A stretch of 36,315 nucleotides of DNA from Akkermansiaceae bacterium (GTDB lineage: Bacteria > Verrucomicrobiota > Verrucomicrobiia > Verrucomicrobiales > Akkermansiaceae), in the NCBI GenBank assembly GCA_903906515.1, contig CAIVKO010000126.1, positions 1-36,315 of the forward strand. Reading direction: 5' to 3'. This document shows positions 1 to 36,315 of this stretch, piece after piece. The notes beneath the pieces are model-generated. The model was not told the DNA's origin. It searched no databases and saw only the letters and a program-made list of their open reading frames with translations. The position numbers were made by a program, and so were the translations under genes. Within the stretch, counting starts at the first letter, position 1. Each line of letters opens with the position of its first letter.

Positions 1-73
1 ACCCATGAGCGGGCTCTGATTTTCACACAAATCCCACCCAAACCTCGATTCTTAACTGAAATCAATCAATGCC

Positions 74-1186
74 ATGAATAAATTCCTCTATTCAATTTGC
101 GCCGCGATCCTCGCATGCTGCATGGCACATGGCCAAACTACGGCTTATACCACGCCGGTGGGGTACGTGACTACGGAATGTAAAGCGAACTCTGATACGA
201 TTGTGGGGGTGCCGCTGCGACAATCTGCGGCCTTTGCTGGCACCATAACAGTCAATCCGAATATCAATAATCCTAGTGGATTTGCACTACTTTCTCTAAG
301 TGGCACCCCAAATCTAAGTGTAAATGCATTCGTCAACACCCACTATGTGAAATTTACCATTACTTCTCCGACTCCAGCAGCAGGTGATGGTCAGTGGTTC
401 ATAATCACTGCAAATACGGCAGACACCATCACTGTTGATCTCAACGGTGGGACGATTAACGCAGTTGCTGGCGCAGGGATCGAAGTTATCAAGTTTTGGA
501 CACTTGGTGAATTGTTCGATCCAGCAGTTTCCACCACGATCGCAACCACCACGGGAAATGCGATAGTTTCCTCTACAAGCCCCAACGCATTCGGGAGGCG
601 CACCACCCTTTTAATACCCAATTATCTTGGCACAGGCATAAACCTGTCATCAGCTTATAGCTATTATATTCTTGATAGCGCTAAGCAATGGCGTACGCAA
701 GGCGACGCCACAACCAATATGGGCAGCTTCGTTCTTTGGCCTGATTCCTACTTTATAATTCGACATGCAAGCTCAGTTACGGCGTCTACAAGATATACTG
801 TGAGTGGACAAGTTGAGCTTGGAGATTTTCACATACAGCTTAACACCTTAAACTCTGGCGCACAAGATAACTTTATCGCCCTTCCTCGACCGGTTGATCT
901 TACGCTGGCAAGTTTAAATTTGGGAGGAACTGACGCCTTCATGCTTTCAGAGTCCACTAACGCATTTGGGAGAAGGGATCAGCTATTTGTTTTCGATAAC
1001 TCAGCCGTTGGAATAAATAAATCCTCTTCCGCTACTTATTTTTATCATGGTGGCATGTGGAAAAAAGCCGGTGATGGCAATGTCAACCACAACAATGATG
1101 TTATTTCTGCCGGTGCAGGCATCCGCATACGCAAGTATCAGACGAATACGGGAACTGCATCTTGGGATGAGAAGTCTCCTTATTAG
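74..1186 (+). CDS. Exported TIGR02597-like protein
   Basis: A 370-residue protein with an N-terminal signal peptide (MNKFLYSICAAILACCMAHG, cleavage likely near residue 20). The mature N-terminus, with 'TPVGYVTTECKANSDTIV' at about 27-44, resembles the TIGR02597 family, an uncharacterised exported family I associate with Verrucomicrobia; this is from memory and not searched. Two related segments, each containing 'NAFGRR' (about 171-176 and 296-301) followed by a hydrophobic stretch and 'GIN', suggest an internal duplication. The protein is Thr/Ser/Asn-rich and probably beta-structured, so an envelope or extracellular location is inferred. The start at 74 fits the signal peptide; no Shine-Dalgarno site precedes it. 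The PEP-CTERM gene follows after 40 bp and may be co-transcribed. Both genes are visibly AT-richer than the rest of the window. The function is unknown. Confidence 0.75.
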   Translation: MNKFLYSICAAILACCMAHGQTTAYTTPVGYVTTECKANSDTIVGVPLRQSAAFAGTITVNPNINNPSGFALLSLSGTPNLSVNAFVNTHYVKFTITSPTPAAGDGQWFIITANTADTITVDLNGGTINAVAGAGIEVIKFWTLGELFDPAVSTTIATTTGNAIVSSTSPNAFGRRTTLLIPNYLGTGINLSSAYSYYILDSAKQWRTQGDATTNMGSFVLWPDSYFIIRHASSVTASTRYTVSGQVELGDFHIQLNTLNSGAQDNFIALPRPVDLTLASLNLGGTDAFMLSESTNAFGRRDQLFVFDNSAVGINKSSSATYFYHGGMWKKAGDGNVNHNNDVISAGAGIRIRKYQTNTGTASWDEKSPY

Positions 1187-1226
1187 TCGACCTCCCCTCG
1201 TTCGTAATATTTCCTTATTCCGCTTT

Positions 1227-1913
1227 ATGAAGAATCGCTTAATATTGGCAGTCCTGCTCTTTTCGGCAATGCAGGCGAGTGCAACTCTTACTCTAGGATA
1301 TACATTTGGTGTTAGTTATGACAGTGCAAACACATATGTGCCCGATGGAACATTGTGGGCACTCGTGGTTGACCAGGGTGATAATCAATTTGCCGGTTTT
1401 GGCTTGAATGATAGCTTATATGCGGCGAATCAAGTTACTCTCGGTGTGGCCGATTCATTTTTCACAGCAGGCCAATCAATATCGTTAGGCAATACTTTGG
1501 GGGGCGGGACTGTTTTTGCAATGGGAGGATTTAATGATGGGGCTGGAGGAACAAGTGGAACGTTGCCCGGTTTGACATTGGGGCAATATGGTCTTGCCGC
1601 ATCAAGAAATTTTGCGTTTTACTGGTTTCCAGGAGCAACATTCAGTGGTAATCAAAACAATCCTCAAACAATTTCTAATGAGGTTGGCGGGATTCATAAT
1701 AGCACTGCTGACCTCACTCCAGTTGGTCCTTTCGACACAGGAATGATTGTTCCAGCTGACGGCGCAGACGTTCAAATAGGAGCTGCTAACATAGCATTTG
1801 GCGGCAGCATGGCCAATTCCTCCTTCCAAGCTGTCACTCTCGTCCCCGAGCCCTCCGTCGCACTTCTAGGAGCGTTTGGAGCCCTTGGGTTGCTTCGTCG
1901 CCGCCGCAACTGA
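1227..1913 (+). CDS. PEP-CTERM sorting-domain protein
   Basis: A 228-residue exported protein. The ATG at 1227 was chosen because it gives a classical signal peptide (MKNRLILAVLLFSAMQASA); the same frame is open further upstream, but that would run through the preceding gene. The C-terminus is a textbook PEP-CTERM sorting signal: 'VPEPS', then a hydrophobic helix (VALLGAFGALGLL), then the basic tail RRRRN. In this system an exosortase removes the C-terminal anchor at the outer face of the inner membrane, and the proteins often go to the surface or extracellular matrix. The Gly/Asn/Thr-rich body has no domain I recognise. No exosortase lies in the window, so one is expected elsewhere. It sits 40 bp behind the TIGR02597-like gene and shares its AT-rich codon use. 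Confidence 0.9.
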   Translation: MKNRLILAVLLFSAMQASATLTLGYTFGVSYDSANTYVPDGTLWALVVDQGDNQFAGFGLNDSLYAANQVTLGVADSFFTAGQSISLGNTLGGGTVFAMGGFNDGAGGTSGTLPGLTLGQYGLAASRNFAFYWFPGATFSGNQNNPQTISNEVGGIHNSTADLTPVGPFDTGMIVPADGADVQIGAANIAFGGSMANSSFQAVTLVPEPSVALLGAFGALGLLRRRRN

Positions 1914-1931
1914 GGCGGTGCGAACAATGAA

Positions 1932-1960
1932 CTTCGAACGTTCAACATCGAACGTCGAAG
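1932..1960. repeat. Intergenic hairpin of CTTCGAACGTTC type
   Basis: An imperfect palindrome directly behind the PEP-CTERM gene: CTTCG-a-ACGTTC pairs with GAACGT-CGAAG across a 6-nt loop (one bulged A). Translated fragments of such sequence (FERSTSNVE) look like the low-complexity repeats scattered between genes in many Verrucomicrobia and Planctomycetes genomes; this is recollection and was not searched. It could also act as a transcription terminator for the pair upstream, although no T-tract follows. Confidence 0.6.
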
Positions 1961-1974
1961 TAGAAGAGGTGAAA

Positions 1975-2072
1975 GTTATCGGTTATCAGAATCCTGCGAT
2001 CCCGTCTCTGCGAGTGGTCGATCCTACGCCATCGCGTGGACGGCATCCCCTGATAAGAAATAACTGATAACC
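1975..2072. repeat. Inverted GGTTATCAG repeat pair
   Basis: GTTATCGGTTATCAG (1975-1989) is matched 75 bp downstream by CTGATAACC (2064-2072), an exact inverted copy of GGTTATCAG at 1981-1989. A further TGATAAG lies at 2051-2057. The segment between holds no convincing gene: a 63-codon open frame across it has repeat-like composition. This is the second repeat in the intergenic stretch that precedes the orphan nucleotidyltransferase. Confidence 0.55.
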
Positions 2073-2128
2073 CTAGACCCACCGCTCAAAATTCTCGCAA
2101 TCGCCGTAGAATATGGGACCCTCCATTC

Positions 2129-2674
2129 ATGACAGCGAAACGGTTCTATGACTGGCAGACAGCGGGCGGCACGGACGATGTCATGCGCTTGGTCAATTGC
2201 CTCGAACAGGCTGACATCCAGTGGTGTGCCATTGGAGGTGTCGCCGTCAACCATTGGGCGGAGGAACCGATGGTCACTCAGGATGTGGATTTCGTGGTCG
2301 CCACGGAGTCGATTGAAAAAACCGTTGAACGACTCGAAGCCGAAGGTTTCGCCTGCTCACGCTTCGAGTGGTCGGTGAATTTCAAAGGGAATTCAAAAGT
2401 GAGCCTGCAACTCAGCACTGAGGATTTTTATCAGGATTTTGTCTTCCGTGCGGTGCCAGCGGACGTGCATGGAATCCTGCTCAGGGTTGCCTCGTTGCGC
2501 GATACGCTCGCCGGAAAAATCAAGGCATGGAGCACCATCGACCGGAGACAGAGCAAACGAATCAAGGATCTGGGCGACATTTCGCGCCTCGTGGAGTCCC
2601 ACCCCGAGCTTTGGTCCGAACTCCCGCCCGCCCTACAAACCCAAATCGAGCGGCCCGAAAGCCAAACCTGTTAG
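2129..2674 (+). CDS. AbiEii-like nucleotidyltransferase, orphan
   Basis: A 181-residue soluble protein resembling the nucleotidyltransferase AbiEii/AbiGii and DUF6036-type families. The motif 'CAIGGVAVNHW' (33-43) has the characteristic Gly-Gly turn, followed by 'QDVDFVV' with the metal-binding Asp pair (D52, D54). Later 'LAGKIKAW' (127-134) and 'RIKDLGDI' (144-151) supply the conserved Lys/Arg/Asp helix of this superfamily. AbiEii proteins are the toxin half of AbiE abortive-infection toxin-antitoxin systems, but no AbiEi-type antitoxin is adjacent, so a toxin role is not established; DUF6036-type proteins are often solitary. The gene lies between intergenic repeats, and its TAG stop (2672-2674) falls inside a palindromic repeat, so the last residues may be repeat-derived. 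Confidence 0.7.
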   Translation: MTAKRFYDWQTAGGTDDVMRLVNCLEQADIQWCAIGGVAVNHWAEEPMVTQDVDFVVATESIEKTVERLEAEGFACSRFEWSVNFKGNSKVSLQLSTEDFYQDFVFRAVPADVHGILLRVASLRDTLAGKIKAWSTIDRRQSKRIKDLGDISRLVESHPELWSELPPALQTQIERPESQTC

Positions 2675-2706
2675 CAAATCCTGCGGACGTACGTCCAAAT
2701 GATTTG
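2668..2706. repeat. Palindromic dispersed repeat, copy A
   Basis: CTGTTAGCAAATCCTGC is followed by the perfect 12-bp palindrome GGACGTACGTCC (2684-2695). The whole is flanked by CAAATC (2675-2680) and its inverted copy GATTTG (2701-2706), so it can fold into a two-tier hairpin. A second copy starts at 27992 with the first 17 bases identical. Copy A overlaps the stop codon of the nucleotidyltransferase gene. Confidence 0.8.
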
Positions 2707-2805
2707 TAAGTTGAAAACAGATTGATGGCAGTGGGAAATCGAGGAAAAATTTGATGAAGAATTTGATCGAATGGCGGGTTGATGGGCGTATGGTCGTGCA
2801 CGCTT

Positions 2806-4197
2806 ATGAAAACCATCAAATCCCTGTCTGTTTTATTATTCTGTGCCACCGCCTGCGGTTCTTTGATGGCCGCGGAAGCCTGGACCAATCTTTTCGATGG
2901 CAAGAGCCTCGATAGCTGGGTGAAGCGCGGAGGCAATGCGACATACACCATCGAGGGTGACAGTATTGTCGGGACATCGACGCTCAATACCGAGAACACC
3001 TTTCTTTGCACGCCCCGTGATTATGGCGATTTCATCCTCGAATATGAATTCAAGGTCGATCCCATGTTGAACTCGGGGGTCCAGATTCGCAGCCAGTGTT
3101 TTCCGGAAGCCAAGGAGATTGTCACAGTTGGAAAAACCATCAAGGTGGGAGCGAATCGCGTGCATGGATACCAAATCGAGATCGATCCGGAACCCCAAAA
3201 AAACCGCTGGTGGAGTGCGGGAATTTATGAGGAGGCCGTCCGTGGCTGGCTTTACCCCGGCATTTGCGGCGGTGATGCCAAGCAGTTCACGGATCAGGGC
3301 CGGACGATTTTCAAACAGGGCGATTGGAATAAAGTCCGTGTAGAGGCCATTGGGGATTCCCTCAAAACCACGCTCAATGGCGCTCCCTGCGCTGCGATCA
3401 AAGATGCGCGTGTGGCAGCGGGTTTCATCGGCCTGCAAGTCCATGGCATCGGTAAGGATAAGGACAAGGACGGCACCCAGGTGCGTTGGCGCAACCTGCG
3501 GATCCAGGAAGTCGCCGCCAGCAAGGCGAACACGCTGAGCGATGAGGAAAAAGCCGCAGGCTGGAAGCTGTTATGGGATGGTAAAACCACCGATGGATGG
3601 CGCAGCGCCCGTTCGGAAGCCTTCCCGAAAGGCGGTTGGCAAATCAAGGATGACATGCTCATCATCAATGAAACCGGCGGAGCGGAATCCGCGTCGGCGG
3701 GCGACATCATCACCCGTGAGAAATTCTCGGAATTCGAGCTCAAAGTGGATTTCAAGATGACTCCCGGTGCGAACAGCGGCATCAAGATGTTCGTGGATCC
3801 CCTGCTCAACAAGGGTGCGGGATCGTCGATTGGTATTGAGTTCCAGATTCTTGACGATGTGTTGCACCCGGACGCCAAACTCGGCCGCGATGGCAACCGC
3901 ACCATCGGATCGCTCTACGATCTGATTCCAGCGCCCAAGGACAAGAAGGTGAATCCTCCCGGTCAGTGGAATCAGGCCCATATCATCTCGAAGGGCAAAC
4001 ACATGGAGTTCCGCCTCAACGGCATCAAGACCGTGGAATTCGACCGTGGGACACCGGAATGGCGTGAACTGGTGAAAACCAGCAAATACAAGGGCTGGCC
4101 GAATTTCGGCGAATTGTCGGAAGGCAATATCCTGCTCCAGGACCACGGCAACCAGGTTTTCTATCGGAACATCAAGATCCTCACGAAATCAAATTGA
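2806..4197 (+). CDS. Exported double-DUF1080 protein
   Basis: A 463-residue exported protein with two tandem DUF1080 (PF06439, concanavalin-like '3-keto-disaccharide hydrolase') domains. The ATG at 2806 is chosen because it starts a signal peptide (MKTIKSLSVLLFCATACGSLMAA) with likely cleavage before EAW; an upstream in-frame start would only add nine non-signal residues. Domain 1 runs about 27-240, opening with 'WTNLFDGKSLDSWV' and closing with 'VRWRNLRIQE'. Domain 2 runs about 255-460, opening with 'GWKLLWDGKTTDGW' and closing with 'FYRNIKIL'. Members of this family have been reported to hydrolyse 3-keto-glycosides made by Gfo/Idh/MocA-type oxidoreductases. Such an oxidoreductase is the convergent neighbour, overlapping by 17 bp, and a further DUF1080 gene follows it. 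The substrate cannot be read from sequence. It is probably periplasmic. Confidence 0.88.
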   Translation: MKTIKSLSVLLFCATACGSLMAAEAWTNLFDGKSLDSWVKRGGNATYTIEGDSIVGTSTLNTENTFLCTPRDYGDFILEYEFKVDPMLNSGVQIRSQCFPEAKEIVTVGKTIKVGANRVHGYQIEIDPEPQKNRWWSAGIYEEAVRGWLYPGICGGDAKQFTDQGRTIFKQGDWNKVRVEAIGDSLKTTLNGAPCAAIKDARVAAGFIGLQVHGIGKDKDKDGTQVRWRNLRIQEVAASKANTLSDEEKAAGWKLLWDGKTTDGWRSARSEAFPKGGWQIKDDMLIINETGGAESASAGDIITREKFSEFELKVDFKMTPGANSGIKMFVDPLLNKGAGSSIGIEFQILDDVLHPDAKLGRDGNRTIGSLYDLIPAPKDKKVNPPGQWNQAHIISKGKHMEFRLNGIKTVEFDRGTPEWRELVKTSKYKGWPNFGELSEGNILLQDHGNQVFYRNIKILTKSN

Positions 4198-5230
4198 TCC
4201 GCCTACCACCTGCCGCGGCGCTTTGATAGATGGCTTCGATCAGTGCCACCGCCTTGCGCGCCTCCCGCGCGGAGGTCGCAGGTTCGCGGTCCTCGTGGAT
4301 GGAGCTGACGATTTCCTCGAAGTTCCGTTGGTGTTGCGCGCAGCCGATGGATGACGGGTTGTTGGCACCGAGTCCGGGCGTGCCGATCTTCATCAAGGAG
4401 GCGCGGATTTCCGCATCTTCCGGGCGTTCGTCTTTGAAATCCCAGACTTCGAAGGATTCGTCTGCCAGAAATACGGATCCATCCGTGCCGCAGAGTTGCA
4501 CGCGTGCCGGGTGGCCGTCACGTGACCATGCGCAGGTGGCGCCTTCGACCACTCCACGCGCGCCGTTTTCAAAAACCACGATGGCGACTCCAATGTCCTC
4601 GGTTTCCATATCGGTGTGGGCGAGACAGGCGGTATCTGCTTGGACGAAGGCCGCTGGACCCGCGAGATGGAGTAGGGCGTCGATGGTGTGGATGGCCTGG
4701 TTCATCAGCGCGCCTCCGCCGTCAAGCGAGCGTGTGCCGCGCCATGCAGCGGAGTCGTAATAAGCTTGGTCGCGGAACCACTTCACTTGGCATGATGCGG
4801 AGGTGAGCCTGCCGAAGCGCCCTTGATCGGCGGCTTTTTTGAATGCGACCATCGCCGGGTTGAATCGGCGGTTGAGGACGGAAGCCAGGGTTTTTCCGCA
4901 GTCTGCGGCAGTGGCGATGAGTTGGTCGATCCGCACGCTGGTGACTTCCAGGGGTTTCTCACAGATGACGTGTTTGCCCGCGCGCAGTGCCGCCATGGCC
5001 GGTTCGAAATGGGCTCCCGATGGAGTGCAGACGGTGACAATCTCCAATTCCGGATCTGCTAGAAATTGATCGATGTCCGCGTAGGCCGGGACGCCGTATT
5101 CCGCAGCAAGTTTCCTCGCACCCTCTGCGCGATGATTGAAAACCGAGTGGAGCGAACTCCCGTGCATTGAGCAAATGGCCTTGGCGTGGAGGCTCGCGAT
5201 CATCCCCGAGCCGATGATTCCGAATTTCAT
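4181..5230 (-). CDS. Gfo/Idh/MocA-family oxidoreductase
   Basis: A 349-residue NAD(P)-dependent oxidoreductase. The N-terminal Rossmann fold begins at residue 3 with 'FGIIGSGMIASLHAKAI', a typical GxGxxxxxH nucleotide-binding loop. 'VICEKPLEV' (88-96) carries the family's EKP motif, where Lys92 is the expected catalytic residue. The C-terminal half has the usual alpha/beta sheet domain ('WRGTRSLDGGGALMNQAIHTIDALLHL' region: a GG-x8-H/D arrangement). There is no signal peptide, so it should be cytoplasmic, which differs from the exported DUF1080 partners. In known 3-keto-glycoside pathways such enzymes oxidise or reduce C3 of sugars; that role here is inferred from context. Its 3' end overlaps the double-DUF1080 gene by 17 bp tail to tail. 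The second DUF1080 gene lies upstream on the same strand, 78 bp away. Confidence 0.88.
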   Translation of the reverse strand: MKFGIIGSGMIASLHAKAICSMHGSSLHSVFNHRAEGARKLAAEYGVPAYADIDQFLADPELEIVTVCTPSGAHFEPAMAALRAGKHVICEKPLEVTSVRIDQLIATAADCGKTLASVLNRRFNPAMVAFKKAADQGRFGRLTSASCQVKWFRDQAYYDSAAWRGTRSLDGGGALMNQAIHTIDALLHLAGPAAFVQADTACLAHTDMETEDIGVAIVVFENGARGVVEGATCAWSRDGHPARVQLCGTDGSVFLADESFEVWDFKDERPEDAEIRASLMKIGTPGLGANNPSSIGCAQHQRNFEEIVSSIHEDREPATSAREARKAVALIEAIYQSAAAGGRRINLIS

Positions 5231-5308
5231 CCGGGGATGCTGCGATCATAGGCATGGCCGGACAAGGGAAATCACAGAATTGCCCCTGTCGGGAAATGGC
5301 TTGTGAGA

Positions 5309-6181
5309 TCAATCTTTCAGCTCGCGGATCCAGACGTTGCGGTAGCGGACGGGATTGCCGTGGTCCTGTAAGGAGAAGGGCATCTTGTCCGGGTGGGCCT
5401 TGTACTCCGACGCGGCGTTTGGTCCCATCCAACCGGTGCCACCACTGAGAACGGTATGATCCTGGACGAGAACGCCGTTGTGGAGGACGGTGAAGGTGGC
5501 ACGACGGGTGACCTTGCCACTTTCGTCGAAAATAGGGCGGTGGAAGACGATGTCATAACTCTGCCACTCACCGGGTTTGCGGCAGGCGTTGACGAGAGGT
5601 TTTTGGCGTCCGTAGAGGGCACCGGCCTGACCGTCGGCGTAGGTGACGTTGTTGTAACTGTCGAGGACTTGAACTTCGTAGGTGCCCATGAGGAAGACGC
5701 CGCTATTGCCACGGCCCTGGCCGTCGCCTTGGACGCTTGCGGGAGAGGCCCACTCGATGTGGAGTTGGCAAGAGCCGAATTTTTCCTTGGTCTGGATGTA
5801 TCCGGCTTTTTTGACGGATTCGAGTGCGCCATCGACGACTTTCCATTGGCTGGGGCTGCCTTTGGTATCGGTCCAGTTCTCGGCGAGTGCTTTTTCACTG
5901 CCATCAAAAAGAACGATGGCGTCGGATGGCGCGGCACCCACAACCCCGACGGGACCGGGTGTGACAACGGGAGGAAGCGTCTGCTTGGTGGTGTCGAGTT
6001 CGTGGACTTTGACGCCATCGATGTACATGTAGAGCGCGTCCTTGCCGTCGTCTCCTTTTTTCGTTTCGGTGGTGATGACCGGTTTACTAAAATCCTCGTG
6101 GCCGAAACTGACGGAGGTGGAGCTGCTGATGGCGAGGATGAATACGGCGGTCGCAGGGTTGAGCAATGAGAATGCTTTCAT
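5309..6181 (-). CDS. Exported DUF1080 protein
   Basis: A 290-residue exported protein with an N-terminal signal (MKAFSLLNPATAVFILAISS, cleavage near 'SFGHEDF'). A short spacer (about 28-85) precedes one DUF1080 domain (about 86-290): 'AIVLFDGSEKALAENW' opens it, 'GNSGVFLMGTYEVQVLDSY' is the conserved central strand pair, and it ends with 'FSLQDHGNPVRYRNVWIREL', the usual closing motif. It is probably a periplasmic 3-keto-glycoside hydrolase-type enzyme or carbohydrate-binding protein; activity is inferred from the family. It reads in the same direction as the Gfo/Idh/MocA gene, so the two could share a transcript. No Shine-Dalgarno site is seen. Confidence 0.87.
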   Translation of the reverse strand: MKAFSLLNPATAVFILAISSSTSVSFGHEDFSKPVITTETKKGDDGKDALYMYIDGVKVHELDTTKQTLPPVVTPGPVGVVGAAPSDAIVLFDGSEKALAENWTDTKGSPSQWKVVDGALESVKKAGYIQTKEKFGSCQLHIEWASPASVQGDGQGRGNSGVFLMGTYEVQVLDSYNNVTYADGQAGALYGRQKPLVNACRKPGEWQSYDIVFHRPIFDESGKVTRRATFTVLHNGVLVQDHTVLSGGTGWMGPNAASEYKAHPDKMPFSLQDHGNPVRYRNVWIRELKD

Positions 6182-6211
6182 GGGATTGTGTGTTATGGGA
6201 TCGGGGTTGGA

Positions 6212-8578
6212 TTAGGGGTTCTTCCAGTCAGGAAAGGAGGTTTTGAGTTGCTGGCGGTATTTTTCCGCTTCGGTCTTGTCGCCTTGGGTTTCCAAGGCAT
6301 TGACGAGTTTCCAAAGGGCTAGCGGCTTGAGCTCCTTGTCATCGTGGAAATTGACGACTACCAGATACTCGGCGCAGGCCTTTTTCGAATCGTTGGCTTT
6401 CAATTCAAGGTCGCCGGTGAGGATGCGCAGCGCAGCGCTGGTCCGACCTTGCGGGCGCAGGGCCATGGCGTCATCGACGGCCTTGCGGGAATCTGCAGGG
6501 CGGTCCAAGGCGAGCAGGGCGCGGGCACTGTCTAACAATCCATCCGCCTTCCACGCCGGATTATCTTCGACGGCAAGCACGTTCGTGGCTGCGGTGAGCG
6601 CGCCCTGGGAGTCACCGGTTTCGAGTCGTGCTTTGGCGAGGTAACGCCAGACTTCCTTGGGAGTGGCCCTGGCTTCATCCGGTTTGGCGATGAGAGCAAG
6701 GCACTTGGCGGCCAATGCGTAATCTCCGGAGTTGTAAGCCTGCATGCCGGTCCACTGGAGGATCTGATCGGGGATCTCCTTTTCGTATTCGCCATCGATG
6801 GCGAGTTTGATTTCCTCCGAGATTTTAGCGACGTCCTGCGATGAGAAATAACCGAGCACGAGAAGAATGCCGGCATGTTTTCGATAGGCGTCCGGTCGCA
6901 GTGAGCGGGCTTTTTCGAGGTATGGGATGGCGTCCTTGGCGGTATTGGTTTTCACCATACCCCAACCGATCCAATAGTTCGCTTCTCCCTGCAGGTTCTC
7001 GCTGAGGTCATCGACGTGTTTCAGCAACCCTTGGTAGCGTGTGATCATGTCCGGGATATTGCTTTCCCCACGGCGCATGCGCGCGGATTCCAGCCATGCA
7101 AATGACACCAGATCCGCAGGGGAACCGGCGGCGATGAGTTGGTCAAAATCCGCGATGGCCTTCTGCGGCTCCGCGCTTTCGACGTAGGCTTTAGCGCGTT
7201 TGGCAAGTGCGGACGCAATGCGCGGGTCCTGCGGATATTTGGTGATGAACTCGCCGAGCGAGCGGATGGCTCCCTGATGGTCGCCCGCCTCACCAAGGCA
7301 CCAACCGCGCTGATAGAGAAGGCCAGGACGGTTTTTTTCGCTGATCAGAGTGGCATTGATTTCACTGTAAACCTTGGCGGCTTCTGGGAGTTTTTTACTG
7401 GAGTAAAGAGCCTCCGCCTTCATCATCAACGCGGTGTGGATGCGTGGATCCTCCGGACGGGATTTCCGATAGAGTGTGAGAAAGGCATCCACCTGGTCGG
7501 GTAGATGACGGCCCTCGATCTGGAAGAAACAAAGCAGGCGGTAATAGGACGCCTGAAATGCCAGGTCGCTCTGCGGCTTGACGGTCTTCTCGACCTCCCG
7601 GAACAAGGCGAGCGCCTCGTTAGGCTGCTTGAGACGCATGTAGGAACGCGCGGCATACATCAGGCGCACGGCTTCCTTTTCACCGGTAGCTTTGGTCGAG
7701 TTCTCCAAATAAACCGAGATGACTTCCTTGTATTGATCTTTTGCGAAATGATTGCCCATCAAGGCGGTTTGCGCATCCGTTCGGAAATCTTCCATGCCCG
7801 GCGTGCGGAGGATCAGTGACAGATAACGGTCCGCGAGATCGGTCTTATCGAGTTTGGTGGCGGTGAGGGCGGCGTGAAGCGCTGCCTCGGCCCGGACCTT
7901 GGGCGGATAGGGGGCGGCGATGACTTCTTCAAGTTGCGCAAGCGCGTCATCCAGTTTCCCTGCCTTGATGGCCAGATGGCCGAGGGCGACTTTGGATTGA
8001 GGGGCGAACAATTCACCCTGCGGATCCGCGATGACTTTCTTGAAAGACGCGGTCGCCTCGCGGTCACGGCCTAGCAGACGGTAACAGTTGGCCGCGAAGT
8101 AGTGACCACGCGGGCGCTCTTCGGGTTTCGCTGCGTTGGCGGCGTAACGCTCGAACATCGGAGCGGCAAATGCATATTCCCCCTTATTGTAGCAATCCGC
8201 AGCCAAGGTGTATGACGCGGCGGCGGCCCACTCGCCATTTCCATATCGGTTGATCAGACTGCTGAAGCAGCGCTTGGCGTCATCAATCTGGCCGGCTTGG
8301 TAGTAGCTATTCCCCAGATACCACCATGCTTTCTCCGCGTTTGAATGGCCGGAAAACTCAGCCACATATTCGGCGAATTGTTGGGCGGAGCGTTGGAAAT
8401 ACTCCTTGCGGTTATCCAGGTCGGTGGCGGCTTGCGCGGTATCGTAGAGGTTTTTCGCCCGTTGGAACAAATCGTTACCCGGATCCGGAGCCAGCACCGG
8501 ATTGACCGGCTCCGCCCGCGGGGCCTGCGCGGCCGCGGGGTGGGCAAAAAGGAGGATGAATGCGAGTGAACGTTTCAA
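6212..8578 (-). CDS. Exported TPR-repeat protein
   Basis: A 788-residue protein with a signal peptide (MKRSLAFILLFAHPAAAQA) followed almost entirely by tetratricopeptide-like helical pairs, for example 'AEKAWWYLGNSYYQAGQIDDAKRCF' and 'GLLYQRGWCLGEAGDHQGAI' regions. The start codon is TTG (complement of 8576-8578), chosen because it sits immediately before the signal sequence; no ATG gives a better one. It is the third gene of an operon behind exbB-like and exbD-like genes (14- and 42-bp gaps). It therefore probably works in the periplasm with the ExbB/ExbD motor, perhaps as a scaffold in place of YbgF/CpoB of Tol-Pal. That role is inference; no enzyme motif was found. Confidence 0.88.
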   Translation of the reverse strand: MKRSLAFILLFAHPAAAQAPRAEPVNPVLAPDPGNDLFQRAKNLYDTAQAATDLDNRKEYFQRSAQQFAEYVAEFSGHSNAEKAWWYLGNSYYQAGQIDDAKRCFSSLINRYGNGEWAAAASYTLAADCYNKGEYAFAAPMFERYAANAAKPEERPRGHYFAANCYRLLGRDREATASFKKVIADPQGELFAPQSKVALGHLAIKAGKLDDALAQLEEVIAAPYPPKVRAEAALHAALTATKLDKTDLADRYLSLILRTPGMEDFRTDAQTALMGNHFAKDQYKEVISVYLENSTKATGEKEAVRLMYAARSYMRLKQPNEALALFREVEKTVKPQSDLAFQASYYRLLCFFQIEGRHLPDQVDAFLTLYRKSRPEDPRIHTALMMKAEALYSSKKLPEAAKVYSEINATLISEKNRPGLLYQRGWCLGEAGDHQGAIRSLGEFITKYPQDPRIASALAKRAKAYVESAEPQKAIADFDQLIAAGSPADLVSFAWLESARMRRGESNIPDMITRYQGLLKHVDDLSENLQGEANYWIGWGMVKTNTAKDAIPYLEKARSLRPDAYRKHAGILLVLGYFSSQDVAKISEEIKLAIDGEYEKEIPDQILQWTGMQAYNSGDYALAAKCLALIAKPDEARATPKEVWRYLAKARLETGDSQGALTAATNVLAVEDNPAWKADGLLDSARALLALDRPADSRKAVDDAMALRPQGRTSAALRILTGDLELKANDSKKACAEYLVVVNFHDDKELKPLALWKLVNALETQGDKTEAEKYRQQLKTSFPDWKNP

Positions 8579-8620
8579 AATATGTGGGATTTTGCCGATT
8601 TCAGAGAATATTGCCGGGAC

Positions 8621-9040
8621 TTAATTCGTCGGTTCCGGGCGTTGAGTGGCGAATGAAATATTCCATACACCTGCCTTTTGGCAGGTATCGATCACTTCGA
8701 CAATGCGTTGATAGGGGACTTTTCCGTCGCCACGGATGCGGACGGGCTGGTTTTTATATTGTTTCGCGATGGCGGCGAGTTTGCTGTGGAGTTGCGTCAG
8801 ATCCACGGTGCCTCCTTCGACCCGGAGGGTGCCATCGGGCAGCACATTGATGATGATTTCCCCGCGTTGTTGTTCAGGTTCCGCTCCTTCCTGGGCGGTG
8901 GGAACTGAAACGTTGAGTTCGGTTTCCGAGCGGCTGAACTGCCAGCTGATGATGAAAAAGCTCAGCAACAACAACAGAATGTCGATCATCGGTGCCAACT
9001 GCATCGTGATCGCTGGGGGTTGGTGACGGGAAAATTTCAT
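8621..9040 (-). CDS. exbD: ExbD/TolR-family biopolymer transport protein
   Basis: A 139-residue protein with the ExbD/TolR plan: a short cytoplasmic N-terminus, one transmembrane helix (about 15-34) and a periplasmic domain. 'LAPMIDILLLLLSFFI' contains the conserved membrane Asp (D20), which carries protons in ExbD and TolR. The periplasmic part ends with 'VEVIDTCQKAGVWNISFAT', the typical last helix and strand. With the ExbB/TolQ-like protein encoded just upstream it forms a proton-driven inner-membrane motor. No TonB, TolA or Pal gene is in the window, so whether it energises TonB-type uptake or envelope maintenance is open. Confidence 0.93.
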   Translation of the reverse strand: MKFSRHQPPAITMQLAPMIDILLLLLSFFIISWQFSRSETELNVSVPTAQEGAEPEQQRGEIIINVLPDGTLRVEGGTVDLTQLHSKLAAIAKQYKNQPVRIRGDGKVPYQRIVEVIDTCQKAGVWNISFATQRPEPTN

Positions 9041-9054
9041 CCAGCAAGAAAGTG

Positions 9055-9882
9055 TTAGAGCCCACGGACATCCGGGCGATCACCGGCAAGTGGGGAGACG
9101 ATAGGTGAGGCAAAATCCTCGCGGGTCCAAGGTGTGGGTGCTGAGAATGACTGTGGCGTCTCACGCACGAACTCCGCATGCAACAGGGCAACCAGGTGCG
9201 TCGCCGCAGCCTCCAGTTCACAAATATATTTCTGCACTCGCGAGCGGAAAAGGGAGTAAAACACGAACGCCAGAATGCTGATGGCCAGTCCGGTCGCGGT
9301 GGCGATCAAGGCCTCTGACACGCCCTCGGCAAGACCCATTTCACGGACACCCTGCTTGCCGCCGGTGGAAATCTCGATAAAGGCCTTGATCATGCCGATC
9401 ACGGTGCCGAGCAGGCCGATCATCGGAGCGATCGCCCCGATTTCAGACAGGTAGGTGATGCGGGACGTGAGCATGCTCGCTTGACGGGACCCCTCGGTCT
9501 GGGTGACTTCCCGGACGTTTTCAAATGGCATGCCGGGATTGCTGGCGATGAAATCGAGAGTTTTCTGGACGATGCGCGCCATGCACTCGTTATGCCTGTG
9601 GCTGAAGGTCACCAGACCGAGGTAGTCGCGCTTGCGGATCATCAAATCCGCGGAATTCATGAATCGATCGCTGACGATCGAGTTGCGCCGGATGCTTAAT
9701 GAAAAAACCAGGATAAGAAGCACCGTGACGATTGAGAGGATCCCGAGGGGATACATCATGGGGCCGCCCTTGGCCAGAACCTCGAGGAAATCGATTTGCT
9801 TCGATGTCGTTTGAGCTTCCGCCGCAGATGCAACGGACGCGGAGAGAGCGAACCCCGCAGCGGCTAAGGAAAGGAACTTCAT
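9055..9882 (-). CDS. exbB: MotA/TolQ/ExbB proton channel protein
   Basis: A 275-residue member of the MotA/TolQ/ExbB family. Three membrane helices are visible: about 45-64 (PLGILSIVTVLLILVFSL), 146-170 (IAPMIGLLGTVIGMIKAF) and 190-212 (ALIATATGLAISILAFVFY). The last two carry the conserved Gly/Thr/Ala pore-lining signature. The N-terminus has a signal-peptide-like stretch ending in 'VASAAEA' (about 1-22) before the first helix, an extension seen in many ExbB proteins of non-proteobacterial lineages. The C-terminal tail (240-275) is Pro-rich. It is the first gene of the minus-strand operon exbB-exbD-TPR. No Shine-Dalgarno sequence precedes its ATG. Confidence 0.92.
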   Translation of the reverse strand: MKFLSLAAAGFALSASVASAAEAQTTSKQIDFLEVLAKGGPMMYPLGILSIVTVLLILVFSLSIRRNSIVSDRFMNSADLMIRKRDYLGLVTFSHRHNECMARIVQKTLDFIASNPGMPFENVREVTQTEGSRQASMLTSRITYLSEIGAIAPMIGLLGTVIGMIKAFIEISTGGKQGVREMGLAEGVSEALIATATGLAISILAFVFYSLFRSRVQKYICELEAAATHLVALLHAEFVRETPQSFSAPTPWTREDFASPIVSPLAGDRPDVRGL

Positions 9883-10108
9883 GGACGTGGGCGGATTCTA
9901 GTCGATTTCTCAGCCAAGGCAAGCACAGGCAAGCGGGGTTATTACGCTGGAAAACCAGGGGTTTTTCGGGGATTTCTACCGTTTCCGTCTATTTCCCGGC
10001 AAAAGCCGCTTTTTCCATGACCGATACGAGAGCGCGATCGTCAGAACGCGGGGTCTTCACGTGGCAAAGCTTGCCGCAAGAATCCACCATGGTTGATTTC
10101 TCGGTTCT

Positions 10109-10146
10109 GCTGAAAAATAGGGGTGGAACAACCCATGTTTTTCAGC
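10109..10146 (-). terminator. Stem-loop behind bamA
   Basis: GCTGAAAAA (10109-10117) and TTTTTCAGC (10138-10146) are perfect inverted copies. A second tier GGGT/ACCC (10120-10134) sits inside them around a short loop. The hairpin starts 16 bp after the bamA stop codon on the minus strand, and its arms supply the U-run. An intrinsic terminator for bamA is the simplest reading; it would also separate bamA from exbB. The remaining 9883-10108 stretch upstream of exbB shows no gene and presumably holds its promoter. Confidence 0.65.
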
Positions 10147-10161
10147 AAACCCGCCAGACAA

Positions 10162-12567
10162 TTAATACTGATAGTTCAGATAGAAGTTGAACTGGCCGCC
10201 CTTGTCGGACTTGGGATCAGGTGACGAGACGGGTATGGCGTAGTCGAGCGCCAGCGGCATCGGGCTGATGGGCAGCTTCAAGCGCAGGCCAATGCCGAAG
10301 TCACTGTAGAGATCTTTTGGCGAAGGATCCCAACTGCCTGGGTTCACAAAGCCAGTATCATAGAACACTGCGGCGCGGACGGTCTCGATGATGGGAATGG
10401 TGTATTCGACCGTCACGTAGCCGAGCGAGTTGCCGCCATAAACTTCATCGGTGTAACCCGTGTCACGTGGTCCGATATCGCGGAATTGGAAGCCGCGCAA
10501 GGTGCGTCCGCCGCCGAGGAACATACGTTCGAAGATCGGGATATCACCGCTGCCATCGACAAAGGCCAACTCGCCGTGAACCGAGAGAATCGAGTCCCAC
10601 TTGAGGTTCCAGTATTTTTGTCCTTGTGCGGAGAATGTGAAGGTATCGACGTCTCCGCCAAGACCGGCGTAGGTGATGCCTAGGTCGATCTTATGGCCGG
10701 TGCGCGGGAGGATGCTGCTGTCGCGGCTGTCATAAACGTAATTCAGGCTGAGCGCGCTGCGGAAGAAGTCGCCGCCGATGTTTTCCTGAGAAAGTGCGGA
10801 GTTGGAACCATTCGCCGGGATAGGCGAGTTCACAAGATCCGGATTGGACTGTGACGCTCCGGCAAACGTGTCGTTGGAGTCCACTTCGGAATTGATATTC
10901 ACATTTTCAAGACGGAGTTCGGCTTTGAGTGAGCCTTTCGGGCCAATCGGTTTGCGCAGCGAGATCGCGGCACCGGCGTTGGTTTGTTCGTAGTAGTCGC
11001 TGAAATAGGTCGATTGCTTGTAGAAAAGCTCGGTTCCCAAGGAGAGTTGTTGGTCGAGGAACCATGGCTCCACCAGCGAGATGCTGGCTTCGGAGCGTTG
11101 GGAGCCCGCACGCAGACTCATCGAGAACCGTTGGCCGCCGCCAGTGAAATTCCATGGGTGGAAGAGGTCGAAGTTCGATTGCTCGAGCGTGAGGAAGCCG
11201 ACGATGCTGTCGATCGAACTGAAGCCGAGGCCGACGCCGACTTGACCGGTGCTTTTCTCTTCAACAAGTACATCAACATCGCGGTAGCCGGCACCACCGG
11301 GAGTGCCCGAGGCTTGCACTTCGCTGAAATACTGGAGGTTGGTGAGGCGGGCTTTGGTGGTGTCGAGTTCCACCGAGTTGAACCAGTCGCCCGGCTTGAG
11401 TGGGATTTCCCGGCGGATCACCTTGTCTTTGGTTTTGGTGTTGCCGGAGATATTCACGCGTCCGACACGATAGCGTGAGCCCTCGGTGATGCGGTAAACG
11501 ATGTTCACACGGTTGGGGCCGGCATCGCTGATGTCGGGGGAAACCATGGCGTCCGCATAGCCGCGGGATCCGTAATAACTGCGGATCATGGTGATGTCCG
11601 CGCGCATTTTCTTCGAGGAATACGCGTCATTGGTGTTGAGCGAAAGGGCGGGATAAAGTTCTTCGGATTTGAAGACGGTCATTTTGCCGAAGCCGATGCC
11701 GGCCACCGTGTATTTTTCACCTTCATTGATCGGGATGACCAGATCCACGCGGCCGTCGCGGACGGGTTCCCGGCGGATACCAGGGCTGCTGGCGCGGAGG
11801 TAGCCCTTGTCTTTGTAATAGTCGAGAACGGCGTCCAGATCCGTATCCAGTTGGTTGGATTCAAAGCGACCGGACTTGGTCAGCCAGGAAAACCATCCCT
11901 TTTCCTTCGTCTTCATTTCCTTGCGGAGTTCGGGATCGGTGAACGCATTATTGCCTTCGAAACGAATCTTGCGGATTTCATTTTTGGATCCCTCGTCGAT
12001 GACGAAGATCAGGTCGGCGTGGCCTTCGCGCCCGCTAGGCTGCGTGCGGTGGGTAACCGCGACATCCGGATAACCGGATCCTTGATAGTATTTCTCGATA
12101 TTGCGGCGCGCCTCGATGATCTGCGCATCGCTCATCACGCCGCCAGATTTCAGCTTGGATTCCTTAGCCAGTTTTTGGTCGGTAAAGACCGAATTGCCCA
12201 TGAATCCGACGGCGTCCATCACTGGACGGCTGCCGATTTCGGCGATGATTCTCACCTTGTTGCCAACGGGTTCCGCAAGAAAACGCACGTCGTCCACCAG
12301 TCCGGATTCGTAAAGGGCGGTGATGTCCTTGTCCAAGGACTCGGCGTGATAGAGCGAACCGGCCTTGGTGGACATTTGGTCGCGCAGACGAGCTTCATCC
12401 ACCGTCTTGGCTCCCCGATAGCGGATGGCCACATCGGAAATGGTTTTTCCCTCGAAATCCTGTGCGTGCAGCGATCCGGTGAAAACCAAAGCGACAACGG
12501 ATGCGAGTGCGGCGAATCGACTCAAGCCCTGGGGCTTGAGGAGGTTGAAATCGGTGGGTATGCGCAT
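10162..12567 (-). CDS. bamA: Outer-membrane assembly factor BamA
   Basis: An 801-residue Omp85 protein, the central component of the machine that folds beta-barrels into the outer membrane. The ATG at 12567 is preferred because the signal peptide follows it ('FAALASVVALVFTGSLHAQ'); the frame is open for 19 more codons upstream. Five POTRA-like segments follow (about 24-420); the first begins 'ISDVAIRYRGAKTVDEARL', and later ones include 'RVNISGNTKTKDKVIRREI'. The 16-strand barrel then fills the C-terminal half, with 'GGGRTLRGFQFRDIGPRD' carrying the conserved RGF motif of loop 6. The last residues, NFYLNYQY, are alternating aromatic, as expected for a barrel end, although the final residue is Tyr and not Phe or Trp. 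Length matches the family. No other bam gene is adjacent. Confidence 0.95.
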   Translation of the reverse strand: MRIPTDFNLLKPQGLSRFAALASVVALVFTGSLHAQDFEGKTISDVAIRYRGAKTVDEARLRDQMSTKAGSLYHAESLDKDITALYESGLVDDVRFLAEPVGNKVRIIAEIGSRPVMDAVGFMGNSVFTDQKLAKESKLKSGGVMSDAQIIEARRNIEKYYQGSGYPDVAVTHRTQPSGREGHADLIFVIDEGSKNEIRKIRFEGNNAFTDPELRKEMKTKEKGWFSWLTKSGRFESNQLDTDLDAVLDYYKDKGYLRASSPGIRREPVRDGRVDLVIPINEGEKYTVAGIGFGKMTVFKSEELYPALSLNTNDAYSSKKMRADITMIRSYYGSRGYADAMVSPDISDAGPNRVNIVYRITEGSRYRVGRVNISGNTKTKDKVIRREIPLKPGDWFNSVELDTTKARLTNLQYFSEVQASGTPGGAGYRDVDVLVEEKSTGQVGVGLGFSSIDSIVGFLTLEQSNFDLFHPWNFTGGGQRFSMSLRAGSQRSEASISLVEPWFLDQQLSLGTELFYKQSTYFSDYYEQTNAGAAISLRKPIGPKGSLKAELRLENVNINSEVDSNDTFAGASQSNPDLVNSPIPANGSNSALSQENIGGDFFRSALSLNYVYDSRDSSILPRTGHKIDLGITYAGLGGDVDTFTFSAQGQKYWNLKWDSILSVHGELAFVDGSGDIPIFERMFLGGGRTLRGFQFRDIGPRDTGYTDEVYGGNSLGYVTVEYTIPIIETVRAAVFYDTGFVNPGSWDPSPKDLYSDFGIGLRLKLPISPMPLALDYAIPVSSPDPKSDKGGQFNFYLNYQY

Positions 12568-12694
12568 ATGGGACTGGTTGGTGCTCGGATCAAACCCTCC
12601 GGCCATCCGCCCCGTCAAGGTCAATCGGCGAGATTTTCCTCTGTTTTGGAATTAGCGGAAATTTACTTTCTGGATGTGGAAAATCAGGGGTGAT

Positions 12695-14329
12695 TTATTT
12701 TCCACTTTTCTGCTGTGGGTTGGTGCGGATTTCTGCGTTTGAATCCACCTTAATGGCCTTTGTCAGTTCGATATTATTCGAGATTTGTGGTGGCAGCCCG
12801 CTGGTGGTTTTAAGGTTGCGGATCGCGATGGTTTCCGTCAGGCGGTAGGGGAACGGTCGATTGTCGAGTGCCTTGCCGATGGGATCGTTGAAAAACGTGA
12901 TTCCCTGATAATTTTCCGGATGTTTCGCGTCATCAACAACCAATCCATCGATCCGGATCGTGCGCGGCATGGAACACGGGTATCCAAAGTCATGGGTACC
13001 GTCGTTTTGCATGTTGAACATCACCGGATTGCCCCCGGACGGAATCCAGCGGCAGTTGCGAATGATGACTTCTCCATCCCATGTCGATCCGTAGTCGTTG
13101 CGAAAGCTGACCAGATTTCCTCCGTGCAGGGTGGAGTCCTCGACAATCAGTTTTCCTCGACCGATGGCGTTGATGCCGCCGTGGCCAATGGTCGAGCGCC
13201 GGATGATGTAAGTGCCCGAGATGCCCTGATGCACGTCCACCCGCGAGAGCACGCAATCCTCGACCAGGAAGTTCTTCATGAAATTGGTACCGATCACACC
13301 CCAGCGGCTGCGGTCCTGGATGTTTTCCATCGTGCACTTGCTCATCTGGAGGTTGATCACGAGGTCGGCTTGGTATCCATATGTGCCCATGGGGACCGGT
13401 TTGTCGGCATTGCCGATTTTTTGATAGAACTTGCGGTCGTCGATCCGGCAATTGCGCAGGATGATATTGGCGCACTGGTGCGAATTCAAAAACCCGCTGT
13501 ATGGCGCGCCGAAATCTTTCTCGCCGGTAACGTGGTGCGTGATTCCATCGACTGTAGTATTGGAGCGGCAGATCCGGATATTTCGCGCCCAGTAGCTGGA
13601 GTCTTTTTCCGGCTGGGTCTGGTTGGCGATATTGGTGAAAATCCCGCCGCGGAGAAGCAGTGGTTTCGGGTCGATTGGTTGAGCCTCGATGCGTGTGATC
13701 ACGTCGTAGTCCCAATCGATCGTGCCTATAATCGAGCCATCCCGGCGTAGAATAAACACCTCCTGTTGGTTGGCTCCCGAGTTTTGATTCAGGCCTTTCC
13801 GGATGAAGATTTTCCGGTTTTTGTTTTCGACATAGACAAGGCAGTCCGTCGCGGGCCGGAGACCCAGGCGTGTTTGTCCTCGTGCGAGATGGTCAATCTT
13901 CAGCGGCAATGGTTTGAGGAGTGAGCGAACTTCGAAAAGTGGCGGCTTGTGGTTATCGACGTCCTTGCTGTCGTCGATGATGAACTTTGAAGTTCCCCAG
14001 TCGGTGTCGGTCGCAATGATTGCGGTGAGCGCCTTGCGGCCGAGATGATAGGTTGCATCAGGTTTCGATCTGACAGGCAGGCCGTTCTGATTCGCGTGCT
14101 CATGGGCCTTGCAGATGGCTGGCAGGTCATCGGTCATGCCGTCGCCCACCGCGCCGAAGGATTCATAGGTGACCACGGTGGTGGTCGTGGCGGGATTGGC
14201 GGCCATCACTTCCATGGTGCAGGCCGGGATTGTCAGTAAAACCATCCATCCAGCGGCGATGTGTGAGTAGAGTGGGAAACGTTTCACGGTAGATGGGACG
14301 TGGCGTTGGTGGATACAGTGGCGTGTCAT
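12695..14329 (-). CDS. Exported pectate-lyase-like beta-helix protein
   Basis: A 544-residue protein. The chosen ATG (14327-14329) is preferred over a TTG eight codons upstream and has a weak AAGG about 6 nt before it. A long N-region of about 30 residues precedes a hydrophobic segment ('IAAGWMVLLTIPACTMEVMAA'), probably a signal peptide or anchor. 'YESFGAVGDGMTDDLPAICKA' is the classic opening of the Pectate_lyase_3 / glycosyl-hydrolase-28-like right-handed beta-helix. Later rungs such as 'NIILRNCRIDDRKF', 'FLVEDCVLSRVD' and 'VIIRNCRWIPSGG' show the repeated N/D-C-x pattern of helix coils. It probably binds or cleaves a polysaccharide outside the cytoplasm; catalytic residues cannot be assigned. 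It is divergent from the ABC transporter operon, and the 160-bp gap holds both promoters. Confidence 0.82.
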   Translation of the reverse strand: MTRHCIHQRHVPSTVKRFPLYSHIAAGWMVLLTIPACTMEVMAANPATTTTVVTYESFGAVGDGMTDDLPAICKAHEHANQNGLPVRSKPDATYHLGRKALTAIIATDTDWGTSKFIIDDSKDVDNHKPPLFEVRSLLKPLPLKIDHLARGQTRLGLRPATDCLVYVENKNRKIFIRKGLNQNSGANQQEVFILRRDGSIIGTIDWDYDVITRIEAQPIDPKPLLLRGGIFTNIANQTQPEKDSSYWARNIRICRSNTTVDGITHHVTGEKDFGAPYSGFLNSHQCANIILRNCRIDDRKFYQKIGNADKPVPMGTYGYQADLVINLQMSKCTMENIQDRSRWGVIGTNFMKNFLVEDCVLSRVDVHQGISGTYIIRRSTIGHGGINAIGRGKLIVEDSTLHGGNLVSFRNDYGSTWDGEVIIRNCRWIPSGGNPVMFNMQNDGTHDFGYPCSMPRTIRIDGLVVDDAKHPENYQGITFFNDPIGKALDNRPFPYRLTETIAIRNLKTTSGLPPQISNNIELTKAIKVDSNAEIRTNPQQKSGK

Positions 14330-14489
14330 GAACCTTATCTTCCTATTGTGCAAGCCCCCCTCTGATATTTGGAAATGAGAATCAAAGAACGCTGCCGGTT
14401 GGGAAAGAATGCCGTTGGGCTTGCGTTAAACAATCGAAAAAAAATCCCCGTTGCCTGTTGCGAGCGAATGGTTCAAGGTTTCTCCGCCG

Positions 14490-15350
14490 ATGGTTGAAAC
14501 ACTCGCTGCCGTTGAAATCCGTGACTTGGTGAAGGACTTCAAGACCTCCTTTCGCCGCAAGCCGTTGCGTGCCGTGGACGGGGTTTCGATCCGTATCATG
14601 CCGGGAGAGGTTTACGGTTTGATCGGGCCGAATGGCTCCGGCAAGTCCACCACCATGAAGGCATTGCTTGGACTGGTGGCACCGACATCTGGACAATGCT
14701 CGATTTTCGGCAAGGATTCGCTCAAGGTGGATTCCCGCAATGACGTTGGATTCCTGCCGGAGAATCCGTATTTCTACAAACACCTCAGCGGAGTGGAAAC
14801 CCTGCGGTTTTACGGAAAACTTTGCGGGCTCGGCGGACGCAAGCTCGCGGATCGTGTTGGAGAACTGCTGGCTCTCGTCGATCTCGAAGGCGCGCGTGAT
14901 CGCCGGATCGGCGGATACTCGAAGGGCATGCTGCAGCGCATCGGATTGGCCCAGGCGCTCATTCAGGAACCGCGTTTGGTCATTCTCGACGAGCCGACCG
15001 CCGGGGTTGATCCGTTGGGGTCGCGGCAGATCCGGGATTTGATTTTGAAACTGCGGGAACGCGGCATCACCGTATTCCTTTGCTCGCACTTGCTCGAACA
15101 GGTGCAGGAAGTCTGCGATCACGTCGGCATCATTTTCCAAGGCCGGATGATCCGCGAGGGGCGTTTGGACGATCTCATTGCCATCGAGGACCAGATGGAG
15201 ATTGTCCTTCGCAACGCCAGCCCGGAACTGATCTCTAAAATTGCCGCGCTGGTGAAGGATGCGCCTGATGCCGAGTTGGTGAGAACAGGGAAACCCCGCA
15301 CGACACTTGAACGATTGTTCCTGCGTGAAATTCGCGACGAAGAACGATGA
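14490..15350 (+). CDS. ABC transporter ATP-binding protein
   Basis: A 286-residue ATPase subunit of a CcmA/NatA-type ABC exporter. The ATG at 14490 is preferred over a TTG 39 bases upstream, because it starts just before the first strand of the domain (VEIRDLVKDF). Walker A is GPNGSGKST (46-54), the signature is YSKGM (143-147), Walker B is LVILDEP (163-169) and the switch His is H200 in 'FLCSHLLEQ'. The Q-loop position reads LPENP, as in many members of this subfamily. The C-terminal extension (about 215-286) is typical of exporters coupled to ABC-2 permeases. Its stop overlaps the start of the permease gene by 4 bp, so translation is coupled. The substrate is unknown. Confidence 0.93.
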   Translation: MVETLAAVEIRDLVKDFKTSFRRKPLRAVDGVSIRIMPGEVYGLIGPNGSGKSTTMKALLGLVAPTSGQCSIFGKDSLKVDSRNDVGFLPENPYFYKHLSGVETLRFYGKLCGLGGRKLADRVGELLALVDLEGARDRRIGGYSKGMLQRIGLAQALIQEPRLVILDEPTAGVDPLGSRQIRDLILKLRERGITVFLCSHLLEQVQEVCDHVGIIFQGRMIREGRLDDLIAIEDQMEIVLRNASPELISKIAALVKDAPDAELVRTGKPRTTLERLFLREIRDEER

Positions 15351-16273
15351 GCACCGCCACCCACATTCCGCAGAAGGGCTCGCACACGGGCCGCATCCTG
15401 ATCATCGCCACCCATGCGTTCACTCAATTGGTGCGCATGAAGGTGTTCTATTTCCTCGCGATTTTCGCGATCATCACCATTGCCAGCAATTTCTTCAACC
15501 TGCCCCAGCATGAGGGGCCGGAGTCGGTGGGCACCAACGTGCTTTCCCAAATCAAGGGCTGGTCGTTCGGAACGATGCACATTTTCTCCGTGGTTCTCTC
15601 AATCGTGGCCACCGCGCTGCTGCTGCCCAAGGATGTGGAGGATCGCACGCTCTACACCATCCTTGCCAAGCCGGTGCCGCGTTTCGACTACCTTGCGGGA
15701 AAATTGTTAGGTGTGATGTTGCTGATCTTCATTTCACTGGCGTTGATGGATGGATTGATGACTCTGGTGCTGCAGATCCGCACCTCCATGGTGGCGAAGG
15801 AGCAGATGGAGATGGCAACCACCTTGGGCTGGCCGCAGCGGGAGATCGACGCCCTGCGTGCCGAAACCTTTTCCAACGGCCCGAGTTGGTCCATGCAGGG
15901 CGCGGTGATCGCGGTCTTTCTGCGGGCGTCGATCATGGCTTCGCTGGCGTTGTTGATCTCCACGTTTTCGACCAGCACGTTGTTTACCACCATCGTGAGT
16001 TTCATGGTGTATTTCATCGGCCATTTCCAAGCGGATGCCCGCGATGTCTATCTCCATGGCGGGCAGGCAGGCGAAGGCATGATCGCCAAAGTGACCTCGT
16101 TGTTGTTCGCGCTGGTGCTGCCGGATTTTCAGATTTTCAACGTGATCGATGCGGTGATCCAAGGTGAAACGATGCCAATCATCGCCTTGGGAAAACTGAC
16201 CTTGGTGGCGCTGTATTACGCGATGTTCTTTACCATCGCATCCTGGTTCATCTTTTCCGACAAGGAATTCTAA
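15347..16273 (+). CDS. ABC-2-type transporter permease
   Basis: A 308-residue integral membrane protein with about six hydrophobic segments, including 'VFYFLAIFAIITIASNFF' near residue 30, 'LLGVMLLIFISLALMDGLM' near 123 and 'LVALYYAMFFTIASWFIF' near the C-terminus. 'TLYTILAKPVPRFDYLAGKLLGV' is the conserved motif after the first helix pair in ABC-2 permeases (compare 'RTLELLLSKPVSR' types). Two hydrophilic loops near 45-65 and 145-190 probably face the outside or cytoplasm. It overlaps the ATPase gene by 4 bp and is followed by the helical-repeat gene after 4 bp, giving a three-gene operon. It likely forms the membrane channel for the neighbouring ATPase. Confidence 0.88.
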   Translation: MSTATHIPQKGSHTGRILIIATHAFTQLVRMKVFYFLAIFAIITIASNFFNLPQHEGPESVGTNVLSQIKGWSFGTMHIFSVVLSIVATALLLPKDVEDRTLYTILAKPVPRFDYLAGKLLGVMLLIFISLALMDGLMTLVLQIRTSMVAKEQMEMATTLGWPQREIDALRAETFSNGPSWSMQGAVIAVFLRASIMASLALLISTFSTSTLFTTIVSFMVYFIGHFQADARDVYLHGGQAGEGMIAKVTSLLFALVLPDFQIFNVIDAVIQGETMPIIALGKLTLVALYYAMFFTIASWFIFSDKEF

Positions 16274-16277
16274 ATCT

Positions 16278-17258
16278 GTGAAACTCTGGAAAAAATCGGT
16301 GGTTCTGAGCATCGCGCTGCTTGCACTGGGCGTGGCACGGATGCCTTACGAAGCCGGATTGACCCGCGAACTCCGGGACGCACGCCTGCTGCCGTCCGCT
16401 CTCGATATCGGCACTGTTGAAAAAATCGGCCAAACCAGCGCAGCGGTCGCTTTCGGCGGACTGCGCACCCTGATCGCCACCTTTCTCAATCTGCGGGCTT
16501 TCACGTATTTCACCGAAAAACGCTGGGATGATGTGGCAGACACCTACGATACCATCGTGGATCTGGCTCCGCACACCCGTTATTACTGGGATTCAGGATA
16601 TTGGCACATTGCCTACAATGCCGCCTCATACTACATGTATGATTCCACACTCGCGCCGGTGCGGCGCAAGGAGGCGTGGCGAACCTCGATCCTGAAGGGA
16701 CGCTCGTTCCTCGAACGCGGTATCCGCAACAACCCGGACGACTGGGTTCTTCACGCCGACCTCGGATACCTGTTGTCCGATCCTAACAAATTTCCGGCGT
16801 TCAAAGACCAGCGTGAGACCTTCTCCGCTGCGGCGGATGCCTATCAAAAGTCGGCGGAAACCGGCAAGGCCCTGGGTTATGTGAGGCGATTCCGGTTTTA
16901 CGCGCTCGCCCGGGTGGAAGGGAGGGAAGCCCAGGCCCTTGCGCTTGCACGGGAACTCTATGCGGAGGGCACCAAGAACCGCACCCCTACATTTTTGTCG
17001 TTGTTGCTGGTGTTGGAAGCCCATGAAAACCCGTCCATGGACACCACCGCGCGAGCCATCGAGTTGTTCGGGACTCCGCAAAAAGCATACTCGGCTCTCT
17101 CGGGTCACTGGCAGCGAATCAACGAGCGATTCCCGATTTTCGGCATCGCCGAGGCCATGGCCACGCTCGAAAACCGTCTCAGCATCCCGGAAAAAGACCG
17201 AGTCCTGAATCAACCGCTCCCCGCACCCCGGAATCTGGAGAAGTCGTTCAACGAGTAA
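16278..17258 (+). CDS. Membrane-anchored TPR-like protein of ABC operon
   Basis: A 326-residue protein starting with GTG (16278), 4 bp after the permease stop. The N-terminus has one hydrophobic helix (VVLSIALLALGVARM, about 8-22) after a basic MKLWKK, which suggests a signal anchor with the rest outside the cytoplasm. The remainder is alpha-helical with TPR-like pairs, such as 'FTYFTEKRWDDVADTYDTIVDLAP' (about 75-98) and 'SFLERGIRNNPDDWVLHADLGYLL'. I do not recognise a named family. The tight spacing indicates it belongs to the transporter, perhaps as a periplasmic partner or substrate-handling scaffold. Confidence 0.78.
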   Translation: MKLWKKSVVLSIALLALGVARMPYEAGLTRELRDARLLPSALDIGTVEKIGQTSAAVAFGGLRTLIATFLNLRAFTYFTEKRWDDVADTYDTIVDLAPHTRYYWDSGYWHIAYNAASYYMYDSTLAPVRRKEAWRTSILKGRSFLERGIRNNPDDWVLHADLGYLLSDPNKFPAFKDQRETFSAAADAYQKSAETGKALGYVRRFRFYALARVEGREAQALALARELYAEGTKNRTPTFLSLLLVLEAHENPSMDTTARAIELFGTPQKAYSALSGHWQRINERFPIFGIAEAMATLENRLSIPEKDRVLNQPLPAPRNLEKSFNE

Positions 17259-17331
17259 TCTTTAAGCATTTCGTCTCGACATGCGGGTTCGTATCGTCAA
17301 ACTCTCGTGACACAATCTCCCGTTTAAACCC

Positions 17332-18054
17332 ATGCGGATCGCTCTATTCGGTGACATACATGCCAATCTGGAAGCTCTCGAAGCTGTGCTCGAGGATGCG
17401 GCCACTCAGGAAGTGACAGACTATGTCTGCATGGGCGATGTCGTCGGATACAACGCGGATCCAGTTGCGTGCCTGGAAAAAGTCCGGGCCATGGAATGCC
17501 CAACCGTCAAGGGTAACCACGACGAGGATGCGTCCGGCAGTCACTCGCTAGACGCGATGAATCCAGTGGCGGCCTCCGCCTTGGAGTGGACGCGCCAACA
17601 ACTCTCCGACGAGCAGCGCCAATGGCTGAGCCGTTTGCGCATGGTTCGCCAAGTGACGGACTTCACCGTTGTTCACAGCACGCTCGATCAACCGGCCCAC
17701 TGGAACTACGTGACCAATCGTTTCGACGCGATGTCGAATTTTTCCTACCAGTTCACCCAGATTTGTTTTCACGGACACACCCACGTTCCGCGGGTTTACA
17801 TGAAGAGCGACCGCGTGCAGGAAGTGCCTGCCGAGGCCGTGGTCATCGAAGCCGGGGCCAAGTATTTCATCAACGTGGGCTCAGTCGGCCAGCCGCGTGA
17901 CGGTGACTGGCGCGCTTGTTACGCCATCTATGATCTCAATCACAAAATGATCGTCTTTCGCCGGGTCGAGTATGACATTGAGAAAACCCAGCAGAAAATC
18001 ATCGATGCGGGCCTGCCACAGATGCTTGCCGAGCGCATCGCGGAAGGGCGTTAA
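17332..18054 (+). CDS. Metallophosphoesterase, YfcE/ApaH-like
   Basis: A 240-residue calcineurin-like phosphoesterase with all active-site blocks in order: GDIHAN (7-12), GDVVGY (35-40), GNHD (61-64), 'VVHSTLD' in the middle and GHTH (148-151). These residues bind two metal ions. 'GDVVGYNADP' is typical of the bacterial subgroup annotated simply as metallophosphoesterase; the substrate (nucleotides, phosphodiesters or protein phosphate) is not predictable. There is no signal peptide, so it is cytoplasmic. It stands alone, 73 bp after the ABC operon. No Shine-Dalgarno site precedes its ATG. Confidence 0.9.
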   Translation: MRIALFGDIHANLEALEAVLEDAATQEVTDYVCMGDVVGYNADPVACLEKVRAMECPTVKGNHDEDASGSHSLDAMNPVAASALEWTRQQLSDEQRQWLSRLRMVRQVTDFTVVHSTLDQPAHWNYVTNRFDAMSNFSYQFTQICFHGHTHVPRVYMKSDRVQEVPAEAVVIEAGAKYFINVGSVGQPRDGDWRACYAIYDLNHKMIVFRRVEYDIEKTQQKIIDAGLPQMLAERIAEGR

Positions 18055-18197
18055 CAGAAGCGATGTGCGCTCCTTGAGAGCCATGATGGAATGCGATGAT
18101 TTTTTGCGCTGCCTGCCCCGTGCGATCCATGGCCATTTTTTCTTGACCTGAGAGGAGTTACGAAGAGTCTCCATACTTCAACCTCGTAATCCTCACC

Positions 18198-18518
18198 ATG
18201 TCCCAACCCCCACCCGATGAGAACAATTTCATCCACAGCGAGGAATTCCTCCGTGGCTTGATGAAGCGCCAACTTCGTTTGTCCGTGTCCTGTGCATCGG
18301 CCTTTTTGCTGCTGCTTTTCGGACTGCCGTTGCTGAACTATTTCGCGCCCGAACTGATGGCGCGGCGGATAGGCGGATTCACTTTGAGCTGGTTGGTGCT
18401 GGGAGTATTGTTCTTCCCCTATGTCTGGATCATCGCCCGCTTGTTCATCACTCGCTCGATGGCGCTGGAGGCGGCCGAGGTTCGGCTCGCCGCAGAGGGG
18501 AACAAAAAGCTTTCCTGA
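18198..18518 (+). CDS. DUF485 small membrane protein
   Basis: A 106-residue protein with two hydrophobic helices, 'LSVSCASAFLLLLFGLPLLNYF' (about 28-49) and 'LSWLVLGVLFFPYVWIIARLFI' (about 63-84), flanked by hydrophilic ends. The pattern 'R-x-L-x-F...P-x-L...W-x-L-G' and its position 20 bp before an ActP-like symporter match the DUF485 family (YjcH of E. coli, encoded next to actP). It is presumably an accessory to the symporter. The 18055-18197 region upstream, after the phosphoesterase gene, shows no gene and should contain the promoter. Confidence 0.85.
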   Translation: MSQPPPDENNFIHSEEFLRGLMKRQLRLSVSCASAFLLLLFGLPLLNYFAPELMARRIGGFTLSWLVLGVLFFPYVWIIARLFITRSMALEAAEVRLAAEGNKKLS

Positions 18519-18538
18519 ATTTCTAACATACCCCCCAC

Positions 18539-20323
18539 ATGGACTTCTCACAAATCAATCCCTGGATTCTCGCTCTTTCCGGCATCACCGTGGTGGTGAC
18601 AATTTGGATGGGCTTCCGCTCCGCGAAGACTTCGAAATCCGCCTCCGACTTTTTCGTGGCAGGCCGCTCGGTTTCTGTCGGGTGGAATGCCTCGGCCATT
18701 TCCGGTGAATACCTGAGCGCGGCGAGTTTCATGGGCATCGCCGGCATGGTGATGTCGATGGGTTATGACGCGCTCTGGTATCCGGTGTGTTATGCCTGCG
18801 GCTATTTGTTCCTGCTGCTTTTCATCGCGGGGCCGTTGCGGCGTTTCGGAGCCTACACGATTCCGGACTTCGCGGAGGGGCGCTTCGATTCCCCTTTGTT
18901 CCGGCGGATCGCGGTTTGTTTTGTCTTGTTCATCGGGTTTTTCTACACGATGCCACAGATGAAAGGCGCGGGAACCACGCTTTCCTACATCCTGCCGGGG
19001 CTGCCGTATTGGGTCGGCGTGGTGGTGGTCGGCGCGGTGATCACCCTGAATGTCGCGATGGGCGGAATGAAGGGCATCACCCTGGTTCAGGCGGTCCAAT
19101 ACTGGATCAAGATGTTCGCCATATCCGTACCGATCTTCGTGTTGTTGGCAGTGTATGGCGGGTATGGGAAAAACCTCTCGCTCAACCAGGCTTCCGGTGA
19201 ACCGGCTCCCGCAGCACAGGTGATGGTAATGGAATCCATCGACCACGGCCGTCGCGCCCTGCCGGAAAAAGCACCCAAGGACGAGGCGTGGATCGCTCCA
19301 TTCGGCCCTCTAACATCCAAAGCCGCGAAAGCCGCCGGACTTTCTCCGCAGGAATCCCGCCCGCTCTCGCTGCTTTACACCTACTCGTTGATCATCGCGC
19401 TGGTCTGCGGCACGGCGGGACTGCCCCATATTCTCGTCCGGTTTTATACCAATCCGGACGGCGCTGCGGCGAAAAAGACCACGATGTGGGTGATGATCCT
19501 GATCGGCGTCTTCTATGTGTTTCCGCCGGTGTTCGGTCTGCTCGGGCGCAATTTCATGCCGGAGCTTTACAATGCCACCGGCTCCAAGGGGCCGGACAAG
19601 GTGGTGCTCGAACTCCCGACATTGTTAGGAAAGAACAGCGTGCTCGGTTCTGTGCTTAGCGGGATCACCTGTGCCGGCGCCTTCGCCGCATTCATGAGCA
19701 CCTTCAGCGGCCTGCTCGTCTCGATGACCGGCGCGGTGGCCCATGACATCTACGGCCGCATGCTGAAACCGGGCGCCACGCCGAAGGAACGAATGCGCAT
19801 GTTCAAAATCGCGGCGGTCGTCGTCGGCGGGTTGGCCACATTGTTAGGCACGCAGGTCGAGCTTCTGGAAATCAACTTCATGGTCGGTCAGGCCTTTGCC
19901 ATCGCGGCGGCGAGTTATTTCCCACTGCTTTTCATGAGTGCATGGTGGCGCGGCATGACCATGGCGGGTGCCGCGACCGGTATGCTTGGGGGAGGAATCC
20001 TCGCGCTGGCTTGCGTGACGCTGACCAGTGTGGGTGACGTCATCGCCAAGACCGGTCAGGCCGCGGCCCTGAAAGCCGGGACTGTCTGGGCGCCGGACGC
20101 CATCACGCTTTTCTGGAAAGGCCATCCGTTGCTGCGCATTCTATCAGAGCAACCGGCGATCTGGACGGTCCCGACCGCTATTTTGCTGATGATCATTGTT
20201 TCCAAAGCCACCCGTGAAAAAATCCCGGCGGACGCCCGTATGAAAATGCTGGTGCTTCACGCGCCTGAGTCGCTCGGCCTGAAACAGGAATACATCCAGG
20301 AGCAACAAGGTGCTGGGCATTGA
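18539..20323 (+). CDS. Sodium:solute symporter, ActP-like
   Basis: A 594-residue member of the SSS (sodium:solute symporter) family with about 13 membrane helices. 'KSASDFFVAGRSVSVGWNASAISGEYLSAASFMG' region (31-64) is the conserved N-terminal sodium-site segment. 'GTAGLPHILVRFYT' (about 291-304) is the family signature of cation/acetate symporters. An extended hydrophilic loop at about 215-280 follows the fifth or sixth helix, as in ActP. Together with the DUF485 gene 20 bp upstream it points to acetate or other short-chain monocarboxylate uptake; the substrate is inferred. Two of the window's TTGTTAGG octamers lie inside the gene. Confidence 0.9.
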   Translation: MDFSQINPWILALSGITVVVTIWMGFRSAKTSKSASDFFVAGRSVSVGWNASAISGEYLSAASFMGIAGMVMSMGYDALWYPVCYACGYLFLLLFIAGPLRRFGAYTIPDFAEGRFDSPLFRRIAVCFVLFIGFFYTMPQMKGAGTTLSYILPGLPYWVGVVVVGAVITLNVAMGGMKGITLVQAVQYWIKMFAISVPIFVLLAVYGGYGKNLSLNQASGEPAPAAQVMVMESIDHGRRALPEKAPKDEAWIAPFGPLTSKAAKAAGLSPQESRPLSLLYTYSLIIALVCGTAGLPHILVRFYTNPDGAAAKKTTMWVMILIGVFYVFPPVFGLLGRNFMPELYNATGSKGPDKVVLELPTLLGKNSVLGSVLSGITCAGAFAAFMSTFSGLLVSMTGAVAHDIYGRMLKPGATPKERMRMFKIAAVVVGGLATLLGTQVELLEINFMVGQAFAIAAASYFPLLFMSAWWRGMTMAGAATGMLGGGILALACVTLTSVGDVIAKTGQAAALKAGTVWAPDAITLFWKGHPLLRILSEQPAIWTVPTAILLMIIVSKATREKIPADARMKMLVLHAPESLGLKQEYIQEQQGAGH

Positions 20324-20347
20324 GAAGTTTGTTATTACCCGATTTTC

Positions 20348-21013
20348 ATGAAAACCAAAATCATCGCCACGCTCGCGACCGTTCTTGCGGTCATGCCATT
20401 CCATGCCCAAGCCGAACCCAAGGTTGGTGATGGAAAATCCGCTGTTCAAAAAGCGGGCGAGGATGCCGAAAAAAGCGAGAAGGAAGAAAAGGCGTTCGCC
20501 ACCAAATTTGAAGCGCTCGATGCCGCCATCGACGCCAAGGATTGGAAGAAGGCCGAAGCTCTTGTTGATGAGATTGCCAAAGCGAAGCCCGAGATGGCCA
20601 CTTCTATCCGCTTCGGTCTGGCCGTGATGAAAAAGGATTCCGTGGAGGCCGTGAAACAGGCCAAGGCGATGGCAGAAGGAGAGATCAAGGACGACTCCGA
20701 GGGACTCAACGCCGTGGCGTGGGGATTGGTCACCGAGTTTGACAAGCCCGGCAAGGAATTGATAGATACTGCGGCGGATATTGTCAAAAAAGCGTTGGGT
20801 TTGAGCAAGGATGAGCCCGCGTTGCTCGATACCCTGGCTAAAATCCAGTTTCTCCAAGGCCTCAAGGAGGAGGCGATCAAGACCTTGGAAAAAGCCATCG
20901 CAAAAACCGATGACGAGGATCTCAAGGGCCAGTTGAAGCTAAGCCTGGAGTCGATGAAAAAGGGCGAGCTTCCGAAGACCCCGGAAGAGGTCATGGAAGC
21001 CGAGGGGGAATGA
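20348..21013 (+). CDS. Small exported TPR-like protein
   Basis: A 221-residue protein with a signal peptide (MKTKIIATLATVLAVMPFHAQA), then a charged, Lys/Glu-rich alpha-helical chain. 'AALDTLAKIQFLQGLKEEAIKTLEKAI'-like sequence at about 157-182 is a clear TPR pair, and the earlier 'LDAAIDAKDWKKAEALVDEI' is another. No catalytic motif is visible. It lies 24 bp after the symporter stop and 49 bp before recQ, so it may be a tail of the symporter transcript. A periplasmic scaffolding role is only a guess. Confidence 0.78.
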   Translation: MKTKIIATLATVLAVMPFHAQAEPKVGDGKSAVQKAGEDAEKSEKEEKAFATKFEALDAAIDAKDWKKAEALVDEIAKAKPEMATSIRFGLAVMKKDSVEAVKQAKAMAEGEIKDDSEGLNAVAWGLVTEFDKPGKELIDTAADIVKKALGLSKDEPALLDTLAKIQFLQGLKEEAIKTLEKAIAKTDDEDLKGQLKLSLESMKKGELPKTPEEVMEAEGE

Positions 21014-21062
21014 TCCGATCCATTGAAATTCAAGATACAGATCAGCGCTTGTTGCCATCACC

Positions 21063-23000
21063 ATGAAGGATTTTCCTGATGCCGCCGCGCTTCACCGGGT
21101 CTTGCGCGGGACTTTTGGAATCGATGTTTTCCGCGCCGGGCAGAAAGAAGTGATCCAGGCCTTGTTTGCAGGGAGGTCCGCGCTGGCGGTGTTTCCAACA
21201 GGATCAGGAAAATCGTTGTGCTATCAGCTACCCGCATTGTTTTTCGAGGGAGTGACGTTGGTGGTTAGCCCGTTGATCGCGCTGATGAAGGATCAGGTGG
21301 AGAAGCTGCGCGCCCTCGGGGTCGGCGTGGCGCGGATTGACTCGACCCTTGCGGATGACGAGGTGGAGGAGGTTTTCGCGCAAATCGCGGGCGGTGGAAT
21401 CCGCCTGCTTTATCTCTCGCCGGAACGGTTAGCGGGCGGCGCGTTCCGCAAGCGCTTGAAAGGCATCCGTATCCCGCTGATGGCGATCGATGAAGCCCAT
21501 TGCATATCCGAGTGGGGCCACAATTTCCGCCCGGATTATTTGAAAATCGCCGGATTGAGTCGCCGCATGGGAGTGGAGCGGATTCTCGCCCTCACCGCTA
21601 CGGCGACAGTGCCGGTGGTGCGCGACATCCGCCGTAATTTCCGCATTGCGAAGGCGGATTGTTTCCAGACCGGCGTGCTCCGGCCTAACCTGCGGATCAC
21701 GGTGACGGCCTGCGCGGAGCATGAAAAAGACGGGCTGTTGGTGGAAAAACTCCGGGAGATCGAGGGGCCGGTGATTGTTTACGCCACCACGCGCAACGCC
21801 ACCGAGGCCGTCGCCACTTTCCTGCAAAAAAACGGCTTCTCCGCCAAAAGCTATCACGCCGGACTTACCCCGGAACTCCGCGGGCAGACGCAGGATTCAT
21901 TCATGCAAAATACGACGCGCATCGTAGTTGCCACCATCGCTTTCGGCATGGGTATCGACAAGCCGGACATCCGTGGAGTCATCCACTATCACCTGCCGAA
22001 GTGTCTGGAAGGATACAGCCAGGAAACCGGGCGCGCCGGGCGGGATGGCCTGCCCGCCTGTTGCGAGCTGCTGGCGTGCATGGACGATACGCGCACGCTG
22101 GAGAATTTCATCCACGGTTCCTCGCCCTCGGCGCAGACGCTCAAAAACCTGCTAGACCGCATCCTGCGCATGGCCGCACCGGGGAGGATGTTCGCCGTTT
22201 CTCCCTATGAACTTTCGATCAGTCATGACATGAGGGAGGAAACCGTGCGCACAGTGCTGGCTTATCTGGAACTGGGCGGCAACATCCGGCGCGGCGGATC
22301 CTATCACGATTATTTCCGGGTGCGGCTGCTGCGCCCGTTGGAAAGCATCCTGGCGGGACGCGCGCCACGGGAGAAGTCGCTTGTTAGAAAACTCATCGCC
22401 GCCGGAGAGTCCGCTTATGGCTCGCTTCATTTCAGACTCCATGAAATCCAGGAGAAAACCGGCATCGCACGCGACAAGGCGGCGGAGACCATCAAGGAAC
22501 TCGCCGCTGCCGGGGACATCCGGATGGAACAGCGCGGGCTGCGTGAGATCTATCTGATGGAGAAATCCTGGAAAGAACCGCCAGCCGGGGTGATCGCCGG
22601 CATGTCAGTACGTTTCGATTCACGCGCGGCTTACGAACACGAGCGCATCCGGTCGGTGATCGCTTATGCAGAAACCCGCAAGTGCCGGGCTGTGCATCTA
22701 TCAAAATATTTCGGCCGTCATGGAACGGCACCCTGCGGCGTGTGCGACCTCTGCCGTGGCGAAAAACCGGTGAAACTCACAGCGGGCGAGGCAGTGGACA
22801 TTCCGGATGGCGAATGGGCGGCGATGTCTACGCTGCGGGCGGAGAATCACGCGGCACTGGGCACCCCGCTGCAGATGGCCCGGTTTCTCTGCGGAATCCC
22901 CAGCCCGGCAGCCGCCAAGGCGAAATTGCAGCGGCGCGCGGAATTCGGCGTCTGGCAGCACCATCGGTTTTCCAACGTCCTGCAGATGCTGGAGGCGTGA
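21063..23000 (+). CDS. recQ: RecQ-family ATP-dependent DNA helicase
   Basis: A 645-residue 3'-5' DNA helicase of recombination and repair. Walker A is 'FPTGSGKSLCYQLPALFF' (44-61), the DEAH box is 'DEAHCISEWGHNFRPDY' (143-159) including the aromatic-rich loop of RecQ, and motif III is 'LALTATAT'. 'IAFGMGIDKPDIRGVIHY' and 'YSQETGRAGRDG' are motifs V and VI. The RecQ zinc-binding region is visible as a Cys at about 540 and 'PCGVCDLC' near 556-564. After it comes 'MARFLCGIPSP', a short C-terminal module found in many RecQ proteins, and no clear HRDC domain. It converges with proS with only 17 bp between the stops. Confidence 0.93.
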   Translation: MKDFPDAAALHRVLRGTFGIDVFRAGQKEVIQALFAGRSALAVFPTGSGKSLCYQLPALFFEGVTLVVSPLIALMKDQVEKLRALGVGVARIDSTLADDEVEEVFAQIAGGGIRLLYLSPERLAGGAFRKRLKGIRIPLMAIDEAHCISEWGHNFRPDYLKIAGLSRRMGVERILALTATATVPVVRDIRRNFRIAKADCFQTGVLRPNLRITVTACAEHEKDGLLVEKLREIEGPVIVYATTRNATEAVATFLQKNGFSAKSYHAGLTPELRGQTQDSFMQNTTRIVVATIAFGMGIDKPDIRGVIHYHLPKCLEGYSQETGRAGRDGLPACCELLACMDDTRTLENFIHGSSPSAQTLKNLLDRILRMAAPGRMFAVSPYELSISHDMREETVRTVLAYLELGGNIRRGGSYHDYFRVRLLRPLESILAGRAPREKSLVRKLIAAGESAYGSLHFRLHEIQEKTGIARDKAAETIKELAAAGDIRMEQRGLREIYLMEKSWKEPPAGVIAGMSVRFDSRAAYEHERIRSVIAYAETRKCRAVHLSKYFGRHGTAPCGVCDLCRGEKPVKLTAGEAVDIPDGEWAAMSTLRAENHAALGTPLQMARFLCGIPSPAAAKAKLQRRAEFGVWQHHRFSNVLQMLEA

Positions 23001-23017
23001 TCCCCGGATGCGCGGAA

Positions 23018-24556
23018 TCAATAACTCCTGCCCCAGATGGCAAAGGTCGAGGTTTCTTTCCCGGTGAGGAAACATTTACCGGAGCGATTCGCCGTGAGGG
23101 ACTTCGACAGGGATGCGGTGGCAATGGGCAGGCAACGGATGGTGATCTTGTGCTGCTTAGAAAGCTCGTCCTCCTGTTCTGGCGTGCCGGCCCAAGGCGT
23201 GTAAAGCCAGCCCGGGTTTTCCTGTGTCCAGTGGGAGAGGAAGTCTTCCAGCGCGGAGCACGGTTGGATGTTGGCGTTGCGGAACTCGGTGGCGCGGTTA
23301 AGGAGATTGTGGTGGATCTCATCAAGGATTTCCCCGGCGCGGCGGATGAAATCGTCTTTGATCGGGAAATCCTTCTCGGTAACCGCCTGGTCGCGTCGCT
23401 GGACGCAGACCTTGCGGGTCTCGATGTCGCGCGGGCCGATCTCGATGCGGATAGGCACGCCCTTTTTGATCCACTCCCATTTTTTCACGCCACCGCTGAT
23501 GTCACGGGTATCGACGTGCACGCGGAGAGGATCTCCCCGATACACCTGGTGGCGGAGGGTTTCCGCGAGGGCATGGCAGGATGCGATGACCGCCTCGCGG
23601 GTGTCATCCTTGGGCGTGATCGGCGTGATTACGATTTGTTGGGTGGCCACGCGCGGCGGGAGAATCAGGCCGTCGTCATCCGCGTGCGCCATGATCAGCG
23701 TGCCGATCATGCGGGTGGAAACGCCCCATGATGTGGTGTGGGCGAGTTGGACAGTGCCGTCGCGGCCGGTGAACGCAATATTCTGGGCTTTCGAGAAATT
23801 CTGTCCGAGATAATGTGAGGTACCGGCTTGGATGGCCTTTTTGTCCTGAACCATCGCCTCGACGGTGAGCGTCATGTCCGCGCCGGGGAAACGCTCGTTT
23901 TCGGTCTTTTCGCCGGGAATTACCGGGATGGCGAGGTGGTCGCGGAGAAATTCCTCGTAAACCCCGTGAATCAGCCGGGTTTCCACCATGGCTTCTTCCT
24001 GGGTCTCGTGGGCGGTGTGACCCTCCTGCCAGAGAAACTCGGCGGTGCGTAGGAACAAGCGCGGACGCATTTCCCAGCGCATCACGTTCGCCCACTGGTT
24101 GATAAGCAGCGGTAGATCCCGGTATGATTCGATCCAACGTGCGAAGGCGGCTCCAATGATCGTTTCTGAGGTCGGCCGGATCACGTAGGGCTCGGCCAGC
24201 TCGCCAGTGGGGATCATCTTGGTCTTGCCGGTGACCGGATCCTTCACCGTTTCCAAGCGATGATGGGTGACTACGGCGCATTCGGTGGCGAATCCTTCGG
24301 CGTGTTCAGCCTCCTTTTCCAGATAGGAAAGCGGGATGAGCAGCGGGAAATAGGCGTTCTGGTGGCCAGTGGCCTTGAATTTCCGATCGAGCTGTTGTTG
24401 GATCAACTCCCAAATCCCGTAGCCCCACGGCTTAATCACCATGCAACCACGGGTCTCCGAGTTTTCCGCCATATCGGCGGCTTTGATGACTTGCTGATAC
24501 CATTCGGGAAAATCCTGGGCACGAGTCGGGGTGATGGCGGTTTTTTCAGTGGACAT
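23018..24556 (-). CDS. proS: Prolyl-tRNA synthetase, archaeal/eukaryotic type
   Basis: A 512-residue class II aminoacyl-tRNA synthetase charging tRNA-Pro. ATG 24556 (MSTEKTAIT) is preferred to an in-frame start eight codons upstream. Motif 1 lies in 'GCMVIKPWGYGIWELIQQQLD', motif 2 in 'RPTSETIIGAAFARWI' and 'MRWEMRPRLFLRTAEFLWQEGHTAH'. The catalytic core runs straight into the anticodon-binding domain without the editing insertion of the usual bacterial enzyme. The protein ends in '...AIWGRSY' with the C-terminal Tyr typical of this archaeal-type (ProS type 3) group. No second proline synthetase is in the window. It is divergent from the repeat-rich membrane-protein gene. Confidence 0.93.
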   Translation of the reverse strand: MSTEKTAITPTRAQDFPEWYQQVIKAADMAENSETRGCMVIKPWGYGIWELIQQQLDRKFKATGHQNAYFPLLIPLSYLEKEAEHAEGFATECAVVTHHRLETVKDPVTGKTKMIPTGELAEPYVIRPTSETIIGAAFARWIESYRDLPLLINQWANVMRWEMRPRLFLRTAEFLWQEGHTAHETQEEAMVETRLIHGVYEEFLRDHLAIPVIPGEKTENERFPGADMTLTVEAMVQDKKAIQAGTSHYLGQNFSKAQNIAFTGRDGTVQLAHTTSWGVSTRMIGTLIMAHADDDGLILPPRVATQQIVITPITPKDDTREAVIASCHALAETLRHQVYRGDPLRVHVDTRDISGGVKKWEWIKKGVPIRIEIGPRDIETRKVCVQRRDQAVTEKDFPIKDDFIRRAGEILDEIHHNLLNRATEFRNANIQPCSALEDFLSHWTQENPGWLYTPWAGTPEQEDELSKQHKITIRCLPIATASLSKSLTANRSGKCFLTGKETSTFAIWGRSY

Positions 24557-24630
24557 GGTCGGTGACGAAATAGGAACCACGACTTAAGCCAAAGCACATT
24601 AAAAAAATGTAAAAATTCCGCTTTGGGTGT

Positions 24631-24663
24631 TTGACAGGTAAAGGGCAAGTTGCCTTACTTGCC
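24631..24663 (+). promoter_or_regulatory. TTGACA box and GGCAAGT palindrome
   Basis: A perfect -35-like hexamer TTGACA (24631-24636) is followed by the inverted repeat GGCAAGT (24644-24650) and ACTTGCC (24657-24663) around a 6-nt spacer, ending 30 bp before the ATG of the repeat-rich protein. No good -10 box is visible at normal spacing (CTTACT at 24654 is weak). The palindrome could be an operator or a 5' UTR hairpin. The gap to proS (24557-24693) would carry promoters for both divergent genes. Confidence 0.4.
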
Positions 24664-24693
24664 GCGTTAGGAATCAAAAAAGCCCGAGCGCGT

Positions 24694-25545
24694 ATGAGCG
24701 AAAACGACAATCTGCCACCTTCTCCGTCCAAGCAAACGTCCAGCGTGCCTCTGAAAAAGGAAACGATCCGAGTCACTTTGAGCGACAGTGTGCCGGTTGC
24801 TGCGTCCAAACAAACGTCCAGTGTGCCTCTGAAAAAGGAAACGATCCGAGTCACTCTCAAGGCCGCAGACGCACCGCCCGCAGTTCCATCCGCCACTGTA
24901 TCTTTGGCTCCTCCGGCGCGTCCGCCTATGCCTAGTGGAGCGCCGCCCACACCCACCGCCCTCGCGACCGCTCCTCCCCGCCCCACGACTCCCGCGCCAA
25001 CGATTCCGTTGCGCGCTACGCCGACCACGCCTGCGCCGACGATTCCATTACGCACGGCCGGTGCTACGCCAACCACACCTGCGCCAACGATTCCATTACG
25101 CACGGCTGGTGCCACGCCAACCACGCCCGCGCCGACGATTCCATTGCGCACCAGTGGCGCGCCTACATCTCCGTCGCCCGTGCCGACGATCCGTCTTGCG
25201 ACTTCCAAAGGTCCAGTTACACCCGGCCCGACACCGACATCCCCGCTCGTGGCTCCCGGTCAAGCCACAGTAGGCGGTGCCCCGACACTGCCGAAAGCGA
25301 CCGTCCAGCTTCAGGCACCCACCCAACCGCTGGGCTCCTCCTTTCCAACCGGTGGATCATCGGCAACTTTCCAAATCGAGGAAGAAGAAGAGCAAGAGGC
25401 CCATGCTACTTTGTATAAAGTCCTTTCTGGAGTCGGATTTGCCGCCGCCCTTGTGGTGTTGGTTTTCCAACTCATGATCGCCAAGACTTGGATCGAGGTG
25501 GCAGACAATCCCAAAGTCGGCGATTGGATGCAGCTTTTCGAATAA
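24694..25545 (+). CDS. Pro/Thr-rich tandem-repeat membrane protein
   Basis: A 283-residue protein from ATG 24694 (the frame is open to an upstream TTG, which lies in the promoter-like box). It opens with two near-identical copies of an 18-residue motif, SKQTSSVPLKKETIRVTL (24727-24780 and 24805-24858). A Pro/Thr/Ala-rich stretch follows, with tandem 16-residue units of type TPTTPAPTIPLRTAGA (25018-25161, three full copies with partial ones on either side). Short cores of the form T-[IV]-x-L recur along the chain ('ATVSL', 'PTIPL', 'PTIRL', 'ATVQL'). After an acidic 'EEEEEQEAH' comes one membrane helix (about 250-266, VGFAAALVVLVFQLMIA) and a short tail. No signal peptide is seen, so the repeat arm should be cytoplasmic. 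The family is unknown to me. Confidence 0.8.
   Translation: MSENDNLPPSPSKQTSSVPLKKETIRVTLSDSVPVAASKQTSSVPLKKETIRVTLKAADAPPAVPSATVSLAPPARPPMPSGAPPTPTALATAPPRPTTPAPTIPLRATPTTPAPTIPLRTAGATPTTPAPTIPLRTAGATPTTPAPTIPLRTSGAPTSPSPVPTIRLATSKGPVTPGPTPTSPLVAPGQATVGGAPTLPKATVQLQAPTQPLGSSFPTGGSSATFQIEEEEEQEAHATLYKVLSGVGFAAALVVLVFQLMIAKTWIEVADNPKVGDWMQLFE
24982..25161 (+). repeat. 48-bp coding tandem repeat
   Basis: Three consecutive 48-bp units start at 25018, 25066 and 25114, each coding for TPTTPAPTIPLR plus a TAGA/TSGA linker. A partial unit (PTTPAPTIPLRA) lies directly upstream from about 24982. The units are nearly identical in DNA, differing mainly at third codon positions, which indicates recent expansion or repeat homogenisation inside the gene. 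Confidence 0.85.
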
Positions 25546-25571
25546 CCTCATCAACACCACCTCCCACTCCC

Positions 25572-25652
25572 ATGGCATTACCTATCCTCAACGCTCTGTT
25601 GGCTGGCGCAGTCCTTTATCTGGCATATATTACCGGAGCCCTTCCCATATAG
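25572..25652 (+). CDS. Possible 26-residue hydrophobic peptide
   Basis: A 26-codon open frame (ATG 25572, TAG 25650) lies 26 bp after the tandem-repeat protein's stop. The product is almost wholly hydrophobic, MALPILNALLAG at its start and VLYLAYITGALPI at its end, and could span the membrane once. No Shine-Dalgarno site is seen, but that is true of nearly all genes here. The position between a TM-anchored protein and a stem-loop that looks like a terminator makes a small membrane partner plausible. Coding status is unproven. Confidence 0.4.
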   Translation: MALPILNALLAGAVLYLAYITGALPI

Positions 25653-25683
25653 AGCCATCCCTGCTCTTTGCGATTTACAGATC

Positions 25684-25716
25684 AGAGCCGTCCCACATTC
25701 ATTGCAGGGCGGCTCT
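25684..25716 (+). terminator. Stem-loop before trxA
   Basis: AGAGCCG (25684-25690) pairs with CGGCTCT (25710-25716), and the stem continues inward with CCC/GGG after a bulged T. It is 31 bp after the putative micro-ORF and 37 bp before trxA. Only a weak T-run follows (TGACGTTTCCC). It probably ends the upstream transcript; TTGACG at 25716-25721 might then serve trxA as a -35 box. Confidence 0.5.
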
Positions 25717-25753
25717 TGACGTTTCCCCTCTCCTCTGCAAACTCCCTCTTGCC

Positions 25754-26074
25754 ATGTCATTGAAACTTACCGACACCAATTTCCAATCCGAAGTGATCGA
25801 CTCCAATGTGCCAGTCCTCGTGGACTTCTGGGCCGAATGGTGCGGCCCCTGCAAAATGCTCGGCCCTGTGCTCGACCAACTCTCCACCGAGCTCGAAGGC
25901 CAGGCTAAGGTCGGTAAGGTCAATGTCGACGAAGCCCGCGAACTTGCCGTGAAATACAGCGTGCGCTCGATCCCCTATCTCCTGTTCTTCAAGAACGGCG
26001 AGGTGAAGGACCAGATCGTCGGAGCCAACGTCACCAAGGACCAACTCAAGGCGAAGCTGCTCGCGCTCGCCTGA
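25754..26074 (+). CDS. trxA: Thioredoxin
   Basis: A 106-residue thioredoxin of standard length. 'VLVDFWAEWCGPCKMLGPVL' contains the redox-active WCGPC (30-34), the buried Asp is in 'VDFWA', and the cis-proline loop reads 'RSIPYLLFF' (Pro76 region). The fold ends with 'GANVTKDQLKAKLLAL'. There is no signal peptide, so it is a cytoplasmic disulfide reductase. The gene is followed by uup after 10 bp and probably shares its transcript. Confidence 0.97.
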   Translation: MSLKLTDTNFQSEVIDSNVPVLVDFWAEWCGPCKMLGPVLDQLSTELEGQAKVGKVNVDEARELAVKYSVRSIPYLLFFKNGEVKDQIVGANVTKDQLKAKLLALA

Positions 26075-26084
26075 GTCAGCCCTC

Positions 26085-27989
26085 ATGTCCGCACTTCTGT
26101 CCGCCAATGAAATCCGTCTGAGCTTCGGTTATCAGAATTTGTTAGATGGAGTCACGCTCGCCGTGGCCGCTGGCGAAAAGGTCGGCATGGTCGGCCGCAA
26201 CGGTTGTGGAAAAACCTCGTTGCTCAAGATCCTCAGCGGTGTGCAGGCACCGGACTCCGGTGAAATCGCTCGGCGTCGCTCTCTGCGCATCGGTTACCTG
26301 CCTCAGGAATTCGAGATAGATCCGGAACTCAGCGTTCAGGAAAATATCGCCTCCGGCGCGGCGGATATCGTCGATGCCATCAAACGCTACGAAAACGGCG
26401 AGGGCAGCGAAGCCGAACTCGCCGAGTTGCTGCACCTGATTGATCACGCCGACGGCTGGAATCTCGATGCCCGCATCAAGGCGACAGCCACCGCGCTCGA
26501 CGCACCCGCGCTGGAACTCACCGTCGGCCTACTCTCCGGAGGGGAGAAACGCCGCGTCGCACTTTGCCGTGCGCTCGCTTGCCAACCGGATCTGTTATTG
26601 CTGGATGAGCCGACCAATCATCTCGACGCCGAGTCGATCCGCTGGCTGGAAGATTATCTTCGCGGGTTTCCCGGTGCGGTTATTTTCGTCACGCATGATC
26701 GCTATTTCCTCGATGTCATCGCCTCGCGCATCATTGAGATCGACGAAGGACGTGCGTTTTCCCATCCGGGAAACTACACCGCGTTTCTCGAATCCAAGGC
26801 GGTGCGCCGCCAGATCGCCGAGCAGACCGAGCGCCGCCGCCAGCGGTTTCTTCGCGAGGAACTTGATTGGGTGCGCTCCGGCGTCAAGGCGCGTGGCACC
26901 AAGTCCCGCCACCGTATGGACCAATTTTATGAAATCGAGGGCATGGAAGCCCCACCGGAAGAGCGCGAAATGGATCTCCTCATTCCACCGCCGCCGGATT
27001 TGGGAAACATCGTGGTAGATCTGGAAAACGCCGGCGTGAATGTTGGCACTGCGACCTCACCCCGCTGGTTGTTCCGCCATCTCACGCTCACCCTGCGACC
27101 CGGCCAGTGCACCGGCATCGTTGGCCGCAACGGCGTTGGAAAAACCACCTTGCTGAAACTCTGCCTCGGCCAGATCCCGCCCACCGAGGGCACCGCCGTC
27201 ATCGGCAAGCGGGTGAAGGTGAACTACATCGACCAAACCCGCATGGTGCTCGACGGCACGGGTTCGTTGTTAGACGAGGTTGCCGATGGCAATGAGAAGC
27301 TGATGTTCGGCAACCAGTCGCTCGGTGCCCGCGCCTACCTGCGGCGCTTTCTCTTCAACGACCAGCGGATCAACGAGCGCGTCGATCTTCTATCCGGTGG
27401 CGAGCGCGCCCGGCTGATGCTTGCCAAGGTGCTCAAAAACGGCGGCAACCTGATCATCCTTGACGAGCCGACCAACGACCTCGATCTGCCATCGCTGCGG
27501 ATGTTGGAGGAGGCACTCGCGGATTTCGAAGGCTCGGTGATCTGTGTCTCCCACGACCGGTATTTCCTCGACCGTATCTGCGACCAAATCATCGCCTTCG
27601 AGGAAAATGGTCTGATAGTGCAGCCTGGAAATTATTCCTACTATCTCGAAAAACGCCACGCCCGCGAGGCGGCGCAACGCATCCAAGCCCAGTCCGCGGC
27701 GCGCGATGCCGCCGCCCGCCGCAAGGCCACGACGGAAGCGGTTTCCACCAAACCGCGCAAACTCACGTTCAAGGAAAAGACCGAACTCGAAGGCATCGAG
27801 ACCACCATCCTTGCCGCCGAGCAGGAAGTCGAGTCCATCGAATCCCGCCTCCACGATCCGGACTACCAAGCCGCACACTTCGAGGAAATACCGGAGCTGG
27901 TAAAACAACTCGACCAGGCGAAAGCCATCGTCGCAACGTTATACGAACGCTGGGAGGAACTCGAAGCCCTACGCGGTGATTCCGTGTGA
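26085..27989 (+). CDS. uup: ABC-F family ATPase, Uup-like
   Basis: A 634-residue soluble protein with two fused ABC ATPase domains and no membrane part, as in the ABC-F family that acts on ribosomes. Walker A sequences are GRNGCGKTS (37-45) and GRNGVGKTT (about 347-355); signatures are LLSGGEKRR and LLSGGERAR; Walker B segments are 'LLLLDEPTNHLD' and 'LIILDEPTNDLD', followed by 'FVTHDRYFLD' and 'CVSHDRYFLD'. The inter-domain linker is about 230-320. A C-terminal coiled coil after 'KLTFKEKTELEGIE' (about 560-630) is the Uup-type DNA/ribosome-binding tail, which favours Uup over EttA. It lies 10 bp behind trxA. A dispersed repeat begins right after the stop. Confidence 0.93.
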   Translation: MSALLSANEIRLSFGYQNLLDGVTLAVAAGEKVGMVGRNGCGKTSLLKILSGVQAPDSGEIARRRSLRIGYLPQEFEIDPELSVQENIASGAADIVDAIKRYENGEGSEAELAELLHLIDHADGWNLDARIKATATALDAPALELTVGLLSGGEKRRVALCRALACQPDLLLLDEPTNHLDAESIRWLEDYLRGFPGAVIFVTHDRYFLDVIASRIIEIDEGRAFSHPGNYTAFLESKAVRRQIAEQTERRRQRFLREELDWVRSGVKARGTKSRHRMDQFYEIEGMEAPPEEREMDLLIPPPPDLGNIVVDLENAGVNVGTATSPRWLFRHLTLTLRPGQCTGIVGRNGVGKTTLLKLCLGQIPPTEGTAVIGKRVKVNYIDQTRMVLDGTGSLLDEVADGNEKLMFGNQSLGARAYLRRFLFNDQRINERVDLLSGGERARLMLAKVLKNGGNLIILDEPTNDLDLPSLRMLEEALADFEGSVICVSHDRYFLDRICDQIIAFEENGLIVQPGNYSYYLEKRHAREAAQRIQAQSAARDAAARRKATTEAVSTKPRKLTFKEKTELEGIETTILAAEQEVESIESRLHDPDYQAAHFEEIPELVKQLDQAKAIVATLYERWEELEALRGDSV

Positions 27990-27991
27990 AT

Positions 27992-28033
27992 CTGTTAGCA
28001 AATCCTGCTGACGATCGTCCGAATAATCGGTAC
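27992..28033. repeat. Palindromic dispersed repeat, copy B
   Basis: CTGTTAGCAAATCCTGC, identical to copy A at 2668, followed by the 10-bp palindrome GACGATCGTC. The palindrome differs from copy A in its central two bases, and similarity continues as GAATAATCGGTA. It starts 2 bp behind the uup stop codon, so both copies sit at gene 3' ends in the same orientation relative to the upstream gene. The outer CAAATC/GATTTG pair of copy A is not kept here. Confidence 0.8.
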
Positions 28034-28477
28034 TGGAGAACACTCAAGGAGCGGCGATGCATGATCCTGACGCCCCGCAAGATCCAAAGAATGCTTTCGT
28101 AGGACACACGTCCCCCGGATCTACCAATTAGAGCCGGATGGAGCCGGTCCCGTTGGCTGTCGCTGTTTATCGGGTGGATGAGAATGGCAAAGTATGGCTG
28201 GAGGAACTTGACCCGCGGAGACTGGTGAACACTCTCAGCACTTCCGCAGCCTGCCACCATTGTTCAGCCCGGCTGATTCCCTTGTGTATCGTCGCGGCTG
28301 TGGCATTCGTTTGCCAGCCTCAATGAGGCTCTATCGGCACCATTTATTCAATCTCCTGACCACTGGTCATAACTTTCCTGGCCGCTTTGTCAAGATTTCG
28401 ATCGGTTGCGGATTTTTTGGCCTATCGGAAATTCCGTCGCGAGGTGATTCCATTGCTGATGCCTGATCGATGAACAC
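28034..28477. other. Intergenic stretch without a clear gene
   Basis: About 440 bp between the repeat behind uup and the end of the convergent methyltransferase gene. A 62-codon frame (28138-28326, plus) begins with protein-like sequence (VAVYRVDENGKVWLEEL) but then turns into Cys-rich, low-quality sequence and has no supporting context. It may be a decayed fragment. No RNA gene or strong hairpin was recognised. Confidence 0.5.
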
Positions 28478-29506
28478 TCAGCGTTTTTCGGCGTGAAGGA
28501 TCTTGTAGGTTTTGTCTTCCACGGTTTTGCGCCAAGAGAGATTGCAGGCATCCAGAATCCCTTCGTAGGGGAGTTGGCGGTTGGCGACGAGCAAGAGCCT
28601 GCCGCCGCGTTTGAGCGCGGGGACCGCGTTGGTTAGAAATGCGCGCCCCAGGCCGGTGTCGGTCGCCTGTCCGGTGTGGAACGGCGGGTTCATGATGATC
28701 GCGTCATACGTGGCGGACAATCCGGTGGTGACGTCGTGCCAGAGGTAGCGGATGTCCACGGACGTGGTTTCATCGGGGGAGTTCCATCCTGCGAGGTTCC
28801 TGCGTGCGCAGTCCAGCGCGCGGGCATCCGCCTCGTAGAGATCGATGCGGGTGATGTTGGGGCATTTCCGCAGGGCGGATTTTGTTAGGAATCCCCAACC
28901 CGCGCCGAGATCGGCGACGGTTCCGTGGAGGTGTACCGGCAGGTGATCGGCGAGGAGCTGCGAGCCGGGATCGATGTGGTCGCAACTGAAGATGCCGGCG
29001 CGGGTGACGAATCCGGTTTCGGGGATGTTCTTAAAATCATCGAGGGCTGTCCATTCGGAGAAAAGCGCTTCGTCCCAGGTGCCGTCTTCGGCAGAGTGGA
29101 AGGCGCGGCATTTGTTTTTCTGGATGGAACCGAGGGTTCCGGTGGCGCGTGAGAATTCTTTTTCAAATCTGGCGGCACCAGCGGTATTGGGCATGGCGAC
29201 GAGGATGGTGCCACCAGGAGCGAGATGTCGGCGGGCCATGGCAAACCATGCCAGCGTCTCGTCGCGGGATTTTCCGGGCAGGATGAGCACCAGTGGCCAT
29301 GTGTTTGGTGGTGTTTCGTCGATGCGTGGGAATCCGGCGCGGTCCCATGAGTCCGCCAGCGGCTTGAGCGGCTGCCAGCCGGTGATGTCCGGCCATTCGC
29401 GCAATGCGGGATGCGGTTGGGCCCCGAGAAAAAAGGCCCGCGCTGGCACAGGAAGACCCTCTTCCGTAGAAAATGCGGACATCAGGGTTTCAAGGGCGGG
29501 GTTCAC
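28478..29506 (-). CDS. RsmC-like class I SAM methyltransferase
   Basis: A 342-residue protein with the RsmC/RlmG two-domain plan: a degenerate N-terminal methyltransferase-like domain (about 1-160) and an active C-terminal one. The SAM site is 'VADLGAGWGFLTKSAL' (197-212) and the catalytic motif 'IMNPPFHTG' (271-279), the NPPF type used for base amino-group methylation. RsmC and RlmG modify guanines of 16S or 23S rRNA at N2; this product's exact target is not decided here. The longest frame starts at a GTG (29506); an ATG at 29482 is an alternative. The gene is divergent from the PIN-TRAM gene, with a 113-bp gap. Confidence 0.85.
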   Translation of the reverse strand: MNPALETLMSAFSTEEGLPVPARAFFLGAQPHPALREWPDITGWQPLKPLADSWDRAGFPRIDETPPNTWPLVLILPGKSRDETLAWFAMARRHLAPGGTILVAMPNTAGAARFEKEFSRATGTLGSIQKNKCRAFHSAEDGTWDEALFSEWTALDDFKNIPETGFVTRAGIFSCDHIDPGSQLLADHLPVHLHGTVADLGAGWGFLTKSALRKCPNITRIDLYEADARALDCARRNLAGWNSPDETTSVDIRYLWHDVTTGLSATYDAIIMNPPFHTGQATDTGLGRAFLTNAVPALKRGGRLLLVANRQLPYEGILDACNLSWRKTVEDKTYKILHAEKR

Positions 29507-29538
29507 GGCTGGGGTTTATCGTTTCAAGCGCCTTGTGT

Positions 29539-29556
29539 CCACAGATTCCACAGATC
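29539..29556. repeat. Short CCACAGAT direct repeat
   Basis: CCACAGATT and CCACAGATC stand back to back in the gap between the methyltransferase and PIN-TRAM genes. This resembles the 'CCACAGATTTCACAGAT' family of simple intergenic repeats seen in several PVC genomes; that link is from memory. It has no clear function here. Confidence 0.35.
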
Positions 29557-29619
29557 CACCTGTTATTTCGCCTTGCGGGTGCTGGGGAACTTCTTCAATC
29601 TGAAAGAAGCTTCACCATC

Positions 29620-30699
29620 ATGCGCTCACCACCGTCCGTCAATGTCGCGCGTCTCACCTATCTTCTGATTTGTGAGGCGGCAGGGGTGGCGATCGCGCTG
29701 AGCACCAAGGGAACGATGTTCGAAGTGCCGCTTTCCACGGGCGTCATGGGAGGAATGGGCGTGGCCGCGCTCTTCATCTGGATCGAGATGCTGATGAAAG
29801 GCTTTACGCTGCGCGGGTTTTCCACAGCCACCTTCGGCCTCGCCGTGGGATTGGTGTGTGCCTGGTTGCTCACGCGGGTTCAGATTTCCAATTTTATAGA
29901 ACTCACGTTCCGCGATCATTTTGAAAGAAAGGAATACGGAAACGTCGATGTCGTCATCAATGCGATGCGCCTGGCGATCGATGTGACCTTGTATGCGAGT
30001 CTAGGGTTTCTCGGTGCGACACTTGCGTTGCGTGGCAACCGCGATGATTTTGCCTTCATCATTCCTTATGTGAGGTTCCGTCAGGATGCGTCGTCCGGCC
30101 AGCCTATCGTGTTGGACAGCGAGGCGGTGATCGACGGGCGTGTGCAGGGCATCCTGCAGTCGGGCTTTCTGCACGGGCGCCTGATTGTTCCGCGCTTTGT
30201 CCTTGATGAGCTTCAATCCATGGCGGATTCCGCTTCCAATGGTGCCCGGCAGCGCGGCCAACGCGGGCTCGACTGTCTGGAAAGGATGCAGATGTCGCCT
30301 GATATCCAGATTTCCGTGCATGACTCCCGCAGCACGAGAGAGGATGAGCCGCTGAATTCCAGATTGATCGAAATCACACGATTGTTAGGTGCGCGCCTCA
30401 TGACGGTGGATGAAAATCTCAGCAAGGTGGCCAAGCTGCAGGGAGTGGATGTGTTGAATATTCATGAACTGGATGAGGCCCTTAAGCCCACGGTTGCCGT
30501 GGGCCAGAGGTTGCGGCTTGCGTTGGTGCGCGCGGGCAAGGAGGAGCACCAAGCCGTAGGATACTTGCCGGATGGCACGATGATCGTCGTCAATCACGGA
30601 GTCGCCCGCATCGGCACGACTGTGGAGGTGATTGTAGGCAGCACTTTGCAAACCACGGGTGGGATGATCGTGTTTGGCGAGATATACGTGCCGGCCTGA
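29620..30699 (+). CDS. PIN-TRAM membrane protein, YacL-like
   Basis: A 359-residue protein from ATG 29620 (a longer open frame upstream overlaps the divergent gene and the repeat). Four hydrophobic helices occupy about 10-140. A PIN nuclease domain follows (about 162-280) with acidic residues in place: 'IVLDSEAVIDGR' (D166), 'FVLDELQSMAD' (E197) and 'LMTVDENLSKVA' (D264). The end (about 291-356) is a TRAM RNA-binding domain, 'VAVGQRLRLALVRAGKEEHQAVGYLPDGTMIVV' in part. This layout is that of Bacillus YacL and its relatives, presumed membrane-bound ribonucleases. It converges with the CvfB-like gene, 24 bp away. A weak AAAGAAG lies about 10 nt before the start. Confidence 0.9.
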   Translation: MRSPPSVNVARLTYLLICEAAGVAIALSTKGTMFEVPLSTGVMGGMGVAALFIWIEMLMKGFTLRGFSTATFGLAVGLVCAWLLTRVQISNFIELTFRDHFERKEYGNVDVVINAMRLAIDVTLYASLGFLGATLALRGNRDDFAFIIPYVRFRQDASSGQPIVLDSEAVIDGRVQGILQSGFLHGRLIVPRFVLDELQSMADSASNGARQRGQRGLDCLERMQMSPDIQISVHDSRSTREDEPLNSRLIEITRLLGARLMTVDENLSKVAKLQGVDVLNIHELDEALKPTVAVGQRLRLALVRAGKEEHQAVGYLPDGTMIVVNHGVARIGTTVEVIVGSTLQTTGGMIVFGEIYVPA

Positions 30700-30723
30700 A
30701 TGGAACACGGCGAGACTGCACGC

Positions 30724-31563
30724 TCACTCGGGTTTTACTAGACGGAGGCCGCGAGGCTCGATCAGAATTTCCTGTTTCTTAAGGAGTGACCCGACTGCCT
30801 GTTTGAAGGTTCGTTTTGAGACACCCAGTTCATCGTGGATCTCCGCGGCCGGACTGTGATCGCCTAATGCCCAGAACCCTCCGCGCGCCCGGATTTCCGA
30901 CAGAATCCGCTCTTCAAGATCCGTCACCCGTGCTCGTCCGGGTGCGTGCAAAGTGAGATCGATTTTTCCGTCCTCACGGAGGGTGGAAACATAGCCTTTC
31001 ACGCGCTCGCCGGGTTGGAGCGGTTGGAACACGCCCTCGGAGTAGAGCAGCCCGGTGTGGGTGTTGTTGATCACGGCTTTGTAGCCCAGGTCGGTCTTTG
31101 CGAAGATCACCAGATCCACCTCATCGCCGGATTTGAAGGTGTGTGGCGTTTTGTCAAGGTGGCGGGTAAGGCGGCCTGAGGCCATGATCCTGCCGGAGAT
31201 TTTATCTAACAAAATATGAACCAGGTAGGTTTTCCCGATTTCCATGCGTTCTTTCTGTTCGCCGAACGGCACGAGAAGTTCCTTAGGCAGGCCCCAATCG
31301 AGAAACGCGCCGACGCCGGTGACGGCCACGCATTTGAGGCGGGCGAATTCGCCGGGCATGGCCATGGGAGTTTTACAGGTCGCCACCGGTCGGTCTTCGG
31401 AGTCCGTGTAAATGAAGACATCGAGGGAGCCGCCGATCACATTGTCGGAAGGAACTTCGCGATGGGGCAGCAGGACTTCGCCCAGGTCGCCTCCATCCAG
31501 ATAAAGTCCGAAGGATTTTTCCCGGATGATTCTGAGGGATGTGCGTTCACCGATGTTGGCCAT
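30724..31563 (-). CDS. cvfB: CvfB-like S1-domain RNA-binding protein
   Basis: A 279-residue protein from ATG 31563 (MANIGERTSL), the expected length for CvfB; the open frame extends 38 codons upstream into intergenic sequence. It carries S1-type OB folds: 'KCVAVTGVGAFLDWGLPKELLVPFGEQ' region (about 75-100) and 'KVIFAKTDLGYKAVINN...GLLYS' further on, then a winged-helix C-terminus ('AAEIHDELGVSKRTFKQAVGSLLKKQEILI'). CvfB (YitL) proteins bind RNA and influence virulence gene expression in Firmicutes; here a general RNA-binding regulator is inferred. A TTGTTAG string lies in the coding strand near 31206-31212. Confidence 0.88.
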   Translation of the reverse strand: MANIGERTSLRIIREKSFGLYLDGGDLGEVLLPHREVPSDNVIGGSLDVFIYTDSEDRPVATCKTPMAMPGEFARLKCVAVTGVGAFLDWGLPKELLVPFGEQKERMEIGKTYLVHILLDKISGRIMASGRLTRHLDKTPHTFKSGDEVDLVIFAKTDLGYKAVINNTHTGLLYSEGVFQPLQPGERVKGYVSTLREDGKIDLTLHAPGRARVTDLEERILSEIRARGGFWALGDHSPAAEIHDELGVSKRTFKQAVGSLLKKQEILIEPRGLRLVKPE

Positions 31564-31650
31564 GCCGGAGCATGGACCCGTCCGGTGCGAGAGTCGATGG
31601 CGATCTTGCCGGGTGGGCCGACGCATCAAAAAAGATTGGAATGACAGAAT

Positions 31651-31800
31651 CGAAACGCGGAGATGCTGAGAGCGCAAAGGACTTCGCGGAGTAATACGGA
31701 ATTCCCATGATGTGGCAAAGAATGACTTCCACCCCGTTCCGATTCCAAAATTGGATCACCTCAGCGCTTTCCTCAGCGCTCTCCGCATCTCTGCGTTTCG
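31651..31800. repeat. 150-bp inverted-repeat intergenic element
   Basis: A 25-nt arm at 31651-31675 (starts CGAAACGCGGAG) matches the reverse complement of 31776-31800 (ends CTGCGTTTCG) at 23 of 25 positions. The arms enclose about 100 bp with no gene. The arms resemble the 'CTCAGCGCTCTCCGCATCTCTGCGTTTC' simple repeat family familiar from bacterial intergenic regions. The element sits between the 3' end of the ROK gene and the CvfB-like gene, so on the ROK transcript it would form a long hairpin and might stop transcription. Confidence 0.7.
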
Positions 31801-31845
31801 CTGAATCATTTTTGATGTGTTACCCTGATCTTGCCGCGTGGTTTG

Positions 31846-32868
31846 TTACTGGAACAAATCCCTTGCGGTGTAGGCCATGCCGATGGCGGCGGCGGCGTCC
31901 CCGCCGATCGCCCACTCAAAACGGGTGGTTTCCTTTGTGGAGTCGAGCGGACTGTAGCGGTAAACCGGCCACGCGCGGTCGGCGAATCCCTCCATGATCC
32001 ATTCCATGTATTGATCGCGAAACGTGGTTTCCGCAAGGCCGCCGCCGATGACGACGAGGCCGGGGTCGAGAGTGCGGACCATGTCTGCAATGGCATAACC
32101 GAGGATGAAACCCTGTTGTTTGAAGATGCTGATGGCGAGTTCGTCTCCATCCGTTGCAAAATCGCGGAGGCGGAAGGCTTTTTCAGCGATGGGAGCGTCG
32201 GTTTGATTGAGCGGATGGGCCGCCCAACGCGGTTTGGCGAGTTCGATGCCCAGACGGCGGCGCAAGGCCATGAGCGACACCCATGATTCGGCACAGCCTT
32301 TGAGTCCGCACGAGCAGGCGGGTTGTTCACCGTCGTCCTCACGGAAGGGAACGCTGATATGGCCGATTTCCAGGGCCAAGCCATTGGCACCTTCATAGAC
32401 GCGACCGCCGGGAAGCACTAGACCTCCGCCAAGGCCGGTGCCGGGAGCGACAAGGAGCAGGCTTCTGGCGGTGTGGTATTCCCTAACCGCGTATTCGCCG
32501 AGAGCCGCCGCATTGCCGTCATTGGTCATGAAAACAGGTATTCCGATGCGTGCGGAGAGTTGCCCGCGGATGTCGGTGCCCACCCAGTCATCACCGAGAT
32601 TGGCGCGGCCCCAGATCACGCCGTCGCTGCTGGGTGCTGGAACATCGAGTCCGACACCGGCGATATCGGACCGTGAAATACCGGCTCCAGCAGCAAGCTG
32701 ATCCAGAGCGTTTTCCAGTTGGTCAAAGGTAGTTTGGTAACCGTCCTTGACCAAACTGCGGACCTCGACAAGCGGACCTATTTGTTTTGCGCAAGCGTCA
32801 ACCACGACGGCTTTCAGCGTGGAGCCGCCAATGTCGAGACCCGCGAAAAATTTCGGATTTTTGTTCAT
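31846..32868 (-). CDS. ROK-family sugar kinase
   Basis: A 340-residue ROK (repressor, ORF, kinase) protein without an N-terminal DNA-binding domain, hence a kinase. The phosphate-1 motif is 'GLDIGGSTLKAVVVD' (10-24), the catalytic Asp is in 'MTNDGNAAALGE' (D117), and 'APGTGLGGGLVL' (141-152) is phosphate-2. The ROK zinc site is H170 with 'CSCGLKGC' (185-192). 'DPGLVVIGGG' is the adenosine-site segment. It probably phosphorylates glucose or a related hexose. Given the nearby DUF1080 and beta-helix genes it may feed released sugars into glycolysis, but those genes are far away in the window. It starts 9 bp behind the pentapeptide-like gene's stop in the same orientation, suggesting co-transcription. 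Confidence 0.92.
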   Translation of the reverse strand: MNKNPKFFAGLDIGGSTLKAVVVDACAKQIGPLVEVRSLVKDGYQTTFDQLENALDQLAAGAGISRSDIAGVGLDVPAPSSDGVIWGRANLGDDWVGTDIRGQLSARIGIPVFMTNDGNAAALGEYAVREYHTARSLLLVAPGTGLGGGLVLPGGRVYEGANGLALEIGHISVPFREDDGEQPACSCGLKGCAESWVSLMALRRRLGIELAKPRWAAHPLNQTDAPIAEKAFRLRDFATDGDELAISIFKQQGFILGYAIADMVRTLDPGLVVIGGGLAETTFRDQYMEWIMEGFADRAWPVYRYSPLDSTKETTRFEWAIGGDAAAAIGMAYTARDLFQ

Positions 32869-32877
32869 TTTTGCGAA

Positions 32878-33162
32878 TCAGGCAGGCTGGTTGCCTGTGG
32901 CGTTGCGAACTTGTTCGAATGTTCCTTCGATGAGGTTTTTTCCTTGTTCTCCGAGGCTGTGGTAGATGGTGGCCATCGTCTGGATGACGCTGGCGGCCGG
33001 GCCGGCGAAGGTGAATTCGCAGTTTTTCACCTCACACTTGTTGAGAGCGAAGGCACCGTAGCCGAGCACGACGAAACGGCAGTTGGTGAACTCACAGGTG
33101 TCGTATTCGTGGAAATCAAGGACGACTTCTTCGTTGCTGAAACTGTTATTGCTGATTTTCAT
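32878..33162 (-). CDS. Small pentapeptide-like protein
   Basis: A 94-residue protein, probably cytoplasmic (no signal peptide). The first half shows a repeating turn pattern with Cys and Phe at regular spacing: 'CEFTNCRF' (23-30) and 'CEVKNCEF' (43-50), reminiscent of a short pentapeptide-repeat or beta-helix coil set. The second half is helical ('VIQTMATIYHSLGEQGKNLIEGTFEQVRN'). I recognise no family. Its stop lies 9 bp before the ROK kinase start. Direct GGATTTGGAT repeats stand just before its start codon. Confidence 0.65.
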   Translation of the reverse strand: MKISNNSFSNEEVVLDFHEYDTCEFTNCRFVVLGYGAFALNKCEVKNCEFTFAGPAASVIQTMATIYHSLGEQGKNLIEGTFEQVRNATGNQPA

Positions 33163-33293
33163 GGATTTGGATGGATTTGGATGATGTCGATTCCGGACGT
33201 TACTGGCCTATCGACGGGCTAAAAAGAGCGTATTTGTGACTGACTGGCAATCCAATTGAGCGAATATTGGAAATTTTGCCATGCCTTGTGTGA

Positions 33294-33893
33294 CTATTTG
33301 TTTTGCGCGGCGTCTTCCTCCATTTTTTTGAGCTCCTCGCGCTTTTTGATAATCTCGATTCTTGAATCGATCATTTCCATTCCTTTTTCGAGGCGAGTTT
33401 GCTCTTTTTGCGCGTCCATCATTTTTTTCGCGTTATCAAGGTATGCCTTGATATCTGCCTCGGTTTTCACCTTGAGCTGTTTGGCTTCCGCGGAGTCGGG
33501 CAGGTTCTGTATCAGGTCATTCAGGCTGCTCGTCACATAGGCGGCTTTTTTCTCCTTTTCAGACAACTCTCCTTCCAGTTCCGCGTCACTTTTTTGTTGG
33601 TGAAGTTGCTGGATGAGTTTTTTGTTACCGGCATCGTAGGCGGCGGCAAGTTGTTCTTCAATGGCGCCGATTTTCTGGCGATTGCCGATTACTTTGTTCG
33701 CGGCGGCTTTAATGATTTCACTCGCGCTTTCATCGCATTCTTCCAACTTTGCATTTTTATTTTCCTTCGCGCATTTGCGATACTCTTCTGCCGAGCGTTG
33801 CATTTCCGCTTTCTCTTCATTGGAATAGACATCGCCCGCGTGGGAAATGAGACAGCAAGCCAATGTAGTCGAGAGGGTTAGAAAGGTCTTCAT
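33294..33893 (-). CDS. Exported coiled-coil protein
   Basis: A 199-residue protein with a signal peptide (MKTFLTLSTTLACCLISHAG, cleavage near 20). The rest is highly charged and almost wholly alpha-helical, with heptad-like stretches such as 'AEMQRSAEEYRKCAKEN' and 'EKGMEMIDSRIEIIKKREEL'. Two cysteines ('KCAKENKNAKLEECDES') could form a disulfide. No domain is recognised. It stands alone on its strand with 131 bp to the next stop codon and 174 bp upstream that hold no gene. Confidence 0.7.
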   Translation of the reverse strand: MKTFLTLSTTLACCLISHAGDVYSNEEKAEMQRSAEEYRKCAKENKNAKLEECDESASEIIKAAANKVIGNRQKIGAIEEQLAAAYDAGNKKLIQQLHQQKSDAELEGELSEKEKKAAYVTSSLNDLIQNLPDSAEAKQLKVKTEADIKAYLDNAKKMMDAQKEQTRLEKGMEMIDSRIEIIKKREELKKMEEDAAQNK

Positions 33894-34067
33894 CGTGATT
33901 TTTCTGGTTATTTATTGACCGAATGCCCCCCTCAAGCATGGGAACCATGGATTTTTAAGGGGAAATCATTCGTAGTGAGGTTGGATTCACCATCCGCATT
34001 GTCAATATTCATTTGGCAACATGAAACGAGCCCCCTGAGCATTTCATGCGCGGTTACATAGTGTCCT

Positions 34068-34520
34068 TCACCATTCCGCTGTCACCTCAGGCGAGTGATC
34101 CATGACCGTGGCAAGCGAGCACTTCATGTAGAGCTCGCCCATTGGAGGGACAGTGTTCACCCCATAGTCTTGGCCGAAGGTATAAACACCCTGAGCCGGA
34201 CAGACCGGGTTCTCCTGGATAAAACGATTGGGACCGATAATCTGGGATAACAAGTCCGTCACCTGCTGGCCGGGGGCGAAGTTATAAAGGTTCGAATATC
34301 CACGCATCGTCCTCTGGACCATGGAGATATGCATGATACATGTCGTCCGAGATGCTCCACGCATCCAAGCTTGTGCGCCCACAAATAAAACACCCACGAT
34401 CCCTAGCAAAACCATAATGACAACAGACATCTCCAGCAGGGTCATCCCCGGAGAAAAAGCGACAGATCCGCTATTTGACCGGTTTTGGACAATTCCACGA
34501 CTGGCTGGGGAGGGGGGCAT
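34068..34520 (-). CDS. Type IV pilin-like/pseudopilin protein
   Basis: A 150-residue protein with a prepilin signal: a 25-residue basic/polar leader, then the cleavage site 'FSPG' followed by 'MTLLEMSVVIMVLLGIVGVLFVGA'. The +1 residue is Met (in place of Phe) and the required Glu stands at +5. The hydrophobic helix runs about 26-49. The globular part contains 'CIMHISMVQRTMRGYSNLYNFAPG', typical of Verrucomicrobia pseudopilins. Such proteins are processed by prepilin peptidase PilD and assemble into type IV pili or type II secretion pseudopili. No other pilus gene is in the window. The start follows no Shine-Dalgarno site. Confidence 0.82.
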   Translation of the reverse strand: MPPSPASRGIVQNRSNSGSVAFSPGMTLLEMSVVIMVLLGIVGVLFVGAQAWMRGASRTTCIMHISMVQRTMRGYSNLYNFAPGQQVTDLLSQIIGPNRFIQENPVCPAQGVYTFGQDYGVNTVPPMGELYMKCSLATVMDHSPEVTAEW

Positions 34521-34609
34521 AAACGCAGCGATTGTGGCATGAATTCTCCTTCAAATGAGATCACTCAAGGGCAATCCTAGCATTTTATTCCGCGTTGCCA
34601 ATATTTCTT

Positions 34610-35524
34610 TCAGCAATCCTCGGAGGATTGTCGGATCAGGTCTGCCAGGGCCGATTCCAGATTTGGGAATCGGAAGGTAAAATCGGTAGCATTCAATGCG
34701 GCGGGCCGGGCGTGTTGGCTGGCCAACAAGGCACCGCCGAAGCCGCCGAGGGCTAGCTTCAAGGCAAACCCAGGCACCGGAAAAATCGCCGAGCGGTGGA
34801 GCGCCGCTGCAAGCTTACGGGTAAAATCGGCATTGCGCTCGGCCTCGGGGGCGCAACAGTTCACGGCACCGGTAAGAGAATCCGACAAAACCGCTTGGAC
34901 CAGCGCGGCGCGGAGATCACGCAAGTGGATCCATGGCATCCATTGCCGACCCGATCCGAGTCTGCCACCGAGGCCGGATTTGAAAATAAACAGAAGTTTC
35001 CCCATGGCCGATCCGCCGTGGCCGAGCACGATGCCGATGCGCGGGCGGACAACACGCAATCCTAGGGACTCCGCTTCGATGGCGACGGCCTCCCACTCGC
35101 GACAGAGATCCGCCAGATACCCGGTACCTAGTGCCGATTTTTCAGTGAGCATCTCGTCGCCACGGTCGCCGAAAATCCCGACAGCTGAGGCATTGACCAG
35201 CACTTTCGGGCGATCCACGGCAGGAAGCGCGCGGATCGCCTGCACCACGCGGTGCGTCATGCCGACCCGACTCTCGTGAAATCGTTGGCGGTTTTCGGCG
35301 GTCCAGCGGCGGTCCACGGACTCGCCGGCGAGGTTGATGACCGCGTGGTATCCGGATAAATCGAGATTTTCGGGCGTTTGCCAGTGGTCGATTCCCGAGA
35401 CATTGCCTGAGCCGGCGCGGCTGATGCCGGTGCAGGTCATGCCATGTTCCACGAGCATTTCCGGCAGCCCACGCCCGATGAATCCGGTGACTCCGAGGAT
35501 GGCGACACGTGGTTTTTCGTCCAT
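34610..35524 (-). CDS. TIGR01777 family epimerase-like oxidoreductase
   Basis: A 304-residue extended SDR protein of the TIGR01777 (SDR39U1-like, YfcH) group. The NAD(P) site is 'VAILGVTGFIGRGLPEML' (7-24). Family hallmarks follow: 'VINLAGESVDRRWTAENRQ' (63-81), 'SRVGMTHRVVQAI', 'VNASAVGIFGDRGDE' and 'CREWEAVA', and the C-terminal 'WIHLRDLRAAL'. The cellular role of these proteins is not defined. The gene is divergent from the LptD-like gene (102 bp between starts). Confidence 0.93.
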   Translation of the reverse strand: MDEKPRVAILGVTGFIGRGLPEMLVEHGMTCTGISRAGSGNVSGIDHWQTPENLDLSGYHAVINLAGESVDRRWTAENRQRFHESRVGMTHRVVQAIRALPAVDRPKVLVNASAVGIFGDRGDEMLTEKSALGTGYLADLCREWEAVAIEAESLGLRVVRPRIGIVLGHGGSAMGKLLFIFKSGLGGRLGSGRQWMPWIHLRDLRAALVQAVLSDSLTGAVNCCAPEAERNADFTRKLAAALHRSAIFPVPGFALKLALGGFGGALLASQHARPAALNATDFTFRFPNLESALADLIRQSSEDC

Positions 35525-35626
35525 GGTGGAAGCATGGCCGGATTTCCCGCTTGGTAAAATAGAATTTTAAACAGCGCGCGGGTTTAGCCCTTTACATTCC
35601 GGATGGGGGGATTTCTTCTCTTGGCG

Positions 35627-36315
35627 ATGCTGAAATCCGTTACATGGATGATTTCTCCTCTGTGGTTCCTTTTGTTAGGAATCACGGGTGCACAGGTGTT
35701 GCCAGACGCAGGCAAGCCGCCGCCGGTGGACATGATTACCCCGGTGCCGATGCCGGAAATCCCGATCGGCGCACCGCCGGTCGTTGAAATGCCGAAGGAA
35801 CTCAAGATTGAAAACGGCAGAGGAACAATCGAGGGTGACCCAGAGACCGGCGTGCGTCTCGGTGGACCGGTCAAAATCACCGGCGATAACGGCCTGGAAC
35901 TTTTCTCCGATACCGCGGTGCTCGATCTCAAGGTCAAGTCGGTGACCCTCATCGGCAATGTGACTATCTATCAGGGAAACCTGATGCAGCGCGGCGAGAA
36001 AGCGGTTTATTATTACGAAAAGAAATCTCTCGATGCCAGCGGGCTTCGTGCTTCGGTGGATCCGGTATTGTTGGAGGCGGGAAAATTCACCGTTGAGGAG
36101 CGTGGTGGAAAACAGGTCTATGTGGGAACGGACGCCGGCATCACCACCCACGACGTCCAGGACCCCAACTACTGGGTGCGCTCGCGCAAGACCTCCATCT
36201 ATCCGGGTGAAAAAATTGTTTTTAACGACCTCAAACTGTATGCCGGAGACACCCCTATTTTCTGGCTGCCTTACCTGAGTCAACCGCTTGATGGTGAACT
36301 TGGATATCACATCAT
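35627..36315 (+). CDS. lptD: LptD/OstA-like protein, 5' part
   Basis: An open frame from ATG 35627 continues to the window edge without a stop (about 229 residues), so it is truncated. It begins with a signal peptide (MLKSVTWMISPLWFLLLGITGAQ) and a Pro-rich linker (about 27-55). The rest is an OstA/LptA-like jelly-roll domain: repeated short strands 'GRGTIEGDPETGVRLGG', 'LFSDTAVLDLKVKSVTL' and 'AVYYYEKKSLDASGL'. 'GDTPIFWLPYLSQPL' at about 211-225 is the characteristic motif at the junction to the barrel in LptD. LptD inserts lipopolysaccharide into the outer membrane. The missing 3' part should encode the beta-barrel. Codon use and lack of Shine-Dalgarno match the window. Confidence 0.78.
   Translation, partial: MLKSVTWMISPLWFLLLGITGAQVLPDAGKPPPVDMITPVPMPEIPIGAPPVVEMPKELKIENGRGTIEGDPETGVRLGGPVKITGDNGLELFSDTAVLDLKVKSVTLIGNVTIYQGNLMQRGEKAVYYYEKKSLDASGLRASVDPVLLEAGKFTVEERGGKQVYVGTDAGITTHDVQDPNYWVRSRKTSIYPGEKIVFNDLKLYAGDTPIFWLPYLSQPLDGELGYHI

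Follow-up and report, generated by a model that had tools for sequence, protein, structure and literature searches.

ORF X, which lies in a 36,315-nucleotide stretch of Akkermansiaceae DNA (the whole of which is referred to here as the window), encodes what appears to be a tail-anchored, intrinsically disordered membrane scaffold with recurrent Thr-centered cores of the form T-Phi-x-Phi. On the basis of sequence comparisons, we tentatively suggest, at a probability a little short of even, that X may be a membrane-anchored array of phosphorylated Thr residues (pThr) read by FHA proteins. The architecture of the protein, the specific retention of Thr, the occurrence of cores only where FHA domains were found and the synteny of the locus are all shown by computation.

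Architecture of the Protein

The reading frame of X is open from its ATG to its TAA codon (Table 1), and its start codon is backed by relatives, in which the corresponding sequence is MS[ED]N. A preliminary description of this DNA had reported two near-identical 18-residue motifs, tandem 16-residue Pro/Thr units, recurrent T-[IV]-x-L cores and an acidic patch followed by one C-terminal helix, and all of these elements were recovered. The two copies of the 18-mer are identical at 18 of 18 residues, with DNA that is 88% identical over 73 nt, and the four base differences between the 54-nt motif copies are, by reading of the sequence, all synonymous. The 48-bp array consists of 2.9 copies with an 89% match. 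The arm (240 residues) contains nine T-[IV]-x-[LIV] cores, when 0.56 would be expected, and none of 2000 shuffles reached this number; the equivalent motif beginning with Ser, Ser-[IV]-x-[LIV], occurs three times in the window protein (0.3 expected).

An AlphaFold2 model of X, built with 10 aligned sequences, has no secondary structure over residues 1–234, which are followed by the long helix listed in Table 1 and by a short helix at residues 278–282; its mean pLDDT of 51.7 is as expected of a disordered protein. Tail-anchored bacterial proteins have a single C-terminal helix, a short tail and no signal peptide. X resembles them in these traits, being predicted to possess one hydrophobic C-terminal helix and no N-terminal hydrophobic segment, but it matched no family over the curated cut-off in Pfam-A or NCBIfam, and three distant relatives gave nothing over the cut-off in Pfam. 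The window protein contains no Cys residue, and 27 of the 32 genus proteins considered below also lack Cys. Scans for promoters (0 sites, with 0.4 expected) and for terminators (2, with 1.5 expected) gave results at chance level, and an Rfam search returned no match.

Table 1. Features of ORF X and of the adjoining DNA (positions in the window).
Feature	Position	Strand	Remarks
ORF X	24694..25545	+	283 aa; P/T-rich disordered arm bearing T-Phi-x-Phi cores; acidic patch; membrane helix at the C terminus
18-mer SKQTSSVPLKKETIRVTL, first copy	24727..24780	+	extra tandem copy, 1/32 genus proteins
18-mer, second copy	24805..24858	+	aligns with the family core; in 30/32 genus proteins
48-bp tandem repeat encoding 16-residue ATPTTPAPTIPLRTAG units	25015..25151	+	
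LPKATVQLQ conserved core	25288..25314	+	pN/pS 0.16
Acidic patch EEEEEQE	25378..25398	+	
Predicted helix, residues 235-271, with membrane anchor	25396..25506	+	AlphaFold2; hydropathy consistent with a membrane anchor
Micro-ORF MALPILNALLAGAVLYLAYITGALPI	25572..25652	+	recurring single-helix membrane peptide of ~26 residues
trxA (thioredoxin)	25754..26074	+	syntenic neighbor

Distribution of the Family

An absence of homologues sharing the motif would have told against the preliminary description, but such homologues exist. A full-length search with X gave a match in 34 of 37 same-genus genomes (its own included) and in 40 of 59 relatives overall, and ten named loci belong to records that carry the title Luteolibacter, Akkermansia, Akkermansiaceae or Verrucomicrobiaceae, or to similar metagenome bins. 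The N-terminal core, T-[ST]-x-[VI]-P-L-[KR]-K-E-T-V-R-[IV]-[TS]-L, recurs, slightly varied, in further families of the order. With a 32-residue core as the query, 29 of 387 genomes of the phylum were matched, and inspection of the translations revealed an X-like ORF in 23 of them (two truncated where a contig ends); the other six matches, all short (three in group g18, the others in G365, G342 and G417), appeared fortuitous. Homology over the whole protein understates the extent of the family, as the full-length query missed family f4, which the 32-residue core recovered. Elsewhere in the window's own genome this core was not found, the two copies in X being followed by a match of 14 bits. No description of the X family was found in the open-licence PMC literature.

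Conservation and Selection Within the Genus

Selection was assessed in every same-genus genome that has a complete ORF (32 in all), regardless of the core (G018 and G022, the ORFs of which are cut by contig ends, were excluded). An earlier set of 32 proteins, picked by a pattern that required the core, had given a biased core pN/pS of 0.04, which was not used; this ratio rises to 0.18 in the unbiased set because two proteins (L022 and L023) lack the N-terminal core. These two retain many PT[IV]PLRPAG units, and 30 of the 32 proteins carry KKET[IV]R[IV]TL. Values of pN/pS are lowest for LPKATVQLQ (0.16) and the core (0.18) and higher for the arm (0.42) and for the anchor and tail (0.52), in an alignment in which synonymous differences, at about 0.7 per site, are near saturation. 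A repeat region that is not translated would also have told against the preliminary description, but the region evolves in this alignment as translated protein.

In the five Thr columns that precede [IVL]-x-[LIV], Thr occupies 155 of 157 cells and Ser none; in the other Thr columns of the alignment, 212 of 280 cells hold Thr and 18 hold Ser. The motif T-[IV]-x-[LIV] occurs 179 times in the 32 proteins (8.7 expected) and Ser-[IV]-x-[LIV] 36 times (6.0 expected), most of the latter being attributable, by eye, to SVPL within the 18-mer. Versions beginning with Ala or Pro are depleted in the 32 proteins, and are not enriched in 33 trx-linked arms either.

The repeat pair noted in the preliminary description is real in X, but only one of the 32 genus proteins has the 18-mer exactly doubled in tandem. 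Another member of the genus (L042) has two diverged copies lying far apart, and a protein from another genus (L072) has three; the number of copies therefore differs between proteins, whereas the cores persist, and the doubling of the 18-mer represents a local expansion. The number of PT[IVM]x[LI] units ranges from 0 to 5 over the 32 proteins of the core-requiring set.

Association With trxA

The preliminary description, sound in its account of the repeat arm, missed both the linkage of X to trxA and the micro-ORF that lies between them. Of the 30 same-genus loci L002–L031, 28 have a trx gene next to X. In a wider survey anchored on trxA, close matches were present in 157 of 288 genomes of the phylum, and 60 loci were spread by hand over the families, although 13 of the 60 belong to one genus, g18. 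An ORF located at most 200 nt upstream of trxA and encoding a P/T/A/S-rich arm and one C-terminal helix was found at 33 of these 60 loci (13 of the 33 in g18), versus 4 of 623 control ORFs from the same loci; within the window, X is the only one of 120 ORFs to pass the arm-plus-helix test. Most trxA loci of family f9 have no such ORF, and in family f4 X is positioned elsewhere than at the best trx match. The trxA-linked ORFs are alike in architecture, in place and, partly, in their cores (of the KTIRLKRP, KSDTSRIPL or TIPL type), and a common ancestry for all of them, while conceivable, cannot be shown by alignment. Linkage to trxA goes with the arm-plus-anchor architecture rather than with the cores, because coreless arms keep it. 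What characterizes the family as a whole is the T-Phi-x-Phi cores together with the tail anchor and, over much of the sample, a location before trxA.

Variants of this arrangement were also observed. At L141, the ORF upstream of trx encodes a distant, 601-residue arm in which several repeats of the SDQTMEIDPEAL type make up a different T-Phi-x-Phi array. In group g18 (L085–L097), the membrane helix is often followed by a long Ser/Asp/Glu-rich tail that is absent from the window protein. A coupling of X to proS, by which a Pro-rich protein would lie beside the gene for prolyl-tRNA synthetase, was considered and set aside, proS being present at 17 of 30 genus loci in flanks of 1.5 kb, some of them shorter.

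Kinases and FHA Proteins

Published FHA ligands carry I/V or D at pT+3 (pTxxD or pTxxI/V; PMC6468809). In X, Thr residues followed at +3 by a hydrophobic residue lie within disordered sequence, as in the pTxx[ILV] class; the residue at the core columns is Thr and not Ser, and a separate Ser core (SVPL) sits in the 18-mer. The window genome has 11 kinase matches and two FHA matches, and a kinase was found in all 51 genomes examined; the presence of kinase and FHA genes in the same genome is weak evidence, as both are common. In one of the two FHA proteins of the window genome, a MoxR-like AAA domain is fused to the FHA domain. The second combines an FHA domain with a charged linker and a hydrophobic helix at its C terminus, and its gene (L146, 2398–3342, on contig C18) lies between ParB-like and carboxypeptidase-like genes, named from reading of the sequence. 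Neither gene adjoins X. Of 36 same-genus genomes, 31 gave a match to this tail-anchored protein or, at a minimum, to its FHA domain, and in G004, G082 and G091 the single FHA protein examined likewise ends in a C-terminal helix. Such a reader is not universal: one FHA ORF examined in G223 lacks this helix and looks to be fused to a cyclase-like domain.

The association between cores and FHA domains was assessed with a relaxed rule applied to 118 trx loci, which gave 77 X calls; two were dropped as false (L117, a ScpA-like frame, and L125) and 75 were retained. An FHA match was present in all 52 genomes with core-bearing arms (at least one T-[IV]-x-[LIV]). Coreless arms occurred in 23 genomes, 19 of them without an FHA match and four with one (G135, G185, G220 and G232), a missing match here referring to the sequence searched, with further genes possibly lying in the remaining stretches. 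The 41 trx loci without an X call included 26 with FHA in the genome. In a second batch of loci, fetched after the pattern had been seen, 28 of 28 core-bearing genomes had an FHA match and five of six coreless ones did not. On a thioredoxin tree obtained by quick search, the core state changes four times and the FHA state five times, yielding two independent pairs for the contrast on supported branches and four on all branches; in random pairings, FHA went in the same direction in 1.7 of 2 pairs and never in the opposite direction, with a median p of 0.5. The core–FHA association is clumped by kinship, and a sign test cannot reach significance; Fisher values, which take no account of kinship, were disregarded.

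At a local scale, the contrast is clearest in family f10, in which G223 has cores and FHA, whereas in G071 the core has decayed (KKETVRPLPPL) and FHA went unmatched. Of the loci L101 and L102, from two genomes of a single family, the former has a shortened X with a decayed core and no FHA match in its genome and the latter an intact X and two FHA matches. G170 has four cores and no FHA match in the part of the genome searched.

Residue Preferences at the Cores

The 33 trx-linked arms contain T-[IV]-x-[LIV] 60 times (5.2 expected). Position-specific counts were obtained from the 52 core-bearing arms, which had been selected for the presence of at least one core. Position 0 is occupied by Thr 162 times (20.9 expected), by Ser 16 times (18.3 expected), by Val eight times (13.8 expected) and never by Ile (11.9 expected), and Arg is enriched 8.6-fold at this position, by eye as an effect of overlap (T-V-R-I). 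At position +3, Leu is enriched 13-fold and Ile eightfold.

Proposed Mechanism and Alternatives

The arm of X probably faces the cytoplasm, because the protein has no signal sequence and its anchor is C-terminal. Hanks-type kinases would phosphorylate the Thr of the T-[IV]-x-[LIV] cores (KETIRV, PTIPL, PTIRL and KATVQL), FHA domains would bind the pThr-x-x-[LIV] ligands of X, and FHA proteins would be gathered at the membrane in a multivalent and tunable manner. The best candidate for a reader in the genus is the small FHA protein encoded beside the parB-like gene on contig C18, which has its own C-terminal membrane helix; in this genus the reader is perhaps itself tail-anchored. The preliminary description had proposed a multivalent scaffold or a phosphorylated Thr array, a proposal that may hold in part: Thr without Ser at the core columns, hydrophobic residues at +1 and +3, the presence of kinases alongside FHA domains in these genomes and the kinship-clumped co-occurrence of cores and FHA all point toward it, but the doubled 18-mer is only local. 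The clumping of the FHA association by kinship, the four coreless genomes with FHA, the 26 FHA-bearing genomes among the loci without an X call, the commonness of FHA and kinase genes, the distance of both FHA genes of the window genome from X, the enrichment of Ser cores and the loss of the core in L022 and L023 weigh against a pThr array, which we would put at slightly less than an even chance.

The core pattern also suits binding by non-phosphorylated beta-strands. X might thus be a membrane-bound scaffold in which the T-Phi-x-Phi cores add as strands, independently of phosphorylation, to a dedicated partner or to each other; we consider this rather unlikely, although hydrophobic residues alternate in TVRITL, TIPL and TIRLKR, Ser cores (SVPL) are enriched in the genus too, and the confinement of the 32-residue core to a single protein in the genome suggests a dedicated partner. 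If simple strand propensity were at work, the Thr at position 0 could be swapped for Val or Ile, which are depleted there, or for Ser, which is absent at the core columns, and strand addition leaves the FHA association unexplained, though kinship alone may account for the latter. The location of an X-like ORF within 200 nt upstream of trxA at more than half of the surveyed loci, and of a trx gene beside X at nearly all of those in the genus, favors a non-covalent tether, by which X would bring TrxA to the membrane, near putative DsbD-like clients. This is an improbable function: the conserved Cys of a redox partner is missing from the window protein and from most genus proteins, and, because X has no Cys, it can be no ordinary disulfide substrate of TrxA and a disulfide link is unlikely; furthermore, the X of family f4 is not at the best trx match.

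TonB and TolA are anchored at the N terminus. A translocated arm spanning the periplasm as these proteins do would be consistent with the extended, Pro-rich nature of the arm and with the acidic residues flanking the helix on the arm side, but X has neither an N-terminal hydrophobic signal nor an N-terminal anchor, its only long helix being C-terminal, and a periplasmic stalk is very unlikely. The notion that the arm is merely unconstrained sequence shaped by repeat slippage is harder still to credit for the protein as a whole. The exact 18-mer duplication and the 48-bp tandem units do look recent, the PT[IVM]x[LI] units vary in number and two genomes have lost the N-terminal core, yet the pN/pS ratios of the core and of LPKATVQLQ are well below that of the arm, the core columns are almost invariably Thr, and the core is recognizable in other families of the order. 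Drift is, thus, largely refuted for the cores and plausible for the number of repeats.

The pThr-array reading could be extended to a hub spread through Verrucomicrobiota and allied classes, in which a trxA-linked, tail-anchored pThr array would be read, in the window's family, by another tail-anchored protein of the same membrane that has an FHA domain, the membrane peptide of ~26 residues would be a third subunit, and cores and FHA would have been lost together in some lineages; we regard this fuller scheme as unlikely. If true, it would define a widespread signaling hub for Ser/Thr kinases that is named by neither Pfam nor NCBIfam, the code of which (T-Phi-x-Phi) is simple and for which there are a candidate reader and a recurrent link to thioredoxin, and it would provide the kinases and FHA proteins of the phylum with a defined target. 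In the open-licence PMC literature, no paper was found on such a substrate for these kinases and FHA proteins. The principle by which X would work has precedents; what would be new is the protein itself, how broadly it occurs and its partnership with an FHA protein that is tail-anchored too.

Comparison With Known Systems

In mycobacteria, the membrane protein MviN reportedly offers a pThr to the FHA protein FhaA in envelope biology. MviN is polytopic and has a pseudokinase domain, whereas X would be a disordered protein with a single helix. The nearest membrane case is that of TssL and Fha in the type VI secretion system of Agrobacterium, in which the N-terminal Thr 14 (DLPpTVVEI) of TssL, a protein of an inner-membrane complex, is a target of the Ser/Thr kinase PpkA and, when phosphorylated, a ligand of an FHA domain (PMC3953482). 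Like X as proposed here, TssL presents pThr at the membrane to an FHA domain, but it is a secretion component with one Thr site and Glu at +3, whereas X has a disordered arm with several cores and a hydrophobic residue at +3. Short Thr motifs in disordered N-terminal tails are also bound by FHA domains in DgcB, GarA and OdhI, the +3 residue of DgcB being Val (PMC6733907). Ligand and FHA domain belong to the same protein in these three cases, whereas X has no FHA domain and several motifs.

A Micro-ORF Between X and trxA

A micro-ORF of 19–28 residues with one hydrophobic stretch follows X at 29 of 32 loci, a count made with a start pattern, [PGTS]I[ILV][NTS], that was derived from the genus data, so that the conservation is partly by construction. 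Its pN/pS ratio of 0.53 is a weak sign of constraint. Comparable peptides follow X in other families (L047–L051, L069, L071 and L073–L075), and none was found after X in L046, L058, L061, L072 and L082. The possibility that the micro-ORF is generally a copy of the X anchor was rejected, as only 10 of 41 pairs beat shuffles (p<0.05) and its own anchor was no closer to it than the anchors of other species (0.53). At L049 (3318–3530), the micro-ORF is a near copy of the anchor of its own X (22 of 26 residues), with many synonymous differences.
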